64,000 nucleotides of DNA. Source: Haloprofundus salilacus (GTDB taxonomy: Archaea > Halobacteriota > Halobacteria > Halobacteriales > Haloferacaceae). The DNA is taken from assembly GCF_020150815.1 (NCBI RefSeq), contig NZ_CP083723.1, positions 2,170,001-2,234,000 on the forward strand, written 5' to 3'. How positions within the stretch are numbered: position 1 is the first letter of the stretch; each line of letters starts with the position of its first letter. Of this stretch, positions 1 to 64,000 are shown in pieces. The notes beneath the pieces are model-generated. The model made no database searches, was not told the DNA's origin, and saw nothing but the letters and a program-made list of their open reading frames with translations. The position numbers and the translations under genes are program-made.

Positions 1-73
1 CGGGTCGGCCATCATGGACGGAGACGTTCGGACGAACACCGAGAGGTTCGTGAAGGCGGAGGCCCACGAGTAA
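1..73 (+). CDS. trpC: Indole-3-glycerol-phosphate synthase, C-terminal end (partial)
   Basis: Only the last 23 codons are present, in the frame ending at the TAA at 71-73. The peptide begins GSAIMDGDV and ends KAEAHE. The Gly-Ser-Ala-Ile-Met run is typical of the last phosphate-binding strand of the TrpC TIM barrel. TrpC closes the indole ring from CdRP before tryptophan synthase acts. trpB starts 2 nt after the stop, so the genes form a tight operon. The rest of the gene lies outside the window. Confidence 0.8.
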
Positions 74-75
74 CC

Positions 76-1320
76 ATGAGCACGAGCGACGGGAAGTTCG
101 GTCGGTACGGCGGACAGTACGTCCCCGAGGCGCTGATGCCCGCCATCGAGGAACTGGAGGAGGCCTACGAGCGCTACGTCCTCGAAAATGGGGACGGGTT
201 CATGGACGAGTTCCGGCAGCGACTTCGCGACTTCGGCGGGCGACCGACGCCGACGCAGTACGCCGAGCGACTGTCGGAGCGCTACGGCCGCGACGTGTAC
301 ATGAAGCGTGAGGACCTCGTCCACGGCGGCGCGCACAAACTCAACAACGCACTCGGGCAGGTGCTGCTGGCGAAGTACATGGGCAAAGAGCGCATCATCG
401 CCGAGACCGGCGCGGGTCAGCACGGCACCGCGACGGCGATGGCGTGCGCGCACCTCGACTTCGACTGCGAGGTGTACATGGGCGAGCGCGACATCAACCG
501 CCAACGCTCGAACGTCTTCCGGATGAAGATAAACGGTGCGGAGGTCACGCCCGTGACCGTCGGCCGCGGCACGCTCAAGGAGGCCATCTCGGAGACGATG
601 CGCGACTGGGCGACGAACGTCGAGGACACCCACTACGTCATCGGGTCGGTCGTCGGCCCGCACCCGTTCCCGGCGATGGTCCGTGATTTCCAGTCCGTGA
701 TTTCGGAGGAGGCCCGCGAGCAGATGCGAGAGCGGGCGGGGACGCTTCCCGACTCCGTGCTCGCGTGCGCGGGCGGCGGGTCGAACACGATGGGCGCGTT
801 CGCCGAGTTCGTCGACGACGAGGACGTGGGTCTCTACGCCGTCGAGGCCGGCGGGTCGTCGCTCGCAGTCGACGAGGAGAACGGCGTCGCGCCCAACTCC
901 GCCTCCTTATCGACCGGCGGCGAGGGCGTGCTCCACGGCGCGCGCACCAAACTGTTGCAGGACCGCGACGGCCAGATCATGGAGTCGCACAGCGTCTCCT
1001 CGGGATTGGACTACGCGGGCGTCGGTCCGGAACTCGCCTATCTCGTCGACGGAGGGCGCGTGACGCCGGTCACCGTCGACGACGACGCGGCGCTGGAGGC
1101 ATTCCACCGGCTCTCGCGGATGGAGGGCGTCATCCCGGCGCTGGAGACGGCGCACGCGTTCGCGTATCTCGAGGAAAACCACGAAGACCTCGGCGAAACA
1201 GTTCTCGTGAACGTCTCCGGCCGCGGCGACAAGGATCTGGAGTCAGTCATTGAGGAGACCGAGAAGCGGGGCATCGAGAACGCGCCGGACATGTCGATGT
1301 TCTCAGGAGGATTGCGATGA
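76..1320 (+). CDS. trpB: Tryptophan synthase beta chain
   Basis: TrpB condenses indole with serine to make tryptophan, using PLP, in complex with TrpA. The 414-residue protein has the usual TrpB1 length. It opens with [13 protein letters not shown]. The PLP lysine is K88 in GGAHKLNNA, and the glycine loop AGGGSNTMG binds the cofactor phosphate. The ATG at 76 follows the trpC stop by 2 nt, and the gene ends in an ATGA overlap with trpA. It is therefore the middle gene of trpCBA and is probably translated by coupling. No abnormal residues were noticed. Confidence 0.97.
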
Positions 1321-2159
1321 GTCGGATTCCCGAGGCGTTCGCGAACGGACCCGCGTTCATCCCGTATCTCGCCGTCGGCGACCCCGATTACGAGTCGTCG
1401 CTGGCGTACGTCGAGGCGCTCGAACGCGGCGGTGCGGACATCATCGAACTCGGCCTCCCCTTCTCGGAACCGGTCGCGGAGGGGCCGACGATTCAGAACG
1501 CCGTCGTCCGCGCGCTCGAAGGCGGGATGACGCCGACGCGCTTCTTCGAGTTCGTCGAGGAACTCGACGTCGACGTGCCGCTCGTCTGCATGACGTACTA
1601 CAATCTCATCTACCGATACGGAGACGAGGACGCCAATCGTCCACGGGCCTTCGTCGAGAGGGCCGCCGAGGTCGGACTCGACGGCTTCGTCGTCCCCGAT
1701 CTCCCCGCCGAGGAGGCCGACCCACTCCGGGAGGCGTGCGACGAGTTCGACCTCGACCTCGTCTTCATCGTCGCGCCGACGACGGAGGGCGAGCGACTGG
1801 AGCGAATCATGGAGCAGGTCTCGGGCTACGTCTACGTCCAGGCACGCCTCGGCGTCACGGGCGCGCGAAGCGACGTGTCGGCGCAGACCGACGAGAGTCT
1901 CGCTCGACTCGACGACTGGGACGTGCCGAAAGCTGTCGGCTTCGGCATCAAGACCGGCGACCACGCTGAGCGCATTGTCGCCGGCGGCGCCGACGGCATC
2001 ATCGTCGGCAGCGCGCTGGTCGACATAGTGGCCGAGGGCCACGAGAACGGCGACTCGGCCGAAGCGGTCGCTGACCGCCTCGAAACGAAGGCGCGCGAAC
2101 TGAGCGAGGGAGCGTCCCGCGGGTTCGCGCAACGCCCACCGCATCCGGAACGCACATAA
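1317..2159 (+). CDS. trpA: Tryptophan synthase alpha chain
   Basis: TrpA cleaves indole-3-glycerol phosphate and channels indole to TrpB. The 280-residue TIM barrel carries the catalytic glutamate E44 in [11 protein letters not shown]. The usual catalytic aspartate of the ADGPTIQ motif is replaced by glutamate (E55 in AEGPTIQ). I recall the same change in other haloarchaeal TrpA proteins, so it is probably a lineage feature rather than inactivation. The phosphate-binding end reads [13 protein letters not shown]. The start overlaps the trpB stop by 4 nt. The next gene follows after 28 nt without an obvious promoter. Confidence 0.96.
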
Positions 2160-2187
2160 CCGTACACTGGCACAGATTCACATACCC

Positions 2188-2982
2188 ATGAACACAGGAA
2201 TCCACGCACGACTCGACCGCATCTCCACAGAGGGCCGATTTCTCGTCGTCCCGATGGACCACGGAATCACGCTCGGGGCCGTAAAAGGCCTCAAGAACAT
2301 CGAATCGACTATCTCGGCGGTGACGCGCGGAGGGGCCGACGCCGTCCTCACCCAGAAGGGAATCGCCCCGCGCGTCCACCCGCACAAGAACGGCCGCGGT
2401 TACATTGTCCACCTCAACGCCTCCACCGTCATCGGCCCCGACAGCAACGACAAACGAATGACCGGTACCGTCGAAGAAGCGGTTCGCGTCGGCGCCGACG
2501 CCGTCTCTCTGCATCTCAACGTCGGCAGCAACTACGAACCCAAACAACTGGAGGACCTCGCGCGTGTCACCGACGACGCCGAGCGACTCGGTATTCCCGT
2601 ACTCGCGATGGCGTACGCCCGCGGCCCCGACATCGACGGCAGTAACCCGGAAGCGCTCGGCCACGCGGTCAGACTCGCCGAGGAGGCGGGCGCGCACGTC
2701 GTCAAGACCGGCTACAGCGGCAACGCCGAGACGTTCGAGCACGTCGTCGAGTCGACGCGCCTTCCGGTGGTCATCGCCGGCGGGAGCAGAGGAACCGACT
2801 ACGAGACGGTCGAGATGGTCCGCGGGGCGATGGACGCGGGCGCGGCGGGCGTCTCGATGGGCCGCTCCATCTTCCAGCACGACGACCCCGAGGCCATCAC
2901 GCGCGCCGTCTCTGCCGTGCTCCACGACGACCAGTCGACTGAGGAAGCGCTCGAACACGCCGATCTCGGCATCGAAGCCTGA
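2188..2982 (+). CDS. 2-amino-3,7-dideoxy-D-threo-hept-6-ulosonate (ADTH) synthase, class I aldolase fold
   Basis: This 264-residue protein belongs to the archaeal class I aldolase family that makes ADTH, the first step of the DAHP-independent route to dehydroquinate. The N-terminal motif VVPMDHGITLG, the tyrosine in AMAYARGPD and the Schiff-base lysine in HVVKTGYSGN are visible, as is the C-terminal phosphate loop around GVSMGRSIFQ. It lies 28 nt after trpA and is likely co-transcribed, which links the shikimate entry step to tryptophan synthesis. Annotation as fructose-bisphosphate aldolase is the main alternative. The DHQ synthase II gene 1.7 kb downstream favours the ADTH role. Confidence 0.88.
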   Translation: MNTGIHARLDRISTEGRFLVVPMDHGITLGAVKGLKNIESTISAVTRGGADAVLTQKGIAPRVHPHKNGRGYIVHLNASTVIGPDSNDKRMTGTVEEAVRVGADAVSLHLNVGSNYEPKQLEDLARVTDDAERLGIPVLAMAYARGPDIDGSNPEALGHAVRLAEEAGAHVVKTGYSGNAETFEHVVESTRLPVVIAGGSRGTDYETVEMVRGAMDAGAAGVSMGRSIFQHDDPEAITRAVSAVLHDDQSTEEALEHADLGIEA

Positions 2983-3053
2983 ACCGGCGGACGGGTGGGG
3001 GTTCGGCCCTCCAGCGAACGGAACTTTTTGTCGCCGTCGCGCGAACGGGAGGT

Positions 3054-3842
3054 ATGGCAACGACGAGTTTCGACTTCGACGGCGAGACGGTCATCGTGAC
3101 GGGCGGCTCCTCCGGCATCGGGCGGTCGATGGCGACGCGCTTCGGTGAGGCGGGCGCGACGGTCGTCGTCGCCGACGTACGCGAAGACCCCAAGGACGTG
3201 GGCGAGGAGACGCCGACGCACGAACTGATTCGCGAGATGGGCAGCGACGCCGAGTACGTCGAGACGGACGTGAGTGACCGCGACGAAGTCGAATCCGTCG
3301 TCGAGGCGGCCCGCGAGTACGGCGGCGTCGACGTGATGGTGAACAACGCGGGCCTGTTCGTTGAGGGCGACATGCTAGACCTCTCGCCCGAAGAGTTCCG
3401 ACAGGTTCACCGCGTCAACGTCGACGGCGTCTTTTTCGGCGTGCAGGCGGCGGCCAGCGACATGCTCGACCGCGGGGAACCGGGCTGTATCGTCAACACC
3501 GCCTCCATCTCCTCGAACCTCGCCCAGCACGGGCAGGTGCAGTACGACTCGACGAAGGGTGCGGTGCGGATGATTACCCGCGGCGCGGCGCTCGAACTGG
3601 CCGAACACGGCATCCGCGTCAACGCCGTCGCGCCCGGACAGATAGCGACGGAGTTCGTGGAGGGACTTACCGAAGAGCAGCAAGAGAAAGCCGAACACGG
3701 CGGCTTTCTGAAGCCGATTCCGCTAGGTCGCGCCGGAAAACCCGACGACGTCGCCGACGCGGCGGTGTTTCTGGCGACGGAAGGTGCGGGCTACATCACC
3801 GGCGAACTGTTGCACGTCGACGGCGGCTGGCAGATCTGTTGA
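3054..3842 (+). CDS. SDR-family NAD(P)-dependent oxidoreductase
   Basis: A 262-residue classical short-chain dehydrogenase. The Rossmann glycine motif TGGSSGIG starts near residue 16, NNAG is at 97-100, a catalytic serine lies in the 151-154 segment, and the YxxxK pair is Y164/K168. The C-terminal VDGGWQI is typical. The acidic residue after beta 2 (VADVRED) suggests preference for NAD over NADP. The substrate is not predictable. A TATA-like ACTTTTTG lies about 28 nt upstream. Another member of the family could be mis-specified, but the fold is certain. Confidence 0.9.
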   Translation: MATTSFDFDGETVIVTGGSSGIGRSMATRFGEAGATVVVADVREDPKDVGEETPTHELIREMGSDAEYVETDVSDRDEVESVVEAAREYGGVDVMVNNAGLFVEGDMLDLSPEEFRQVHRVNVDGVFFGVQAAASDMLDRGEPGCIVNTASISSNLAQHGQVQYDSTKGAVRMITRGAALELAEHGIRVNAVAPGQIATEFVEGLTEEQQEKAEHGGFLKPIPLGRAGKPDDVADAAVFLATEGAGYITGELLHVDGGWQIC

Positions 3843-3926
3843 GGCGTCCGCCCCCGACGACGCCAGTACTGACCAAAAGATATCATCTGAGCAAACTTTA
3901 TTATCCAGTGATTTAAATCGGGGTCG

Positions 3927-4622
3927 ATGCTCGAAGACTCACTCTCGTACCCGACGAAAGGTGACGGTGGAATCGCGCGACTACTCATCGGCGGCGTTCT
4001 GCTGTTCTTCAGTTGGCTCGTCGTCCCCGTATTTCTCGTCTCGGGCTACCTCGTCCGCACCGCAGGGTCGGTGTCGTACGGCGACGAGGACCCACCGGCG
4101 TTCGAAGATTGGGGCGGCCTCCTCGTCGACGGTCTAAAAGCGACAGTCATCACCGTCGCGTACAGTTTCGTCCCCGTCGCCATCGTCGCCGTAATGCTGC
4201 TCGTCGTCCTCGGCGGCGGTTCCGCCGGCGGCAACGCCGGGGGCCTTCTCGCCGGCGTGGGGTTGCTGGGAATGCTTCTTGTGCTTCCGGCTGCACTCGT
4301 CGTCACCTACCTGCTGCCCGCGGCGCTCATCAACTTCGCGCGCGAGGACTCGCTCGGCGCCGCGTTCGACTTCTCGACGCTGAAGCCGGTGTTGCTCAGC
4401 CAGCAGTACATCGTCGCGACGGTGCTCGTGTTCGTCGTCTCCATCGTCGGCGGGATGATTTTGAGCTTCCTCAGCGCGATCCTCGTCGGCATCGTGCTCG
4501 CGCCGTTCTACTACTTCTGGCTCGGCCTCGCCAGTCAGTTCATGTTCGGTCGCGCCTTCGCCGAAGTCGCGAACGCCCGCGACGGGGCGACCCCGGCGGC
4601 GGCGCCAGTCGCGGACGACTGA
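3927..4622 (+). CDS. DUF4013 family multi-pass membrane protein
   Basis: A 231-residue hydrophobic protein with about five or six membrane segments. It starts with an amphipathic stretch (MLEDSLSYPTKG) and a GYLVRTA motif typical of DUF4013 proteins. Glycine-rich helices near residues 95-120 and a C-terminal Ala-rich tail follow. Function is unknown. An AT-rich promoter region (CTTTATTATCC, then GATTTAAAT) lies 15-35 nt upstream, so the gene is probably expressed on its own, with a very short leader or none. It sits between two metabolic genes and nothing in the context assigns a role. Confidence 0.75.
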   Translation: MLEDSLSYPTKGDGGIARLLIGGVLLFFSWLVVPVFLVSGYLVRTAGSVSYGDEDPPAFEDWGGLLVDGLKATVITVAYSFVPVAIVAVMLLVVLGGGSAGGNAGGLLAGVGLLGMLLVLPAALVVTYLLPAALINFAREDSLGAAFDFSTLKPVLLSQQYIVATVLVFVVSIVGGMILSFLSAILVGIVLAPFYYFWLGLASQFMFGRAFAEVANARDGATPAAAPVADD

Positions 4623-4731
4623 GGTCGTTCACGGAGGCTGTGCGACTCTCGACCGTATCCGACCCCGACTTTTACCGACGCTCCCTGTCGCATCCGCCAC
4701 GTTCAAGCCACGTCGCCGAGAGTGAGCGATA

Positions 4732-5907
4732 ATGACACGGAGCGTCTGGTTGAAGGCCGACGACACGGTCGGCGACTGGGAGGTTCGAAAGCAGCGCATC
4801 ACGACGGGACTCGAAGCGGGCGTCGACTGGGTGCTGGTCGACGAGTCCGACGTGGGCCGCGTCCGCCAACTCGGCGACGTGAAGGTGGCGGCGTTCCGCG
4901 ACGACGCCGACGTCCACGTCGCCGACGCCGAGGACGAGGGGGAAGAGACTGCCGAGGCCGACGCCTACGTCGTCGGCAAAGACGGCGAGGGCGACGGCAC
5001 CGTCGACCTCCCCTCGGATTTCTCGGGGTCGGCGGACCTCACGACGCTCCGCCACAGCGACGACCGCGCGCAGGGCGCGTACATCCACATTCGGGGGAAG
5101 GAGTACGAGACTCTCGCCGAACAGGCCGCCCGCGACGCCGACCACACGCTCGTCGTCGGCGAGGACTGGCAGATAATCCCCCTCGAAAATCTCATCGCGC
5201 GCATCGGCGACCAGACCGAACTCGTCGCGGGCGTCACCTCCGCCGAGGAGGCCCGCGCGGCGTTCGAGACGCTTGAGCACGGCGCCGACGGCGTACTTCT
5301 CGACTCGGACAATCCCGACGAGATTCGGGAGACCGTCAAAGTGCGCGACGCCACCGAGCGCGAGCAGCTCGACCTCCAGTGGGCCGAAGTCGTCTCGGTC
5401 GAACGCGTCGGGATGGCCGACCGCGTCTGCGTCGACACCGGGAGCCTCCTCGAACACGACGAGGGGATGCTCGTCGGGTCGATGTCGCGGGGGCTGTTCT
5501 TCGTCCACGCCGAGACAGCCGAGTCGCCGTACGTCGCCTCCCGACCGTTCCGCGTCAACGCTGGGGCGGTCCACGCCTACGTCCGTACACCCGACGGTGG
5601 GACAAAGTACCTCTCGGAACTGAAGAGTGGCGACGAGGTACAGGTCGTCGACACCGAGGGTCGGACCCGCGAAGTCATCGTCGGACGCGTCAAGATAGAG
5701 AAGCGCCCGATGTTCCGCGTGGAGGTCGACGTGGAGGGAGACCACGTCGAGACGCTGCTGCAGAACGCCGAGACCATCAAAGTGCCGACGAGCGAGGGCC
5801 GCAAAGCCGTCACCGACCTGCAGGCGGGCGACGAACTTCTGCTCTACTACGAGCAGGTGGCGCGGCACTTCGGCGAAGCGGTCGAAGAGAGTATCATCGA
5901 GAAGTAG
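4732..5907 (+). CDS. 3-dehydroquinate synthase II (archaeal type)
   Basis: A 391-residue protein with the N-terminus MTRSVWLKADDTVGDW, diagnostic of the archaeal DHQ synthase that converts ADTH oxidatively to 3-dehydroquinate. It is not related to bacterial AroB. Conserved features include the VGEDWQIIPLENLIA segment and the C-terminal region with GSLLEHDEGMLVGSMSRG. It acts directly after the ADTH synthase at 2188 and before AroD at 25940, all within this window. A TATA-like CTTTTACC about 60 nt upstream suggests its own promoter with a leader of roughly 35 nt. Confidence 0.94.
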   Translation: MTRSVWLKADDTVGDWEVRKQRITTGLEAGVDWVLVDESDVGRVRQLGDVKVAAFRDDADVHVADAEDEGEETAEADAYVVGKDGEGDGTVDLPSDFSGSADLTTLRHSDDRAQGAYIHIRGKEYETLAEQAARDADHTLVVGEDWQIIPLENLIARIGDQTELVAGVTSAEEARAAFETLEHGADGVLLDSDNPDEIRETVKVRDATEREQLDLQWAEVVSVERVGMADRVCVDTGSLLEHDEGMLVGSMSRGLFFVHAETAESPYVASRPFRVNAGAVHAYVRTPDGGTKYLSELKSGDEVQVVDTEGRTREVIVGRVKIEKRPMFRVEVDVEGDHVETLLQNAETIKVPTSEGRKAVTDLQAGDELLLYYEQVARHFGEAVEESIIEK

Positions 5908-5930
5908 GCGGACTCACGGTCTTCGAGCGC

Positions 5931-6518
5931 TCAGCGGTCAATTTCCGATTCTCCGGCTGCGAGCGCCTCCGTGAACGCTGCCGTGCCCCGGACGTCGGCC
6001 AGCGCCACGGGCGGATTGGGGTCATCGGGACGCGGGCGCAGCGCTCGGGAGAGCCACTGCACGTCGTGCCACTCGCCGCGTTTGTATCCGACTTTTTTGT
6101 AGACGCCGACCGGTTCGAAACCCATCGTGCGGTGAAAGCCGACGCTCGCGGGGTTCGGCAGCGTCGTCCCCGCGTAGACGTTCACGTAGCCCTGCGCTTC
6201 GAGAATCCCGAACAGTGCCGTATAGAGTCCGCGGGCGACGCCGCGCCGCCGTGCGTCGTCGGCAACGTAGACGGAGGAGTCGACCGACCACCGGTAGGCG
6301 TCGCGCTTGCGGTGTGCCCCGGCGTACGCGTAGCCGACGACGCGCCCGTCGCGCTCGTAAACAACCCACGGATGCGCTTCGAGCGTCGTCGCGATTCGCT
6401 CGCGGAACTCGTTTTCGGTCGGCGGCGTTGTCTCGAAGGAGATGGCCGTGTCGCGGACGAACGGTTCGTATATCCGCCGAACGTCGTCGGCGTCCTTCTG
6501 CGTAGCGAGTCGGATCAT
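5931..6518 (-). CDS. GNAT-family N-acetyltransferase (phosphinothricin-acetyltransferase-like)
   Basis: A 195-residue acetyltransferase. IRLATQKDADDVRRIYEPFV at the start, the acetyl-CoA loop RRRGVARGLY, and the C-terminal pattern NPASVGFHRTMGFEPVGVYKKVGYK match the Pat/RimI-like GNAT group acting on small amines. The chosen ATG at 6518 gives the usual N-terminus and sits 25-30 nt after the TATA-like sequence TATTTAG (reverse strand, near 6545), as expected for a leaderless message. The substrate is unknown. It converges with the DHQ synthase gene. Confidence 0.85.
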   Translation of the reverse strand: MIRLATQKDADDVRRIYEPFVRDTAISFETTPPTENEFRERIATTLEAHPWVVYERDGRVVGYAYAGAHRKRDAYRWSVDSSVYVADDARRRGVARGLYTALFGILEAQGYVNVYAGTTLPNPASVGFHRTMGFEPVGVYKKVGYKRGEWHDVQWLSRALRPRPDDPNPPVALADVRGTAAFTEALAAGESEIDR

Positions 6519-6690
6519 GCGCGACGAGAACACCTCCTGCGCTAAATACGTTGTATGAAATCGTCCGAGGGATGAAAGAGCCGGATACAGGGTCGAGAGA
6601 GGTTACGAACGCCAAATTCGACGAGAGGTTCACGAAATCTCACTCGTATCCGAGTCAGTAATTTTCAGCCATGTCCCATACGCAAGCTTC

Positions 6691-6696
6691 TTTAGG
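6691..6696 (+). promoter_or_regulatory. TATA element of ppsA
   Basis: TTTAGG lies 26-31 nt before the ppsA ATG. This is the distance expected for a leaderless haloarchaeal transcript. Confidence 0.6.
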
Positions 6697-6722
6697 AATC
6701 CTGTGGACGAATCGAATACGCA

Positions 6723-9041
6723 ATGGCTGTACTTTGGCTGGATGACGTACGCGCCGCCGACATCGACTCCGTCGGTGGTAAGGGTGCCTCGCTGGGCGAA
6801 CTCACGGCCGCGAGGCTTCCCGTCCCGCCGGGATTCGTCGTGACCGCCGACACCTATCGGACGTTCATCGAGGAGGCAGGCATCGACGAGGAACTGTTCG
6901 AGGCGATGGAGATCGATCCCGAGGACTCGAAGGCGCTCGCCGCCGCCCACGAGCGCGCTCACGAACTCATCACGGAGACGGAACTCCCCGAGGACGTTCG
7001 CGAGGAGATTCTGGAGGCGTACCGCTCCGTCGGGGACGGGGAAGCGTTCGTCGCCGTCCGGTCGTCGGCCACCGCCGAGGACCTGCCGGACGCCTCCTTC
7101 GCCGGTCAACAGGAGACGTTCCTCAACGTCCGCGAGGAGAAACTCGTCGAGCGCGTCAAGGAGTGCTGGGCGTCGCTGTTCTCGCAGCGCGCCATCTACT
7201 ACCGGACGCGACAGGGCTTCTCGCACGACAAAGTCGACATCGCCGTCGTCGTCCAGCAGATGGTCGACGCCGAGAAGAGCGGCGTGATGTTCACGTCGCA
7301 CCCCTCGACGGGCGAACCGCGCATCATCATCGAGGCAGCGTGGGGACTCGGCGAAGCCGTTGTCTCCGGGTCGGTGTCGCCCGACAACTACGTCGTCGAC
7401 CGCGAGACCGCGAGCGTCGAGGAGGAGACGCTCGCCGACAAGAAGCTGATGATGGTCAAAGACCAAGAGACGGGCGAGACGTCGACCGTGGACGTCCCCG
7501 AGGAGAAGCGCACCGCACGCGTGCTCTCGGACGGCGAAATCGAGCGCCTCGTCGAACTCGGCTGCGAGGTCGAAGACCATTACGGGACGCCGCAGGACGT
7601 GGAGTGGGCTGTCCACGAGGGCGAGGTGTACATGCTCCAGTCGCGACCGATAACGACGATATCCGACGACAGCGGCGTCGAGATGGCCGCTGACGGCGAC
7701 GGGGTCGACGCGACGACGCTATCGTCGAACGGCAACAGCGGGAAAAACGAGACGGAGTCGTCGAGCGGGGACACGCTCCTCCGCGGACTGGGCGCGAGTC
7801 CCGGCATCGTCTCGGGCGCGGCCCGCATCGTCACCAAACTCGACCAGCTCGACAAAGTCTCCGACGGCGACATCATCGTCACCGAGATGACGATGCCCGA
7901 CATGGTGCCGGCAATGAAGCGCGCCGCCGGCATCGTCACCGACGAGGGTGGGATGACGAGCCACGCCTCCATCGTTTCGCGGGAACTCGGCGTCCCCGCC
8001 GTCGTCGGCACCGGCAGCGCGACTCGCGAACTCTCGGACGGGCAAGTAATCACCATCGACGGCGACAAAGGGACGATTCGCGAGGGGAAGCAGACGAAGA
8101 AGGACGAGGAACACGAACCCGTCGAGGAGGTTCGGCCGAAGACGCCGGTCAAACCGATGACCGCGACGGAGGTGAAAGTGAACGTCTCTATCCCCGAAGC
8201 GGCGGAACGCGCCGCGGCCACCGGCGCGGACGGCGTCGGCTTGCTCCGGATCGAGCACATGGTGCTGTCGCTCGGAAAAACGCCCGAGAAGTACATCGCC
8301 GACAACGGCGAGAAGGCGTACGTCGACGAACTCGTCGAGGGAATCCGGACCGTCGCCGACGAGTTCTACCCCCGTTCGGTCCGGGTCCGAACGCTCGACG
8401 CGCCGACCGACGAGTTCCGCCAGTTGGAGGGCGGCGACGGCGAACCGAAGGAACACAACCCGATGCTAGGTTACCGCGGCATCCGTCGGAGTCTCGACAC
8501 GCCCGAGGCGTTCGCCCACGAACTGGAGGCGTTCCGCCACCTCTGGGAGATGGGCTACGACAACGTCGAACTGATGCTGCCGCTGGTCAACGACGCCGAG
8601 GACGTCTACCGCGCGACGAAACTCATGCGCGAAGCGGGCATCGACCCCGAGAAGCGGACGTGGGGCGTGATGATAGAGACGCCCGCGAGCGCCCTGTCGG
8701 TCCGCGAACTCGCGGAGGCGGGCATCGACTTCGCCTCCTTCGGGACGAACGACCTCACCCAGTACACGCTGGCGGTCGACCGCAACAACGAGAACGTCGC
8801 CGACCGATTCGACGAACTCCACCCCGCCGTGTTGGAACTCATCGGTTCGACCATCGAGACGTGCCGCGAACTCGGCGTGGATACGAGCATCTGCGGGCAG
8901 GCCGGGTCGAAACCGCAGATGGTCCAGTTCCTCGTCAACGAGGGAATCACCTCCATCAGCGCCAACATCGACGCGGTGCGCGACGTCCAACACGAGGTCA
9001 AGCGCGTCGAACAGAAACTGGTGCTCGACTCGGTTCGCTGA
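6723..9041 (+). CDS. ppsA: Phosphoenolpyruvate synthase (pyruvate, water dikinase)
   Basis: PpsA makes PEP from pyruvate and ATP, the gluconeogenic counterpart of Pyk at 14752. The 772-residue protein has the ATP-binding domain first (VGGKGASLGEL near 18, SSATAEDLPDASFAGQQ near 117). The swivelling phosphohistidine domain follows, with His414 in GGMTSHASIVSREL. A C-terminal PEP/pyruvate TIM barrel ends with GTNDLTQYTLAVDR and the catalytic cysteine region SICGQAGSKP. An acidic linker of about 40 residues around 320-350 is a likely haloadaptation. The ATG has a TATA element at leaderless distance. Confidence 0.96.
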   Translation: MAVLWLDDVRAADIDSVGGKGASLGELTAARLPVPPGFVVTADTYRTFIEEAGIDEELFEAMEIDPEDSKALAAAHERAHELITETELPEDVREEILEAYRSVGDGEAFVAVRSSATAEDLPDASFAGQQETFLNVREEKLVERVKECWASLFSQRAIYYRTRQGFSHDKVDIAVVVQQMVDAEKSGVMFTSHPSTGEPRIIIEAAWGLGEAVVSGSVSPDNYVVDRETASVEEETLADKKLMMVKDQETGETSTVDVPEEKRTARVLSDGEIERLVELGCEVEDHYGTPQDVEWAVHEGEVYMLQSRPITTISDDSGVEMAADGDGVDATTLSSNGNSGKNETESSSGDTLLRGLGASPGIVSGAARIVTKLDQLDKVSDGDIIVTEMTMPDMVPAMKRAAGIVTDEGGMTSHASIVSRELGVPAVVGTGSATRELSDGQVITIDGDKGTIREGKQTKKDEEHEPVEEVRPKTPVKPMTATEVKVNVSIPEAAERAAATGADGVGLLRIEHMVLSLGKTPEKYIADNGEKAYVDELVEGIRTVADEFYPRSVRVRTLDAPTDEFRQLEGGDGEPKEHNPMLGYRGIRRSLDTPEAFAHELEAFRHLWEMGYDNVELMLPLVNDAEDVYRATKLMREAGIDPEKRTWGVMIETPASALSVRELAEAGIDFASFGTNDLTQYTLAVDRNNENVADRFDELHPAVLELIGSTIETCRELGVDTSICGQAGSKPQMVQFLVNEGITSISANIDAVRDVQHEVKRVEQKLVLDSVR

Positions 9042-9130
9042 GCGGCGCTTCCGTCACTCGCCGAGCCAACTGCTCTCAGGCCTCAGTACCATTTTATGTC
9101 GGTGACGGCTAACATCACGGTGAGTTGCTT

Positions 9131-9913
9131 ATGTCCTCCACACCGACAGCCACCACCGACCCGCCAGTAGCCGACGGGAGTGACGGCGACAACGACGACG
9201 GTTCGTCCGTCGCCGGACGCATCGTCGCGCTGCTCGTCGCCGTCAGTCTCCTCGTCACCAGTTTCGTAGTCGGAACGGTCGCCAGTCTCGCGGTCATCGT
9301 TCCGCTGCTGTTTCTCGGCTTCGGCGTCACCTCGACGGCCGTCCTCGTCCTCGGGTCAATTCCACAGCAACTGACGTTCGCGGGTATTGGCGCGCTCTAC
9401 GCGCATCTCCGTCTTGACTCGCTACCGATTCGCAAACCCAACCGCCGAGAACTGCGGTTCGTCGTGGGAACGACGGTCGTCGCCGTCGTGCTGGCGTCGG
9501 CGCTGTCGTACGCGCTGACGCTCATTGGAATCGAACCGGTCGAGAGCGTCATCGGTGAGGTGGCCCAAGCGGACCCGTCGGTGCTGCTCGTACTCGCCGT
9601 CCTCTCTATCTTCCTCGTCGCTCCCGCCGAGGAACTGCTGTTCCGCGGCGCGATTCAGGGCCGCCTCCGAACCGCCTACGGCCCGGTCGCGGGTATCGCG
9701 CTCGCCAGCGCGATCTTCGCGTCGATCCACGTGTTCAACTTCGTCGGGAATTCCCTCGCTGTCGTCGCCGCGACGGGCGTCATCTTCGTCACGGGGTCGA
9801 TACTCGGTATCGCTTATGAGCGAACCGGTAATCTCGCCGTCCCGATACTGATTCACGCCGCCTACAACACGACGCTATTCACCATATCGTACGTTCAACT
9901 CGTCGGACTCTGA
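9131..9913 (+). CDS. CPBP-family intramembrane metalloprotease (CAAX protease-like)
   Basis: About 260 residues with six to eight membrane helices after a short polar N-terminus. The CPBP motifs are present: [16 protein letters not shown] carries the EExxxR signature near residue 172, a FxxxH motif occurs in FASIHVFNF, and a third motif HAAYNTT is near the C-terminus. These are putative metal-binding catalytic residues of Abi/CPBP proteases. In archaea the substrates are unknown. I chose ATG 9131 rather than the upstream TTG at 9125. Confidence 0.88.
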
Positions 9914-10070
9914 GTCGACGGCGACCCCGATTCACCGCGTTCGACGCCCGACACTGGTTCGCCGCCACTCCGTCGTCTTGTCGCCACCCCGTCACCTCGC
10001 CGCCACCGGGCGACTCCACCGCCGAGCGAGAGCGGAACGGATAAACGATGGCAAAAATTACTGTCGCCGT

Positions 10071-11162
10071 ATGCAGCGCGCCGTCCCGCAGGACTTCTCC
10101 CGCGTGCTCTCGTCGATGTGTACGGAACCGCATCCCGCGGCGCGGGAGGCGGCGGTGCGCTTTCTCGCGACGAACCCCGGCGACCCTGCCACCTACCAGT
10201 CGGTCGCCGAGGTGGAGCGGGAAGTGGTCGCGGCGCTCGGAGAGATGACCGGCCTCCCGGACGCACACGGCTATGTCGCCAGCGGCGGCACGGAGGCGAA
10301 CGTCCAAGCTGTTCGGGCGGCCCGGAACCGCGCCCGCGACGAGTGGTCGACGCCGCCGGAGACGCCGAACGTCGTCGCCCCCGAGAGCGTTCACTTCAGT
10401 TTCCGGAAGGCGGCCGACGTCCTCGGCGTCGAATTGCGCACGGTGCCGGTCGACGACGACTACCGTGCGGACCTCGACGCCGTTCGCGCGAGCGTCGATT
10501 CGGAGACGGTGCTCGTCGTTGGCGTCGCCGGTTCGACGGAGTACGGCCGCGTCGACCCGATTCCCGAACTCGCGACCATTGCCCACGACGCCGGCGTCGA
10601 CAATCGGGCGTTCCTCCACGTCGACGCCGCGTGGGGCGGGTTCGCGCTCCCGTTCACCGACCACGCGTGGAACTTCGCGCACGCGGACGTGGACACGATG
10701 ACGATCGACCCGCACAAGATGGGGCAAGCGGTGGTTCCGGCGGGCGGCTTCCTCGCCCGCGACCGCGCGACGCTCGACGCGCTCGCCGTCGACACGCCCT
10801 ACTTGGAATCCACGTCGCAGGCGACGCTCACCGGCACGCGGAGCGGCGCGGGCGTCGCGAGCGCGGCCGCGGCGATGGAGGCGCTCTGGCCCGATGGCTA
10901 CCGCGAGCAGTTCGAGGTGTCGACGGCGAGCGCCGAGTGGCTGGCGAACGCCCTCGCCGACCGCGGGTTCGCCGTCGTCGACCCCGAACTCCCGCTCGTC
11001 GCCGCCTCGATACCGGACCCGCTATTCGACGCGCTCCGCGACGCCGGGTGGCGCATCTCGCGGACGTCGGCGGGCGAACTCCGGGTCGTCTGCATGCCGC
11101 ACGTGACCCGCGAGACGCTCCGGCGGTTCGTCGCCGACGTCGACTCGTTCTCGTCGGCGTGA
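10071..11162 (+). CDS. mfnA: L-aspartate (tyrosine/glutamate-type) decarboxylase MfnA
   Basis: A PLP-dependent group II decarboxylase of 363 residues. The PLP lysine is K216 in DPHKMGQA, the aspartate contacting the pyridine nitrogen is D185 in HVDAAWGG, and the stacking histidine is H108 in ESVHFSF. In haloarchaea, which do not make methanofuran, this enzyme most likely decarboxylates aspartate to beta-alanine for CoA. That agrees with the pantoate kinase and phosphopantothenate synthetase genes 24 kb away. The ATG at 10071 follows an A/T-rich AAAAATTA at leaderless distance. Substrate identity is inferred. Confidence 0.88.
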
Positions 11163-11232
11163 ACGTCGCCGCGCCGGACCGCAGTCCGGCCAAACCTGAA
11201 GGTTTACAACGTCACACAGTCCAGACTCAGGT

Positions 11233-11793
11233 GTGACCGCGCTGCTCCCCGCGTTCGACCTCGCACTCGGTATCCTTCCGGATTTCTCGTGGATGGAGCG
11301 CGCCGTCGAACATGCCACCGGGTGGTTCGGCCTCGTCATCATCTTCGTCTACTCGTTTCTCATCGCCTTCGCGCTGCCGGGCGTGAGCGAAGTCGTCCTC
11401 GCCGCGCCGCTGAATCTGGGTCTCGACTACGCCGGGCGGATGACGGTCATCATCCTCGTCAGCGCCTCCGGCAAAGCTCTCGGGAGCCTCTTCGCGTTCC
11501 ACATTGGCCAAGAGGCGAAAGACTCCGGTATCATCATGCGGTGGCTCCAGCGGTTGCCGGTCGATGTTATCGCGTGGTCCGAGAAGCAGACGCTGAAGAT
11601 CGCGCGTAAGTGGGGGTACGGCGGTCTCGCCATCGCGCTCTGCGTCCCCTTCTTCCCGGACACGCTCTCGATATACGCCTTCTCGATACTGGAGGAAGAT
11701 TACGTGAAGTTCGCGGCAGCGACGTTCGTCGGCAGCGCCGGGCGACTGCTCTTCACGCTGGCGCTCATCCACGGCGTCGCCGCGGTGCTGTGA
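11233..11793 (+). CDS. VTT-domain (DedA/YqaA-like) membrane protein
   Basis: A 186-residue protein with four or five membrane helices. The segment LPGVSEVVLAAPLNLGL, the glycine-rich SASGKALGSLFAFHIG and the conserved CVPFFPDTLSIYAFSIL region are typical of the VTT/SNARE-associated family, which moves lipids or otherwise maintains membranes. The start is GTG at 11233. The gene is flanked by unrelated housekeeping genes. The exact role is unknown. Confidence 0.75.
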   Translation: MTALLPAFDLALGILPDFSWMERAVEHATGWFGLVIIFVYSFLIAFALPGVSEVVLAAPLNLGLDYAGRMTVIILVSASGKALGSLFAFHIGQEAKDSGIIMRWLQRLPVDVIAWSEKQTLKIARKWGYGGLAIALCVPFFPDTLSIYAFSILEEDYVKFAAATFVGSAGRLLFTLALIHGVAAVL

Positions 11794-12099
11794 GCGGGTC
11801 TCGTTCCGGTCTCCTCGACTGCGCTCAGTGCGCCCAGTGCCGGGAGCGTTAAATCGCTTGAGGCTCTCTCGGCCAGTGTGACCCGACAGACCCGCCTACC
11901 GGGCGTTCGCTTCGACGATTCCGGGATGCGTATGCGACTCTTCTAGCGCCGGGTGGACCTGTCGGTTCGTCCGTCGGTCGGTAACGCGACTCGACGGACG
12001 TTCGCCGTGAAACTCGGACTGTCGATTCCTCCCGTCCAGCGGCGCGCCTCGTCGCCGCGGAGGGGCGTACCGCGAGTCGAGCACACGAACCACGAACCA
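11794..12099. other. Intergenic region before metG
   Basis: About 300 bp with no convincing gene. A 77-codon reading frame on the minus strand (11896-12129) has mixed third-position base use and Arg-rich composition, and I do not accept it. No tRNA-like cloverleaf was recognised. Confidence 0.5.
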
Positions 12100-12116
12100 G
12101 CGGGCTTTAGGCCCGC
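12100..12116 (+). promoter_or_regulatory. Inverted repeat around the metG TATA element
   Basis: GCGGGC-TTTAG-GCCCGC is a perfect 6-bp inverted repeat. Its centre (GCTTTAGG) is a TATA-like element 26-33 nt before the metG ATG. It could be an operator symmetrical about the promoter, or chance. Confidence 0.45.
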
Positions 12117-12136
12117 ATTCACGATACAAAAAACAG

Positions 12137-14242
12137 ATGAGTCACGAGCAGTTTCCCACGGACCAGCCAGCGGTGGTGACCTGTGGGTTGCCGTACGCCA
12201 ACGGCGACCTGCACGTCGGCCACCTCCGAACGTACGTCGGCGGCGACGTCTACTCGCGTGCCCTGCGCAAACTCGGCCAGAAAACCGCGTTCGTCAGCGG
12301 GTCGGACATGCACGGCACGCCCGTCGCCGTCAACGCCGAGAAGGAGGGCGTCACCCCCGAGGAGTTCGCCCTCGACTGGCACGAGACGTACGAGGAGACG
12401 TTCCCGGAGTTCAACGTCGAGTTCGACAACTACGGCCACACCCACGACGGGACGAACACGGAGTTGACCAAGGAGTTCGTCCGAACCCTCGACGAGAACG
12501 GACACGTCTACGAGAAGACCATCATGGTCGCCTACGACCCCGAGGAGGACCAGTACCTCCCCGACCGCTACGTCGAGGGCGAGTGCCCGTACTGCGGGGC
12601 GAAAGCCCGCGGCGACGAGTGCGACGAGGGCTGTCAGCGCCACCTTGAACCCGGCGAGATCGTCGACCCCGTCAGCACCATCACAGGCAACCCCGCCGAG
12701 TACCGTGAGCGGACGCACAAGTTCTTCCGCGTCTCGGTGTTCCAGGAGTATCTGCAGGAGTTCATCGACCGCCTCGAAGGCACCTCGAACGCCCAGAACC
12801 AGCCCCGCGAGTGGATCGAGGGCGAACTGCAGGACTGGTGTATCACCCGCGACATGGACTGGGGTATCGACTACCCCGGCGAGGAGGCAGAGGACTTGGT
12901 TCTCTACGTCTGGGTCGACGCCCCCATCGAGTACGTCTCCTCGACGAAGCAGTACACCGAGCGCGTCGGCGCCGAGGAGTACGACTGGACCGAGGTCTGG
13001 CAGGAAGACGGTGACATCGTCCACGTCATCGGCCGCGACATCATCCAGCACCACACCGTCTTCTGGCCCGCGATGCTCCGCGGCGTCGATTACGAGGAAC
13101 CGCGCGCCGTGATGGCCAGCGGCTTCGTCACGCTCGGCGGCAAGGGCTTCTCTACCTCCCGAAATAGAGCAGTCTGGGCCGACGAGTATCTCGACGAGGG
13201 GTTCGACCCCGACCTGCTGCGCTACTACCTCGCCACCAACGGCGGCTTTCAGCAGGACGTCGACTTCTCGTGGTCGAAGTTCCAGGAGCGCGTCAACGGC
13301 GAACTCGTCGGCACCGTCGGCAACTTCCTCTACCGATCGCTTTTGTTCGCCTACCGGAACTACGAGGGGACGCCCAAGGCGGCGGTGTCCGAGGAGGTCA
13401 AGAGTCGCATCGAAGGAGCCATCCGCGACTTCGGCGAGGCCGTCAACGACTACTCGGTCCGGAAGGCGGGGTTGGCGACGGTCGAACTCGCCCGCTTCGG
13501 CAACGAGTACATCCAGCGGAACGAGCCGTGGAAGCTCACGGACGAAGAGCCGGAGAAAGCGGCGCAGGTCATCCGCGACTGCGTCCAGATCGCGAAGGCC
13601 GTCGCCGTCCTCTTCGAACCGGTCGCGCCCGGCAAGTCGGAGCGCCTCTGGGACGCCCTCGGCGAGAAGGGTTCGGTCCACGACGTCGAGGTTCACGCAG
13701 CGCTCGACGCGCCGCCCGCGTCGTTCGAGGAACCGACCGAACTGTTCGAGAAGATCGAAGACGAGCGCGTCGAGGAACTCAACGAGAAACTCGACGAGCG
13801 CGTCGCCGAAGCGACGGCGGGCGAGGAAGGCGGCGCCGAGGAAGAGGGCGACGAAGAAGTCGAAATCGAGGAGCCCGAAACGGACGCCCACGCCGATGCG
13901 GGCGACCTCGAACCCATCGCCGAAGACAGAATCAGCTTCGACGAGTTCCAGGCGCTCGACCTTCGCGTCGGCGAAGTCGTCTCCGCCGAGGGCGTCGACG
14001 GTGCGGACAAACTGGCGAAACTCGAAGTCGACATCGGCCACGAAGTCCGCCAGATCGTCGCCGGCATCAAACAGCTACACGACCTCGACGAACTGCCTGG
14101 CAAGCGCGTCGTCGTCGTCGCCAACCTCGAAAAGGCCGAACTGTTCGGCGTCGAGTCGAACGGGATGCTGCTGGCCGCGGGCGAGCAGGCCGACATCCTG
14201 ACGACGCACGGCGACTCGGTTCCGGGGACGAAAGTTCGGTAA
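12137..14242 (+). CDS. metG: Methionyl-tRNA synthetase with C-terminal tRNA-binding domain
   Basis: Charges tRNA-Met. The 701-residue protein has the class I HIGH motif as HVGH (residues 26-29) and the KMSKS equivalent as KGFSTSR (near 336-342). A zinc knuckle (CPYCGAKARGDECDEGC) inserts near 155. The anticodon-binding helical domain contains RKAGLATVELARFGNEY. An acidic Glu-rich linker (about 560-590) leads to a C-terminal EMAPII-type OB fold beginning FDEFQALDLRVGEVVSAE. The ATG is 26-33 nt after a TATA element, giving a leaderless message. Domain order and length match archaeal/bacterial dimeric MetRS. Confidence 0.97.
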   Translation: MSHEQFPTDQPAVVTCGLPYANGDLHVGHLRTYVGGDVYSRALRKLGQKTAFVSGSDMHGTPVAVNAEKEGVTPEEFALDWHETYEETFPEFNVEFDNYGHTHDGTNTELTKEFVRTLDENGHVYEKTIMVAYDPEEDQYLPDRYVEGECPYCGAKARGDECDEGCQRHLEPGEIVDPVSTITGNPAEYRERTHKFFRVSVFQEYLQEFIDRLEGTSNAQNQPREWIEGELQDWCITRDMDWGIDYPGEEAEDLVLYVWVDAPIEYVSSTKQYTERVGAEEYDWTEVWQEDGDIVHVIGRDIIQHHTVFWPAMLRGVDYEEPRAVMASGFVTLGGKGFSTSRNRAVWADEYLDEGFDPDLLRYYLATNGGFQQDVDFSWSKFQERVNGELVGTVGNFLYRSLLFAYRNYEGTPKAAVSEEVKSRIEGAIRDFGEAVNDYSVRKAGLATVELARFGNEYIQRNEPWKLTDEEPEKAAQVIRDCVQIAKAVAVLFEPVAPGKSERLWDALGEKGSVHDVEVHAALDAPPASFEEPTELFEKIEDERVEELNEKLDERVAEATAGEEGGAEEEGDEEVEIEEPETDAHADAGDLEPIAEDRISFDEFQALDLRVGEVVSAEGVDGADKLAKLEVDIGHEVRQIVAGIKQLHDLDELPGKRVVVVANLEKAELFGVESNGMLLAAGEQADILTTHGDSVPGTKVR

Positions 14243-14347
14243 CTGCGGGCGGTTCGACTTCGCCGTCTGCGTTCGAGCGAGCGCGTCGACCTCGACCCGG
14301 CGGCGGTATCGTCTCAGAAAAAGGGTGGCGGCGTACACGGATCGGAG

Positions 14348-14588
14348 TCAGCTTTCTCTGCGGAACTCGTCGACCAATTGCACGTAGTCGTCGGTCACCA
14401 ACGCTATCTGGTTCGCGTCGAGCGTCAGCGACTCTTCGTCGGGCGCGGCGGAGTCGGCCATGTCCGCTTCGACGCCGGTGTACGGTTTGACCCGCCCGGT
14501 CGTTTTCGACGGCGTTCACGCGCCCGATTTCGTCGCCGTCCGGCGTGACGACGGGCTTGCCGACCGCTTTCTCAGTGACGTGCTCCAT
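14348..14588 (-). pseudogene. Frameshifted PRC-barrel-like small protein
   Basis: The minus-strand ATG at 14588 opens MEHVTEKAVGKPVVTPDGDE followed by IGRVNAVEN, which closely resembles the intact PRC-barrel-like protein at 36779. After about 30 codons the frame continues in another phase (VKPYTGVEADMADSAAPDEE, ending DDYVQLVDEFRRES and TGA at 14348). The total of 241 nt is one base off a multiple of three, so a single frameshift explains it. Promoter sequence is intact: CTATAAATCG lies 26-33 nt upstream. It is either a young pseudogene or an assembly error. Function, probably RNA- or protein-binding beta barrel, is unknown. Confidence 0.65.
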
Positions 14589-14608
14589 AGCACGAAACCG
14601 TACGACTG

Positions 14609-14626
14609 CGAGCGATTTATAGCTCG
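14609..14626 (-). promoter_or_regulatory. TATA element inside an inverted repeat
   Basis: CGAGC-GATTTATA-GCTCG places the TATA box of the frameshifted PRC-like gene between perfect 5-bp inverted arms, centred 30 nt before its ATG. Confidence 0.4.
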
Positions 14627-14751
14627 GTTTGTGACGAAAAGCTTGGGGGCCGAGTCGCGGGCGGTCACCCCATGGCCGTCCTATATAATCGTTCACTCGG
14701 AGGCGAGTTTCATCGTCGGGGTTTTTTAGCTGCACAGGCGTATCGCCCAGT

Positions 14752-16506
14752 ATGAGAAACGCCAAAATCGTCTGCACGCTGGGTCCGGCGTCGGACGACC
14801 GAGGGACGATTCGGGCGCTTGCGGATGCCGGAATGTCGGTCGCGCGGTTGAACGCGAGTCATGGTACGACGGACCACCGAGAAACAGTCGTCGACCGCAT
14901 CCAGGCTGTCGACGAAGCGACGGAAGACCCGCTGGCGTCGATGGTCGACCTGCAGGGCCCCGAAGTCCGCACCGCCCCGCTGGACGAACCGATCACGCTC
15001 GAGACCGGCTCCGAGGTCCACTTCTTCGAGGGTGACACTGCGACGCCCGAGCAAGTCGGCCTCTCGCTGCCCATCGACGCCGCCGACCCCGGCCACACGA
15101 TCCTGTTGGACGACGGCCGCATCGAGGCGACGGTCGAACGCGTCGTCGACGACGGTGTCGTCGCCCGCATCGACTCTGGCGGCGAACTCGGCGGTCGCAA
15201 AGGGGTCAACGTGCCGGGCGTCGAGCTCGACATCGACCTCATTACCGAGAAAGACCGACGGGAGATAGAACTCGCCGCCGAAAAGGGCGCCGACTTCGTG
15301 GCGGCGAGTTTCGTCCGTGACGCGGGCGACGTGTACGCCATCAGCGACGCCATCGAGGAGGCCGGCGGTGACATCCCCGTCATCGCGAAAATCGAACGCG
15401 CAGGCGCGGTCGAGAACCTCGACGGCATTATCGACGCCGCCTACGGCGTGATGGTCGCCCGCGGCGACCTAGGTGTCGAGTGTCCGCTCGAAGACGTGCC
15501 GATGATACAGAAGCGCATCATCAGCAAATGTCACGCCGACGGCGTCCCCGTCATCACCGCGACGGAGATGCTCGACTCGATGGTCAACGCGCGGCGACCG
15601 ACCCGCGCGGAAGCCTCGGATGTCGCCAACGCCGTCCTCGACGGCACCGACGCCGTGATGCTCTCCGGCGAGACGGCTATCGGTGACCACCCGGTTCGCG
15701 TCGTCGAGACGATGGACCGCATCGTTCGCCGGATAGAGGCCAGCGACGAGTACGACGAGACCCAGGAGCAGCGCGTTCCCACGGCAACCGGCGAGTCACG
15801 GACCGAGGCGCTCGCCCGCTCGGCGCGCTACCTCGCCCGCGACATCGGCGCGACGGCCATCGTCGCGGCGTCCGAATCGGGCTACACCGCCCGGAAGACG
15901 GCGAAGTTCCGCCCCGGGGTACCGGTCATCGCGACGACGCCGAACGACCGCGTCCGCCGCCAGCTGTCGCTGTCGTGGGGCATCAACGCGCAGTATGCCG
16001 ACTACCGCGAGAGCGCCGAGGAAGTGATGCAGGGCGGGGTCAACGCGGCGCTGGAAGCGGGCGTCGCCGAGAGCGGCGACACGCTCGTCGTCCTCTCGGG
16101 GATGATGACCGAACTCGAGGAGACGAACACGACGAACATGCTGAAGGTCCACATCGCCGCCGAGGCGATCGCGACCGGCCGCAGCGTCGTCGGCGGACGC
16201 GTGGCCGGATCGGTCGTTCGGTCGACCGACGGCGACCTCTCGGAGATGCCCGAGGGGGCGTTGGTGGCGCTCGACGCCGAGTTCGACGGCGAGTTCTCCG
16301 GCGACGTGAACCGACTCGGCGGTATCGTCGACGCGCGCGAGGGGATGACCGGCTACCCGGCACTCGTCGCCCGCGAGGTCGACATCCCGATGATAAGCGG
16401 CGCGTCGCTGCCGGAGGAAGTCGCAGACGGGACGCTCGTCACGCTCGACGCCGAGCGCGGCATCGTCTACGACGGCAACGTCATCCGCCACGAGGCGAAA
16501 CGATAG
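14752..16506 (+). CDS. pyk: Pyruvate kinase with C-terminal PEP-utilising-like domain
   Basis: Converts PEP and ADP to pyruvate and ATP. The 584-residue protein starts MRNAKIVCTLGPASDD and contains the barrel signature VIAKIERAGAVENLDGI, with the substrate loop MVARGDLGVECP and the motif ITATEMLDSM. Residues about 480-584 form an extra domain like the swivelling domain of PEP synthase. There the usual TSHA histidine is absent (REGMTGYPALVAREV), so it cannot carry phosphate. A TATA-like TTTTTTAG 25-32 nt upstream supports a leaderless start at ATG 14752. Confidence 0.96.
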   Translation: MRNAKIVCTLGPASDDRGTIRALADAGMSVARLNASHGTTDHRETVVDRIQAVDEATEDPLASMVDLQGPEVRTAPLDEPITLETGSEVHFFEGDTATPEQVGLSLPIDAADPGHTILLDDGRIEATVERVVDDGVVARIDSGGELGGRKGVNVPGVELDIDLITEKDRREIELAAEKGADFVAASFVRDAGDVYAISDAIEEAGGDIPVIAKIERAGAVENLDGIIDAAYGVMVARGDLGVECPLEDVPMIQKRIISKCHADGVPVITATEMLDSMVNARRPTRAEASDVANAVLDGTDAVMLSGETAIGDHPVRVVETMDRIVRRIEASDEYDETQEQRVPTATGESRTEALARSARYLARDIGATAIVAASESGYTARKTAKFRPGVPVIATTPNDRVRRQLSLSWGINAQYADYRESAEEVMQGGVNAALEAGVAESGDTLVVLSGMMTELEETNTTNMLKVHIAAEAIATGRSVVGGRVAGSVVRSTDGDLSEMPEGALVALDAEFDGEFSGDVNRLGGIVDAREGMTGYPALVAREVDIPMISGASLPEEVADGTLVTLDAERGIVYDGNVIRHEAKR

Positions 16507-16581
16507 GCCGACCCCCGCCGGACGTCTACCGCTCCTCCGCTCCGGCGGCAGACATTTTAGCGGGCGCTTCCTACGGAACGT

Positions 16582-16818
16582 ATGCGCGATTCTCACACCG
16601 CGGAGCGAGAGCAAAACGGCGACGACGACGAGTCGGAGTGGCGATTCGGCATCGACGAGGTCGGCGAAGACGCCGAGACGGCGGACGACGGGACCGACGG
16701 CCGCGGAGAGGAGCGCGAACTGCCGCCGTTAGAACCTGAGTCGCCGTCACTGGAGAACAGCCTATTCGTCCTCCTCGGTATCGTCGGCACGCTCGTGTTC
16801 ATCTTCAGCGTACTGTAA
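16582..16818 (+). CDS. Small acidic protein with C-terminal membrane anchor
   Basis: A 78-residue protein with about 55 strongly acidic residues (Glu/Asp rich, containing SEWRFGIDEVGED) and one C-terminal helix ending LLGIVGTLVFIFSVL. ATTTTAG lies about 25-30 nt before ATG 16582. It resembles conserved haloarchaeal proteins of unknown function (a DUF7312-like type, from memory). It precedes the NfeD gene by 43 nt, so a role at the membrane together with NfeD/SPFH is possible but unproven. Confidence 0.65.
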   Translation: MRDSHTAEREQNGDDDESEWRFGIDEVGEDAETADDGTDGRGEERELPPLEPESPSLENSLFVLLGIVGTLVFIFSVL

Positions 16819-16861
16819 CCGATAGCCGAAGCGTTAATCATCTAACGTTCTTAGGTCAGCT

Positions 16862-17473
16862 ATGGCACGTCCGCGTCTCGCGCAAATGCTCTTACAGCTC
16901 GACATCGGGCCCGACGCTCTTCCGCTGTTGCTCGTCACGGCCGGACTCGGTCTCTCAATCGCGGAGGCGCTGGCACCCGGCGCCCACTTCATCATCGTCG
17001 GTATCGCGCTGTTGGCGGCCGGGCTGGTCGGCCTGTTCCTGCCCGCGCTGGCGAGTCCGCTGCTCCTCGGCGTTCTCGTGCTCGTCTTCGGCGCACTCTC
17101 CTTTTACGTCTACCGCGAGTTCGACTTCTACGGCGGAAAGGGAACCGCCCAGACCTCGAGCTCGGATACGTTGAAGGGGAAGACCGGCCGCGTCACCGAA
17201 CGCGTCACGCGCTCGGAGGGACAGATAAAGATAGACGGCGGCGGTTTTAACCCCTACTACGCCGCCCGGTCGTACCACGGCGAAATTCCCGAGGGAACCG
17301 AGGTGATGGTCGTCGACCCCGGCGGCGGCAACGTCGTGATGGTCGAGTCGTTCGACGTCGTCGAGGACGAGATCGACCGCGAACTGGCGAAAGGGCGGCG
17401 AGAACGCGAGGCGGCCGCCGACGAGGTCGTCGAGCGCGAACACGAACGCGAAGAGGAGACCGAACGGACCTAA
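16862..17473 (+). CDS. NfeD-family membrane protein
   Basis: A 203-residue protein. Membrane helices span about residues 18-85 (VTAGLGLSIAEALAPGAHFI, then LAAGLVGLFLPALASPLLLG). An OB-fold-like soluble domain follows from about 95, with KGKTGRVTERV and GTEVMVVDPGGGNVVMV. The C-terminus is a charged Arg/Glu helix. This is the typical NfeD1b layout. NfeD proteins pair with SPFH/stomatin proteins, and the SPFH gene follows 102 nt downstream. They are thought to organise membrane microdomains and protein quality control. Confidence 0.88.
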   Translation: MARPRLAQMLLQLDIGPDALPLLLVTAGLGLSIAEALAPGAHFIIVGIALLAAGLVGLFLPALASPLLLGVLVLVFGALSFYVYREFDFYGGKGTAQTSSSDTLKGKTGRVTERVTRSEGQIKIDGGGFNPYYAARSYHGEIPEGTEVMVVDPGGGNVVMVESFDVVEDEIDRELAKGRREREAAADEVVEREHEREEETERT

Positions 17474-17575
17474 GCGGTCTCGCTCTCGGACGAGAGCCGA
17501 GACGACGGACGCTTCGGCGGACAGACCGCCGAAGTTGAGGAAAACCTTATCAATCAAACATACAAAGGTCCAGTT

Positions 17576-18829
17576 ATGGACCCCGTCCTGTTACAGACCG
17601 GCCTGGGAATACCAATCCTCTTCGTGGGTGTGTTGTTCCTGTTGCTGGCAGTCCTCGTAGTGTTCCAATCCGTCGAGATCGTGCAGGCGTACGAGAAGCG
17701 TGCGCTGTCGGTGTTTGGTGAGTACCGCAAACTGCTCGAACCGGGTATCAACTTCATCCCGCCGTTCGTCTCGCGGACGTACGCCTTCGACATGCGGACG
17801 CAGACGCTCGACGTGCCTCGGCAGGAAGCCATCACGCGCGACAACTCGCCCGTGACCGCCGACGCCGTCGTCTACATCAAGGTGATGGACGCGAAGAAAG
17901 CCTTCTTGGAGGTCGAAGATTACAAGACCGCCGTCTCGAACCTCGCGCAGACGACGCTGCGCGCCGTGCTCGGCGACATGGAACTCGACGACACGCTCAA
18001 CAAACGCCAGGAGATAAACGCGCGCATCCGCAAGGAACTCGACGAGCCCACCGACGAGTGGGGCATCCGCGTCGAGAGCGTCGAGGTCCGCGAAGTGAAC
18101 CCGAGCGCCGACGTTCAGCAGGCGATGGAGCAGCAGACGTCCGCCGAGCGCCGTCGCCGCGCCATGATTCTCGAAGCCCAAGGTGAGCGGCGCAGCGCCG
18201 TCGAGAGCGCCGAGGGTGAGAAGCAGTCGAACATCATCCGCGCGCAGGGTGAAAAACAGAGTCAGATTCTGGAGGCGCAGGGTGACGCCATCTCGACCGT
18301 CCTCCGCGCGAAATCCGCCGAGTCGATGGGCGAGCGCGCGGTCATCGACAAGGGAATGGAGACGCTCGCCGACATCGGCTCGAGCGAGTCGACGACGTTC
18401 ATCCTCCCGCAGGAACTCACCTCGCTGGTCGGCCGCTACGGGAAGCAACTGACTGGCAGCGACGTACAGGAGCAGGCGGGTCTCGACAGCCTCGACTTCG
18501 ACGAGGAGACCCGCGAGATGCTCGGTCTCGACGACATCGAGGAGATACTCGGCCAGATAGACCAGGCCGCGGAAATGGATGTCCAACAGCTCGAACAGGA
18601 GGCCCAGGCCGTCAAATCCGGCGACACCGACATCAAAAGCGCCGACGAGGTCATCCAGAAGGCAAACTCCGAAGACGAGGCCGCCATCAAAGACGCCGAC
18701 GAAGTTATCGAGGAGACGGAACAGTCGCCGTCGAATGACGAAGTCGACGACAGAGCCGACGGCGCGGCCGAAGACGAAGACGAAGACGAAGACGAAGAGG
18801 AGATGGAGTTCGACCGAGAACTCCAGTAA
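17576..18829 (+). CDS. SPFH/stomatin (band 7) membrane protein
   Basis: A 417-residue protein with an N-terminal membrane helix (LGIPILFVGVLFLLLAVLVV), then the SPFH domain (YEKRALSVFGEYRKLLEPGI). A long Glu/Ala-rich coiled coil with repeated EAQGE/RAQGEKQ units (about 200-250) follows, then a C-terminal acidic tail ending in an Asp/Glu run. SPFH proteins oligomerise into cages or patches on the membrane. CCTTATCAA about 23-31 nt before ATG 17576 indicates its own promoter in addition to any read-through from the NfeD gene. Confidence 0.93.
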   Translation: MDPVLLQTGLGIPILFVGVLFLLLAVLVVFQSVEIVQAYEKRALSVFGEYRKLLEPGINFIPPFVSRTYAFDMRTQTLDVPRQEAITRDNSPVTADAVVYIKVMDAKKAFLEVEDYKTAVSNLAQTTLRAVLGDMELDDTLNKRQEINARIRKELDEPTDEWGIRVESVEVREVNPSADVQQAMEQQTSAERRRRAMILEAQGERRSAVESAEGEKQSNIIRAQGEKQSQILEAQGDAISTVLRAKSAESMGERAVIDKGMETLADIGSSESTTFILPQELTSLVGRYGKQLTGSDVQEQAGLDSLDFDEETREMLGLDDIEEILGQIDQAAEMDVQQLEQEAQAVKSGDTDIKSADEVIQKANSEDEAAIKDADEVIEETEQSPSNDEVDDRADGAAEDEDEDEDEEEMEFDRELQ

Positions 18830-18869
18830 ACGAAGCGTTTTTGTCCTCCACCTCCCGTAAGTGAGGTAG

Positions 18870-19475
18870 ATGTCCGACCGGGTAGACGAAGAGAAACGAG
18901 CGACGCTCCGCCGGTTCGCCGCGCTCGGTGCGGCGGTTCCGTTCGCTCGTCTCGACGGTTCCGACGGCGAGTCGCGCAGCGACGTTCGCGACGCGATAGT
19001 CGGGTACCTCTTGACGACTCCCGGTGCTCACTTCTCGAAGGTTCGCGACGACCTCCGTCTAGGAACCGGCGAGACGCAACACCACCTCGACAGACTGCTG
19101 TCGGAGGGCACCGTTCTCTCGCGCCGCGACGGCGACTACCGCCGGTTCTTCCCCGCCCAGCGGTTCTCGACGTTCGAACAGACCGCGCTCGGCTACCTCC
19201 GCCGCGACACGCCGCGGAAGATGCTGCTCGAACTGTTCCAGAACCCCGACGCGACCGGCGTCCAACTCGCCGAGGCCGCGGGCGTCTCGACGGCGACGGT
19301 GAGTTCGTACAGAAAGCAGTTGGAGGACGCCGGACTGCTCGCGCGCGAGCGAGACCTCGTCGTCGAGCGGCCCGAGACGCTCATTATGTTGCTCGTCCGG
19401 TACGCCGACTCGTTCGGTTCCGAGACTATCGCGTTCGCTGCAGACGCTGATCAACTCGTCAGTTTCGACCCGTAG
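18870..19475 (+). CDS. Two-winged-helix transcriptional regulator
   Basis: A 201-residue protein. The first helix-turn-helix spans about residues 45-95 (IVGYLLTTPGAHFSKVRDDL, then GETQHHLDRLLSEG). A second is near 130-170 (LAEAAGVSTATVSSYRKQLE). The LTTPGAHFSKVRDDL element is common in haloarchaeal MarR/ArsR-like regulators of membrane or redox genes. The gene lies 40 nt after the SPFH gene on the same strand and may sense or control that cluster. The target is unknown. Confidence 0.8.
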   Translation: MSDRVDEEKRATLRRFAALGAAVPFARLDGSDGESRSDVRDAIVGYLLTTPGAHFSKVRDDLRLGTGETQHHLDRLLSEGTVLSRRDGDYRRFFPAQRFSTFEQTALGYLRRDTPRKMLLELFQNPDATGVQLAEAAGVSTATVSSYRKQLEDAGLLARERDLVVERPETLIMLLVRYADSFGSETIAFAADADQLVSFDP

Positions 19476-19603
19476 TTCGGTCACCCCTCCGCGCCGTCAC
19501 TCGTCGTCTTCTATTATTCTCGTACGAAAAGAGCGCCGCCCGGAGACGACGATGCTCAGAGTGGACCGAAGGAGGGCCACGGTCAGCGAGAGTCGCTACG
19601 CGG

Positions 19604-19837
19604 TTACGTACTCACTTTCCACGTCGTGCCCGAGGAGTAGCCCCACTTCTCGACCTTCACGTCGAAATCGCCGTTCAGGATCGCCGTCATGTTCGCGCCG
19701 ACTTCCTTGGCGCTCAGTCCGAGTTCCTCGGCGATGAGGCGTGACTTGAAGTACGTCTTCGTCGCGGCGTGCGTCCGGAGGTACTGGAGGATTCGCTGCT
19801 GTTTGTCACTGAGCTCGGTGGCCGTGGTAACGCTCAT
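19604..19837 (-). CDS. Small winged-helix protein (DUF7123-like)
   Basis: A 77-residue protein. It has a clear winged helix: SDKQQRILQYLRTH, FKSRLIAEELGLSAKEVGAN, then a wing ending SGTTWKVST. It is almost all one DNA-binding domain and resembles a small conserved haloarchaeal family. It is transcribed away from aglD. An AT-rich region with inverted repeats lies upstream. Targets are not known. Confidence 0.75.
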   Translation of the reverse strand: MSVTTATELSDKQQRILQYLRTHAATKTYFKSRLIAEELGLSAKEVGANMTAILNGDFDVKVEKWGYSSGTTWKVST

Positions 19838-20178
19838 ATCTCAGCCGTGGTGGTTGCTACTAATATGGTATTTGGTACGTGGGGTTAACTCCCCTCAGTC
19901 TTGCGTTTTTCGGCGCTAAGGTGAGCGTAACCCGGGGCCCAGAGCGCCACCTGGTACGATGGTCTAATAGTAAATATATCGTGACTATACGTTCGTAAAT
20001 ACCATCACGTAAGCCTGTATTTACGTCCGTCGATTCGAGGTAACGTCGGATTACGCCCCCGAAACTGTCCGTTTCTGACCTCCGAAGTCGACGCTCGACG
20101 GAAACGATACTCACCTTTCAATTCCGCGGAGCCTGAGAGTCAGAAGCTTCTTAGCCATCGTCGGTGCATGGATGAACA
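19838..20178. other. Divergent intergenic region with AT-rich inverted repeats
   Basis: 341 bp between the small winged-helix gene and aglD. It contains an AT-rich core (TAATAGTAAATATATCG near 19965) and a perfect inverted repeat at 19994-20025. CTTCTTAGCC near 20147 is a plausible aglD TATA element about 25-30 nt before its ATG. A minus-strand 84-codon frame here has poor coding character. Confidence 0.55.
19994..20025. repeat. Perfect 9-bp inverted repeat, possible operator
   Basis: CGTAAATAC at 19994-20002 is matched by GTATTTACG at 20017-20025, with a 14-nt spacer. A related GGTATTTGG occurs at 19866. The repeat lies between two divergent genes, one of them a DNA-binding protein. Confidence 0.5.
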
Positions 20179-22020
20179 ATGGACCGCCCGGTCGAGGTCA
20201 GCGTCGTCCTTCCTGCGTACAACGAGGAATATACGATAGAGGAGACGGTGCAGACCACGCTTGAGACGCTTGCAGCGTTCCTTCCGCGAGACGCAGTCGA
20301 AGTCATCGTTGCGGAAGACGGGTGCGACGACCGCACACCAGAGATTGCCGACCAGTTAGCCGCCGAGGATAGCCGAGTCCGCCACTTTCACTCCGACAAG
20401 CGACTCGGACGAGGGGGGGCGTTAGAGCGAGCGTTCGCAGCCGCCAACGGCGAGACACTCGTCTACTTCGACACCGACCTCGCGACGGACATGCGGCATT
20501 TGGAGGAACTGGTCGAGCGCGTCCGCTCCGACGGCTACGACGTCGCCACCGGGTCGCGGTGGATGCCCGACAACGTCGCCGACCGGCCGGCGAAACGCGG
20601 TGTCCCGAGTCGCGCGTACAACGGATTGGTCCGACTGTTCCTTCGGTCGGACCTCCGCGACCATCAGTGCGGTTTCAAAGCGATGAGCCGCGACGCGTTC
20701 TACCAGCTCAAGGACGACATCCGGGACGACCACTGGTTCTGGGACACCGAACTGCTCGTCCGCGCCCAGCGCAAAGGACTTCGAGTCGCCGAGTTTTCCG
20801 TCGACTGGGAGCCGAAAGGCGACACGAAAGTCGACCTCGTTCGCGACATCTTCGGGATGGGGAGTCAGATCGGTCGCACGTGGTGGGAGCTGTCGGTTCA
20901 ACCGCGAATCGACCGCCGCGTGACGATGGCGGCGGGCATCGCGCTCACGCTCGTCGCGCTGGCGCTCATGACTGTCTACCTGAATCCGCAGGAGGTACTC
21001 GAAGTCATGGGCGCGGCGGACCCCGCGCTCGTGCTGCTTGCCGCCGTCATCTACCTCGTCTCGTGGCCGATTCGCGGGCTTCGCTACCGCGACATCCTCG
21101 CCGAACTCGGGTTCCGCGAGAAGACCAGCTTCCTGACGGGTGCGATCTTCATCAGCCAGACGGGCAACCTCGTGTTCCCCGCTCGCGCGGGTGACGCGGT
21201 TCGGGCCTACATCGTGAAAGCCCGGCGAGGCATCCCGTACCCCTCGGGATTCGCGTCGCTGGCCGCCGAGCGCGTGTTCGACCTGCTCACCATCACAGTG
21301 TTGGCAGGAAGCATCCTCTTGGGTCTCGTCGCCACCGGCAACACGGCGGCGCTCGTCGAGGGGTTGGTCGGGGGCGGAAGCGGACAGATCGGAGCCGACA
21401 ACAGGCGGGCGGGCCGCACCGCGGCCATCGTCGCCACCGGCGTCGGTCTCGCCGCGATACTCGCCGTGGTGGGTATCGTCGCCAGCGCCCGGTCGGACCG
21501 CAACCTCGTCCGAAAGACGCTCGGTCGGTTCTCCTCGGACTCGTACGCCGACTACGTCGCCGGCATCGTCGAGCAATTCGTCGTCGACCTGCAGCGGACC
21601 GCGGGTCGCCGCGACGCGTTCGCTCGCGTCGGCGTGAGCAGTCTCGCCATCTGGTCGCTCGACGTCGTGACCGCAATTCTCGTGCTCGTCGCGCTCGGGG
21701 CGAACGCCGAGATGTCGCTCGTGACGCTCGTCGCGGTGAGTTTCTTCGCCGTCAGCGTCGGCAACCTCGCGAAAGTGCTCCCGCTGTCGCCCGGCGGCAT
21801 CGGACTGTACGAGGGCGCGTTCACCATCCTGGTGGTCGCGCTCAGCCCCGTCTCGGTGACCGTCGCTGTCGGCGCTGCGATCCTCGACCACGCGGTGAAG
21901 AACATCGTCACCGTTATCGGCGGCGTCGCCTCGATGCTGGCGCTCAACGTCTCGCTCACCAAAGCGGTCGAGGAGAGCTCCAGCGCCCGAGAGCAGGCGG
22001 AGCCGGTCGAATCGGACTGA
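20179..22020 (+). CDS. aglD: AglD-type glycosyltransferase 2 fused to a UPF0104 (flippase-like) membrane domain
   Basis: A 613-residue protein. An N-terminal GT2 domain (VSVVLPAYNEEYTIEETVQ, the metal motif DTD at residues 98-100, GSRWMPDN, then a QCGFKAMSR segment) occupies about 1-245. About eight membrane helices of the UPF0104/LPG-synthase-TM type follow. This fused layout and length match Haloferax AglD, which charges dolichol phosphate with the terminal mannose of the S-layer N-glycan. The neighbourhood is also similar to what I recall for that gene. The ATG at 20179 has a TATA element at leaderless distance. Confidence 0.85.
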   Translation: MDRPVEVSVVLPAYNEEYTIEETVQTTLETLAAFLPRDAVEVIVAEDGCDDRTPEIADQLAAEDSRVRHFHSDKRLGRGGALERAFAAANGETLVYFDTDLATDMRHLEELVERVRSDGYDVATGSRWMPDNVADRPAKRGVPSRAYNGLVRLFLRSDLRDHQCGFKAMSRDAFYQLKDDIRDDHWFWDTELLVRAQRKGLRVAEFSVDWEPKGDTKVDLVRDIFGMGSQIGRTWWELSVQPRIDRRVTMAAGIALTLVALALMTVYLNPQEVLEVMGAADPALVLLAAVIYLVSWPIRGLRYRDILAELGFREKTSFLTGAIFISQTGNLVFPARAGDAVRAYIVKARRGIPYPSGFASLAAERVFDLLTITVLAGSILLGLVATGNTAALVEGLVGGGSGQIGADNRRAGRTAAIVATGVGLAAILAVVGIVASARSDRNLVRKTLGRFSSDSYADYVAGIVEQFVVDLQRTAGRRDAFARVGVSSLAIWSLDVVTAILVLVALGANAEMSLVTLVAVSFFAVSVGNLAKVLPLSPGGIGLYEGAFTILVVALSPVSVTVAVGAAILDHAVKNIVTVIGGVASMLALNVSLTKAVEESSSAREQAEPVESD

Positions 22021-22078
22021 CGACGAACCGACCAATTCTGACCGCTGACCGAGCCCAGCCGAGGACGATGGCCCTCGG

Positions 22079-22600
22079 TCAGTACAACTCCGAGACGAAC
22101 GGGCCGAACGCGCCCGCGACGGCGGTCGAAAGCGCCGTCTCGCGGTCGATTTTCCCACCGCTCAACGCACCCGCCGCGCCTTCTCCCCTCGCGGTACCGG
22201 TGGTGTCAAGCACGTCGTCCATCACCGGGCCGAGCTCCTCGCCGTCGCGGATGCGTACGGCGATGGTCGCCGGGAGGCGGACGCTCGGCCCCGACCCGCG
22301 TCCGACGCGGACACCGTCGGTGACCGCGGCCCACATCACCAGATACAGGTCGTCGACCTCGTCGAACGTCGCGACGCCGCCCTCCAAGCCGACGGCGTAG
22401 TCGTACTCGTCCGTCCCGTACTCGCCAGCGTCGAACGCGTGCCACGCCCGCGTCTCCGCACCGGCGATGGTCTCTGCGTGACCCCGCGGTTGTTCGGAGA
22501 CGCCCGACGGGACGGCGACCGCTTCGACCGTCGCACCATCGGTGACCGCTTCGACTGCGCGCCGCTTGACCGGATTCTCGCTTCCGACGGCAATTCGCAT
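22079..22600 (-). CDS. Inosine/xanthosine triphosphatase (YjjX/NTPase family)
   Basis: A house-cleaning NTPase of 173 residues that hydrolyses non-canonical ITP/XTP. It opens MRIAVGSENPVKRRAVEAV, has the family segment YDYAVGLEGGVATFDEV, and ends with LSGGKIDRETALSTAV, all diagnostic of the YjjX family. The ATG at 22600 was chosen because MRIAVGSxNPVK is the conserved start. It converges with aglD. No anomalies were seen. Confidence 0.92.
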   Translation of the reverse strand: MRIAVGSENPVKRRAVEAVTDGATVEAVAVPSGVSEQPRGHAETIAGAETRAWHAFDAGEYGTDEYDYAVGLEGGVATFDEVDDLYLVMWAAVTDGVRVGRGSGPSVRLPATIAVRIRDGEELGPVMDDVLDTTGTARGEGAAGALSGGKIDRETALSTAVAGAFGPFVSELY

Positions 22601-22677
22601 ACCACCGACTCCCCGTGAAACGTTATCGATGTATCGGAACTGGTGAACGAAGGTGACGGGCGAACGAACCGTCGTCC

Positions 22678-23415
22678 TCAGTGGAGCAGGTCGGCGAGCG
22701 TCTCGATACCTTCGACGAGTCGTGGACTCGGCTGGTTCAGAAGCGAGTCGTCGACGACGTGGACTTCCGGGTCGACTGCCCAGTCGCGTTCGGCGACGAC
22801 TGCCGGGTCGACGCGGTCGCCGCGTCCGCAGACGTGGAGAACCGCGTGGTCGGGGGCCGCCGCGATGACGGTCGCTTCGTCGATCTCGCGGGAGCGCTCG
22901 CCGGCGGCGACGAACGGGTACCGTCCCCCGGCGGCGGCGACGGCGTCGGGAACCCAGTTGCCGGCGGCCATCGGTGGGTCGGACCACTCCTCACAGTAGA
23001 CGACGGGCCGAGGCTCGTCGGCGACGCGCTCGGCGACGGCGTCGAGGCGCGCTTCCGCGTCGGCGCGGAGTGCCTCGCCCGCCTCCCGGCGACCGATCGC
23101 CTCACCGAGTTCGACGAACGAGTCGAGCACGTCCGAGAGTGTCGCGGGTTCGACGTGGTGGACGCGGTAGCCTCGGTTTCTGAGTTCGTCGCGGATCTCC
23201 CGCTGGAGCGCGTCGCTCGTACAAACCAACTCAGGGTTCAGTTCCGCGAGGCGGTCGTAGTCGGGGTTAAGCCACCCGCCGACCGCGGGAACGTCTGCGT
23301 CGCAGTGGACGGTCGCGCCGAGGAGACGGTCGGTCGCGCCCATCGCGTCGAGCGTCGCCGTCGCGCTCGGGGCCAGTGAAACCACGGTCGGACGCCGGGG
23401 CGAACTGCCGCTCAT
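22678..23415 (-). CDS. BtuF-like cobalamin/metal-chelate binding protein without signal peptide
   Basis: A 245-residue helical-backbone receptor: VVSLAPSATATLDAMGATDR, then GGWLNPDYDRLAELNPELV, a long central helix, and CEEWSDPPMAAGNWVPD, which is the BtuF-type ligand region. BtuF-family proteins normally start with a secretion signal or lipobox. Here the first conserved strand begins within 12 residues of the start, so the protein appears cytoplasmic. No permease or ATPase gene is adjacent. It may be a cytosolic cobalamin or corrinoid binder. The start choice (ATG 23415 or 23424) does not add a signal. Confidence 0.82.
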   Translation of the reverse strand: MSGSSPRRPTVVSLAPSATATLDAMGATDRLLGATVHCDADVPAVGGWLNPDYDRLAELNPELVCTSDALQREIRDELRNRGYRVHHVEPATLSDVLDSFVELGEAIGRREAGEALRADAEARLDAVAERVADEPRPVVYCEEWSDPPMAAGNWVPDAVAAAGGRYPFVAAGERSREIDEATVIAAAPDHAVLHVCGRGDRVDPAVVAERDWAVDPEVHVVDDSLLNQPSPRLVEGIETLADLLH

Positions 23416-23540
23416 GCCGTGCACTGAGTATCGTGCGAAGAAGTATCTGGCGCAATTTTTAGTATTTAACCACTTCGATATTCACTCACAAAAGCCATTT
23501 TCAGGCGTCGAATCGGTACGATGCGCGCCCAACACCAAAC

Positions 23541-23550
23541 TATTTATATA
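23541..23550 (+). promoter_or_regulatory. Strong TATA box upstream of tfb
   Basis: TATTTATATA is the best TATA box in the area. Its position about 95-100 nt before the ATG predicts a leader of roughly 70 nt, unlike the leaderless neighbours. Confidence 0.6.
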
Positions 23551-23643
23551 ATACTCCATCCTGCAACGGGTAAGGACCGCTCTGGGCGCTCGGCCCACGT
23601 TCTTTGGCCAGTTTCGACCCCGGAGTAGTTGCCGTCTCACACC

Positions 23644-24609
23644 ATGAGCGAACGGACGTACACCAGACGACCGGACGAACAGGAACGCGAAAACCCCGTG
23701 AGCGACGAATCCGTGCAGTGCCCCGAGTGCGGCGGACACGTTGTCACCGACACCGAACACGGCGAGACGCTCTGCGAGGAGTGCGGTCTCGTCGTCAGTG
23801 AGGACTCCGTCGACCGCGGCCCCGAGTGGCGCGCGTTCGACGCCCGCGAGAAGGACCAGAAGTCCCGCGTCGGCGCGCCGACGACGAACACGATGCACGA
23901 CAAGGGACTGTCGACGAACATCGACTGGCGGAACAAGGACGCCTACGGCAACTCGCTCGGCTCCCGCCAGCGCCAGAAGATGCAGCGCCTCCGCAAGTGG
24001 AACGAGCGCTTCCGCACCCGCGATTCGAAGGAGCGCAACCTGAAGCAGGCGCTCGGCGAGATCGACCGCATGGCCTCGGCGCTCGGCCTGCCGAAGAACG
24101 TCCGCGAAACCGCCTCGGTCATCTACCGCCGCGCGCTCAACGAGGACCTGCTTCCTGGCCGCTCCATCGAGGGCGTCGCCACCGCCTGCGTCTACGCCGC
24201 CGCGCGGATGGCGGGCGTCCCCCGCAGCCTCGACGAGATCGCCGACGTGTCGCGTATCGAGAAGAGCGAAGTCGCCCGGACGTACCGGTACGTCGTCCGT
24301 GAACTGAAACTCGAAGTGAAACCCGCCGACCCCGAGCAGTACGTTCCGCGGTTCGCGTCGTCGCTCGGTCTCTCCGAGGAGGCCGAGCATCGCGCTCGCC
24401 AACTGCTGAAAAACGCCAAGGAGAAAGGCGTCCACTCCGGCAAATCGCCCGTCGGCCTCGCCGCCGCCGCCGTCTACGCCGCGGCTCTGTTGACGAACGA
24501 GAAGACGACGCAGTCGGCCGTCTCCGACGTGGCCGACATCAGCGAAGTCACCATCCGAAACCGCTACCACGAACTGCTCGAAGCCGAGGAAGGCATCGGC
24601 GTCGCGTAA
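23644..24609 (+). CDS. tfb: Transcription initiation factor IIB
   Basis: TFB bridges TBP-DNA and RNA polymerase. The 321-residue protein has an N-terminal zinc ribbon with C26, C29, C44 and C47 (CPECGG...CEECGL). The B-reader/linker contains RVGAPTTNTMHDKGLST. Two cyclin folds follow: one has GRSIEGVATACVYAAARMAG, the other GKSPVGLAAAAVYAAALLTN, ending with a helix-turn-helix that reads the BRE. Haloarchaea usually carry several TFB paralogs; which one this is cannot be told. I chose ATG 23644 over an upstream TTG. A leader of about 70 nt is predicted. Confidence 0.97.
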   Translation: MSERTYTRRPDEQERENPVSDESVQCPECGGHVVTDTEHGETLCEECGLVVSEDSVDRGPEWRAFDAREKDQKSRVGAPTTNTMHDKGLSTNIDWRNKDAYGNSLGSRQRQKMQRLRKWNERFRTRDSKERNLKQALGEIDRMASALGLPKNVRETASVIYRRALNEDLLPGRSIEGVATACVYAAARMAGVPRSLDEIADVSRIEKSEVARTYRYVVRELKLEVKPADPEQYVPRFASSLGLSEEAEHRARQLLKNAKEKGVHSGKSPVGLAAAAVYAAALLTNEKTTQSAVSDVADISEVTIRNRYHELLEAEEGIGVA

Positions 24610-24639
24610 CTCGGTTTCTCCATTTTCGACCGTTGTCGA

Positions 24640-24780
24640 CTACTCCCGCCAGTACGTCCGCGTCAGGACAAGCGCGGGAGTCACCTCGATGTAGCCGATG
24701 TGGGGAAACGTCGCGGCGCTCGCCCCGAGCGCTTCCAGTTCGGTGAGTGCGAAGCCGACGCGGCAGTGTCGGTGGCGCAC
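24640..24780 (-). CDS. Small uncharacterised protein, divergent from the DNA methylase
   Basis: A 46-codon frame starting GTG at 24780. It contains CRVGFALTELEALGASAATF and ends VLTRTYWRE. Third codon positions are overwhelmingly G or C, as in real genes here, which the overlapping frames do not match as well. The start is 25-31 nt from the ACATAAC/GTTATGT element that also serves the methylase on the other strand, so both could be leaderless products of one two-way promoter. No family recognised. It could also be a decayed gene end, because in-frame upstream codons stay open. Confidence 0.4.
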   Translation of the reverse strand: MRHRHCRVGFALTELEALGASAATFPHIGYIEVTPALVLTRTYWRE

Positions 24781-24802
24781 CGACTGCAACGGACCCAAAA
24801 CA

Positions 24803-24811
24803 CTACATAAC
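24803..24811. promoter_or_regulatory. Shared, near-symmetric TATA element
   Basis: CTACATAAC lies about 21-29 nt before GTG 24832 on the plus strand and 23-31 nt before GTG 24780 on the minus strand. It fits leaderless initiation in both directions. Confidence 0.4.
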
Positions 24812-24831
24812 AATGCACTCACAGGTAGGAT

Positions 24832-25893
24832 GTGCAGACCGAACACGTCCATCGACTCGGCGACGCCGCGGCGATGGACGACGTCGAGTCGGAGTCGGTC
24901 GAACTGGTCGTCACGTCGCCGCCGTATCCGATGATTTCGCTGTGGGACGACCTTTTTTCGACGCGCGACCCGGCGGTCGGCGAGGCGCTGGACGAGGGCG
25001 ACGCCGACGCCGCCTTCGAGCGGATGCACGCGCAACTGGACGCGGTCTGGGACGAAGTCGTGCGCGTGCTCGCACCGGGCGGCGTCGTCTGCGTCAACGT
25101 CGGCGACGCGACGCGGTCGATAGGGGGAGAGTTTCGGCAGTTTCCGAACCACGCGCGGGTGCTGTCGGCGCTGCGAGAGCGCGGTTTGCGGCCGCTTCCG
25201 GACATCCTCTGGCGGAAACCGACGAACCGCCTGACGAAGTTCATGGGGTCGGGGACACTGCCGCCGAACGCGTACGTCACGCTCGAACATGAGTACGTCC
25301 TCGTCTTCAGGAAGGGCGGTCTCCGCCAGTTCGAGGCGGGTGACGACCGCCGCTACGAGAGTGCGTTCTTCTGGGAGGAGCGAAACGAGTGGTTCTCCGA
25401 CCTCTGGACACTCACCGGAACCGATCAGACGCTGGCCGCGCCGAGCGACCGCCGCGAGCGCTCGGCGGCGTTCCCGCTCGAGCTTCCGCTTCGACTGGTT
25501 CGTATGTACTCGGTGTACGGCGACACCGTGTTGGACCCTTTCGCCGGAACGGGGACGACGACGGTGGCGGCGATGCTCTCTGTCCGCAACTCGGTCGGGT
25601 ACGAACTCGACGCGACGGTGCTTGACGCGTTCGAGCGGCGAATCGACGAACTCCCGTCGGAGTCCCGACAGCGGGTCAGAGAGCGGGTCACCCGCCACGA
25701 ATCGTTCGTCGAAGAAGCCGAGACGGAGACGGCGTACAGTGCCGCGAACTACGAGTTCCCCGTCGTCACGAAGCAGGAGCGCCGGCTCAAACTGTACGTC
25801 GTGGACGGCGTCGCCCGCGTCGGCGGTTGCGACGGAACCAAACCCAACCGCCGGTACGTCGTCGAACACCGCCCCTTCACCGACGGCAACTAA
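24832..25893 (+). CDS. zim: Orphan DNA (cytosine-N4) methyltransferase, Zim-like (CTAG) candidate
   Basis: A 353-residue beta-class amino-methyltransferase. The catalytic motif IV is TSPPYP (residues 28-33), and SPPY suggests N4-cytosine specificity. Motif I follows as DPFAGTGTTT (235-243), the reverse order that defines the beta class. No restriction nuclease is adjacent. A conserved haloarchaeal orphan methylase (Zim; in Haloferax it methylates CTAG) lies near the DHQ synthase and aglD genes, as here. The C-terminal ~90 residues may hold target contacts. The GTG start is set by the TATA distance. CTAG specificity is inferred, not visible. Confidence 0.8.
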   Translation: MQTEHVHRLGDAAAMDDVESESVELVVTSPPYPMISLWDDLFSTRDPAVGEALDEGDADAAFERMHAQLDAVWDEVVRVLAPGGVVCVNVGDATRSIGGEFRQFPNHARVLSALRERGLRPLPDILWRKPTNRLTKFMGSGTLPPNAYVTLEHEYVLVFRKGGLRQFEAGDDRRYESAFFWEERNEWFSDLWTLTGTDQTLAAPSDRRERSAAFPLELPLRLVRMYSVYGDTVLDPFAGTGTTTVAAMLSVRNSVGYELDATVLDAFERRIDELPSESRQRVRERVTRHESFVEEAETETAYSAANYEFPVVTKQERRLKLYVVDGVARVGGCDGTKPNRRYVVEHRPFTDGN

Positions 25894-25939
25894 CGCCCGC
25901 AACTGGACCATTTTTCAGTCTCCGCGAGGGAGTGAGCGC

Positions 25940-26620
25940 ATGGAGTTCGACTCGTTCGTGTTGGCGGTCAGTACGGCCGACCTCGGGACGGTCGAGGCGG
26001 CGAGCGAACACGCCGACGTCGCCGAGTTCCGGATGGACCTCGCGTCGAACCCGCTGGAAGCGCTCGACGACTACGACGGCGAACTGCCGCTTCTCGTGAC
26101 GAACCGCGCCGACTGGGAGGGCGGTGAGGCGAGCGACGAGAACCGGCTGACGACACTAGAAGCGACGTTCGACCACCACGCCGTCGTCGCCGTCGACCTC
26201 GAACTCGCCGCGCTCGGTCCGCAGGGACCGGACGTGCCGAGTGCGGTCGCGCTGCGCTCGGAAGCAAAAGAGCGGGGTCTCTCGGTGGTCGCGTCGGTTC
26301 ACGACTTCGAGAAGACGCCGGTGGCGGCGGACCTCAGAGGCCTGCTCTCGGCGGCGTGCGAGGCGGGCGACGTGGGGAAGCTAGCGGTGACCGCGACCGA
26401 CCGGTCGGACGCGCTCGCGCTGCTCTCGGCGACGCACGAGGCGACGCTCACCGGCCGGCGCGTCGCGACGATGGCGATGGGCGAACCAGGACGCCACACG
26501 CGCGCGGTCGCCCCCGTCTACGGGTCGAAAATCGGCTACGCGCCGCCGAACGCCGAGGACGCTACCGCGCCCGGTCAGTACGACCTCGAAACGCTCGCCG
26601 GACTCGTCGAACGCCTGTAG
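25940..26620 (+). CDS. aroD: 3-dehydroquinate dehydratase, type I
   Basis: Removes water from dehydroquinate to give dehydroshikimate. The 226-residue protein shows the substrate-binding EFRMD (29-33), the catalytic histidine H121 in ASVHDFEKTP and the Schiff-base lysine K147 in GKLAVTATD. The C-terminal VYGSKIGYA loop is also typical. It follows the DNA methylase by 46 nt. The ATG at 25940 gives the usual N-terminus; the open frame extends upstream but only over methylase sequence. It is the third shikimate-pathway gene of the window. Confidence 0.95.
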   Translation: MEFDSFVLAVSTADLGTVEAASEHADVAEFRMDLASNPLEALDDYDGELPLLVTNRADWEGGEASDENRLTTLEATFDHHAVVAVDLELAALGPQGPDVPSAVALRSEAKERGLSVVASVHDFEKTPVAADLRGLLSAACEAGDVGKLAVTATDRSDALALLSATHEATLTGRRVATMAMGEPGRHTRAVAPVYGSKIGYAPPNAEDATAPGQYDLETLAGLVERL

Positions 26621-26660
26621 TTTCGGACTGACGAGCGACGGACCAGAGCGTCGAACCGTC

Positions 26661-26678
26661 GAACGCCGCTCGGCGTTC
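26661..26678 (+). terminator. Hairpin after aroD
   Basis: GAACGCC-GCTC-GGCGTTC is a perfect 7-bp stem beginning about 40 nt after the aroD stop. It is followed within 45 nt by AT-rich sequence. Plausible transcript end structure. Confidence 0.4.
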
Positions 26679-26791
26679 AACGTGTAGTTGCCGCATAAAC
26701 ACCAAATAACAATTGGCAATTATCTTTTCTCTGTCTGAAATTCACCGCAGAACCTGCGACTTTATACGGTACGGCTCTGGACGTTGGGGAC

Positions 26792-27229
26792 ATGATCGGC
26801 ATACCCCGACGCGCGCTCGTCGCCGCGGTTCTCGGGACGCTGTTCGCCACCGTCGGCGTCGCGGGCGTCGGCCACTTCTACCTTCGCCGGTGGCGACGCG
26901 GTGTGGCCTGGTTACTGTTCGTTCTCGGTAGCGGCGTCGCGCTCGCCGTCGCACTCGACCCGTCGGTGACGTCGATTTCGCCGTTCGTCGCCGCGCCGGT
27001 GGAGACGGTCGCGTCGGTGGACGTAGAAGCGTCGACTATCTACCCGCCGCTTCTGTTCCTCCTCGGGCTGAGCATCTACGACGCCTGCCGCATCGCCATC
27101 AAACCGGCCGAAGCTGACGACGACGCCGTCGCCTGCCCGGTCTGCGGCTATCCGCTGGATACGGAACTGGAGTTCTGTCACTGGTGCACGTCGGCCATCA
27201 CGTGGTCGGAACCCGACGCCGAACGCTGA
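26792..27229 (+). CDS. Membrane protein with C-terminal zinc ribbon
   Basis: A 145-residue protein. Two or three N-terminal helices (VAAVLGTLFATVGVAGVGHF, then WLLFVLGSGVALAVAL, and PPLLFLLGLSIYD) precede a zinc ribbon with CPVCGYPLD and CHWCTS. It resembles a haloarchaeal DUF7575-type protein, from memory. CTTTATACGG about 25-33 nt before ATG 26792 indicates a leaderless message. Role unknown. Confidence 0.75.
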   Translation: MIGIPRRALVAAVLGTLFATVGVAGVGHFYLRRWRRGVAWLLFVLGSGVALAVALDPSVTSISPFVAAPVETVASVDVEASTIYPPLLFLLGLSIYDACRIAIKPAEADDDAVACPVCGYPLDTELEFCHWCTSAITWSEPDAER

Positions 27230-27241
27230 TTTTCGACCCGT

Positions 27242-28141
27242 TCAGGCTTCGAGAATCTCGTCGTCCTCGATGTCGGGGACGACGAGCGAGCCGTCGAACG
27301 CCGTCACCGCTCGGCCGCCGACGCGGACGGCGTCGCCCACTCGGACGCGAACTCGTCCGGGTCTGTCGACGAACGCCCCTTGCTCGAACTGCATTTCCTC
27401 GGGGAGCGCGTCGAACGCGCCGACGTGCCGGAGGTACGCCCCGCATGCGCCGCTGGCGGTCCCGGTGACGGGGTCCTCGGGGACGCCCGCGCCGGGCGCG
27501 AACATCCGCGCGTGCACCGTCGACTCGGCTGCCAACGTGTCGAAGGTGAACAGGTAGACGCCCGTCGCGTCGTACTCGTCGGCCAGCGCGGCGACGGCAC
27601 TCGTATCGGGTGTCGCGCCGCCCATCGCTTCGAGGAAGTCGACGCCGAGGACGAGAAACGGGAGCCCGGTCGACGCGACGGCCGCCGGGAGATCGTCGGC
27701 GACGGCTCGAAGCGAGTCGACTGGAACGCCGAGCGCGTCGCTCGCGCGGTCGTAGTCGACGTCGACGGGTCGAACGGTCGGTTGCGACTGGGTCATCCAG
27801 ACGACGCCGTCCTCGGTCACCTCGACGTCCAGGTCGCCGACGTTCGTCTCCAGCGTGTGGACACCCGCGTCGAGGACGCCTTCCTCGAACAGGTGCGCGT
27901 GCGCTGCGACAGTGGCGTGGCCGCAGAGGTCGACTTCCTGTGTCGGCGTGAAGTACCGGATGCGGCGGTCGGCGCTCGCCGAGGGATGGAGAAACGCCGT
28001 CTCGCTCACCGACAGTTCGCGGGCGACGGCCTGCATCTGCTCGACCGAGAGACCGTCGGCGTCGGGAACGACGCCGGCGGCGTTGCCCGCGAGCGGTTCG
28101 GTGGTGAACGCGTCGACTAACAGCGCGCGACGAGTGTTCAT
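27242..28141 (-). CDS. PhzF-family epimerase/isomerase
   Basis: A 299-residue protein of the diaminopimelate-epimerase fold. The family marks are AFTTEPLAGNAAGVVPDAD at the start, the catalytic glutamate region LSVSETAFLHP, RYFTPTQEVDLCGHATVA, and the second-half motif EDPVTGTASGACGAYL. PhzF proteins isomerise small metabolites; only the phenazine enzyme is well characterised, and no phenazine genes are nearby. The gene converges with the zinc-ribbon gene, with 12 bp between stops. Confidence 0.92.
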   Translation of the reverse strand: MNTRRALLVDAFTTEPLAGNAAGVVPDADGLSVEQMQAVARELSVSETAFLHPSASADRRIRYFTPTQEVDLCGHATVAAHAHLFEEGVLDAGVHTLETNVGDLDVEVTEDGVVWMTQSQPTVRPVDVDYDRASDALGVPVDSLRAVADDLPAAVASTGLPFLVLGVDFLEAMGGATPDTSAVAALADEYDATGVYLFTFDTLAAESTVHARMFAPGAGVPEDPVTGTASGACGAYLRHVGAFDALPEEMQFEQGAFVDRPGRVRVRVGDAVRVGGRAVTAFDGSLVVPDIEDDEILEA

Positions 28142-28188
28142 GCACTCACCACCGACCGAGGGACAAAGAAAGTATCAATCGGCGAGGC

Positions 28189-29667
28189 TCAGCGGTGGCG
28201 CCGCCGGACCGACAGCCCTGCGATGGCGAGCAGGCAACTCAGCGTCGCTCCGAATCGGGTGCCGGGGAGCAGCGTCGCGAAACTCGCGGACTCCGTCTCG
28301 GTGGTGGTCGTTGTGTCGGAGTCGGTCGGCGTCGCGGTTTCGGTCTGGCTCTCCGTCGCTTCGGCAGTCTGTGTTTCTGTCTGACTCTCCGTCGACTGCG
28401 ACTCCGTCGTCTGCGTCTGCAGGGTCTCGGTCGTTTCCGTCGCCGTCTCCGTCTCTGTGGTGAGTGCGGTCGTCGTACTCGTTTCGGTCGTCGTTTCGGT
28501 TGTCATCTCAGTCGTCGGCGATGAGGTTGCCGTCTCGGTCGTCGTCTGCGTCGACCCACACGCCTCAACGCTCTCGGTGATCGCCGAGGTCTCCTCGTCC
28601 TCGACCGGGACCGACTCGCCCGTGTCGCTCTGCGCCGCCTCGGTGACCACATAGTACTGCTCGCCCTCCGGACCGCTCAGGTCAAGGTCGATGGTCGTCG
28701 ACTCGCCGGGACCGAGTTCGACGTTCCCGCTCATCGACGCTTCCTGCACGGTGTAGCTGTACGTCACCGCGAATTCGTTGGGGTTCGAGACCGTGAGCTG
28801 ACCGCACTGGTTCGAGGCGTCCGTCAGTGGTTCGACCGACGAGGTCGGTGTGCTCGTCTCGGTCGGCGTTTCAGTCGGCGTCGACGTGGTCGTCTCGGAC
28901 GAACCGCACACCTGAACGCTCTCGGTTATCGCCGAGGTCGACTCGTCCTCGACGGGCACCAATTCACCGGTGTCGCTGCGCACTGCCTCGGTGACCACGT
29001 AGTACTGGTCACCCTCCGACCCGCTCAGGTCGAGGTCGATGGTCATCGATTCGCCAGGCCCGAGTTGGACCTGGTCTCCCTCGTTCGTCTCTTGGACGGT
29101 GTAGCTGTAGGTCACCGCGAACTCGTTGGGATTCGAGACAGTGAGCTGACCGCACTGGTTCGAGACGTCCGTCAGCGGTTGCACCGACGGCGGTTCGCTC
29201 GTCGGGGTTTCAGTCGTCTCGACGGGCGAGCTAGTCTCCGTCGGCGTGCTCGTCGTGGTGGTCGCGTCGCCCGCGCTACCGTCGTTACCGCTGTTAGAGT
29301 CGTCGGCGTCGTTCGAGTTCGAATTGGAATCCGAGTTCGAGGAGCTACCAGCGTTGTCGTTCGAGTTACCGGCGTCGCTCTCGTCGGTGGTATTGTCGTC
29401 GCCGTCGCTCGGCGGTGCGTCGGTAGTTGTCGCCGGTGTCGTCGTCGACTCGGCCGTCGAGGTGGGGGTGGTTTCGTTCGTTTCGTTCGTCTCGATTACG
29501 GTTCCGGCAGCGTCGCTGTTCGACTCGTTGGTGGAGTCGTTGGCCGGAGAGAGCGATCCGGCGTCGAACTCCGACGCGAACCCGGAACCGAGGGCTATCG
29601 CACCGAAGGCGACTACGAGGAGCACCAGTAAGGGCACGTACTGTCGTTTCGAACCAGGGTCGGACAT
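28189..29667 (-). CDS. Secreted, surface-anchored Thr/Ser-rich protein with two internal repeats
   Basis: A protein of about 492 residues. It starts with a short basic stretch and a hydrophobic segment (VPLLVLLVVAFGAIALGSGF), followed by EFDAGSLSP. A Ser/Thr/Asn/Asp-rich stalk follows. Two repeats of about 90 residues (about 163-253 and 283-370) share CGQLTVSNPNEFAVTYSYTV, LGPGES, DLDLSG and ITES, with paired cysteines. A second Thr/Glu stalk ends in LLPGTRFGATLSCLLAIAGL and RRRHR, a C-terminal anchor resembling a degenerate PGF-CTERM or a simple tail anchor. It shares its N-terminus with the next gene. Function unknown; likely a cell-surface protein. Confidence 0.75.
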   Translation of the reverse strand: MSDPGSKRQYVPLLVLLVVAFGAIALGSGFASEFDAGSLSPANDSTNESNSDAAGTVIETNETNETTPTSTAESTTTPATTTDAPPSDGDDNTTDESDAGNSNDNAGSSSNSDSNSNSNDADDSNSGNDGSAGDATTTTSTPTETSSPVETTETPTSEPPSVQPLTDVSNQCGQLTVSNPNEFAVTYSYTVQETNEGDQVQLGPGESMTIDLDLSGSEGDQYYVVTEAVRSDTGELVPVEDESTSAITESVQVCGSSETTTSTPTETPTETSTPTSSVEPLTDASNQCGQLTVSNPNEFAVTYSYTVQEASMSGNVELGPGESTTIDLDLSGPEGEQYYVVTEAAQSDTGESVPVEDEETSAITESVEACGSTQTTTETATSSPTTEMTTETTTETSTTTALTTETETATETTETLQTQTTESQSTESQTETQTAEATESQTETATPTDSDTTTTTETESASFATLLPGTRFGATLSCLLAIAGLSVRRRHR

Positions 29668-29838
29668 CGCGTGCGCCAAGGAAAAGAACCGGCTTTGTTA
29701 TGGGCAGCCGATACACCGTTTCGGCGGTATGGGTCGGCATACTCTGCTGTTAGCCCGAGCGTACACCCGACGAAGGACCGGTTCTGCACGGCTGCCGAAC
29801 CTGTTCTGTGCCGCCGTGCGATTCCGGTTCGGTCGGGG

Positions 29839-30477
29839 TCACTCGTGCCGACGCATCGCGAGTGCGCCGGACGCGAACAGACAGAGGAGCATCGGACCGA
29901 GACCAGCCGCGACGGGGACGCTCGCGCCGACGATCGGTGCCGTCCCGACCGTAGCTTCGGTTTCCGTCTCTGTCTGTGTCTCCGTCGGCGTTTGCGTCGC
30001 TGTTTCGGTCGTCGTAGACGTTGGAGCCGGCGTGGCCGTCGGAGTCGACGTTGATGTAGAAGTCGCGGTCAGTGTAGGGGTTGCCGTCGGAGTCGGTGTC
30101 AACGTTGGAGTCGGCGCCGGAGTCGAAGTTGGTGTGGGAGTAGCCGTCGATGTAGGGGTCGCTGTTTGAGTTGGAGTCGGCGTAGCCGTCGGAGTGGAAG
30201 TCGCTGTCGGCGTACCCGTCACGGTTGCTGTGGCCGTTCCCGTCGGCGTCTCAGTCGGTGTCGCAGTCGGCGTCGGCGAAACAGTCGTCTCGGTTGCGTT
30301 AGGAGTCGCCGCTGTCGACGTCGAGTCGTTCACCGGCGTCTCCGGGTCGCCGCCCGGCGAGAGTGTGCCGGCGTCGAACTGAGAGGCGACACCCGCGCCG
30401 ATAACGATCGCGCCGACTCCGAGGACTACCAGCAGAGCGAGCGGTACGTACGGTCGGTCCGAGCCACGATCGACCAT
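29839..30477 (-). CDS. Secreted Thr/Pro-rich stalk protein, paralog of the neighbouring surface protein
   Basis: A 212-residue protein with hydrophobic N-terminal segment PLALLVVLGVGAIVIGAGVA and then SQFDAGTLSP, the same module as the neighbour at 28189. The middle is almost only Thr, Pro, Ala and Ser in TPTxTPT units (about 60-165), a likely O-glycosylated stalk. The C-terminus has VAAGLGPMLLCLFASGALAM then RRHE, a membrane anchor with a basic tail. It lacks the globular repeats of its paralog. I chose ATG 30477 because it places the hydrophobic segment at the start. Confidence 0.7.
   Translation of the reverse strand: MVDRGSDRPYVPLALLVVLGVGAIVIGAGVASQFDAGTLSPGGDPETPVNDSTSTAATPNATETTVSPTPTATPTETPTGTATATVTGTPTATSTPTATPTPTQTATPTSTATPTPTSTPAPTPTLTPTPTATPTLTATSTSTSTPTATPAPTSTTTETATQTPTETQTETETEATVGTAPIVGASVPVAAGLGPMLLCLFASGALAMRRHE
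30005..30300 (-). repeat. Degenerate hexanucleotide repeat encoding Thr-Pro stalk
   Basis: On the plus strand the units read GTCGGAGTCGGC, GTCGGCGTTGGAGTC and similar variants for about 300 bp. They encode T-P/T-A repeats of the stalk protein. Such tracts expand and contract easily. Confidence 0.6.
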
Positions 30478-30681
30478 CAAGGTGACGTCACGGGTGGGGT
30501 GGAGTTCGTTATGCACCGCCATCCAATCGTGCTGCGTCGTTCGGCTGCGATCCGTCGGAGGGTAAGCGGATCGTACTGAGAAAAGAGGTAACAGATCGTC
30601 GGGGCGCCGAACGCTTTTGCTTCGTCGACTCCTACATGTGAATAGAATGATTCGACTAGCGACGCCTGGAGGGGAAAGTCG

Positions 30682-31662
30682 ATGAACATGCTCGTCGACG
30701 GCGAATGGCGGACCGACGCCTACGAATCGACGAACGAGGAGGGGAAGTTCGACCGACAGGAGACGTCGTTCCGCGACCGCATCGAGGATTCGGACGATGC
30801 CGAGTTCCCGATCGAGGCGGGTCGGTACCACCTCTACATCTGTCGGGCTTGCCCGTGGGCGCACCGGGCGGCGATGACGCGCGCACTGTTGGGTCTCGAA
30901 CACGCGATTACGTTCTCGCTGACCGAGCCGGTGCGCATCAACGACGGCTGGGAGTTCTCAGAGCGGTTTCCGGACCCGCTGTACGACGAACCGTACCTCC
31001 GGGATATCTACGTTCGCGCGGACAACGACTACACCGGACGCGTGACGGTGCCGGTTCTCTGGGACAAAGAGAAAGAGACCATCGTCAACAACGAGTCCGC
31101 CGAGATAATGCGGATGCTCGACACGGAGTTCGGCCGCCTCGCCGAGCGCGACGTAGACCTCTGCCCCGAGGGCTACCGCGACGAGGTCGACCGACTCATC
31201 GAGGAGATATACGAATCCGTCAACAACGGGGTCTACCGCGCGGGGTTCGCCGACACGCAGGCCGCGTACGACGAGGCGGTCGGCGACCTGTTCGACGCGC
31301 TCGACCGCTGGGAGGCGGTGTTGAACGACCAGCGCTACCTCGCGGGCGACGTGCTCACCGAAGCCGACCTCGCGATGTTCGCGACGCTCGTCCGTTTCGA
31401 CCACGTCTACCACACCCACTTCAAATGTAACCGCCGGGCGATTCACGAGTATCCGAACCTCTGGAACTACACGAAGGAACTGTACCAGTTGCCCGGAATC
31501 GCCGACACGGTGAACCTCGAACAGATCACCGAACACTACTACCGAAGTCACGGCGACGTGAACCCGAAGCGCTTGGTCCCCACCGGCCCAGACATCGACT
31601 TCTCGGAACCGCACGACCGCGACCGACTCCCCGGCGGTCCGCCCGCGGCGCTCTTTGAATAG
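30682..31662 (+). CDS. Xi-class glutathione S-transferase-like protein (glutathionyl-hydroquinone reductase family)
   Basis: A 326-residue protein. A thioredoxin-fold N-terminal part contains the Xi-class active site CPWAHR with C57, and the motif VPVLWDKEKETIVNNESAEI. The helical C-terminal part contains YLAGDVLTEADLAMFATLVR and YPNLWNYTKELYQ. The length matches EcYqjG/Ecm4-type enzymes, which reduce glutathionyl conjugates through the active cysteine. Haloarchaea generally use gamma-glutamylcysteine instead of glutathione, so that thiol is the probable partner. The ATG at 30682 is preceded within 25-40 nt by AT-rich sequence. Confidence 0.9.
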   Translation: MNMLVDGEWRTDAYESTNEEGKFDRQETSFRDRIEDSDDAEFPIEAGRYHLYICRACPWAHRAAMTRALLGLEHAITFSLTEPVRINDGWEFSERFPDPLYDEPYLRDIYVRADNDYTGRVTVPVLWDKEKETIVNNESAEIMRMLDTEFGRLAERDVDLCPEGYRDEVDRLIEEIYESVNNGVYRAGFADTQAAYDEAVGDLFDALDRWEAVLNDQRYLAGDVLTEADLAMFATLVRFDHVYHTHFKCNRRAIHEYPNLWNYTKELYQLPGIADTVNLEQITEHYYRSHGDVNPKRLVPTGPDIDFSEPHDRDRLPGGPPAALFE

Positions 31663-31760
31663 TTCGGACGACTCTCTCGTTTTGGAGACAGACAGCCTCG
31701 GACGAACGTCCCCCGAAGCCTTTCGACGCTCCGTACTGACTCCTTACGGGGCGAACATAC

Positions 31761-32693
31761 GTGACGACTACACTACAGCGAACGAGAAAGGAAGTACAGC
31801 AGGCCGTTCTGACGATGGTCGAAGAACGAAGCGCCGAATCGACGTCGGCCGAGACTGACCAGTTCGACGTCTGGCGACTGATTCGAGTGCTCGCCGACGA
31901 GGGCGCCGAAGCGCCCCGCGAGCGGCAAGCGGTGAAACGAACGGTCGCGCTCGGACTCGTCGCAATCGGCGTGCTGCGACGGCTGTCCGTAGATAACCCG
32001 GTAGAGCGGCTGCGAAGCGCGGCGATGGCGGACGAACCCGAACCGGAACCCGCGTCTTCGTCGTCGAAGGGACGGTCGGTCCTCGGACGCGCCCTCCAGC
32101 TAACGGTAGCCACCGCGGTACTCGTCGGCGTCGCGTACGCCGTCCGCAAGCGTCGCGGCTCCGGCGAGGAGCGCGAACCCGACGAGACCGAACGCGATAT
32201 CACCGACACGTCGGTCGCCGAGGAGGACGTCATGGGGACGGACGCTGTGGACAAGACGGACGCCGCGGACGAGTCAGACGTCGACGAGATGGTCGAAGCC
32301 GTCGAGGACGAGGAAGGCGAGGTACCGCCCGAACCGGGCGAGACCGTCGTCGAAGACGACATCGTCGACGCGGTGACCGAATCCGAGGAGGATCCGGACG
32401 AAAACGTCGACACTGACGCAGAGGAGGCGGACGAGGCAGACGACGATGAGACGAGCGAAGTAGGCGACGTGGAGACGACCGAGGCGGGCGAAGTGAGTGG
32501 CGAGGAGATGACTGAGACGGGCGAAGTAGGTAGCGACGCGGGCGACGAGGAGACGAAAGAGGAGTCCGTGGCTGACGACGGTGCGGACGCAGACGCGTCC
32601 ACGGATGACGCCGACGGGTCAGGCGAGGGCGAGTCGCCGCTCGAAGCCGAGGACGAGAACGAGGAAGCGACGAACGAGTCGCCCGGCCAGTAA
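31761..32693 (+). CDS. Membrane protein with long acidic C-terminal tail
   Basis: A 310-residue protein. Residues 1-65 are mixed and include QQAVLTMVEERSAESTS. A weakly hydrophobic helix lies near 70-80 and a clear helix near 112-128 (LTVATAVLVGVAYAV followed by RKRR). The last 180 residues are almost only Glu, Asp, Ser, Thr and Gly, and appear disordered. Even by haloarchaeal standards the tail is extreme. No family recognised. The start is GTG 31761. It precedes the cytochrome b-molybdopterin fusion by 54 nt on the same strand. Confidence 0.65.
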   Translation: MTTTLQRTRKEVQQAVLTMVEERSAESTSAETDQFDVWRLIRVLADEGAEAPRERQAVKRTVALGLVAIGVLRRLSVDNPVERLRSAAMADEPEPEPASSSSKGRSVLGRALQLTVATAVLVGVAYAVRKRRGSGEEREPDETERDITDTSVAEEDVMGTDAVDKTDAADESDVDEMVEAVEDEEGEVPPEPGETVVEDDIVDAVTESEEDPDENVDTDAEEADEADDDETSEVGDVETTEAGEVSGEEMTETGEVGSDAGDEETKEESVADDGADADASTDDADGSGEGESPLEAEDENEEATNESPGQ

Positions 32694-32747
32694 CACCGCG
32701 TCACGCCCGACGACGCGCTCTTGTAGCCGCCGTTCCTTCTAGCGGAC

Positions 32748-33824
32748 GTGTCTCCGAGCGGCGCGACTAGGCGGCTCGTCTCCCGAATCGAGCCGCGGCC
32801 ACGTCTCGTCGACTGGTCCATCTTCGCGCTCGTTCTCTTCGAGGTCGCGTCCGGCCTTTTGAGTTTCACCGTCGGGACGCCCGACGGCGCGTGGCTGTTC
32901 TGGCTGCACGCTGTCGCGGGACTGACGCTCGTCGCGCTCGTCGGCTCCAAACTGTACCGCGTCCGCTACCGGGTGACGAACCGGCGCCTGTGGAACCACG
33001 CGACCGGCCTGTCGCTGCTCCTGACGGTTCTCGCGCTGGCAGCCCTCGGAACAGGTATCGCGTGGGTGCTGGGCGCGGACGCGGACGTGCTGCTGTGGAA
33101 CCTGCTGAACGTTCACGTCTTCTTCGGCTTACTGCTCGTCCCTGTCGTCTTGCTCCACCTCCGGACGCATTTTCGTCCGCCGCAGAGGGTCGACTTCGCA
33201 GAGCGCCGCGCCGCGCTCCAGTACGCAGGCCTATTTGTCGGCGGCGCGGTGCTGTTTCGCGCCCAGGAGACGACGAACCGACTACTCGGTACGGCGGGCG
33301 TCGAGCGCCGCTTCACGGGGTCGAAACCCGTCGAGGGGTCGTCGTTTCCGGTGACGAGTTGGGTCGCCGACGACCCCGACCCGGTCGATGCCGAAGCGTG
33401 GACGCTGTCGGTCGGCGGCCGCGTCGAGGAGGCGCTCGAACTCGGCTACGACGAGGTAACGGTCGACGCCGAACTCGAAGCGTTGCTGGACTGCACGAGC
33501 GGCTGGTACACCGTCCAGAACTGGCGCGGCGTCCGCGTCGGCGACGTACTCGACGCCGCGGGCGTCCTTGACGACGCCCACTACGTCCGGTTCGTCTCCG
33601 TCACCGGCTACCGCTGGAGTCTCCCCGTCGAGGAGGCACGCGATGCGCTGTTGGCGACGCACATCTGCGACGAGCCGCTCTCGCACGGCCACGGCGCACC
33701 GATGCGACTCGTCGCGCCGGGCCGCCGCGGGTTCCAGTGGGTGAAGTGGGTCGACGAGGTGTCCGTCCGCCGCCGCGGGGACCCGGCGCAGTGGCTCGTC
33801 ACGCTGATAAGCGGCTTCGACTAA
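32748..33824 (+). CDS. Cytochrome b-like membrane domain fused to a sulfite-oxidase-type molybdopterin domain
   Basis: A 358-residue fusion. Residues about 22-170 form four or five membrane helices with histidines H54, H84, H123 and H137 at positions suited to bind haems (WLFWLHAVAG, LLNVHVFFG). Residues about 195-358 are an oxidoreductase molybdopterin-binding domain with the molybdenum-ligand cysteine C249 in DCTSGWYTVQNWRGV, then SVTGYRWSLP and a C-terminal GFQWVKWVDEV. It looks like a one-chain version of the MsrP/MsrQ or YedY/YedZ pair. No Tat signal is visible; the membrane part may fix the location. Substrate unknown. Start GTG 32748. Confidence 0.82.
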   Translation: MSPSGATRRLVSRIEPRPRLVDWSIFALVLFEVASGLLSFTVGTPDGAWLFWLHAVAGLTLVALVGSKLYRVRYRVTNRRLWNHATGLSLLLTVLALAALGTGIAWVLGADADVLLWNLLNVHVFFGLLLVPVVLLHLRTHFRPPQRVDFAERRAALQYAGLFVGGAVLFRAQETTNRLLGTAGVERRFTGSKPVEGSSFPVTSWVADDPDPVDAEAWTLSVGGRVEEALELGYDEVTVDAELEALLDCTSGWYTVQNWRGVRVGDVLDAAGVLDDAHYVRFVSVTGYRWSLPVEEARDALLATHICDEPLSHGHGAPMRLVAPGRRGFQWVKWVDEVSVRRRGDPAQWLVTLISGFD

Positions 33825-33834
33825 CTCGCCCGCT

Positions 33835-34725
33835 TCAGTCGGCGGTCGACTCCGACGACTCCGCCGTCTCCCCGGACCAGCGCGTGTCGAGGTACGTCTC
33901 GAACGACCTGAACTCGACGTCGTACCGGTCGCGGACGGCGTCGAGGTCGACCTCGTAACCGCCGCCGTTGACGAACGCGAAGAGGGCGACGTGCTCCTCG
34001 GGGAGTTCCTCGCGGGCGACGTCCATCGGCGTCTGGACGCCCGTCACGTCGTGGCCGAGCGCCTCCGCGAACGCCGTCGCGAGGTCGTCGAGCGTGTACG
34101 AGTCGGCGGCGAGTTCGAGGGTTTCATCGACGAACGAGTCGGGGTCGGCGAGCACGCGAGCGACCATCGCTCCGACGTCGTCGACGTGGACCAGGTAGAG
34201 GGGTGCGTCGTCGTCCAGCGGCAGCGTGAGCGTTCCGGACTCGATGCCGCGTCGGTGCTCCTCGAACCACTGCATGAGAAACGCCGGACGGACCACCGTC
34301 CAAGGCAGTTCCAACTCGCTGACGCGCCGTTCGACGGCGGAGACGGCCTCGAACTTCGGGACGTCGGTTCCGTCACCGGCGGCAGCGGCGCTCGCGTACA
34401 CGAACTGCGACAGGTCGGTTCGTTCGGCGGCGTCGACGAGCGCGCCCCCCGCTGTTTCGAGAGCCTCCGCGTCGCTGTCACCCACGTCGGCCGTAAGAAA
34501 GACGGCGTCAACGTCGTCGACGGCAGTCGCGAGCGAGTCCGCGTCGAGGGAGTCCGCCTCGACGAGCGTCGCACCCCCTCGAGAGAGCGCGTCCTCGGCG
34601 TCGTCGTTCAGCGTATCCGTCAGTGCTCGAACTTCGAACGAACCGAACTCTCCCGAGCAAAGCTGTTCGACGACGGTCTTCCCGAGTCGTCCACTCGCGT
34701 TCGCGACGAGGACCCGACGAGTCAT
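33835..34725 (-). CDS. NmrA-like/atypical SDR NAD(P)-binding protein
   Basis: A 296-residue atypical short-chain dehydrogenase. The glycine motif VLVANASGRLGKTVV at the start binds NAD(P). The motif FVYASAAAAGDG replaces the usual catalytic Ser-Tyr-Lys set. The segment LPWTVVRPAFLMQWFEEH and the loop LVHVDDVGAMVARVLAD are typical of the NmrA/QOR2 group, which often act as redox sensors or quinone reductases. I chose ATG 34725 because it precedes TRRVLVANASG directly. The role is not predictable. Confidence 0.82.
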   Translation of the reverse strand: MTRRVLVANASGRLGKTVVEQLCSGEFGSFEVRALTDTLNDDAEDALSRGGATLVEADSLDADSLATAVDDVDAVFLTADVGDSDAEALETAGGALVDAAERTDLSQFVYASAAAAGDGTDVPKFEAVSAVERRVSELELPWTVVRPAFLMQWFEEHRRGIESGTLTLPLDDDAPLYLVHVDDVGAMVARVLADPDSFVDETLELAADSYTLDDLATAFAEALGHDVTGVQTPMDVAREELPEEHVALFAFVNGGGYEVDLDAVRDRYDVEFRSFETYLDTRWSGETAESSESTAD

Positions 34726-34846
34726 GGGCCGCCGTATGCGATGGGGGTTGATAAGCGGCACTACCCGCAGTCGCACCTGTCGGTCGCGGCGCTCTCTCGC
34801 GCCGGTGAGATGCGGAGACGGACCGGCGTCGAAGGAGTTGCGACGG

Positions 34847-35584
34847 CTACGTGCCGCTCCGAATCGCCTCTTCGGCAGCTTCCAGCGCCGCCTTCGCCTC
34901 GAATACGGCGACGATAGCTTCCAGTTCCTCCCGGGACTTGCCCCGCAACTCGCGGGCGTGACGGGTGACGTTCGGCACCGCGCGGACGATGTTGTCGATT
35001 ATCGGGACGGTGGCGGTCTGTGCGGACCGCGACATCGGGTTCAGGTCGACGACGAGTTCGACTTTCCCCATCGCCGCGAGCGCCTCCGCCCTGTCGCCGT
35101 CCTCCAGCGGAACGAGCACCACGTCGGCGTCGCCGATGCCGTCGGCGTCAACTTTGGCGCGTTCGTGCGAGAGACCAGGGATGCGGCCGTCGGCGGACAA
35201 CCCCTTCACCTCGCTCGCGCCGTGTTCGCGCAGGTGGTCGGCGATGGCCCGCATCCGCTCGTCGGTCCGGTTGAACAGGTTCACTTCGAGGTCCGCGCCG
35301 ACGACATTGGCGAGTTCGACGAGTTCGCCCGGACAGAGCGCGGCGACGTTACCGTTTATCGACAGCACGGGGTGCTCCGCGAGAAGGAGATACGCCGCCG
35401 CGGCGCGCTCGGCGGCGTCAGCGCTCTCGGTCGTTCGTTCGCCGAGGAGGTAGTCGAACGCCTCGCCGCGTCCCTGCGCGATGAGTCCCTGTCTGCTGGT
35501 GATACCCTTCTCGACCCCCTCCTCGATGCGATGTCGTGTCAGCAGCGACTCGTATCGAGGGTGGTCCTCGGGAATCTCGGTCAT
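34847..35584 (-). CDS. 4-phosphopantoate--beta-alanine ligase (archaeal phosphopantothenate synthetase)
   Basis: A 245-residue member of the archaeal PPS family (formerly DUF137), which joins 4-phosphopantoate and beta-alanine with ATP in CoA synthesis. It starts MTEIPEDHPRYESLLTRHRI and has the conserved GITSRQGLIAQGRGEAFDYL, SINGNVAALCPGEL, NLFNRT and the nucleotide-binding DLNPMSRSAQTATVPIIDNI. The pantoate kinase gene, which makes its substrate, lies 34 nt upstream on the same strand, so the two form an operon. MfnA at 10071 would supply beta-alanine. Confidence 0.93.
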   Translation of the reverse strand: MTEIPEDHPRYESLLTRHRIEEGVEKGITSRQGLIAQGRGEAFDYLLGERTTESADAAERAAAAYLLLAEHPVLSINGNVAALCPGELVELANVVGADLEVNLFNRTDERMRAIADHLREHGASEVKGLSADGRIPGLSHERAKVDADGIGDADVVLVPLEDGDRAEALAAMGKVELVVDLNPMSRSAQTATVPIIDNIVRAVPNVTRHARELRGKSREELEAIVAVFEAKAALEAAEEAIRSGT

Positions 35585-35618
35585 ACCGGCGATTGACGGG
35601 GGATGGTAAAAACCGGTG

Positions 35619-36509
35619 CTACTCGCGGCGCGACGCAGCGGGAGACGACTCGTGGTCCGCGAGCGCGTCGGCTTCGTCGCCCCCGAGCAGTCTCGCGCCC
35701 GCGGGGTGAGTGTGGCAGACAGACGGGTCGTACCCCGCGTCGGAGAGCCCGGTGCCGAGCGCGAAGACGGAGTCGCCGAGCATCGCCATCGACGCCTCGC
35801 CGTCGACGGCGTTCACCTCGCGTATCGCCGCCTCGGCGCGGTCGGTAAGCAGTCCCGCCTCCCGGGCGAACCGGCGCGAGGCGAACATGAACCGGTCGAG
35901 CGTCGGCCGTTCGACGAGAGTCGAGAGCGCGCGCGCGCCGGCCTCCGAGAGTCGGGTCGTGTCACCCGAGAGCACGTCCTCGGTGGAGAGTTCGCCGAAC
36001 GTGACGTACTCGACGCGGGTCTGAGCGGGGACGCCGTCCAGTAACCCCTCGCCGGGCGCGCCGGGTTCGAGGCGAATCGGCACGCCGCCGCGCGCCTGCG
36101 CGACGACGTCGCCGAGACCCGTGTCGGACTGCACCTCCGCGCCGTGGGCGAGGGTTACGAGTTCGTTCTCCGAGAGCGCGCGACCGAACGCGTCGTTGGC
36201 CGCGAGCGCGGTGCCGAGCGCCATCGCGCCCGAGACGCCGAACCCCGCACCCAGCGGCAGCGACGTCTCGGCGTCGACGGCCGCCGTCACCGAGAGCGCG
36301 TTCAGCACGCGCTCGACCGGATCGATCCGAACGGGGTCGCGGCCGAGCGTCACCGTCGTGGTTTCCGCCGGGCGAACCCGGACGGTCACACCGGTCGAGA
36401 GCGTCACGCCCGCCCCCCGAGAGCCGGCGACTCTCGGGTCGTCGTTCGGATGGGCGCTGAAGAATCCGGTCACGTGCCCCGGGACGAACGCTACTGCCTC
36501 GCCAGCCAT
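35619..36509 (-). CDS. Pantoate kinase (GHMP family)
   Basis: A 296-residue GHMP kinase of the archaeal PoK family, phosphorylating pantoate. The start VAFVPGHVTGFFSAHP and SRGAGVTLSTGV are typical of PoK. The ATP loop is SLPLGAGFGVSGAMALG. The segment GLGDVVAQARGG and the C-terminal HPAGARLLG follow the family pattern. It begins the two-gene CoA operon with phosphopantothenate synthetase. GTTTAAC-like AT-rich sequence about 25 nt before ATG 36509 may be its TATA element. Confidence 0.93.
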   Translation of the reverse strand: MAGEAVAFVPGHVTGFFSAHPNDDPRVAGSRGAGVTLSTGVTVRVRPAETTTVTLGRDPVRIDPVERVLNALSVTAAVDAETSLPLGAGFGVSGAMALGTALAANDAFGRALSENELVTLAHGAEVQSDTGLGDVVAQARGGVPIRLEPGAPGEGLLDGVPAQTRVEYVTFGELSTEDVLSGDTTRLSEAGARALSTLVERPTLDRFMFASRRFAREAGLLTDRAEAAIREVNAVDGEASMAMLGDSVFALGTGLSDAGYDPSVCHTHPAGARLLGGDEADALADHESSPAASRRE

Positions 36510-36765
36510 ACACGGTCATCTCTACGCCGCGGGTTTAACAGTTACAATCCCGGACGGCGGTCGTTCAGCCCGTTCACGCCGATAAACGCTGTATTTCTGT
36601 CCGTAGCGAGTGGCTTCGCGTTGCTCTCGCTAGCAAGGGATTTCGGCGTCTCTCGGCGGGGTTCGCCGGGAATCAACGGGTTTGGGACGCCGGAAACGGT
36701 CGTTCCGATTTTTACCTAACCGCGTCATTGTCGCTGACGCGACCAGCGGGTCGCAGACGACTGAT
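36510..36765. other. Divergent promoter region between pantoate kinase and the PRC-barrel-like gene
   Basis: About 255 bp without a gene. On the minus side the sequence read as GTTAAAC near 36534 fits the pantoate kinase TATA. On the plus side ATTTTTACC near 36710 fits a promoter with a leader of about 35-40 nt for the PRC-like gene. Confidence 0.5.
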
Positions 36766-36770
36766 GGAGG
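36766..36770 (+). promoter_or_regulatory. Shine-Dalgarno site that decides the start at 36779
   Basis: GGAGG lies 8 nt before ATG 36779. It supports this start over ATG 36764 and implies a leadered message. Confidence 0.6.
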
Positions 36771-36778
36771 ACCTACCG

Positions 36779-37021
36779 ATGGCAACTCAGATCACCGACG
36801 ACGATGAAGGGAAGAAGGTCGTCGCCGGCGACGGCGACACCGTAGGCATCGTTGCGGACGTCGAACACGGAACGGCGTACGTCGAACCGAACCCCGGACT
36901 CACCGAGAAACTCAAGTCGAAGCTCGGTTGGGGTGAGAGGGACGAGGACACGTACCCGCTCCAGGAGAAAGCCGTCGAATCGGTCACCGACGACGAAGTC
37001 AGACTTCGTCGGGACGTGTGA
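36779..37021 (+). CDS. PRC-barrel-like small protein
   Basis: An 80-residue protein: MATQITDDDEGKKVVAGDGD, IVADVEHGTAYVEPNPG, LKSKLGWGERDEDTYPL and VTDDEVRLRRDV. The TVGIVADVEHG strand pair and C-terminal VTDDEVRL are typical of PRC-barrel-like proteins widespread in haloarchaea. The function is unknown. The frameshifted gene at 14348 is a paralog. A Shine-Dalgarno GGAGG 8 nt upstream fixes the start. Confidence 0.78.
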   Translation: MATQITDDDEGKKVVAGDGDTVGIVADVEHGTAYVEPNPGLTEKLKSKLGWGERDEDTYPLQEKAVESVTDDEVRLRRDV

Positions 37022-37041
37022 CGCGCGGCGCGCCCACCACG

Positions 37042-37067
37042 CCGTTCGGAACCTAATCGCCGAACGG
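37042..37067 (+). terminator. Hairpin after the PRC-barrel-like gene
   Basis: CCGTTCGG at 37042-37049 pairs perfectly with CCGAACGG at 37060-37067, with a 10-nt loop, 20 nt after the stop codon. Probable end-of-transcript structure. From here to 37292 no gene was seen. Confidence 0.45.
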
Positions 37068-37266
37068 TCGGCACGTCAGACATGCATCACTCCCGGACGC
37101 ACCGCCGTTTCGCGTCCAATCCATCGTTTTCTCTGTACTCAAGTCGACCCCGACCGTCTGACCGGCTGTGACTCGACGCGATACGTACTGCTCGAAGCGT
37201 CGGGGGTACTGCTGTAGAAGACACGAGTGCCGCTCGTCGTGTGACGACTCGAAACACGCCCGACGG

Positions 37267-37284
37267 GTTCCGGCGCGCCGGAAC
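37267..37284 (-). terminator. 18-bp perfect palindrome after the 37293 gene
   Basis: GTTCCGGCGCGCCGGAAC is an exact palindrome 8 nt past the stop of the minus-strand gene. It could be a terminator hairpin or a protein-binding site. Confidence 0.4.
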
Positions 37285-37292
37285 GAATCGCC

Positions 37293-37856
37293 TCAGCGCT
37301 GCTGTCCAGCGAACGCGACCCGAGCGTTCGGGTGCTGGTCCGCGTCCTCCGTGAGGACTCCCTCGTCTCGGAGCGCCTGTATCTGCGCTTTCGCCTCGGT
37401 CGGATTGAGTTCGCCGAGGGCGGCCGTCACGCCGAAGAGGAGACTCCGCGGGACGCCCGTCCCCGCGCCACCCTCGTCGAACGCCTCCTCGCTCTCCCCG
37501 ACGTCGTCGAGGATCACCTTGAGGTACCCCCGAATGTCGTTCTCACCTTCGAGTTGCTCGTGCCAACGCTGGGGGAACGTACTCACGCGACCGTCGCCGA
37601 CAGTGTAGAGGACGTCGTCGCCGACCCACGAGGTGGCGTCCGTCAGGCGTTCTTCGATCGCAGAGGGGACGCTCCCAGCGTCGATTCGCGCGCCCTCTTC
37701 GGCCAGCGCTTCGGCGTAGGTGACGACGCGCTCCGGGTCGGCGCCGGGTCGGTCGCTCTGCTCGTAGAGTTCGACGAGTCCGATGAGGTCCGAGACCAAC
37801 AGCGTCCGTCCGCGGTCACCCGCCTCTTCGAGTACGTGTTCGTTCAGTTCGGGCAT
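37293..37856 (-). CDS. Conserved haloarchaeal protein of unknown function
   Basis: A 187-residue, mostly helical acidic protein. Visible segments: MPELNEHVLEEAGDRGRTLL, DLIGLVELYEQSDRPGADPE, a central TSWVGDDVLYTVGDGRVSTF, and a C-terminal winged-helix-like part VTAALGELNPTEAKAQIQAL with LRDEGVLTEDADQHP. I recognise no named family. ATG 37856 was chosen because the reverse-strand CTTATTTG lies 24-31 nt before it (near 37883), fitting leaderless initiation. It is flanked by aspS on the same strand with a gap of about 170 nt. Confidence 0.65.
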   Translation of the reverse strand: MPELNEHVLEEAGDRGRTLLVSDLIGLVELYEQSDRPGADPERVVTYAEALAEEGARIDAGSVPSAIEERLTDATSWVGDDVLYTVGDGRVSTFPQRWHEQLEGENDIRGYLKVILDDVGESEEAFDEGGAGTGVPRSLLFGVTAALGELNPTEAKAQIQALRDEGVLTEDADQHPNARVAFAGQQR

Positions 37857-38026
37857 CAAATCCAGCTTAGGAGTGGACGCAAATAAGTCGCGTGCCTGTG
37901 CAAGACGGCGACGGCGCACCGACCGCCGGTTCCGTCTACAGGGTCAGCCGCTGGCGATCTCGCGGGAACGCCAGCAGACTCGCCCTGCTCGTCTGTCGAG
38001 CTCCCACGTGGCAGTTGCGTTGTCGT

Positions 38027-39331
38027 CTAGGGCGACAGACGCTGCCTGTCACGCGGGAAGAGGACCGCTTCGCGGATGTTCTCGAGGCCGAGCATCGTCA
38101 TGATGAGACGCTCGCCGCCTAGACCGAAGCCGGCGTGCGGGGGCATCCCGTACTTGAACATCTTCGTGTAGTAGTCGAACGACTCGGGGTCGAGACCCTG
38201 CTGCTCGAAGCCGGCGACGAGTTCGTCGTAGCGGTGTTCGCGCTGACCGCCCGAGACGAGTTCCATGTTCGGGTGCATCATGTCGAACCCCGTCGAGAGC
38301 GTCTCGTCGTCGTCGTGGTCCTTGATGTAGAACGGCTTGATCTCGCTGGGCCAGTCGGTGATGAAGTAGTGCTCGCCGACGTCCTCGCCGAGCGCCTTCT
38401 CGCCTTCGGTCGGCAGGTCGTCGCCCCAGACGAGATGTTCGTCGAGTTCGCCCGACGCATTGATGCGCTCGATGGCCTCCTCGTAGGTGAGACGCGGGAA
38501 CTCGCCCGACGGTGCCTCGAACTCGTCTTCGAGTCCGAGCGCTTCGAGTTGACGCTGGCAGTTCTCTTCGACCGCCTCATACGCCGCCTTGACGACGGCT
38601 TCGCAGACGTCCATCGCCTCGGTGTGGTCAGCGAACGCCGACTCGAAGTCGATGGAGGTCGCCTCGTTGAGGTGCCGCGGCGTGTTGTGTTCCTCGGCGC
38701 GGAAGATGGGACCGACCTCGAAGACGCGCTCCAGCCCGGAGCCGACCATCAGCTGCTTGAACAGCTGCGGCGACTGGTTCATGAACGCCTCGCGGCCGAA
38801 GTACGTGATGGGGAACAGTTCGGTGCCGCCCTCGGTTCCCGTAGCGACGATTTTCGGCGTGTTGATCTCGGTCGCGTGCAGTTCGCGGAACCGCTCGCGG
38901 ACGGCGCGCTGGACCTCGGCGCGAATCTCGAAGATGGCCTTCACCTCCTCCTTGCGGAGATCGAGCGTCCGGTTGTCGAGGCGCGTCGGCAGTTCGGCGT
39001 CGACCTTCCCGGAGGGGTCCAGCGGCAGTTGCGGGTCCGCCTCAGCGACGACGTCGAGGCTCTCGGGGACGACCTCGACGCCCGTCGGCGCGCGCGGCTC
39101 CTCGCCGACGTCGCCGGTCACCGAGATGACGCTCTCGCGGTGGACGCTGAGTCCCGTCTCGACGAGCTCCTCGTCCATCTCGTCTTTCTCGAACTTGATC
39201 TGAATCTTGCCGGTGGTGTCCCGAAGGATGAGGAAAGCGATGCCGCCGAGGTCACGAACTTCGTGGACCCAGCCGGCGAGCGTCACCGTGTCGCCGGGTT
39301 CGGCGTCTGCTGCGTACGTTCGGTTTTGCAT
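38027..39331 (-). CDS. aspS: Aspartyl-tRNA synthetase (archaeal type, probably non-discriminating)
   Basis: A 434-residue class IIb synthetase. An N-terminal OB fold ([20 protein letters not shown]) binds the anticodon. The class II motif 2 region is [20 protein letters not shown], and motif 3 is [21 protein letters not shown]. The length and lack of an insertion match archaeal AspRS. Haloarchaeal AspRS is known to charge tRNA-Asn as well; GatB at 50823 belongs to the amidotransferase that completes Asn-tRNA. TTTTTAAC 24-31 nt before ATG 39331 gives a leaderless promoter. Confidence 0.95.
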
Positions 39332-39556
39332 GCCTACGCGTTCCGCGTCGGGAGGTTAAAAACGGTCGATTCCCGGTCGCGGTCCCCGGCGCTCGCCCCT
39401 GTGCGTCGGCCGAGTCGTCGTCCGTCTGAATCGTCGGCGGCGTCTGTTATCGTCAGCGGTACTCTCGTCAGCGGCACTCTCGTCGACGGAAGCCGTCGTC
39501 AGCAGAGAATGAGACGGAACAAAACACATTTGCGTTTGTCGGTCACGATTCAGCGT

Positions 39557-40027
39557 ATGTCGCGGGAACTCGACGACCTCGACCGCTACATCATCTACGC
39601 ACTCCAAGGCGACGCTCGCGGAACGTCGGCCAGGGAGATCGCCGAGATGAAAGGCGTCTCCCCCAGTACCGTTCGCAACCGGATTCACCGACTCGAAGAG
39701 AGCGACGTCGTCCGAGGGAGCCACCTCGACATCGACTTCGAGGCGGCCGGCTACCAACTGTACACGCTCATCCTCTGTACGGCCCCGATTCCCAAGCGCG
39801 AAGAACTCGCACACGAGGCGTGCAACGTCGACGGCGTCGTCTCGGTTCGCGAGATAATGACCGGCGAGGAGAACGTCCACATCACCGTCGTCGGCGAGGA
39901 CAGCGACGACCTGAGCCGGATCGGCCGCGACCTGAGTTCGCTCGGTTTCGAAATCGTCGAGGAGGAACTCATCCGCAACGAGTACACCTGTCCGTACAGT
40001 CCGTTCAGCGAGGTCGCCAAGGAGTAG
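39557..40027 (+). CDS. Lrp/AsnC-family transcriptional regulator
   Basis: A 156-residue protein. An N-terminal helix-turn-helix (LDDLDRYIIYALQGDARG, then REIAEMKGVSPSTVRNRIHR) is followed by a RAM-like ligand and oligomerisation domain (YQLYTLILCTAPIPKRE, VDGVVSVREIMTGEENVHIT). The C-terminal NEYTCPYSPF is unusual and carries a cysteine. It is divergent from aspS with 225 bp between. Likely senses an amino acid or related metabolite; the ligand is unknown. The ATG at 39557 gives the usual N-terminus. Confidence 0.88.
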   Translation: MSRELDDLDRYIIYALQGDARGTSAREIAEMKGVSPSTVRNRIHRLEESDVVRGSHLDIDFEAAGYQLYTLILCTAPIPKREELAHEACNVDGVVSVREIMTGEENVHITVVGEDSDDLSRIGRDLSSLGFEIVEEELIRNEYTCPYSPFSEVAKE

Positions 40028-40419
40028 CCGAAACGCCCTTCACCGTTCTCTGAACCTCGTTCGCCCAGCGACGCCACCGGACGGCGTGCGGCGATACGCG
40101 GCGACGTGCGGCGATACGCGGCGACGTGCGGCGATGCGCACTGCAACTGGACGACTCACGGTGACCCAAGGTACGTTGAACGTCTTTGAATACGGAATAA
40201 ACAGTATAACGAATTGTATATGCGAAATCAACAGAATATCGTCCCGTTTATGCTGTTTCAGGAGCAAGGCGGGAGTATGAGAGAAACAGCCCGACAGCCG
40301 AGCGGAACGAGTTCGGGACTGAACCGGCGTCAGTCGGCGCTTCGACTGACGAGGGGTCACGACGAATCCGCGTACGGCGCGGGGTATCGGGTCGACGCGG
40401 AACGAACAGCGGGGATTCC
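40028..40419. other. Intergenic region before the antiporter
   Basis: About 390 bp. It holds a 20-bp tandem repeat at 40086-40139, an AT-rich stretch near 40195-40225 that could be a promoter (AATAAACAGTATAACG), and a weak 51-codon frame (40277-40432) whose TGA directly abuts the antiporter GTG. I saw no other gene. Confidence 0.5.
40086..40139. repeat. 20-bp tandem repeat, 2.7 copies
   Basis: Units GTGCGGCGATACGCGGCGAC at 40086-40105 and 40106-40125 are identical, and a partial third copy begins at 40126 with one change. Confidence 0.85.
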
Positions 40420-40427
40420 GGGGGTGA
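40420..40427 (+). promoter_or_regulatory. Strong Shine-Dalgarno site of the antiporter
   Basis: GGGGGTGA lies 5 nt before GTG 40433 and matches the archaeal anti-SD well. It fixes the GTG start and implies a leadered transcript. Confidence 0.65.
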
Positions 40428-40432
40428 ACTGA

Positions 40433-41677
40433 GTGGTCGAAGCGGCGGAGATCGACATTCTAGGTCTCTTGCTCGTTCTCGCCGTCGCGTGGGTGTTCGG
40501 CGCGCTCGCCGAACGCCTTGGCTACCCGGCGATGATGGGCGAACTGTTCGCCGGACTCGTCTTCGGGCCGCCGATACTGGGAATCATCCAACCGTCCGAG
40601 GTGCTGATGGTGCTCTCGGAACTCGGCGTCTTCCTGTTGATGGTGTACGTCGGCACCGAGGTCGACCTCCACAAGCTCTTCGAACTCGGCCCGCAGGCGC
40701 TTCTCATCGCTATCGGCGGGTTCGTCATCCCGTTCGGTCTCGGCTACGGGGCCGGCATCGTCCTCGGGGAGTCGATGGGTGCGGCGCTGTTTCTCGGACT
40801 CGCGATGGCGGCGACGTCGCTGGCGACGAAGTCGCGCATCCTCTCGGACCTCGACCTGCTCGACACGCGTATCGCGGGGGTGCTACTCGGCGGTGCGCTC
40901 GTCTCCGACGTCGGCGTTCTCGTCGCGTTCGCGGGCATCATCGGCTTCGTCGAAGCCGGGTCGGTGAACCCCCTCGACATCGGCGTTATACTCGCGAAAG
41001 CGCTGGCGTTCTTCGCCGTAACACTGTTCATCGGCGACCGCTTCCTGCCGCCGCTGTGGTCGAAACTCGAAGACCTCCGCGAACGGTACGGCTTCGTCGA
41101 CAAAACGACGGCGTTCACGTTCGCGCTCCTGGTCGCGCTGTTGTTCGCCGAACTCGCCGCGCTGGCGGGACTGCACATGATCATCGGCGGCTTCATGGCC
41201 GGGATGTTCCTCCGTCAGGCGGACATCACGCCGGGACTGTACGAGCACATGGAGAACGTCATCTACGACCTCGCAATCGGTTTCTTCGCGCCCATCTTCT
41301 TCGTGACCGTCGCCTTCGAGCTAACGTTCGACGTGTTCACGCAGAACTTCGGCCTGCTCGCGCTGCTCGTCGCTATCGCGTTCGTCGGCAAAATCGCCGG
41401 CTCGTGGCTCTTCTCGCTGCCGACAAAACTCACCTCCCGCGAGGGGTTGGTCATCGGGTTCGGGATGAACGGCCGCGGCACCGTCGAGATCATCATCGCC
41501 TCCATTGGGTTGTCGGCGGGCGTCATCGACCAGCAGATGTTCTCCATCCTCGTGTTCATCGCCATCTTCACGACGGCGCTCGTCCCGATGACGATGACCT
41601 GGGGCGTCAAACTGCTCGAGTCCGCGGGCGAACTCGTCAGGCTCGACGAGGAGGAAGCCGTCGGTACGGCGGACTGA
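40433..41677 (+). CDS. CPA2-family cation:proton antiporter
   Basis: A 414-residue membrane protein with about twelve helices. GALAERLGYPAMMGELFAGL with FGPPILGI and later LGLAMAATSLATKSRILSDL are typical of the KefB/NapA group. The segment AALAGLHMIIGGFMAGMFLR and GFGMNGRGTVEIIIASIGLS, with the conserved RGTVE, are also present. It exchanges Na+ or K+ for H+. There is no C-terminal RCK/TrkA domain. A clear Shine-Dalgarno site supports GTG 40433. Confidence 0.92.
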   Translation: MVEAAEIDILGLLLVLAVAWVFGALAERLGYPAMMGELFAGLVFGPPILGIIQPSEVLMVLSELGVFLLMVYVGTEVDLHKLFELGPQALLIAIGGFVIPFGLGYGAGIVLGESMGAALFLGLAMAATSLATKSRILSDLDLLDTRIAGVLLGGALVSDVGVLVAFAGIIGFVEAGSVNPLDIGVILAKALAFFAVTLFIGDRFLPPLWSKLEDLRERYGFVDKTTAFTFALLVALLFAELAALAGLHMIIGGFMAGMFLRQADITPGLYEHMENVIYDLAIGFFAPIFFVTVAFELTFDVFTQNFGLLALLVAIAFVGKIAGSWLFSLPTKLTSREGLVIGFGMNGRGTVEIIIASIGLSAGVIDQQMFSILVFIAIFTTALVPMTMTWGVKLLESAGELVRLDEEEAVGTAD

Positions 41678-41737
41678 CGCCGCAGCGGGCGGAGAAGCGA
41701 CCGAGAGCGAAGATACCGAAAAACGAGAGACCGAACG

Positions 41738-42448
41738 TTACTCGGCGTGGGCGTCTTTGACGCCTTCGACGGTTTCGCGGACCGCGTCGACGCCCTCGTC
41801 GTGGAGCAGGTCGCCGACGACGACTACGTCGGCGTGTTGACCCATCTCGTAGGCGGCGTCGTAGCTGCGGATGCCGCCGCCATAGAACAGCGTCGCGTCG
41901 TCGAGCGCGTCGTGGGCGGCCTGTACTTTCTCGGTGTCGCCGTACATGCCGGAGTACTCGACGTAGACGATGTCCTGGCCGAACATCTTCTCGGCGACGG
42001 CGGCCCACGCCGACACGTCGTCGACGGACTGGTCGCAGTCAGCGTCGGTCAACTGCGCGACCGAGGCCTCCGGATTGAGGACGATGTACGCCTCGGTGTG
42101 CGTGCGCTCCCAGTCGAGACCGTTCTCGATGCGGACCCACTCTTTGTGCGCGCCGGTGACCCAGAAGGAGTCGCCGGCGTTGAACACGGTCGGGATGAGG
42201 TAGCCGTCAAGCGCGTCGTCGTCGACGACGACGGCGGGGTTCGACGGTTCCTGGTACAGCGGGACGTCGTACTCGGCGCAGGCGTCGACGACGCGCTGCA
42301 TCTTCTCTGTGGTGATGTCGAGCGTACCGCCGATTTCGATGGCGTCGGTTCCGGTCTCACAGACGTCGGCGAACGTCTCGCCGTCGACGAGGTCCTTGTC
42401 CGGGTCGATTTTGAGGATGTGGTCCCACGATTCCCACGACAGAGTCAT
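41738..42448 (-). CDS. Geranylgeranylglyceryl phosphate synthase (PcrB family)
   Basis: Makes the first ether bond of archaeal lipids from sn-glycerol-1-phosphate and geranylgeranyl diphosphate. A 236-residue barrel. Family marks: [11 protein letters not shown] near the start, the pair [10 protein letters not shown], the central [21 protein letters not shown], the [10 protein letters not shown] strand and the phosphate loop [22 protein letters not shown] element about 20-27 nt upstream fits a leaderless start at ATG 42448. Confidence 0.93.
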
Positions 42449-42587
42449 TGGACTGTGTACTCCGGGGAGGCGTTAAAAAGGGTGCGGAACGCTAGTTCGG
42501 AGGGCCAGCAACCGACTTATACAAGAGAACCTTGGCGAGATACCATGGGTTCATGTCAACTAGAATAACTCAATCGAAGTAGTTACT

Positions 42588-42866
42588 ATGGCTCAAGCGA
42601 CGCTTACAGAGTTAGCATATCTAAACTCGAATCTGTTTTTGAACCACTACCTCAACGAGCGAATTTCCGACTCGGGGAGTGGGACTGTGACGATGAGGCT
42701 GAAGCGGTCTTCGAGGAACTCCAGTCGCTGTACGAAGTAGAGAAAGGGCTGCTCGGTTCATACAAGGAAGACGAACTGCTGGACTCGTGGATAGACGAGG
42801 TGATAGAAGCGCTTGGATTCGGGACGCTGTCGGAGACGACGCTCCCCGGTGGCGGAGTAGCTAGTG
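42588..42866 (+). pseudogene. Truncated, frameshifted start of a type IIG / PglX-like restriction-modification protein
   Basis: ATG 42588 opens MAQATLTELAYLNSNLFLNH then YLNERISDSG. After a single-base slip near 42672-42677 the reading continues EWDCDDEAEAVFEELQSLYE, KGLLGSYKEDELLDSWIDEV, ALGFGTLSETTLPGGG. From memory this matches the N-terminus of haloarchaeal Eco57I-type methylase-nucleases, also used as PglX in BREX-like systems. Those proteins have over 1000 residues; here homology ends near residue 93, and unrelated sequence runs to the topA end. GC content is lower than in neighbours. ACTTATACAAG near 42513 may be an old promoter. Remnant of a defence gene. Confidence 0.6.
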
Positions 42867-42997
42867 GATTCACTGCGAGCGAACGAAGTGAGCGAGCAGG
42901 CCGACAACTGAGTGGAGGTGCGAAGCACCGAAACGAAGGAGTAGTGTTTTTGGTCCAGCTTTTACCGAGCGAAACTGCGCAGCGTAAAAGGTGGAAG
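42867..42997. other. Junction sequence with small inverted repeats after topA
   Basis: Noncoding tail between the remnant and topA. It holds a hairpin GGTGC-GAA-GCACC (42918-42930) and the inverted repeat CTTTTAC (42959-42965)/GTAAAAG (42984-42990), 8 nt past the topA stop, which could end topA transcription. The text around TGAGTGGAGGTGCGAAGCAC resembles a repeat-like tail I remember from other haloarchaeal junctions. Confidence 0.4.
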
Positions 42998-45514
42998 TTA
43001 GTCCGCTTTCGCCTGCCAGTCCCGAACCGTGTCCGCGCCGACGCCCTCAACGCTCGACGCTACGTCGTCGGGGTCGGCGTCCTTCAATCCGGGCACGTCG
43101 TCGATGCCCGCCTCCTTCAGTTTCTCCGCCGTCTTCTCGCCGATGCCGGAGATACTCTGGAGTTCGTCGCCGCCGACCTGCTGGGCCTGGTACTCGCGGT
43201 AGTTGCAGATCGGACAGCCGAGTTCCCACGGCTCGTCGCCGTTGTGGACGACCAGGTGGGGGAGTCCGTGCTCGTCGCACTCCTCGTCGGTGACCTCTAT
43301 CTCGCCGCGGCGCGGCAGCGGCAGCGAGTAGTCGCACTCCGGATAGCGGGTACAGCCGACGAGACGAGAGCCGGAACGGAGTTGCTTGATAGCCAACTCG
43401 CCCCCGTGTTCCTCACCACAGTCGGGACACGCGCCGATTATCAGGTCGTCCTGCTCGTCGGCCTCGTCCGCCTTGCACTGCGGACAGCCGTGGACGAACG
43501 TCTTGCGTCCGGCGAGCATCTTCACGTGGTGGAGGCCGTGGTCCTCGCACTCGTCTTCGAGGATGAGCGGCTTGCCCGTCGAGGGAAGCGGAAGGGTGTA
43601 CTCGCAGTCGGGGTAGCCGTCGCAGCCGACGAAGTACGAGCCGTACCGGCTCTTGCGGACGAGCAGGTCCGCGCCGCACTCCGGACACGGCCCGAGCGTC
43701 TTGTCCGCCTTCAGGGATTTCTGCAGTTGGCTGCCCAACTCGTCGCTGGACTCCATCAGCCCCTCGAAGACGGCTTCGAGCATCTCGCGGGACTCCTCGG
43801 TCACGTCTTCGAGGTTCTTCTCGCCGTCGGCGATGGCGAGCATATCGGATTCGAGTTGCGCGGTCATCTCGTCGGAGACGATGCGGTCGGCGAACTCCTC
43901 GGACGCGCTGACGACGGCGCGGGCGAGGCGGGTCGGCCGCGGCGGGTCGCTCTCGATGTAGTTTCGGTCGTAGAGCTTCTGAATCACGTCGTGGCGCGTC
44001 GCCTTCGTCCCGATGCCCATCTTCTCCATCGTCTCGATGAGCCGCGACTGGCCGTACCGCCGCGGCGGCTGGGTCTCCTTGGCCTCGAAGCGGGTGTCGG
44101 TGACCGCGAGTTCCTCGCCCTCCGCCACGTCGGGGACGAAGCTCTCGGTGTTGTTGAAGTACGGGTAGACGGCGTGGTAGCCCTCCTTGACGAGGCGCTT
44201 GCCGTTGGCCTTCAGCGAGAGCGGTTCGCTGTCGGCGTCCACGTCGGCGACGACGCGGAGATGCTCCCACTTCGCCGCCTCGGCGACGGTGGCGAAGAAG
44301 CGCCGGACGACGAGCTCGTACACCTCGTACTCGTCCTCGGAGACGTCCGCCGAGGAGGGGAGTTCGCCCGTCGGGTGGATCGGCGGGTGGTCGGTCGTCT
44401 CTTCGTCGCCCTCCGTCGCCGTGAGTTCGTCGAGTTCGAGCAGCGACTCGGCGTCGTCGCCAAAGCGCCGGGTGCCGACGAACTCGGAGACCAGTTCTTC
44501 GGGGTCCAGATCGTCCGGGTAGACGGTGTTGTCGGTTCGCGGGTAGGTGATGTAGCCGGCCGTGTAGAGGTCCTCGGCGATGCTCATCGCGCGCTGGGCG
44601 GAGTAGCCGATGCTGCCCGCCGCGCGGATGAACTGCGTGGTGTTGAACGGCGCGGGCGGCTTGTCCGTCCGCGTGCGGCGTCGAACCGCCCGGACCGTCG
44701 CCGACGAGGCGGTCTGCAGGGTGTCGTACACCGCGTTCGCGGTCTCCTCGTCCCAGACTCGTTCGGCCTCGTTGCCGTCCTCGTCGGGATAGAAGTACTG
44801 CGCCTCGAAGTTCTCGCCCGTCTCCGACTTTTCGAGGTCGGCGAACAGCTCCCAGTACGCCTCCGGGTCGAACGCGTCGATCTCGCGCTCGCGGTCGACG
44901 ATGAGCTTCAGCGTCGGTCCCTGCACCCGGCCGACGGAGATGAAGTCGTTGCCGAGCTGTCGGGCCGACAACGAGAGAAAACGCGTCAGCGCTGCGCCCC
45001 AGACGAGGTCGATAATCTGACGGGCCTCGCCCGCGGCGGCAAGGTCGAAGTCGAGGTCTTCCGGGTTCTCGAACGCCTCCGTCACCTCGTTTTTCGTGAT
45101 GGAGGAGAAGCGAACGCGGTCGATGGGCGCGTCCTCGTTCACGTCGCGGACGAGTTCGTACGTTTCCTTCCCGATTAGTTCACCCTCACGGTCGTAGTCG
45201 GTGGCGATAGTGACCCGGGAGGCGTGGCGGGCGAGACGTCGCAGCGCGGCGACGATATTCTCCTGCGTCGGGTGTTTGTCGATGGGTGCGTCGATGAGTT
45301 CGACGGGTTCGACGTCGCGCCAGTCGTTGTACTCCGACGGGAAGTCGACGCCGACGACGTGGCCCGACAGCCCGATGCAGCGCTTGCCGCCCCACTTGTA
45401 GACGTTCACCCCGTTCATCCGCTCGGCCTCTGCGGAGTCGCCGCTGAGGATGTCCGCGATGCGTCTCGCGGCGTTGTCCTTCTCGGTGATGATCAGTTCC
45501 GGCCCCTTGCTCAT
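42998..45514 (-). CDS. topA: DNA topoisomerase I (type IA)
   Basis: Relaxes negative supercoils by cutting one strand. The 838-residue protein has the Toprim domain (ELIITEKDNAARRIADIL, with DYDREGE at 107-113) and the active-site tyrosine Y324 in GYITYPRTDNT. The C-terminal part holds several zinc ribbons (CPECGADLLVRKSRYGSYFV; CPDCGEEHGGELA; CPICNYREYQ) and a terminal helix-hairpin-helix (LQSISGIGEKTAEKLKEAGI). ATG 45514 is preceded by GCTTTAGG 27-34 nt upstream, indicating a leaderless start; the frame stays open further upstream but is not coding. Confidence 0.96.
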   Translation of the reverse strand: MSKGPELIITEKDNAARRIADILSGDSAEAERMNGVNVYKWGGKRCIGLSGHVVGVDFPSEYNDWRDVEPVELIDAPIDKHPTQENIVAALRRLARHASRVTIATDYDREGELIGKETYELVRDVNEDAPIDRVRFSSITKNEVTEAFENPEDLDFDLAAAGEARQIIDLVWGAALTRFLSLSARQLGNDFISVGRVQGPTLKLIVDREREIDAFDPEAYWELFADLEKSETGENFEAQYFYPDEDGNEAERVWDEETANAVYDTLQTASSATVRAVRRRTRTDKPPAPFNTTQFIRAAGSIGYSAQRAMSIAEDLYTAGYITYPRTDNTVYPDDLDPEELVSEFVGTRRFGDDAESLLELDELTATEGDEETTDHPPIHPTGELPSSADVSEDEYEVYELVVRRFFATVAEAAKWEHLRVVADVDADSEPLSLKANGKRLVKEGYHAVYPYFNNTESFVPDVAEGEELAVTDTRFEAKETQPPRRYGQSRLIETMEKMGIGTKATRHDVIQKLYDRNYIESDPPRPTRLARAVVSASEEFADRIVSDEMTAQLESDMLAIADGEKNLEDVTEESREMLEAVFEGLMESSDELGSQLQKSLKADKTLGPCPECGADLLVRKSRYGSYFVGCDGYPDCEYTLPLPSTGKPLILEDECEDHGLHHVKMLAGRKTFVHGCPQCKADEADEQDDLIIGACPDCGEEHGGELAIKQLRSGSRLVGCTRYPECDYSLPLPRRGEIEVTDEECDEHGLPHLVVHNGDEPWELGCPICNYREYQAQQVGGDELQSISGIGEKTAEKLKEAGIDDVPGLKDADPDDVASSVEGVGADTVRDWQAKAD

Positions 45515-45666
45515 TGAGAGGCGATATGCGAAGGGGCGGCCTAAAGCTTTCGCGGTCCTGCTCTCCGAAAACCGCAAGCGGGCGTCGATTCGCCCGCGTG
45601 TGAGCGCCCGTGCAACGTTGCGCTCGCTCGCGGACACGCGTGGTCTGTCCCCTCCCGACCGTGCTC

Positions 45667-47466
45667 TCAGACGTGCTCGTCCAAGAACGCCCCAATCCGC
45701 TCGAACTCCTCGACGAGGTTCGACCGCGTCGTCGTGTGGTGGCCTTCGTCCTCGAAGACGAGTTTCTCTACCGGCACGCCGCGCTCGCGCACCCGCTCGA
45801 CTATCTGCTCCGTCTCGCCGACGGGGACGCGCGGGTCGTTCGCGCCGTGTTGGACGAACAACGGACACCGGATTCTATCGATGTTGTGAATCGGACTGAT
45901 CTCTCGCAGCAACTCCCGGTCGTCCAGCGACCCGTACTCGGCGCTTCGGTGGTCGCGCCGCCACTCGCCAGTGTTCTCTAGAAAGGTCTCGAAGTCGGCG
46001 ATGCCGACGAACTCCACCGCCGCAGCCCAGACGTCGGTATACTCAGTGATGGCCGCGAGTACCATGAACCCGCCGTAGGAGCGGCCGTAGGCGACGATCC
46101 GATCGGGATCGACGGCGTCCTGCTCGTACAGCCAGTCGACGGCCGCTCTAACGTCTTTCACCGAGTCCATCCGCTTCTCGCGGTCGTCGAGGTGGGTGTA
46201 GGCCTTCCCGTAGCCCGACGACCCGCGGACGTTCGGTTCGAGCACGGCGTACCCCTCGTTGACGAAGAACTGCTTCGTCGGGTAGAACCACGGTCGCCGC
46301 TGGTGCTCCGGGCCGCCGTGGATGTCGACGATGACCGGGGTCACGCCCGGTTCGGCGTCCTCGGGAAGCGTCCAGTACGCCGGTATCGTGCGACCGTCGA
46401 ACGACTCGTACCGAATCGTCTCGGCGCTCCGGAACGTCGACCGCGGGACGCCGACGGTGTCCATCGGCGTCCAGCGCGTCGGTCCACTGTTCGATTCTAC
46501 CTCTCCGGCGTAGACGCCGAACGGTTCGCTATTCTCCGAGAGCGTGAACGCGAATCGCTCGCCGTCGGGACTGAGCGTCACGTCGGCGGCGACACCCTCC
46601 GGCAGGTCGACTTCTTCGACTTCGACCGCCGTCTCGTCGGTGAGTTCGCCCGCGTAGAGTTCGGAGTACCCGTCGACGTTGCGACCGTAGACGATTGTTC
46701 GAGAATCGCGGTCGAAGACGAACTCCTCGACGTTCCAGTCACCGCCCGGAACGACGACGTCGAGAGCGGCCGAGTCGAGGTCGAGTCGGCCGAGATAGCT
46801 CGTATCCGCGTCGTAGTTCGTCACCAGATACAGCGCGTCGTCGTCGGGACCGAACGCCACGCAGTCGTAGCTGGCCTCGCCCTCGGGGGTGACAACGCGT
46901 ACCTCGCCGGTTTTGAGGTCGAGAATCGACAACTCTTGGTCGAAACTCGCGTGCGCCTCGCGGAGCGCAAGCGTCTCCCTGTCGGGTCCCCAACCGAGGA
47001 CTTCGAGCCAACCGTCGGAGTCGAAGACGCGTTCCGCGTCGTCGGGGCCGCCGTTTCGCGACTGGACGTACACGTCGAACGCCTGCGCGTCCCTTCGGTT
47101 CGAGGTGAACGCGAACCGATCACCGGAGGGCGACCACCCGCCCCAGCCGTGTATCGCCTCGGGGCGCTCGGTGAGGCCGTGAATCGTCCCGTCGGCGGCG
47201 TCGTAGCGGAACAGTTGGTCGCGCTCGTCGCTGCCCCGATCCATTCCGAAGACGAACTCCTCGCGCGTCGGCGACCAGTCGACGAAGGAGATGCGCTCCT
47301 CGAAGGCGGTGAGTCGCGTCGGCGGCGCGTCCGCCTCGTCGAGCGTCCAGATCTGGGGCGTGCCGGTCGTGTCGCGGAGGAACGTGAGTTGGTCGCCGTT
47401 CGGCGAGAATGCGGGCTGTCGGGCGGCGTCGATGCCGAGATAGCGAGCGACGGCGTACTGTGGCAT
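45667..47466 (-). CDS. S9-family (prolyl oligopeptidase-type) peptidase
   Basis: A 599-residue protein. The first ~350 residues form a beta propeller with TolB-like blades (RQPAFSPNGDQLTFLRD, WSPSGDRFAFTSN, LSPDGERFAFTLS). The alpha/beta hydrolase domain follows with nucleophile S463 in YGRSYGGFM, D544 in NDPRVPVGE and H576 in DEGHHTTTR. It probably trims peptides in the cytoplasm, since no signal peptide is seen. ATG 47466 precedes PQYAVARYLGIDA; an upstream in-frame ATG is less likely. The gene lies behind topA on the same strand with 152 bp between. Confidence 0.93.
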   Translation of the reverse strand: MPQYAVARYLGIDAARQPAFSPNGDQLTFLRDTTGTPQIWTLDEADAPPTRLTAFEERISFVDWSPTREEFVFGMDRGSDERDQLFRYDAADGTIHGLTERPEAIHGWGGWSPSGDRFAFTSNRRDAQAFDVYVQSRNGGPDDAERVFDSDGWLEVLGWGPDRETLALREAHASFDQELSILDLKTGEVRVVTPEGEASYDCVAFGPDDDALYLVTNYDADTSYLGRLDLDSAALDVVVPGGDWNVEEFVFDRDSRTIVYGRNVDGYSELYAGELTDETAVEVEEVDLPEGVAADVTLSPDGERFAFTLSENSEPFGVYAGEVESNSGPTRWTPMDTVGVPRSTFRSAETIRYESFDGRTIPAYWTLPEDAEPGVTPVIVDIHGGPEHQRRPWFYPTKQFFVNEGYAVLEPNVRGSSGYGKAYTHLDDREKRMDSVKDVRAAVDWLYEQDAVDPDRIVAYGRSYGGFMVLAAITEYTDVWAAAVEFVGIADFETFLENTGEWRRDHRSAEYGSLDDRELLREISPIHNIDRIRCPLFVQHGANDPRVPVGETEQIVERVRERGVPVEKLVFEDEGHHTTTRSNLVEEFERIGAFLDEHV

Positions 47467-47611
47467 GGTTGCACAGCGGCCGCGGCCCGGATAAGGATTC
47501 AGCATCCGGCGGCCGCTTGCCGGGAGAGGCGCGCTGGTGTCGACTTCCGTTGGTCTCCCTCGCCGGAAGCCGTGCCCTTATCTGTCGAAACGCCGAGACT
47601 CACGAGAGAAC

Positions 47612-49045
47612 GTGTCGAAGCAGAGAGAGAGCCGCATCGATATGACCACCGGCGCGATCTCCCCGAAACTGGTCGCGTTAGCGTGGCCGCTGGTCGCCGG
47701 GAACCTACTGCAGACGTTCTACAACCTCGCGGATATGTTCTGGGTCGGCCGCGTGAGTCCGGAGGCCGTCGCCGCCGTCTCGCTGATGTTTCCCCTCTCG
47801 TGGATGTTCGTCTCGACGGCGATGGGCATCACCGCGGCGACCATCGCGCTCGTCTCCCAACACGTTGGCGCGGGCAACGATCGGGAGGCCGACCACGTCG
47901 TCGGCCAGACCATCCTGCTCACCGTCGGCGTCTCCATCGCCCTCGCCCTGTTTGGCCTCGCCATCCAGCGCCCGCTGTTGTCGGCGATGGGTCTCTCCGG
48001 ACCGGTCTTTACGGAGGCGCTCGCGTACATCGAGGTCATCTTCGTCGCGCTCCCGTTCACATTCTGTTTCTTTGCCTTCCGCGCGGCGCTGCAGGGCGCG
48101 GGCGACACGAAGACCGCGATGTGGCTCATGGTCGGTTCGGCGGGCCTCAACGTCGTGTTGGACCCGCTTTTCATCCTCGGCTTCGGACCGTTCCCCGCGT
48201 GGGGGACGCGCGGCGCGGCGGTCGCCACCCTCATCTCGCGGGCGCTCGTCACCGTTGCAGGCGTCTACATCCTCCTCCGCGGCGACTGGGGCGTCCGCCT
48301 CCGGATCCCCGACCTCCGACCCGACAAATCGGTGCTGAAGAAACTCGTCGAAGTCGGCTACCCGGCGACGCTCGACGGGTGGGCACGCAGTTTCGCCGCC
48401 GTCGCGATGGCGACGCTCGTCGCGCAGTTCACCGTCGCCGCCATCGCCGCCTACGGCATCGGCGTCCGCCTCATGTCCGTCTCGTGGACCGTTTCGGGTG
48501 CCGTCGGACAGGCGACGGCGACGGGCGTCGGCCAGAATCTCGGCGCGAAGACGCCGGAACGAGCGGCGGAGGTGACGTGGAAAGCCACCGTCGGCACGAT
48601 GGGCGTGCTGTTCGCCGCCGCCGCGCTCGTCTTTGCCTTTCCGAACGTGGCGATGCGAATCTTCGTCGGCGACGAAGCCGTCGTGGCCGAGGGCATCCGT
48701 TTCCTCCGCATCATCGCGCCGTTCTGGGCTTTTTTCGGCGGAACGATGGTGATTCAGGGCGCGTTTCGCGGCGCGGGCCAGACGAAAGTGGCGATGGCGC
48801 TGTCGTTCCTCTCGCGGTGGATATTCCGGGTGCCGGTGGCGCTCATCCTCGCGTTCGCGTGGACGGTTCCGCTGCCCGGCGGGATGACCGTGCGGGCGTT
48901 CGACTGGGGCGTAGACGGCCTCTGGTGGGCGTTCGCCGTCGGCGCGACGGCGGCGTTCGTCGTCGCCGTGCTCTGGTTCCAGCGCGGCGGATGGCAGCAG
49001 AGCGTGATAGAGGAGTCGGAGTCGCGGCCGTCGGCGGCGGACTGA
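47612..49045 (+). CDS. MATE-family efflux transporter
   Basis: A 477-residue antiporter with twelve membrane helices. SPKLVALAWPLVAGNLLQTF, the NLADMFWVGR loop, FFAFRAALQGAGDTKTAMWL and the mirrored second half FGGTMVIQGAFRGAGQTKVA are characteristic of MATE exporters, which expel cationic compounds with Na+ or H+. GTG 47612 (MSKQRESRID) was chosen because CTTAT near 47578 lies about 30 nt upstream, at leaderless distance. ATG 47642 is the alternative. A second MATE gene is at 61808. Confidence 0.92.
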   Translation: MSKQRESRIDMTTGAISPKLVALAWPLVAGNLLQTFYNLADMFWVGRVSPEAVAAVSLMFPLSWMFVSTAMGITAATIALVSQHVGAGNDREADHVVGQTILLTVGVSIALALFGLAIQRPLLSAMGLSGPVFTEALAYIEVIFVALPFTFCFFAFRAALQGAGDTKTAMWLMVGSAGLNVVLDPLFILGFGPFPAWGTRGAAVATLISRALVTVAGVYILLRGDWGVRLRIPDLRPDKSVLKKLVEVGYPATLDGWARSFAAVAMATLVAQFTVAAIAAYGIGVRLMSVSWTVSGAVGQATATGVGQNLGAKTPERAAEVTWKATVGTMGVLFAAAALVFAFPNVAMRIFVGDEAVVAEGIRFLRIIAPFWAFFGGTMVIQGAFRGAGQTKVAMALSFLSRWIFRVPVALILAFAWTVPLPGGMTVRAFDWGVDGLWWAFAVGATAAFVVAVLWFQRGGWQQSVIEESESRPSAAD

Positions 49046-49050
49046 GTGCG

Positions 49051-49332
49051 TTAGCCCCGCCAGTCGCGGACGCGCTTGCTATCGCGCACTTTCACTTTCG
49101 AGTGGTTCGTCTTCCGGAGCCAGCGGACGAACTTCCGCATCTCTTCGCTCTTCTTCAGTCGTTCGAGCGTGTCGTAGTAGTAGCGGAGTTCGTGGTGGGT
49201 GAACGTCGCGTGGACCTGCCGGTGACACGGTTCACAGAGGTCGACCGTGTCGCTCTCCTTTCGGTTTTTGGGAATCAGGTGGTGGCGTGTCGTCTTCGCG
49301 ACCGTTCGCTCACAGAGGCCGCACTCGGGCAT
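49051..49332 (-). CDS. Small HNH-endonuclease-like protein
   Basis: A 93-residue protein: MPECGLCERTVAKTTRHHLI with a zinc pair C4/C7, HH at 17-18, then CEPCHRQVHATF with C33, C36, H37 and H41. This is the HNH beta-beta-alpha metal core with two CxxC knuckles. A basic helical C-terminus (KTNHSKVKVRDSKRVRDWRG) could bind nucleic acid. HNH proteins of this size can be free-standing nucleases, but partners are lacking. The start at ATG 49332 leaves out a non-conserved extension. It is convergent with the MATE gene, with 5 bp between stops. Confidence 0.78.
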   Translation of the reverse strand: MPECGLCERTVAKTTRHHLIPKNRKESDTVDLCEPCHRQVHATFTHHELRYYYDTLERLKKSEEMRKFVRWLRKTNHSKVKVRDSKRVRDWRG

Positions 49333-49429
49333 GGTGGGCGGAAATCCTAGCGGCCGCGTCCACATGAACGTCTCGCGGAGAGTCGTCCGAACGAAAAACC
49401 AGGTGCGATAGAACCGACCTTGCGGATGA

Positions 49430-50512
49430 TCACGGCTTCGCTTCGAAGACCAGGCTCGTCTTCGTCTCGGCGGCCCGGCGGAAGCGCGTAAACCCACCCT
49501 CGGTGACGACTTCCCGCGTCCGTTCCTCTCCCGCCTGTGCGCCGAGACCGTAGCCGACGTCCTGACTGAGCGAGTTCGGCGTACAGGCGACCGTCGAAAT
49601 CGAGTACGCGAGGCGTCCGAACGGAGTGAGGTTGTCTTCGACCCGGTCCTCGGCGTACGGCTCGACGATCATCCACGCACCGTCGTCGGCGAGCGTCTCT
49701 CTGACGTGAGCCGCCACACCGACGGGATCGCCCATGTCGTGAAAGCAGTTGAACATCGTTACGAGGTCGTAGTCGGTTCCGTCGTACTCCTTCGCGGTCG
49801 CCACCTCGAAGTCGACGCGGTCGGCCACGCCCGCGTTTTCCGCTCGCTCGCGGGCCACCGTTATCGAGGCCTCGTGGTAGTCGACGCCGACGACCGTCGA
49901 GTCGGGGTACGCTTCGGCCATGCGAATCGTCGGTGCGCCGTGTCCACAGCCGACGTCGGCGATTCGACCGCCCGCTTTCAGCGCGGCATCGACCCCGTTG
50001 AGCGCCCCGACCCAGTCGATGAGGAAGGCGCCGTAAGACGGTCCGAAGAAGCGTTCCGTGCCGTGAAACACGTCTTCCTCGTGCTCGTGCCAGCCGATGC
50101 CCTCGCCCGTTCGAAACGCATCGCGGAGTTCGGGTTCGATCTTGGCCGCCGACGTCACCAGCTGGAACGCGCCCGGCATGAACACCGGGCTCTCCTCGTC
50201 GGCTAACACGTACGCCTGCTCGGGAGTGAGACGATAGCGATCGGTTTCGGGGTCGTAGCTCACGTACCCGCCGGCGGCCTGCGAGCGCAGCCACTCACGG
50301 ACATAGCGTTCCGCGGTATCCGTCTCCGCGGCCAACTCGGCGGACGTAACCGGTCCCGCGTCGTCCAGCGCCGCGTACAGACCGAGTTCGTCGCCGATGA
50401 CAGCCAGCGCCGCGTGGACTGCCGCGCCGAGGTCGACGAGCGACGTCCCCACGAGTTCGTTCAGTTTCTGTTCGTCGATCGGATCCGCTTCCGTTCGCGT
50501 CTCTGTTGTCAT
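49430..50512 (-). CDS. SAM-dependent methyltransferase with N-terminal winged helix
   Basis: A 360-residue protein. Residues about 25-100 form a winged helix (ELGLYAALDDAGPVTSAELA, RYVREWLRSQAAGGYVSYD), as in small-molecule O-methyltransferases. The Rossmann methylase follows with GRIADVGCGHGAPTIRMA (SAM motif I), VVGVDYHEASI and FNCFHDMGDP. It resembles the Rv2258c-like group from actinobacteria. The substrate is unknown. An inverted repeat at 50550-50573 lies upstream of its start and may be an operator. Confidence 0.85.
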   Translation of the reverse strand: MTTETRTEADPIDEQKLNELVGTSLVDLGAAVHAALAVIGDELGLYAALDDAGPVTSAELAAETDTAERYVREWLRSQAAGGYVSYDPETDRYRLTPEQAYVLADEESPVFMPGAFQLVTSAAKIEPELRDAFRTGEGIGWHEHEEDVFHGTERFFGPSYGAFLIDWVGALNGVDAALKAGGRIADVGCGHGAPTIRMAEAYPDSTVVGVDYHEASITVARERAENAGVADRVDFEVATAKEYDGTDYDLVTMFNCFHDMGDPVGVAAHVRETLADDGAWMIVEPYAEDRVEDNLTPFGRLAYSISTVACTPNSLSQDVGYGLGAQAGEERTREVVTEGGFTRFRRAAETKTSLVFEAKP

Positions 50513-50549
50513 AGTTCGACCCGCCTTCCAGCGAGAGTCGCTACGGTTT

Positions 50550-50573
50550 CACGTGTTAGGTAACTAACTCGTG
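50550..50573. promoter_or_regulatory. Near-perfect 10-bp inverted repeat upstream of the methyltransferase
   Basis: CACGTGTTAG and CTAACTCGTG flank a 4-nt spacer and match at 9 of 10 positions. The element begins 38 nt before the ATG at 50512, close to where promoter factors bind. Confidence 0.5.
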
Positions 50574-50822
50574 ATACATCAGCGAATGCCGACGTGAGGG
50601 CACCTAGTGACGCTCCTGCACCGGCTGACTCTCGTGCAGACGACGGGCAGTTGTCACCGATTGAAACTGGGGAACGACCGGTTGGACGACGCAACTAGTC
50701 GGAATCGTCCGGAACTCGTTTCGAATCCGACAGCCTTCGTTAAAAGTAGCCACGGGGCAGTCACTCGCCGACAATGGCGGAGGAACGGACCTGGAGAGAT
50801 CCAAAAAGTCCCGGTCGAGAAC
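50574..50822. other. Intergenic region between the methyltransferase and gatB
   Basis: About 250 bp without a supported gene. GTTAAAAG near 50740 is AT-rich but no gene reads from it. A GTTTCGAATCC stretch near 50719 recalls a tRNA T loop, yet no cloverleaf surrounds it. Confidence 0.5.
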
Positions 50823-52343
50823 CTACTCGTCCAACCGCTCTCTGAGCATCCCGTTGACGCTCCCGGGGTCGGCGCTGCCGCCTGTCTTCTGCATCACCTG
50901 GCCGACGAGGAAGTTGATAGCGCCGCCCTCGCCCTCGTGGTAGTCCTCGACGGCGTCGGGGTTCTCCACGATGGCCTCCTCGACGGCGGTGACGACGGCG
51001 TCGTCGTCGGCCTTGCTGAGGCCCTCCTCGTCGATGATGTCGTCGGGCGCCATCCCGTCGTCGAGCATCCGCCGGAGGACGACCTCCTCGGCGTTCTTCG
51101 TCGTGATCTCGTCCTCGGCGACGAGTTCGACGAGGCGGGCAAACTCGTCGAGTCGACCCTTGACGTCCTCGACGGTCATGTCGCGGTAGTTGAGTTCGCC
51201 GAGGAGGTTGTCGGCGACCCACGTCGCCGCGAGGTCCGGGTCGAACGCCTCGGCGACGCGCTCGTAGAAGTCCGCAACTTCTTTCGTGGAGGTGAGTTTC
51301 GATGCGGATTCGGCGTCGAGACCGTATTCCTCGCGGAAGCGGTCACGTCGTGCGTCTCGAAGTTCCGGAATTTCGATGGTCTCCTTCCACCCGGCGACTT
51401 CCAGCGGCGGCAGGTCGGCCTCGCGGAAGTATCGGTAATCCTTCTCCTCCTCCTTCGTTCGCATCGAGACGGTCGTGCCGCGCGTCTCGTCGAAGTGCCG
51501 CGTCTCCTGCTTGACCGTCTTTCCGCGCTTCAGCAGCGTCTTCTGACGACTCGCCTCTTGGGCCAGCGCCTTCTCCGCACCCTTGTGGCTGGAGATGTTC
51601 TTCACTTCCGTGCGGTTCGCCTCGTCGAGTATGTCCTCGGGAATCGACCCGTCGTCACGAATCTCGTCAGCGGGGACGAGACTCAGGTTCGCGTCGATGC
51701 GGAGCGACCCGTCACGGGTAGAGTCGAACACGCCGAGATATTCGAGGACTTGTTCCAGTTTCGCGAGGAACCCACGGACCTCCGAAGGGTCGCGGAAGTC
51801 GGGTTCGGTGACGATCTCCATCAGTGGCGTCCCGGCGCGGTTGTAGTCGACGAGCGTGTAGTCTGCACGGGAGATGGACACCGTCCGCGAGTCGAGGCTT
51901 CGGGTACCCTCACGGACGTGTTTGATACTGCCGGGGTCTTCTTCGAGGTGGGCACGACGGACGGCAACGCTCCGGCGTTCGCCCTCGACATTGAACTCCA
52001 GCGTCCCGTCCTGACAGATGGGCGCGTCGTACTGCGTGATCTGGAAGTTCTTCGGGAGGTCGGGGTAGTAGTAGTTCTTCCGGTGGAAGCGCGTCTGCTC
52101 GGGGATGTCGGCGTCGAGCGCCTTGCCCACCTTCACGGCGGCCTCGACGGCCCCCTCGTTGAGCACGGGGAGCGCGCCGGGGAGTCCGAGACAGGTCGGG
52201 CAGGTCCGCGTGTTCGGTTCCTCGTCCTCGGCGGCGTCGGTCGAACAGCCACAGAAAATCTTCGTCGCGGTTTCGAGTTGAACGTGGACTTCCAACCCGA
52301 TGACGACGGCGAGGTCGCGCTGTTCGAGCGCTTGCGCGGTCAT
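50823..52343 (-). CDS. gatB: Asp-tRNA(Asn)/Glu-tRNA(Gln) amidotransferase subunit B
   Basis: The kinase and tRNA-binding subunit of GatCAB, which turns Asp-tRNA-Asn and Glu-tRNA-Gln into the amides. The 506-residue protein has VVIGLEVHVQLETATKIFCG, TCLGLPGALPVLNEGAVEAA, the HRKNYYYPDLPKNFQITQYD core and the C-terminal helical YqeY-like tail ending with NFLVGQVMQKTGGSADPGSV. GatA and GatC are not in this window. It fits with the archaeal AspRS at 38027. ATG 52343 gives the usual N-terminus. Confidence 0.96.
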   Translation of the reverse strand: MTAQALEQRDLAVVIGLEVHVQLETATKIFCGCSTDAAEDEEPNTRTCPTCLGLPGALPVLNEGAVEAAVKVGKALDADIPEQTRFHRKNYYYPDLPKNFQITQYDAPICQDGTLEFNVEGERRSVAVRRAHLEEDPGSIKHVREGTRSLDSRTVSISRADYTLVDYNRAGTPLMEIVTEPDFRDPSEVRGFLAKLEQVLEYLGVFDSTRDGSLRIDANLSLVPADEIRDDGSIPEDILDEANRTEVKNISSHKGAEKALAQEASRQKTLLKRGKTVKQETRHFDETRGTTVSMRTKEEEKDYRYFREADLPPLEVAGWKETIEIPELRDARRDRFREEYGLDAESASKLTSTKEVADFYERVAEAFDPDLAATWVADNLLGELNYRDMTVEDVKGRLDEFARLVELVAEDEITTKNAEEVVLRRMLDDGMAPDDIIDEEGLSKADDDAVVTAVEEAIVENPDAVEDYHEGEGGAINFLVGQVMQKTGGSADPGSVNGMLRERLDE

Positions 52344-52619
52344 TAGGCGGGCTATGATGGCGGGCGGCTAAATACTAACGCCTCGGCGCTCCCGTCCCGT
52401 CGAGAGACGTCGTCGGGAGTCGATAGCGAGATTCAGCACTGCCCGGCGCATCGACACAATGTCCGATGATCTGGACGCCCAGCGAACGGCTGCCGCGGGC
52501 GGTACGCTCGACCCGTCGGAGCAGCGACCCGTCCACTTCGACTCCCCGCCGAATCGAATCCGGGAATTTCGGCGGATTCGGGCGCTCTCGACGAACCGTC
52601 CGCTCTCCGTCTGACGTAC
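52344..52619. other. Intergenic region before the smc operon
   Basis: About 280 bp. It holds a 51-codon frame at 52459-52614 starting MSDDLDAQRTAAAGG, which has mixed coding character and no recognised relatives, so I leave it uncalled. Otherwise nothing was seen. Confidence 0.45.
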
Positions 52620-52626
52620 ATTTATG
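52620..52626 (+). promoter_or_regulatory. TATA element of the DUF7518-smc-scpA operon
   Basis: ATTTATG lies 25-31 nt before ATG 52651, fitting leaderless initiation. No promoter is visible in the short gaps before smc and scpA. Confidence 0.5.
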
Positions 52627-52650
52627 GGGGCGGAGAAGCGGTGTACGTCC

Positions 52651-52923
52651 ATGAGTAACCGGGTGGAGGAACTCGAATCCCAAGTGTCGGAACTGAGAGC
52701 TGCGGTCGACGGTCTCACCGAAGAACTCGTCGAGACCAAAGAGCGACTGCGGCAGTTGGAGGCGGCGACCGACGCCGAACCGTCGGTCCAGTCGTACGCC
52801 CAGTCGGAGGCCGACGACGAGACATCTCCGTCCGAAAGCGAGGCCGAAGAAGCTAAATCCGCCGAGGAGAAGGCTCAAGAGAGCGAGTCCGGATCCGACG
52901 AAAGCGACATCATCGTCGCCTGA
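52651..52923 (+). CDS. Small coiled-coil protein (DUF7518-like) at the head of the smc operon
   Basis: A 90-residue protein. MSNRVEELESQVSELRAAVD through ETKERLRQLEAATDAE is a continuous heptad-repeat coiled coil of about 45 residues. An acidic, Ser/Glu-rich disordered tail ends DESDIIVA. The smc gene starts 31 nt after it, with no promoter between, so co-transcription is almost certain. It may assist Smc, but no function is known. The start follows the TATA distance. Confidence 0.75.
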   Translation: MSNRVEELESQVSELRAAVDGLTEELVETKERLRQLEAATDAEPSVQSYAQSEADDETSPSESEAEEAKSAEEKAQESESGSDESDIIVA

Positions 52924-52954
52924 GCCGTCGGGTCGGCTCCCCCACGAGCAACAC

Positions 52955-55900
52955 ATGCACATCAAAGAGCTCGTCCTTGACAACTTCAAGAGTTTCGGGC
53001 GTAAGACCCGAATCCCGTTCTACGAGGACTTCACCGTCGTCACGGGGCCGAACGGCTCCGGCAAGTCGAACATCATCGACGGCGTACTGTTCGCGCTCGG
53101 TCTCGCCCGAACGCGCGGCATCCGCGCCGAGAAGCTGACCGACCTCATCTACAACCCCGGTCACGACGACGGCGAGTTCTCGGGCGGTCCCCGCGAAGCC
53201 AGCGTCGAAGTCGTTCTCGACAACAGCGACGGCACCCTCGACCGGTCGCAGGTGACGACCGCCGCCGGCACCGACAGCGTCGGCGACGTCGACGAGATCA
53301 CCATCCGCCGCCGGGTGAAGCAGACCGAGGACAACTACTACTCGTACTACTACCTGAACGGTCGCTCGGTGAACCTCTCGGACATTCAGGACCTGCTCTC
53401 GCAGGCGGGCGTCGCCCCCGAGGGCTACAACGTCGTCATGCAGGGCGACGTCACCGAGATAATCAACATGACCGCGTTCCAGCGCCGCGAGATACTCGAC
53501 GAGATCGCGGGTGTCGCCGAATTCGACGCGAAGAAGGACGCCGCCTTCGAGGAACTGGAGACGGTCGAGGAGCGCATCGGCGAGGCCGATCTCCGCATCG
53601 AGGAGAAGGAAGACCGCCTCGACCAACTCGCCGACGAGCGCGAGACGGCGCTCGAGTACAAAGCGCTGCGCGAGGAGAAAGAGGAGTTCGAGGGGTACCT
53701 GAAAGCCGCCGAACTCGAAAACAAGCGCGCCGACCTGCAGCGCACGACGACGAAAATCGAGTCGAAGGAGGAGAAACTCGCCGAGCTCCGCGAGGAACTC
53801 GACAGCCGACAGGGCCGTCTCTCGCGGCTCGAAGACGAACTGGAGGAGCTCAACCGCGAAGTCGAACGGAAAGGCGAGGACGAACAGCTCCGCATCAAGC
53901 GCGAGATAGAGTCGGTCAAAGGCGACATCAGTCGCCTCGAAGGCCAGATAGAGAACGCCGAGGAGCGAAAGGAGACGGCCGAGAACGAGCGCAGGCAGGC
54001 GTTCGTCGAAATCGACCACAAACAGGAGAAGGTCGACGACGTCTCGACTCAGATGCGGCAGGTAAAAGTCGAGAAAGCCTCGGTCAAAAGCGACATCGTC
54101 GACAAACGGACGACGCTCGCCGAGATAGAGGAGGAGATAGAGAGCGTCGACACGGAGTTCGACGAACTCAAAGCCGACCTCGCCGAGCGCCGCGAGCGCG
54201 TCGAGGAGCTGAAAACCGAGAAGAACGAGAAACAGCGCGAGAAGGACCGTCTGCTAGACGAGGCGCGGCGGCGCTCGAACCGCGTCAGCGAGGCGCGTGA
54301 CGACATTGAAGCGGCCCGCGAGTCGATTCCCGACCTGAAGGCGAAGCGCTCGGAACTGCACAGCGAACTCGACAAGGCCCAGAAGAACGCCTCGAAGGCC
54401 GAGTCAGTCGTCTCGGAGTTCCGCGAGAAGAAGCAGGCGCTGCAGGACGACCTGAGCGACGTCGAAGACGACATCCGCTCGAAGCAGTCCGAGTACGCCG
54501 AACTGGAGGCGCGCGCCGGGCAGAACGGCGACAACTCGTTCCCACGCTCGGTCACCACCGTCCTCAACGCCGGGATCGACGGTGTCCACGGCGCGGTCGG
54601 TCAACTCGGCTCCGTCGCGGGCGAGTACGCCGTCGCCTGCGAGACGGCCGCAGGCGGGCGACTCGCGAACGTCGTCGTCGACGACGACGGCGTCGGCTCC
54701 TCCTGTATCGACTACCTCAAATCCCGCAACGCCGGTCGGGCGACGTTCCTGCCCATCACGAAGATGCAGAACCGCCGTCTGCCGCGGAAACCGAACGACC
54801 CGGGCGTCGTCGACTTCGCGTACAACCTCGTGGAGTTCGACAGCCGGTACGACAGCGTCTTCTCGTACGTGCTCGGGTCGACGCTCGTCGTCGAGGACAT
54901 GCAGACCGCCCGCCAGTTCATGGGCGACTACCGCATGGTGACGCTCGACGGGGACCTCGTGGAGAAGAGCGGTGCGATGACCGGCGGCAGTCGCGGCGGG
55001 TCGCGCTACTCGTTCTCCAAGTCCGGGGAAGGTCGACTCGAACGCGTCGCCAAGGAGATATCGAAACTCGAAGACGAGCGGCGGTCGCTCAACAGCGACA
55101 TCCGTGCGATAGAGGGAAAACTCGACGACGCCCGCGAGCGGCAGTCGAACGCCGCCGACAAGGTCCGCGCCATCGAAGGCGACATCGAGCGGGTGAACGC
55201 CGACCTCGACGACGCGGAGTCGGATATCGAGGAACTGGAAGCGACGCTCGACGAGTTGGAGGCTGAACGCGACTCCGTCGACGAGGAGATGAGCGCGCTC
55301 GACGACGACATTGCCGAGATAGACGCCGAAATCGCGGCTGTAGAGACCGACATCGAGGAGTTGGAGAGCGAACTCGCCGACTCACAGATTCCCGAGCTCA
55401 CGAGCCGCGCCGACGACGTTCGCGCGGACATCGACGAACTCGAACATCGGATGGGCGAGTTCGACAACCGACTCAACGAACTCGGATTGGAGAAGGAGTA
55501 CGCCGAGGACGCGGTCGAAGACCTCGAAGAGACGGTCGAGAACGCCCAGAACCGCAAAGCCGCCGCCGAGGAGAAGATAGCGGAGGCGGAGGCCGCCATC
55601 GAGGAGAAGGAGGCGGTGCTGGAGGAGAAACACGAGGCGGTCGAGGAGCTCGAAGAGGAACTCGTCGAACTCAAAGAGGAACGGAACGAGCTCCGCGAGA
55701 CGCTCCGAGAGGCGAAGGAGGAGCGCGACGAGCAGAAGGAGGCCGTCTCGCGGGTCGAGTCCCGACTCGAATCGCTCGAGAGCGCGAAGGAGCGCCTCTC
55801 GTGGGAGATAGACGAACTCGAAGCGGAGGTCGGCGACTACGACCCCGACGAGATTCCCGACCACGAGACGGTCGAGGAGAACGTCGAACGGCTCGAATCC

Positions 55901-56632
55901 GAGATGGAGGCACTCGAACCGGTCAACATGCTCGCCATCGACGAGTACGACTCGGTGAGAGACGACCTCTCGGACTTACAGGAGCGTCGCGACGTGCTCG
56001 TCGAAGAGCGCGACGGTATCCAGGAGCGCATCGAGCAGTTCGAGACCCAGAAGAAGCGGACGTTTATGGAGGCGTACAAGGCCATCGACGAGCAGTTCCA
56101 GCGCATCTTCGAGCGCCTCTCGGCTGGTTCGGGCGAACTCCACCTCGAAGACCCCGACGACCCCTTCGAGGGGGGTCTGACGATGAAGGCCCAACCCGCT
56201 GACAAGCCGATCCAGCGCCTCGACGCGATGTCCGGCGGGGAGAAGTCGCTGACGGCGCTGGCGTTTATCTTCGCCATCCAGCGACACAACCCAGCGCCGT
56301 TCTACGCGCTCGACGAGGTGGACGCCTTCCTCGACGCCGCCAACGCCGAACGCGTCGGCCAGATGGTCGACGACCTGGCGGGCGACGCGCAGTTCGTCGT
56401 CGTCTCGCACCGGTCGGCGCTGCTCGAACGCTCCGAGCGCGCCATCGGCGTGACGATGCAGGGCGACAACGTCAGCGCCGTCACCGGAATTCGGTTCGGA
56501 AACGACGGCGGGGATGAAGCGGGCGGAGACAGGGACGACACCAACGATGGCGACGGTGGCGGTAGCGACGATGGTGGTGACGCGAGCGACGCCGACGAAG
56601 GGCTCGCCCCGGAGGTGAGCACCGATGACTGA
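52955..56632 (+). CDS. smc: Chromosome segregation ATPase Smc
   Basis: The 1225-residue condensin ATPase that loops and compacts DNA. Walker A is GPNGSGKS at 31-38. A first long coiled coil runs about 170-500. The hinge occupies about 510-680 (VVVDDDGVGSSCIDYLKSRN, VEKSGAMTGGSRGGSRYSFS). A second coiled coil runs to about 1030. The C-terminal head holds the ABC signature MSGGEKSLTALAFIFAIQ and Walker B FYALDEVDAFLDAAN. A Gly/Asp-rich tail ends the protein. It overlaps scpA by 8 nt, so the two subunits are made together. Confidence 0.97.
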   Translation: MHIKELVLDNFKSFGRKTRIPFYEDFTVVTGPNGSGKSNIIDGVLFALGLARTRGIRAEKLTDLIYNPGHDDGEFSGGPREASVEVVLDNSDGTLDRSQVTTAAGTDSVGDVDEITIRRRVKQTEDNYYSYYYLNGRSVNLSDIQDLLSQAGVAPEGYNVVMQGDVTEIINMTAFQRREILDEIAGVAEFDAKKDAAFEELETVEERIGEADLRIEEKEDRLDQLADERETALEYKALREEKEEFEGYLKAAELENKRADLQRTTTKIESKEEKLAELREELDSRQGRLSRLEDELEELNREVERKGEDEQLRIKREIESVKGDISRLEGQIENAEERKETAENERRQAFVEIDHKQEKVDDVSTQMRQVKVEKASVKSDIVDKRTTLAEIEEEIESVDTEFDELKADLAERRERVEELKTEKNEKQREKDRLLDEARRRSNRVSEARDDIEAARESIPDLKAKRSELHSELDKAQKNASKAESVVSEFREKKQALQDDLSDVEDDIRSKQSEYAELEARAGQNGDNSFPRSVTTVLNAGIDGVHGAVGQLGSVAGEYAVACETAAGGRLANVVVDDDGVGSSCIDYLKSRNAGRATFLPITKMQNRRLPRKPNDPGVVDFAYNLVEFDSRYDSVFSYVLGSTLVVEDMQTARQFMGDYRMVTLDGDLVEKSGAMTGGSRGGSRYSFSKSGEGRLERVAKEISKLEDERRSLNSDIRAIEGKLDDARERQSNAADKVRAIEGDIERVNADLDDAESDIEELEATLDELEAERDSVDEEMSALDDDIAEIDAEIAAVETDIEELESELADSQIPELTSRADDVRADIDELEHRMGEFDNRLNELGLEKEYAEDAVEDLEETVENAQNRKAAAEEKIAEAEAAIEEKEAVLEEKHEAVEELEEELVELKEERNELRETLREAKEERDEQKEAVSRVESRLESLESAKERLSWEIDELEAEVGDYDPDEIPDHETVEENVERLESEMEALEPVNMLAIDEYDSVRDDLSDLQERRDVLVEERDGIQERIEQFETQKKRTFMEAYKAIDEQFQRIFERLSAGSGELHLEDPDDPFEGGLTMKAQPADKPIQRLDAMSGGEKSLTALAFIFAIQRHNPAPFYALDEVDAFLDAANAERVGQMVDDLAGDAQFVVVSHRSALLERSERAIGVTMQGDNVSAVTGIRFGNDGGDEAGGDRDDTNDGDGGGSDDGGDASDADEGLAPEVSTDD

Positions 56633-57479
56633 GTTCGACGTCGTCGAAGAGCCGACCGACGAACTCGAAAACGGCGTGGCCGTCGTCGAAGAGACGGCCG
56701 ACGACAAAGTCGAACCGGTGGAACTGCTCGTCCAACTCGCCGAAGACGGCGAGATAGAGCCGTGGGACATAGACATCGTCGCCGTCACCGACGCGTTCCT
56801 CGAACGCCTCGACGCGACGGATCTCCGAACCTCGGGACGTGCGCTGTTCTACGCGAGCGTCCTGCTGCGGATGAAGAGCGACGAACTGCTCGCGCCCGAC
56901 GAACCCGAGGAACCCGAACCGGAGCCGTGGGAGATGGCGATGGAAGGCGGCGAGGATTCGGCCCCCGGCTTCGACCCAATAGACGCGCTCGAAGACGAGA
57001 TGGACCGCCGCCTCGAACGCCGGAGCGCCCGCGGATCGCCGGAGACGCTGGACGAACTCGTCCACGAACTCCGGGAGGCCGAGCGCGAGTCGTGGTGGAA
57101 ACGGTCGCGCGAGTACGACACGGCGTCCTCGCCCCGCGGATTCCGCCGGGGGACGCAGACACTCGACTACCACGCCGCCGACGACGTGCGCCGCGACGGC
57201 GAACCCGGCGAGGCGGACGTCACCGGAACGACCCACGACGAACACATGGAGGCGACTATCGAGACGGTCGAAGCCCACCTCCGCGAGCAGTACGAGAAGG
57301 GTCGAGAGGAGGTGCTGTTCGCGGAACTCGATGGCGTCGGCGGTCGACCCGTCGAGACGTATCTCGCGCTCCTGTTTTTGGCGCACCGCAGCGTCGTCAC
57401 GCTCGAACAGGACGACCTGTTCGGTGACCTGTGGGTGCGGGAGAAAGACGAGAAGAAAACGCCGGCAGTCGCCGACTGA
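56625..57479 (+). CDS. scpA: Segregation and condensation protein A (kleisin)
   Basis: A 284-residue kleisin that bridges the Smc heads. The N-terminal helix pair VEPVELLVQLAEDGEIEPWD with DIVAVTDAFLERLDATD and the repressed-kinase-like RALFYASVLLRMKSDELLAP are typical ScpA. The middle is acidic and variable. The C-terminal winged helix reads EVLFAELDGVGGRPVETYLA, then LLFLAHRSVVTLEQDDLFGD. The start overlaps the smc end by 8 nt. No scpB gene follows; a convergent winged-helix gene comes next. Confidence 0.93.
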   Translation: MTEFDVVEEPTDELENGVAVVEETADDKVEPVELLVQLAEDGEIEPWDIDIVAVTDAFLERLDATDLRTSGRALFYASVLLRMKSDELLAPDEPEEPEPEPWEMAMEGGEDSAPGFDPIDALEDEMDRRLERRSARGSPETLDELVHELREAERESWWKRSREYDTASSPRGFRRGTQTLDYHAADDVRRDGEPGEADVTGTTHDEHMEATIETVEAHLREQYEKGREEVLFAELDGVGGRPVETYLALLFLAHRSVVTLEQDDLFGDLWVREKDEKKTPAVAD

Positions 57480-57545
57480 GGCCGTCAACGGGCGGTTCGA
57501 CGGGCAGTACGCCGACGGTGGTAGTGAACCGACTGCCCGAATCGG

Positions 57546-57956
57546 TCACTCGAACTCCATGTGTCGGGCGTGTTCGAGCCACTCTTCGAGCGACGGCGAG
57601 TGGTAGAATCTTATCTCGTTCTGTCGCGGGTCGTAGTCGACGAGTCCCGCCGCGTTGAGGCGCGGTAACTTCGAGTGGTGAAGGTCGATTCTGACCTGGT
57701 TCCGAGACGGGGGGTCGGCTCTCTCCGTGCCCGCCGCTTCGTACTCGCACACCGCGTCGACGACGGCTTCGGTTTCGGTCACGTCGCTATTCATCCCGTA
57801 GAGGTGGTAGAGCACGTAGCGGAGGCGGGCGACGCTCAGAAGATCGAAGATCGCGTCGAGGTCGGCGGAGACCCGTGAGTATCGCACTAACTGATGTGAC
57901 TTGCTTCCCCCACCGTTGTTATTACCCCCATCCGTCCCGAACTCATCGTCAGACAT
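57546..57956 (-). CDS. DUF7344-like winged-helix protein
   Basis: A 136-residue protein. After a Gly/Asn-rich linker it has a helical segment LDAIFDLLSVARLRYVLYHL, a helix-turn-helix-like region NQVRIDLHHSKLPRLNAAGL and a wing VDYDPRQNEIRFYHSP, as in the haloarchaeal DUF7344 family of putative regulators. The pattern HHSKLPRL recurs in the gene at 63319 (RHVHLPKLEEFEV), so both belong to one family. Convergent with scpA. Upstream DNA (57965-58060) is AT-rich. Confidence 0.75.
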   Translation of the reverse strand: MSDDEFGTDGGNNNGGGSKSHQLVRYSRVSADLDAIFDLLSVARLRYVLYHLYGMNSDVTETEAVVDAVCEYEAAGTERADPPSRNQVRIDLHHSKLPRLNAAGLVDYDPRQNEIRFYHSPSLEEWLEHARHMEFE

Positions 57957-58121
57957 CCCATTCACCGTACAACGTCCTCGTAGTAAATGTTGGCTCTTTT
58001 ACAGAAATATGAAATCTAAAAATTATATTTGTGGATTTGAGTAATAATCTGTTGGAGGAGCTAGAGCCGAGTACGCGGCTCGTCCGCCCTCGGAAACCGA
58101 CGGACGCCGACACTCGAGCGG

Positions 58122-58982
58122 TCAGTCGAGGTAGTCGTCGACGAGCAGCTCGACGCGCTCGCGCGTCTCCTCGGGGATGGCGTCGGCGGGCGTGTTGATG
58201 GTTCCTTCGAGCGCCGTGTGTGCGCCGCAGTCGAACTCGTCGGGAAGCGTTCGGATGGCCTCTTCGACGGTGCGCTTGATGGCCTCCTGGTTCTTCTCAG
58301 CGTTCTCCAGCACCTCCTCGAGCGTCACCTCGTGGTCCCGCTTCCAGACGTCGTAGTCGGTGACGCCCGCGACGGTGGCGTAGGCGATCTCGGCCTCGCG
58401 GGCGAGTTTCGCCTCTGGCACCGCCGTCATGCCGACGACGTCCCACCCCTGGGCGCGGTAGAACTCGCTCTCGGCGCGCGTCGAGTACTGCGGTCCCTCG
58501 ATGCAGACGTACGTGCCGCCCTCCTGCACGTCGGCGTCGGTGGCCGACTCCGCGGCGTCGACGAGGTGCGAGACGAGTTCGGGGCTGTACGGCTCCGTGA
58601 TGGGCTGGTGGACGACGATGCCGTCGCCGAAGAACGTCGAGGTACGGTGTTTGGTGCGGTCGAAAATCTGGCCCGGAACAACGAGCGTCCCCGGCGGAAG
58701 CTCCTCCTTCAGGCTGCCGACGGCGTTGGAGGCGAAGATGTACTCGACGCCCAGTTTCTTGAACGCGTAGATGTTCGCGCGGTACGGCAGATTCGTCGGC
58801 GAGCGGCCGTGTTTCGGGCCGTGGCGCGGCAGAAACGCTACCTCGCGGCCCGTATCCCCGAACTCGCCGATGGTGACCGGGGCGCTCGGGTCGCCGTAGG
58901 GGGTCTCGATCTCCTCTTCGCGGGTGTTCGACAGGGGAAGCGCCTCGTAGATTCCGCTTCCGCCGATGAAGCCGATGGTCAT
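58122..58982 (-). CDS. mtnP: S-methyl-5'-thioadenosine phosphorylase
   Basis: Splits methylthioadenosine to adenine and methylthioribose-1-phosphate for methionine salvage. A 286-residue PNP-family enzyme: MTIGFIGGSGIYEALPL, the phosphate site FLPRHGPKHGRSPTNLPYRAN, ASNAVGSL, the substrate loop CIEGPQYSTRAESEFYR and VVGMTAVPEAKLAREAEIAY. ATG 58982 is chosen because a CTTTAGG element lies about 20-25 nt upstream (reverse strand) and MTIGFIGG is the family start. A decayed piece of this gene lies at 60265-60345 beside the second FemAB-like gene. Confidence 0.94.
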   Translation of the reverse strand: MTIGFIGGSGIYEALPLSNTREEEIETPYGDPSAPVTIGEFGDTGREVAFLPRHGPKHGRSPTNLPYRANIYAFKKLGVEYIFASNAVGSLKEELPPGTLVVPGQIFDRTKHRTSTFFGDGIVVHQPITEPYSPELVSHLVDAAESATDADVQEGGTYVCIEGPQYSTRAESEFYRAQGWDVVGMTAVPEAKLAREAEIAYATVAGVTDYDVWKRDHEVTLEEVLENAEKNQEAIKRTVEEAIRTLPDEFDCGAHTALEGTINTPADAIPEETRERVELLVDDYLD

Positions 58983-59073
58983 GGTCGTACTCGCGTGAGT
59001 CTCCACCTAAAGAACGTTGATTTGCGGCGTCTCGCTCGCCCCCGAGCCGAATTATCGAGGCGGTACTCCGTCG

Positions 59074-60150
59074 TCAGAGGTTGAGTCGAGGTTTGAGCTG
59101 GTTTCTGACGCGCGGTTTGACCTGTTCATCGAGACGGGTCCCGAACTGTTCCTGGAGCCAACTCGCCAACTGGATACTCGGTCGCTGTCGCGTCAGTGTG
59201 TACATCGGGACGAGTTCCGGCGAGAGTCTCGCTTTCGCGCCGCTCACTCGGGGGTTTAACGCGCCGTGGAGATTGTATCGGGTCACCCCGTCTCGCTTGG
59301 CGTCCTGGATGGTTCGCCAGTCGAGCAGTTCGTTGGCAGGAACGTCCTTCTGGGGTTTCGCCCTTCCTTTCCACGAGTAGGCCATGTCACCGAACTGAAT
59401 GGAGATCATTCCGCCCACGTAGTCGCCGTCGAGTCGGCAGACGTACGGGCGTACCTGTCCCTCGGGAAACGCGTCCACGTACTCCATAACTCGCTCCGGA
59501 GACGAGTCGAAGTAGTCGATGTCGGACTCCTCGAACCGTTGCCAGAGGTGGTCGACGATCCGACGGGCCTCCGCTCTCCCGCCGACTTCGACCGAACATC
59601 CGGCTTCCTCGGCCTCCCGGACACCGGACCGCATGGAGTTCGAAAACGAGTTCTCGATCTCTTCGAGGTCGCGCGTGAGGTCGACGACGTACGTCGCGTC
59701 CATCTCAACGTCGAAGTCGTTCCACACCCACGGCCGGAAGTCCGGATACCGGTCGCTCGTCTGAATCACGATGCGGTCGGGCGGGTCGCTCTCGTCGAGC
59801 CACGACAGACAGCCCTCGACGAATCTCCGGTGTCGTTTCTCCTGCTTTCGCGTCTTCAGCTTCTCGTAGTTCAGGAGCACCGGACCGAGTTTTCTGATGG
59901 AAGTCGATTCTGGCGGCGACTTGATGAGTCGAAGTGGACCCTTTTCGGTTTCGAAGACGGGAAGAAGTCCGACCGGTTCCTCGCCTTTGTACCCGACGAG
60001 CGGATGAAGGGTGGCACCCGCTTCGGCAGCCGTCAGTCGGAGTATCTCGAACTGGTGAAACGGCGTTCCCATCGACGACTGTTCGACCCACGAGTCCCAG
60101 TTGTCCTCGGTATCTGACGTCTCGGAGAGTCGCGCGACTGATATCGACAT
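59074..60150 (-). CDS. FemAB/GNAT-like aminoacyl- or acyltransferase, copy 1
   Basis: A 358-residue protein of the double-GNAT FemAB-like type (BioF2-like acetyltransferase domain). The N-terminal segment SSMGTPFHQFEILRL, HPLVGYKGEEPVGLLPVFET and the central SNSMRSGVREAEEAGCSVEV are typical. The C-terminal GNAT half has VRPYVCRLDGDYVGGMISIQ and then the FemAB signature WKGRAKPQKDVPANELLDWR plus YNLHGALNPRVSGAKA. Such proteins in archaea are often linked to surface glycan or peptide modification. A nearly identical paralog lies upstream at 60360. Substrate unknown. Confidence 0.82.
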   Translation of the reverse strand: MSISVARLSETSDTEDNWDSWVEQSSMGTPFHQFEILRLTAAEAGATLHPLVGYKGEEPVGLLPVFETEKGPLRLIKSPPESTSIRKLGPVLLNYEKLKTRKQEKRHRRFVEGCLSWLDESDPPDRIVIQTSDRYPDFRPWVWNDFDVEMDATYVVDLTRDLEEIENSFSNSMRSGVREAEEAGCSVEVGGRAEARRIVDHLWQRFEESDIDYFDSSPERVMEYVDAFPEGQVRPYVCRLDGDYVGGMISIQFGDMAYSWKGRAKPQKDVPANELLDWRTIQDAKRDGVTRYNLHGALNPRVSGAKARLSPELVPMYTLTRQRPSIQLASWLQEQFGTRLDEQVKPRVRNQLKPRLNL

Positions 60151-60264
60151 ACGGAACGGTCAATCGACGTGCCCATGTAACATTTCTACGGAGAAGGAGT
60201 ATGTCGGGACCGCCGTGAGGTGACGACTCGGCGAGTGAGTTTATTTTCGACAGTTAGTCGAGAC

Positions 60265-60345
60265 ATCCGGCGAGGTAGCCGCCGACTCCGCGGCGTCGGA
60301 GGCGAAGAGGTACCCGACGCCCAGTTTCCTGAACGCGTCGGTTCC
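60265..60345 (-). pseudogene. Decayed mtnP fragment between the duplicated genes
   Basis: In minus-strand frame this reads DAFRKLGVGYLFAS then DAAESAATSPDV. The first part equals mtnP residues 72-85 (YAFKKLGVEYIFAS), the second resembles residues 142-152 (DAAESATDADV). The stretch between is deleted. It lies just past the stop of the second FemAB-like gene, as mtnP lies past the first, so it is a leftover of a tandem duplication covering both genes. Confidence 0.65.
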
Positions 60346-60359
60346 GCGTAGTACCGTTT

Positions 60360-61490
60360 TCACAATCGTCTCTTCAGCCGAACTAGTCTCTCTCCCGCGT
60401 CAAACCGTCGTTGCAGTCGTCGCAGAACGGCCGGCGACCGCTCGCCCGAGGCGAGACCAGTACGCAACGCCGAAGACGCGTTCTCGACCTGTTCTTGGAG
60501 CCACGTCCCGAGTTCGAGAGTCGGATGCTGTCGCGTCAACTTGTACATCGGGACGAGTTCCGGCGAGAGCCTCGCTTTCGCGCCGCTGGTTCGCGCTTCC
60601 AGCGCACCGTGGAGGTTGTAGCGCGACGTTCCCCCCCGTTTTTCGTCCTGGATGATCCGCCAGTTGAGGAGTTCGTTCGCCGGGACGTCCGCCAGCGGTC
60701 TCGCCCCTCCTTTCCACCACCACGTCGTGTCGCCGAATCGGAGCAGCATCTTCCCGCCGACGTACTCGCCGTCTTTCAGACAGACGTAGGGGCGTACCTG
60801 CCCGTCGGGGAACGCGTCCACGTAGTTCATCACCCACTCCGGAGAGGAGTCGAAGTACTCGATGTCGGACTGCGCGAACCGCTGTTCGACGTGCTCGGCG
60901 ATGCGACGGGCTTCCGACCTGCCGCCGACTTCGACCGAGCACCCGGCCTCCTCGGCCTTTCGGACGCTCCGCCGGACGGACCCCGAGAACGAGCGCTCGA
61001 TATCGTCGAGGTCGCGTTCGAGGTCGACGACGTACGTCGCGTCCATCTCGACGTCGAAGTCGTTCCACACCCACGGTCGGAAGTCGTCGTACCGGTCGTT
61101 CGTTTGAACGAGCGTACGGTGGGGCGAACAGCGTTCTTCGATCCACGCTAAACACTCGTCGACGAACCGGGAATTTCGCTTCTCTCGCTTCCGCGTCTTC
61201 AACTCCTCGTGGTTCAGCAGCACCGGGCCGAGCTTTCGGACGCTGACCGCCTCGGGAGGGGATTTCACGATGCGAAGCGGGCCCTTGTCCGTTTGGAAAA
61301 CGGGGAGAAGCCCGACGGGTTCTTCGCCTTTGTATCCGACGAGCGGGTGGAGCGTCGCGTCCGCTTCGGTCGCTATCACCTGGAGTATCTCGAACTGGTG
61401 AAACGGCGTCCCCATCGAGGACCGCTCGACCCACGAGTTCCAGTCGTCGGCATCCGACGTCTCGGAGAGTCGTGCGACCGATATTGACAT
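60360..61490 (-). CDS. FemAB/GNAT-like aminoacyl- or acyltransferase, copy 2
   Basis: A 376-residue paralog of the gene at 59074 with the same start MSISVARLSETSD and most motifs (HPLVGYKGEEPVGLLPVFQT, WVWNDFDVEMDATYVVDL, DVPANELLNWRIIQDEKR, YNLHGALEARTSGAKARLSP). It differs by substitutions such as WWWKGGARPLADV for the YSWKGRAKPQKDV segment. A C-terminal basic extension of about 20 residues ends LVRLKRRL. Upstream DNA also matches copy 1. Divergence points to a duplication that is not recent. Role as for copy 1. Confidence 0.82.
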   Translation of the reverse strand: MSISVARLSETSDADDWNSWVERSSMGTPFHQFEILQVIATEADATLHPLVGYKGEEPVGLLPVFQTDKGPLRIVKSPPEAVSVRKLGPVLLNHEELKTRKREKRNSRFVDECLAWIEERCSPHRTLVQTNDRYDDFRPWVWNDFDVEMDATYVVDLERDLDDIERSFSGSVRRSVRKAEEAGCSVEVGGRSEARRIAEHVEQRFAQSDIEYFDSSPEWVMNYVDAFPDGQVRPYVCLKDGEYVGGKMLLRFGDTTWWWKGGARPLADVPANELLNWRIIQDEKRGGTSRYNLHGALEARTSGAKARLSPELVPMYKLTRQHPTLELGTWLQEQVENASSALRTGLASGERSPAVLRRLQRRFDAGERLVRLKRRL

Positions 61491-61807
61491 ATGAAATGAT
61501 CAGTTGATGTCCATTTGTAGTATTTCTCCGTACGATCGGTATGTCACGTTCGCCGTGATGTGTCGGGTCGACGACCAAATCGGGTCTCGACGGATGCCCT
61601 TCGTCCGGCGAACCGGTCGAAACGACGGAGTTGCGTACGGTCGAAACGACGGGGTCGCGTGCTGCCGAAACGACGACGTGGCGGCGCGGACGCCTCCGTT
61701 CCGGCCGAACTCGCCGGAACTCCCAAAACTGCCGCTATCTTCCGGCAATCCCGACTGATTCGTGATATCTACTATCACGAGATTTGAAGTAGTTTGACGC
61801 GTTTCAC
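61491..61807. other. Intergenic region with a tandem repeat before the second MATE gene
   Basis: About 317 bp. The first 90 bp resemble the DNA upstream of FemAB copy 1. A 24-bp tandem repeat lies at 61614-61685. Frames of 84-92 codons exist on both strands across it, but their repeat content and base use do not support a real gene. Confidence 0.5.
61614..61685. repeat. 24-bp tandem repeat, three imperfect copies
   Basis: Units start CGGTCGAAACGACGGAGTTG (61614), CGGTCGAAACGACGGGGTCG (61638) and CTGCCGAAACGACGACGTGG (61662). The core GAAACGACG is constant. Confidence 0.75.
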
Positions 61808-63262
61808 GTGACAGTGACAGCGCCCTCTTACGAGAGCGAGTTAACGGACGGCGACCTCGTCAGGCCGATGCTCCGGTTAGCGGTGCCGATGGTCGTCATC
61901 CAGCTCCTCCAAGTGATGTACAACGTGGCCGACACGTTCTGGTTGGGTCTCCTCTCGGCGAACGCCGTCGGCGCGCTGAGCCTCGCGTTCCCGATGATCT
62001 TCTTTCTCATCTCCATCGGCGGCGGGTTCACCGCCGCGGGGACGATTCTCGTCGCGCAGTACACCGGCGCCGACAGCGAGGGCTCGGCGGATCTCATCGC
62101 CGGGCAGACGATATCGTTCGTGACGCTGCTGGCTATCGCTATCGGGATTCTCGGCTTCTTCCTCACCGACCCGATGCTATCGCTGCTGCCGACGGACGCC
62201 CAGACGGGGAGCGACATCGTCCCGCTGGCGGGCGACTACATGCGCCTGTTCTTCCTCGGATCGCCGTTCCTCTTCGGCTTCTTCATCTTCTCGTCGCTGA
62301 TGCGCGGCTACGGCAACACGCGGGTCCCGATGCTGGTAATGGTCGTCAGCGTCGCCATCAATGTCGTCCTCGACCCGCTTCTCATCTTCGGCGTCGGGCC
62401 GTTCCCACGCCTCGAAATCGAGGGCGCGGCCATCGCGACGATCCTCGCCAGAGCCGTCGCCGCGGCCATCGGGATGTACGTCCTCTTCGGCACCGACGTC
62501 GGCCCAGACGTGCGTTTCGAGCATCTCCCGCTCCAGTTCGACCGCGTCCGCGACATCGTCTCGCTCGGCGTGCCGACAGCGCTCGAACAGTCGACGAGCG
62601 CGCTCGCGATGATTCTGATGACCGCGATGGTCGCGACGTTCCCCCCGGCAGTCGTCGCCGCGTACGGTCTCGGCAACCGCCTCACGTCGCTCATCTTCCT
62701 CCCGGCGATGGGGATGGGCCAGGCCATCGACGCCGTCGTCGGCCAGAACCTCGGTGCGGGCAAACCGGAGCGGGCGGCGCGTGCGGCGAAACTCGCGACG
62801 AAACTCGTCGCCGTCGTGTTGCTCCCGTTCGCCGTCGTCGCCGCAGTCACGCCCGAACCCATCGTCGCCGTCTTCCTCGGCGCCGGCGGTCCGCGGGCGG
62901 CGGAGACCATCGTCCACGCGAGCGACTACCTCCGCATCGCGTCGGTGATGTTCGTCTTCATGGGCGTGCTGCAGGTGATGCTCGGGACGTTCCGCGGCGC
63001 GGGCAACACGAAGACGGCGCTCGTCATGTCGGCGATCACGCTGTGGGTCGTCCGCCTGCCGGCGACGTACGTGCTCGTCTTCGTCGAAGGCTGGGCGGAG
63101 ACGGGTATCTGGGTCGCCGTCGCCCTCGGCGACATCGGCGGGGCTATCGTCGCCGTCGCGTGGTTCACCCGCGGCACGTGGAAGAGCGCCGTCGTCGACA
63201 CCGACGAAGGAGAGTCGTCGAAGAGCGAGTGCGCCGCCGACCGGACGCCGATCGACGACTGA
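61808..63262 (+). CDS. MATE-family efflux transporter (second copy)
   Basis: A 484-residue MATE exporter with twelve helices. LVRPMLRLAVPMVVIQLLQV, NVADTFWLG, GTILVAQYTGADSEGS and FMGVLQVMLGTFRGAGNTKT are family marks. It belongs to a different subgroup from the exporter at 47612: NVADTFWLG instead of NLADMFWVG, with other loops, so the two are not recent duplicates. GTG 61808 is the only good start. It lies divergent from the FemAB-like genes. Substrate unknown. Confidence 0.92.
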   Translation: MTVTAPSYESELTDGDLVRPMLRLAVPMVVIQLLQVMYNVADTFWLGLLSANAVGALSLAFPMIFFLISIGGGFTAAGTILVAQYTGADSEGSADLIAGQTISFVTLLAIAIGILGFFLTDPMLSLLPTDAQTGSDIVPLAGDYMRLFFLGSPFLFGFFIFSSLMRGYGNTRVPMLVMVVSVAINVVLDPLLIFGVGPFPRLEIEGAAIATILARAVAAAIGMYVLFGTDVGPDVRFEHLPLQFDRVRDIVSLGVPTALEQSTSALAMILMTAMVATFPPAVVAAYGLGNRLTSLIFLPAMGMGQAIDAVVGQNLGAGKPERAARAAKLATKLVAVVLLPFAVVAAVTPEPIVAVFLGAGGPRAAETIVHASDYLRIASVMFVFMGVLQVMLGTFRGAGNTKTALVMSAITLWVVRLPATYVLVFVEGWAETGIWVAVALGDIGGAIVAVAWFTRGTWKSAVVDTDEGESSKSECAADRTPIDD

Positions 63263-63318
63263 CGGACGGCGTTACGGAACGAGTTCGGCGGAGGGTAGTC
63301 GCAGTTGGAAACGACACG

Positions 63319-63648
63319 TCACCGCGAAAAGGTCGCTTCTATGACCGATTCGATCGCCTCGATGTCGTCGGCCAGCGAGATACGTCGGCCGTCCGCGCCG
63401 TACCGGATCACCTCGAACTCCTCTAACTTCGGCAGGTGAACGTGTCTGAGCGCGAGTTCGACCTGGTCTAGATGTTCGTCGGTGACGTCGCTCGGCGAAT
63501 CGACCTCTCGAAGCGCGGTTTCGTACGCCAACACCGGAATCGTCATCGGTGAGCCTGCTTCGCGCAGCGTCAACAGAGCGTGTACTCGGCGTTGGCTGCT
63601 GAGCAGTTTACTCGTCGTTACGATTTCCGTATGAGATTTCTGCGTCAT
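63319..63648 (-). CDS. DUF7344-like winged-helix protein (second copy)
   Basis: A 109-residue protein: LLSSQRRVHALLTLREAGSP with helix-turn-helix EHLDQVELALRHVHLPKLEE and the wing FEVIRYGADGRRISLADDIE. It shares the layout of the 57546 protein and belongs to the same regulator-like family. It is convergent with the second MATE gene, 56 bp from its stop. AT-rich sequence with TTTATTT repeats just upstream (63645-63675) is its likely promoter area. Confidence 0.72.
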   Translation of the reverse strand: MTQKSHTEIVTTSKLLSSQRRVHALLTLREAGSPMTIPVLAYETALREVDSPSDVTDEHLDQVELALRHVHLPKLEEFEVIRYGADGRRISLADDIEAIESVIEATFSR

Positions 63649-64000
63649 TTATTTCCTTTTATTTACCTTTATTTGAAACACCGTGGGACACAACATAATA
63701 TTTTCCCGTCAGGAATTGCATCCGTAGAAACAACGTCAGACGGGAAAAGACCGGACGTTCACTCAGTCCCACACAAATGCGTTCAGAATCCCGACTAGGG
63801 GTTCGTAACGTGGGGGAATAGGCAACAGTATTGCGGTTGTTCCCGTCACTCATATCCTCACATATGAATAAGCAATCATTTCCAGAAGGTTTAGTATCAC
63901 GTTACAGTGTCTCACAGTAAGGAGTCAACAGATTTTGGCATTCGCGCTCGCTCACCGTCGTCGGTCATACGCACGCGGACTCAACAGAATGGATGAGATT
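63649..64000. other. AT-rich intergenic region at the window edge
   Basis: About 350 bp of markedly lower GC than the rest. It begins with three TTTATTT units (63648-63675) and contains AATATTTTCCC and several TATA-like stretches. No convincing gene was found; the 64-codon minus frame at 63659-63853 lacks coding bias. Possibly the edge of an acquired or regulatory region that continues beyond the window. Confidence 0.5.

What the first reader, a model, noticed from the sequence alone, without database searches (positions are those of the whole stretch)
42500..42997. Remnant of a type IIG / PglX-like restriction-modification gene next to topA
The first ~93 codons of a large Eco57I-like methylase-nuclease can be read across a single-base slip near 42675, then homology stops abruptly. 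GC content drops here, and a TATA-like ACTTATACAAG remains upstream. It suggests a lost defence island (restriction or BREX-like) between GGGP synthase and topA, and may mark an insertion hotspot.
Basis: partly seen in the sequence, partly recalled or inferred. Interest (0 to 1): 0.55.

Follow-up and report, generated by a model that had tools for sequence, protein, structure and literature searches.

The report
Broken restriction gene at swap site
A scrap of a broken DNA-restriction gene sits between two core genes of a salt-loving archaeon, and in many relatives that same gap holds intact, broken or quite different restriction genes, so it looks like a place where such defences are repeatedly swapped and lost.

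Summary
Window 42588-42856 encodes, in two frames, about the first 87-91 residues of a ~1400-aa Eco57I/TaqI_C type IIG-like restriction-modification protein (50-65% identity to N-termini in relatives). It has a one-base slip near 42675, then stops before the nuclease motif (D94, E128-x-K130).

GGGP synthase and topA are neighbours in 70 of 98 family genomes compared, 56 to 10,510 bp apart. In 23 of these 70 (9 of 22 genera) the gap carries restriction genes or their remains: type IIG (13), McrBC-like (4), HNH_2 (4), Mrr (4), DpnII plus D12 methylase (1). Genus g16 has three different systems at this one address. Seven of 58 named type IIG loci, from three families, lie at the same GGGPS. The slot copies are not one clade (AU p 0.0004 and 0.0001).

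The BREX part is not supported: intact copies are solo genes, PglX models score far below cut-off, and PglZ is absent from 7 of 8 slot genomes.

Most likely this is an archaeal counterpart of bacterial 'immigration control regions': small cassettes swapped between core genes, probably by homologous recombination, and lost by internal deletion. The swap mechanism is inferred.

The parts
41738..42448 (-). GGGP synthase, left core anchor; 5' end faces the gap
42449..42587 (.). GGGPS-remnant spacer, GC 0.49, with TATA-like ACTTATACAAG at 42515-42525
   Evidence: not conserved in G004
42588..42677 (+). Type IIG remnant, first frame, codons 1-30
42674..42856 (+). Type IIG remnant, second frame, up to residue ~87-91; ends before D94 and E128-x-K130
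42847..42856 (.). Deletion junction CGGTGGCGGA: fits the gene (LPDGGG in relatives) and equals the right flank of congener G003 (10 bp)
42857..42997 (.). Right flank shared with G003 and G004, not gene; holds a repeat with 10 further weaker copies in the genome and a topA 3' hairpin
42998..45868 (-). topA (longest ORF; the true start may lie inside it), right core anchor; 3' end faces the gap

Best explanation
The feature is a dead single-gene restriction-modification cassette: a divergently transcribed ~1400-aa fused nuclease-methylase-specificity gene that lost all but its first ~90 codons through an internal-to-3'-flank deletion (probably at ~9-10 bp of microhomology) and one base. It lies at a recurrent address, the GGGPS-topA gap, where haloarchaea repeatedly acquire, exchange and lose small restriction cassettes. 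In its intact form the enzyme would methylate its own site on host DNA and cut unmodified incoming DNA. Shown: the remnant, the gap's variability, the diversity of restriction cargo, and more than one origin of the slot copies. Inferred: enzyme activity, and exchange by homologous recombination across the conserved flanking genes after DNA uptake or mating, without an integrase of its own.
For: Homology in both frames. The intact slot gene has Eco57I, N6_Mtase, TaqI_C and MmeI_Mtase domains; D94, E128, A129 and K130 are near-invariant in the alignment of 15 rows, in which the window row ends before them. GGGPS and topA are neighbours in 70 of 98 genomes, with gaps of 56-10,510 bp. Restriction genes or remains in 23 of 70 gaps, 9 of 22 genera. 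Type IIG loci that keep an N-terminus: 8 of 27 family loci are in the slot (tally over); McrC-like close relatives 4 of 14; HNH close relatives 4 of 4. Named loci: 7 of 58 next to GGGPS, in Halorussus (3), Halolamina, Ca. Halobonum, Halosimplex, Halomicrobium; GGGPS is the most shared upstream neighbour, 7 loci against 5 for the next. One slot clade is rejected, AU p 0.000446 and 0.000109. Five congeners show three states: type IIG scraps (2), HNH gene (2), near-empty (1).
Against: 47 of 70 gaps hold no restriction gene that I recognised; some hold unrelated genes (PAS/GAF regulators, beta-propeller proteins, DUF2237, LacZ), so the gap is not reserved for defence. It is not the only variable gap nearby: pairwise comparison of 24-62 kb with four congeners shows several others. 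No rate of restriction cargo in comparable core-gene gaps was measured; the local check covered five ORFs only. Slot copies are clustered on the larger tree (6 changes against 9.5 in shuffles), so part of the pattern is inheritance. The ancestral sequence of this copy is unknown, so the microhomology is certain only for the six non-wobble bases of GGG. No recombination event was observed directly.
Confidence: 0.8

Rival explanations
1. Ancient resident: the type IIG gene entered the gap once in a haloarchaeal ancestor, was inherited vertically and was lost many times; other cassettes only fill the scar.
For: Same orientation and ~100-600 bp spacing from GGGPS in the slot copies; slot label clustered on the larger tree, 0 of 500 shuffles as low; C-terminal scraps beside McrBC-like genes in G116 and G006.
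Against: Holding slot copies as one clade is rejected; non-slot copies nest inside (G114 with G097, G130 with G033 on starred branches). Copies leaving the slot could in part produce this.
Confidence: 0.25
2. BREX PglX: remnant of a multi-gene BREX cluster.
For: PglX models do hit the methylase part (47-113 bits).
Against: Far below cut-offs of 400-900; solo genes in the gap; no PglZ in 7 of 8 slot genomes, and the one in G114 lies on another contig.
Confidence: 0.02
3. DISARM-like: the gene is a DrmMI whose partners act from elsewhere.
For: Best PADLOC model is DrmMI PDLC02643, E 8e-98 to 4e-107 in three intact proteins, mainly over the methylase region.
Against: No partner genes in the gap; type IIG models also score strongly; an MZB (PF09369) hit occurs in all 8 genomes, away from the slot, and in 8 of 14 control genomes, so it says little.
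Confidence: 0.06
4. The ~90-aa piece is a working small protein rather than a pseudogene.
For: Other N-terminal-only scraps of about 100 aa exist (G008 contig C14, G090).
Against: Two frames here; congener G004 keeps a different 36-aa piece fused to the gene's C-terminus; the G008 scrap has in-frame stops.
Confidence: 0.03

Closest known systems
Enteric immigration control region (yjiA-yjiN), reviewed in PMC12707154 (passages read)
   Same: Conserved core anchors, variable restriction cargo including Mrr and McrBC, one system replacing another, and no integrase at an anchor, in contrast to the neighbouring hotspot 37
   Different: Archaeal; other anchors (GGGPS, topA); type IIG is the commonest cargo here and no type I system was recognised; cassettes are mostly one or two genes and many gaps hold none
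Listeria monocytogenes immigration control region lmo0301-lmo0305, PMC10059834 (abstract and outline read)
   Same: Chromosomal gap with type II and type IV restriction systems in exchange
   Different: Within one species, 86% of strains occupied; here across genera and families, about a third of syntenic gaps
Homeocassettes of Halorubrum ezzemoulense, PMC11078007 (passages read)
   Same: Haloarchaeal islands that replace each other between the same core genes, explained there by homologous recombination in the flanks
   Different: Those need at least 50% shared divergent genes; here the alternatives are unrelated restriction types. topA and GGGPS are not mentioned there
Type IIG (Eco57I/MmeI-like) restriction-modification enzymes
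   Same: One polypeptide with a PD-ExK-like N-terminus, N6-adenine methylase and TaqI_C specificity domain
   Different: Only the N-terminal ~6% is left in the window; activity of the haloarchaeal relatives was not tested

Membership tests
Type IIG restriction-modification enzyme (intact relatives) | Adenine-methylase and target-recognition domains in one chain | tested here: met
   Eco57I E 1e-26 to 5e-40 and TaqI_C E 2e-11 to 3e-15 in 3 of 3 intact slot proteins
Type IIG restriction-modification enzyme (intact relatives) | Nuclease motif in the same chain | tested here: met
   D94, E128, K130 near-invariant in the alignment of 15 rows; MmeI_N only a weak hit in one of three (E 4e-4). The motif reading is mine
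Type IIG restriction-modification enzyme (intact relatives) | Single protein cuts and methylates | not testable with these tools
   Needs an assay
Type IIG restriction-modification enzyme (window copy) | Complete open frame | tested here: not met
   Two frames, ~90 of ~1400 codons
BREX | PglX above curated cut-off | tested here: not met
   47-113 bits against 400-900
BREX | PglZ in the cluster | tested here: not met
   No room or partner gene in the intact gaps; 1 of 8 slot genomes has a PglZ, on another contig
DISARM | DrmA/DrmB neighbours | tested here: not met
   Solo genes in the gaps; PF09369 hits lie elsewhere. DrmA was not searched for as such
Immigration control region-like hotspot | Same core anchors with different restriction types in relatives | tested here: met
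   23 of 70 gaps, five restriction types
Immigration control region-like hotspot | Enrichment over other core-gene gaps | tested here: inconclusive
   GGGPS is the commonest upstream neighbour of named type IIG loci (7 of 58); no gap-by-gap baseline
Immigration control region-like hotspot | No integrase at an anchor | tested here: inconclusive
   No integrase among 30 cargo ORFs scanned with Pfam; no tRNA in the window; not every ORF was scanned

The most novel reading that the evidence does not exclude
The GGGPS-topA gap is an order-wide archaeal immigration control region without its own integrase. Restriction cassettes of unrelated types replace one another by recombination between the two core genes, and the leftover ends of the type IIG gene act as docking arms for the next system: McrBC-like genes abut type IIG scraps in G116, G006, G036 and G090, and a CRISPR array abuts one in Halobaculum gomorrense.
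Probability: 0.25. Interest if true: 0.65.

Novelty: new member of a known kind. Interest (0 to 1): 0.5.

Why it matters
It names a fixed chromosomal address, found with type IIG copies in at least three haloarchaeal families, where restriction genes can be looked for and compared: a natural series of full, decaying, replaced and empty states between the same two genes. That makes the patchy distribution of archaeal restriction systems directly testable, and offers intact candidates (such as Halorussus aquaticus, complete genome) for methylome and restriction assays.

Tried and rejected
Rejected: BREX; DISARM membership; a known structured RNA in the gap (no Rfam match up to E 1); viral carriage of this family (57 pattern matches in IMG/VR, none confirmed). 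Pfam found nothing meaningful in the 91-aa piece itself (chance-level Thrombin_light and Hormone_recep hits). The TATA-like box could not be tied to a promoter. The dispersed repeat at 42875-42994 was first suspected of being the insertion's own end; it is shared by congeners with and without the type IIG remnant (G003, G004) and sits after stop codons elsewhere, so I treat it as a topA 3' element.

Literature: seven searches showed no paper describing the GGGPS-topA gap as a restriction site. The main texts of PMC11078007, PMC6471742, PMC10609329 and PMC12988326, searched for terms, hold no 'topoisomerase'; PMC12707154 was searched for other terms.

Full report
What is there. The window is part of contig C1 of a two-contig, 3.73-Mb genome. 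Between GGGPS (41738-42448, minus) and topA (ORF 42998-45868, minus) lie about 550 bp of low-GC DNA (0.52 against 0.65; lowest 0.27% of stretches). A plus-strand reading from 42588 gives the N-terminus of a large protein in frame one to about 42677, then in a second frame. An intact homologue from G011 recovers both pieces from the raw DNA at E 1.8e-26. The joined 91 aa match 30 of 99 relatives, mostly open frames of about 1370-1470 aa.

What the gene was. Intact slot proteins from G011, G022 and G054 carry Eco57I methylase, N6_Mtase, TaqI_C specificity and MmeI_Mtase domains. D94 and E128-A129-K130 are near-invariant, read here as the PD-(D/E)xK nuclease motif. PADLOC gives DrmMI and type IIG models. 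PglX models stay far below cut-off. The gene is alone in the gap in G011, filling 4218 of 4508 bp. The window copy stops before D94, so neither nuclease nor methylase remains. The window's genome has no match to the full protein at E<=1e-30 anywhere.

How it was lost. The right flank of the window matches congener G003, which has no gene in the gap, up to CGGTGGCGGA at 42847-42856. Homologues encode LPDGGG or a variant of it at this point, so the junction fits both sides for 9-10 bp if the wobble bases agreed. This suggests a microhomology deletion from codon ~90 to the 3' flank. Congener G004 has an independent internal deletion, 36 N-terminal residues joined to about 80 C-terminal ones. Two congeners, G001 and G002, hold an HNH_2 endonuclease gene instead, with boundaries close to the GGGPS leader and the topA stop.

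The gap across relatives. GGGPS was found in 98 of 99 and the topA C-terminus in 99 of 99 family genomes. Of the 98 comparable, 70 have the two as neighbours in the same order; 11 are far apart, 10 on opposite strands, 7 on different contigs. Gap length is 56-10,510 bp, median 1013. The 56 gaps of at least 140 bp were examined; the other 14 were taken as empty. Type IIG: open frames in G011, G022, G054 and G114 (1366 aa, diverging from G011 after residue ~841); frameshifted in G130; internally deleted in G059 and G004; N-terminus only in G000 (the window); C-terminal scraps in G116, G033, G028, G006 and a 23-residue scrap in G046. McrBC-like pairs (AAA_5 protein plus a partner without Pfam hit; the name is my inference): G019, G106, G116, G006. 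HNH_2: G001, G002, G103, G046. Mrr: G031, G042, and by similarity G135, G051. DpnII with D12 methylase: G129. The union is 23 of 70 gaps, 9 of 22 genera. Genus g16 has Mrr, decayed type IIG and McrBC-like in its three syntenic species. The remaining 47 hold no restriction gene that I recognised; several carry other genes, and one (G035) carries a ResIII-type helicase that I did not count.

Is it one inheritance? On 26 of 33 aligned homologues (7 short or degenerate rows dropped, among them slot rows G000, G004 and G059) the five slot copies are not one clade: AU p 0.000446, at least three changes forced by starred branches. On 55 rows (52 of 58 named loci plus three) the ten slot copies need 6 changes, at least 4 forced, and one clade is rejected at p 0.000109; but the label is also more clustered than in any of 500 shuffles. 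So both repeated arrival and inheritance contribute. In the named set, 7 of 58 loci adjoin GGGPS, from Haloferacaceae, Haloarculaceae and Haladaptataceae, the commonest upstream neighbour. The next, 5 loci, is confined to Natrinema and Natrialba. Among family loci that keep the N-terminus, 8 of 27 are in the slot (my tally over), although the 70 gaps sum to only 120 kb. In the 13 genomes of other families that I searched for GGGPS, no type IIG match lay beside it, so slot occupancy outside the family rests on the named loci.

Local control. Several other gaps within 24-62 kb also vary among congeners. Five ORFs from them are a molybdopterin oxidoreductase, an NmrA-like protein, a methyltransferase of general SAM type, a GNAT-like protein and one without hit, none of restriction type. 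This is a small control.

Known counterparts. The enteric region between yjiA and yjiN (PMC12707154, passages read) and the Listeria region (PMC10059834, abstract and outline) are the same kind of thing in bacteria. Mutually exclusive islands between core genes, attributed to homologous recombination, are described in Halorubrum ezzemoulense (PMC11078007, passages). PMC10609329 (passages) notes more than one type IIG system per haloarchaeal genome. I found no description of the GGGPS-topA site in seven searches of the held library.

Verdict. Remnant: near certain. Recurrent address for restriction cassettes: well supported. Exchange by flanking recombination: plausible, untested. BREX: no.

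Noticed in passing
window 42875-42994; L002-L008: A repeat with 10 further places in the genome at E<=1e-3 (70-85% identity); copies inspected often sit just after a stop codon and contain a long hairpin. The topA 3' hairpin folds at -15.6 kcal/mol, z -2.8. Similar hairpins lie at the topA end in G003, G004, G011, G022 and G130.
   Followed up: partly
L204 (G090), L202 (G036), L134 (G116), L132 (G006): McrBC-like genes abut N- or C-terminal scraps of the same type IIG family, inside and outside the GGGPS slot, as if one system had been placed in the other's gene.
   Followed up: partly
L044 / L198 (Halobaculum gomorrense) near 7447 / 8001: A 102-aa type IIG N-terminal scrap directly abuts a CRISPR array (repeat GCTTCAACCCCTCATAGGTACATCTGGAAC).
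   Followed up: no
L122:1876-2625, L099:478-1188, L049, L189, L179: A ~240-aa protein without Pfam hit, with a PD...EAK-like motif by eye, follows the type IIG gene or its scrap in several genomes: a possible second subunit.
   Followed up: partly
L108:303-1310, L129:2132-3721: The HNH_2 cassette protein and the McrB-like protein share a ~200-aa N-terminal region (28-41% identity), perhaps a common modified-DNA reader.
   Followed up: no
L172, L174, L184, L186, L187: A second persistent address of the same type IIG family in Natrinema/Natrialba, next to a gene that looks like a CoA-transferase (name recalled).
   Followed up: no
L165: A contig labelled Syntrophomonadaceae (Bacillota MAG) carries a type IIG gene nested among Natrialbaceae copies: probably a misbinned haloarchaeal contig.
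   Followed up: no
L205 (G014), L206 (G024), L207 (G039), L208 (G133): Free-standing C-terminal pieces of the type IIG protein (residues ~1190-1405), some in open frames of 207-358 aa, occur outside the slot.
   Followed up: no

Follow-up and report, generated by a model that had tools for sequence, protein, structure and literature searches.

A FemABX-like tandem pair beside mtnP in a Haloprofundus genome is older than the sampled species of the genus

Introduction

Among described proteins, those closest to the genes treated here include the FemABX peptidyl transferases, which have a double-GNAT fold, and the FemAB family of XrtA/PEP-CTERM system-associated proteins (TIGR03019), which is linked to exopolysaccharide loci. 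Haloarchaea are, to our knowledge, without peptidoglycan, so the acceptor of a FemABX-like enzyme in these organisms must differ from that of FemABX. The key residue of FemX is Lys305 (PMC12945691), and the GNAT fold is also found in aminoacyl-tRNA-dependent transferases such as Sba18/Sbb17, DhpH-C and VlmA (PMC12945691). Our search found no literature linking FemAB to haloarchaea, and the titles and abstracts that combine FemABX with archaea held nothing on point.

Gene conversion is efficient in Haloferax volcanii and has been documented in polyploid haloarchaea, and interspecies recombination is likewise documented in this group (PMC8223754, where the Haloferax hybrids of Naor et al. 2012 are cited). 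Here we analyze two adjacent FemABX-like genes, F1 and F2, that lie between a MATE-family transporter gene and mtnP in a Haloprofundus genome.

Results

Layout of the locus

The window, the whole stretch of 64,000 nucleotides that was analysed, is G000:C1:2170001-2234000 of a haloarchaeal genome, and window positions are used as coordinates throughout. Read along the minus strand, F2 (61490-60360) comes first, followed by a short scrap of mtnP, F1 (60150-59074) and mtnP itself (58982-58122). The features are:

58122-58982, minus strand: mtnP (S-methyl-5'-thioadenosine phosphorylase), intact, with 58982 taken as its start; TIGR01694 MTAP, 296 bits against a cut-off of 274.85
59074-60150, minus strand: F1, the inner FemAB-like double-GNAT gene, 358 aa; open reading frame, PF13480, diagnostic columns and structural model
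60151-60234, minus strand: upstream region of F1, homologous to that of F2; 55/84 identical
60281-60338, minus strand: mtnP piece, codons ~72-85 (60298-60338) and ~142-147 (60281-60297); similarity to the resident mtnP
60360-61490, minus strand: F2, the outer FemAB-like double-GNAT gene, 376 aa; open reading frame, PF13480 and alignments
61491-61574, minus strand: upstream region of F2, common to F1; repeat search and gapped alignment
61808-63262, plus strand: MATE-family transporter gene, bounding the FemAB slot on its other side; PF01554

Both F1 and F2 belong to PF13480 (Acetyltransf_6), with 58.7 and 55.6 bits respectively against a cut-off of 22. Their third-position GC content (75-79%) is somewhat low, the neighbouring genes having 82-91%. 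Two further features were seen around the block. The MATE-F2 intergenic region contains three head-to-tail 24-bp units (61614-61685), 71-88% alike, which by eye are absent from the corresponding gaps of the other genomes; and two DUF7344 genes (PF24035; 57546-57965 and 63319-63648) flank mtnP, the FemAB-like genes and MATE, one on each side.

F1 and F2 are tandem homologues

As the original prediction held, F1 and F2 are tandem homologues that share upstream DNA. The two align by blastn at 76.7% identity over 1105 nt, upstream DNA included, and the repeat search recovered a 300-nt stretch (74%) together with a 5' block of 132 nt (73%). In the upstream 84 bp the ungapped identity of 55/84 is accompanied by a gapped score of 28.0, compared with at most 5.5 in shuffled sequence. 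The pair has the highest overall pairwise identity that we observed (74% aa). Both genes have been kept, again as had been proposed: both are intact and under purifying selection (dN/dS ~0.26).

The slot in related genomes

The genus comparison comprised five Haloprofundus genomes, namely the window genome (G000), G001, G002 (H. marisrubri), G003 and G004. Synteny by tblastn placed a FemAB-like gene between MATE and mtnP in G001, G002 and G003; in G004, and in G025, G005 and G032 from other genera, MATE adjoins mtnP with nothing between them. The empty slot in G004 and in the other genera shows that the FemAB genes were inserted. Apart from H. marisrubri, the only exception, none of 80 named haloarchaeal loci had a FemAB gene adjoining mtnP.

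The content of the slot differs between the species. G003 has an intact inner gene and, ~25 bp upstream of it, a remnant of the outer gene in which codons 1-47 are fused in frame to codons 284-376. In G001 an intact inner gene is accompanied by a shorter remnant, its first ~16 codons fused to an outer-type C-terminal tail. H. marisrubri carries a single gene of the outer type, with the long outer-type C-terminus. Both genes are intact only in the window genome among the five. As to the same duplication in relatives, G001 and G003 have an outer remnant and an inner gene, G002 one gene only and G004 neither. The in-frame deletion leaves the G003 remnant (L075 5178-4777) as an open frame of 134 codons, which may be expressed as a mini-protein or be a recent loss.

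The F1-F2 split predates the sampled species

Synonymous divergence between Haloprofundus species, measured on smc, scpA, mtnP and mate, ranges from 0.24 to 0.54, and the inner genes of G001 and G003 differ by 0.30; since this lies within the species range, there is no raised rate at the FemAB locus. F1 and F2 differ by 0.78 (0.60-0.99), more than the species do, so their split is older than the sampled species. Rather than being closer to one another than the species are, as copies of a lineage-specific duplication should be, they form a pair that predates these species, and a simple duplication in the window genome, as first proposed, is not supported, in view both of this divergence and of the outer remnants of G001 and G003. 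It had also been stated in advance that homologs older than the divergence of the relatives and sitting apart would speak against the duplication; older they are, by divergence and by remnants, whereas the copies stand in tandem and not apart.

The divergence of F2 from the H. marisrubri gene is 0.91 (0.72-1.17), where 0.38-0.54 would be expected of vertical orthologues of these species, and that of F1 from the same gene is 1.11. The excess for F2 is a sign of recombination or of exchange across lineages. With support values of 53-66 the species tree comes close to a star, and the gene losses can therefore not be put in order.

F1 and F2 look like mosaics

Alignments and diagnostic columns show that F1 joins an outer-type start to an inner-type C-terminus (RPSI.LA.W.Q...PRLxL), and that F2 has an outer-type start and the long outer-type C-terminus. 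Inner-like stretches occur at codons ~57-129 and 329-340 of F1 and at codons ~229-262 of F2. When the two genes were set against the inner and outer types in a quartet, 34 sites joined F1 with F2, 27 joined F1 with inner and F2 with outer, and 28 joined F1 with outer and F2 with inner. The two conflicting classes are clustered along the gene (cusum P 0.0011; runs P 0.015), and one of the seven pairs tried, F2 with the inner gene of G003, showed a run of matches over codons 235-246 (P 0.0025). Such clustered conflicting signal is the pattern of gene conversion or mosaic paralogues; it is a stronger point than single columns, which are weak because an inner or outer state may in some cases be ancestral. 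F2 clusters with the inner genes in the protein tree (98/94), leaving F1 outside, so that the two are not sisters, and a joint F1+F2 clade is disfavoured, not rejected (AU 0.106). On this sequence pattern, both genes look like mosaics of the inner and outer types.

A possible small internal duplication was also seen in the C-terminal tail of F1 (59119-59144), where TRLDEQV stands beside SWLQEQF; the segment matches 60486-60511 of F2 out of register.

A little-decayed fragment of mtnP between F2 and F1

Between the stop of F2 and the upstream region of F1 lies a scrap of mtnP, in mtnP order and orientation. The repeat search gave 48 nt at 92%, the genome search matched it to the resident mtnP with E = 4e-13, and its local score of 50.6 exceeded all of 500 shuffles (at most 31.5), so that chance similarity is ruled out. 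The absence of a significant alignment to mtnP had been named beforehand as a possible refutation; with significant similarity in conserved order, this is instead an mtnP pseudogene fragment, exactly where a duplicated FemAB-mtnP unit would place it. As for its extent, predicted as 60265-60345 with residues 72-85 joined to 142-152, the clear core is 60281-60338, with codons ~72-85 joined to ~142-147; toward F2 a weak similarity with small gaps reaches ~60354, and the match at 60265-60280 is poor.

The F2-F1 gap offers neither a hidden gene nor a structured RNA, there being no start codon in the mtnP frame by inspection and a folding z-score of -0.22. Further apparent traces of mtnP, in the MATE-F2 gap of the window genome (26.0; shuffles 21.5) and in the gaps of G001, were discarded as just above shuffles and gap-ridden. 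Elsewhere, two full-length mtnP matches ~140 kb apart were seen in G020 (G020:C10), and in G057:C1 an mtnP match is split over two neighbouring pieces. The resident mtnP itself is 95-97% identical in amino acids to the single copies of the other Haloprofundus genomes.

The core of the scrap has 3 differences from the resident mtnP in 58 bp, a fourth mismatch of the repeat finder falling on its internal junction and hence not counted. Had the scrap evolved freely since F1 and F2 split, 17.6 differences would be expected from half the F1-F2 synonymous divergence (P 2e-6), and 11.5 from a milder clock based on half the upstream divergence (P 0.0015), both P values being somewhat optimistic since the stretch was picked as best-matching. 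It is therefore far too intact for free DNA dating from the FemAB duplication, and the decay over that whole period assumed in the original prediction is not supported. Either a second mtnP stayed intact until late, or the scrap came later, through a joining of lineages or as repair filler. The position, order and orientation of the scrap favour a tandem unit; no such support comes from the relatives, as none of the five Haloprofundus species showed a second intact mtnP at this site. In G001 and G003 the space between outer remnant and inner gene holds no mtnP piece.

Fold and predicted role

An AlphaFold2 model of F1 (pLDDT 89.5) contains two GNAT domains in one chain and matches FemX by Foldseek (E ~1e-13, TM 0.69-0.71). 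The Pfam FemAB family (PF02388) has a gathering score of 24, which F1 with 19.9 bits does not reach and F2 does not match at all; we therefore refer to both as FemABX-like and not as FemAB members. Lys306 of F1, invariant in 32 homologues and set in a YKAKF-like motif, may be the counterpart of the key lysine of FemX, the profile alignment ending before that residue.

At the locus itself no role is apparent, and mtnP and MATE give no clue. Distant relatives are clustered with genes for UDP-GlcNAc 2-epimerase, UDP-sugar dehydrogenase, DegT aminotransferase, oxidoreductase and glycosyltransferase, and others lie near nucleotidyltransferase and UDP-sugar dehydrogenase genes. The modification of surface glycans or peptides that had been suggested for these proteins is plausible by analogy, given the FemX-like fold and the surface-glycan clusters of the relatives: F1 and F2 may decorate surface glycans or peptides by placing an aminoacyl or acyl group, with aminoacyl-tRNA as the probable donor, on an amine of a glycan or peptide precursor at the cell surface. 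It is possible that their substrates are distinct. FemX-fold GNAT genes in or beside apparent surface-glycan clusters were also noted at two haloarchaeal loci (L195 3552-12737 and L193 9721-17520).

Discussion

The history that we favour, with a little better than an even chance, is that of an old tandem pair that was lost piecemeal in relatives and recombined in the window genome. F2 and F1 would be the outer and inner members of a FemABX-like pair that already stood between MATE and mtnP when the sampled Haloprofundus species parted. Internal deletions would then have removed most of the outer gene in G001 and G003, one outer-type gene would have been left in G002, and G004 has neither. In the window genome the copies appear to have been mixed, the simplest route being gene conversion or some other recombination between them, possibly with alleles of other lineages; since polyploid haloarchaea are documented to undergo gene conversion (PMC8223754), no new mechanism is needed. 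The scrap may be the last trace of a second mtnP between F2 and F1, which would have come free of constraint recently relative to the FemAB duplication. Several observations stand against this history: the outer line is not plainly vertical, as judged from the excess divergence of F2 from the H. marisrubri gene; the near-star species tree gives the losses no order; F1 bears an outer-type start and upstream region that are unexpected for a plain inner orthologue; and none of the five species showed a second intact mtnP here.

Alternatively, F1 and F2 may be long-separated alleles of a single MATE-FemAB-mtnP slot, brought together recently when two Haloprofundus chromosomes recombined unequally, so that F2 with part of its mtnP came to precede F1 with its own mtnP, after which the extra copy decayed. 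Such a joining would account at once for genes that look old beside a scrap that looks young, for the distance of F2 from H. marisrubri beyond species divergence and for the somewhat low GC3, and it would draw on recombination processes known in haloarchaea (PMC8223754). However, G001 and G003 already have an outer-inner tandem with matching C-terminal types, so tandem copies existed without such an event, and at the few sites variable in the genus the scrap has the state of the resident mtnP, though these states are mostly ancestral. We regard the joining of lineages as a minority possibility.

Roughly the same modest chance goes to an origin of the scrap apart from the FemAB pair, as two short patches copied during break repair from the resident mtnP 1.5 kb away. 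This would suit a scrap that is short, nearly undecayed and made of two collinear patches, in a genus whose other sampled members have no second mtnP and in which the outer remnant and inner gene of G003 are separated by those ~25 bp alone; yet a tandem unit would lead one to expect the scrap just where it lies, past the stop of F2 and beside the duplicated upstream region, with the order and orientation of mtnP, all of which would be chance under repair. The original prediction of a FemAB-mtnP unit duplicated in the lineage of the window genome alone, after which the extra mtnP decayed and the FemAB copies diverged, fits that same arrangement and the shared 84-bp upstream region, the high F1-F2 identity and the unrejected joint clade, but is decidedly unlikely in the face of an F1-F2 divergence about twice that of the species, the outer remnants, the C-terminal types common to several species and a scrap with 3 differences where ~18 or ~11.5 were expected.

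The old tandem pair corrects the natural reading of a tandem repeat, since what appears to be a private duplication would be an older pair, lost piecemeal in relatives and mixed here. As a case of gene-family evolution it is well documented and ordinary in kind. It draws attention to the FemX-fold proteins of haloarchaea, a large set that seems to have been little studied, and raises the question of whether aminoacyl-tRNA-dependent transferases decorate surface glycans or peptides in archaea. We think it rather unlikely that the MATE-mtnP interval is more generally a variable slot for FemABX-like surface-modifying transferases, with gain, loss and inter-lineage recombination of alleles or copies outpacing the divergence of the species; if it were, mosaic acceptor specificities would be expected in a group without peptidoglycan.

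Compared with known systems, F1 and F2 resemble tandem paralogues under gene conversion in the mosaic pattern between adjacent copies, and differ from them in being well diverged with short tracts, for which neither donor nor direction can be fixed. With the FemABX peptidyl transferases (Weissella viridescens FemX, 1NE9/4II9; S. aureus FemX, 6SNR, and FemA, 1LRZ) F1 shares the double-GNAT fold (TM 0.67-0.71) and a weak profile match over the second GNAT domain, whereas identity is ~12-13%. The match to the XrtA/PEP-CTERM-associated FemAB family is weak and partial (25.2 and 21.6 bits), far under the 260-bit cut-off. Finally, the best folds for F1 include 9wqx/9wqy (target-normalised TM 0.74-0.78) among the GNAT-fold aminoacyl-tRNA-dependent transferases, which serve natural-product synthesis, whereas F1 and F2 have no natural-product cluster near them.
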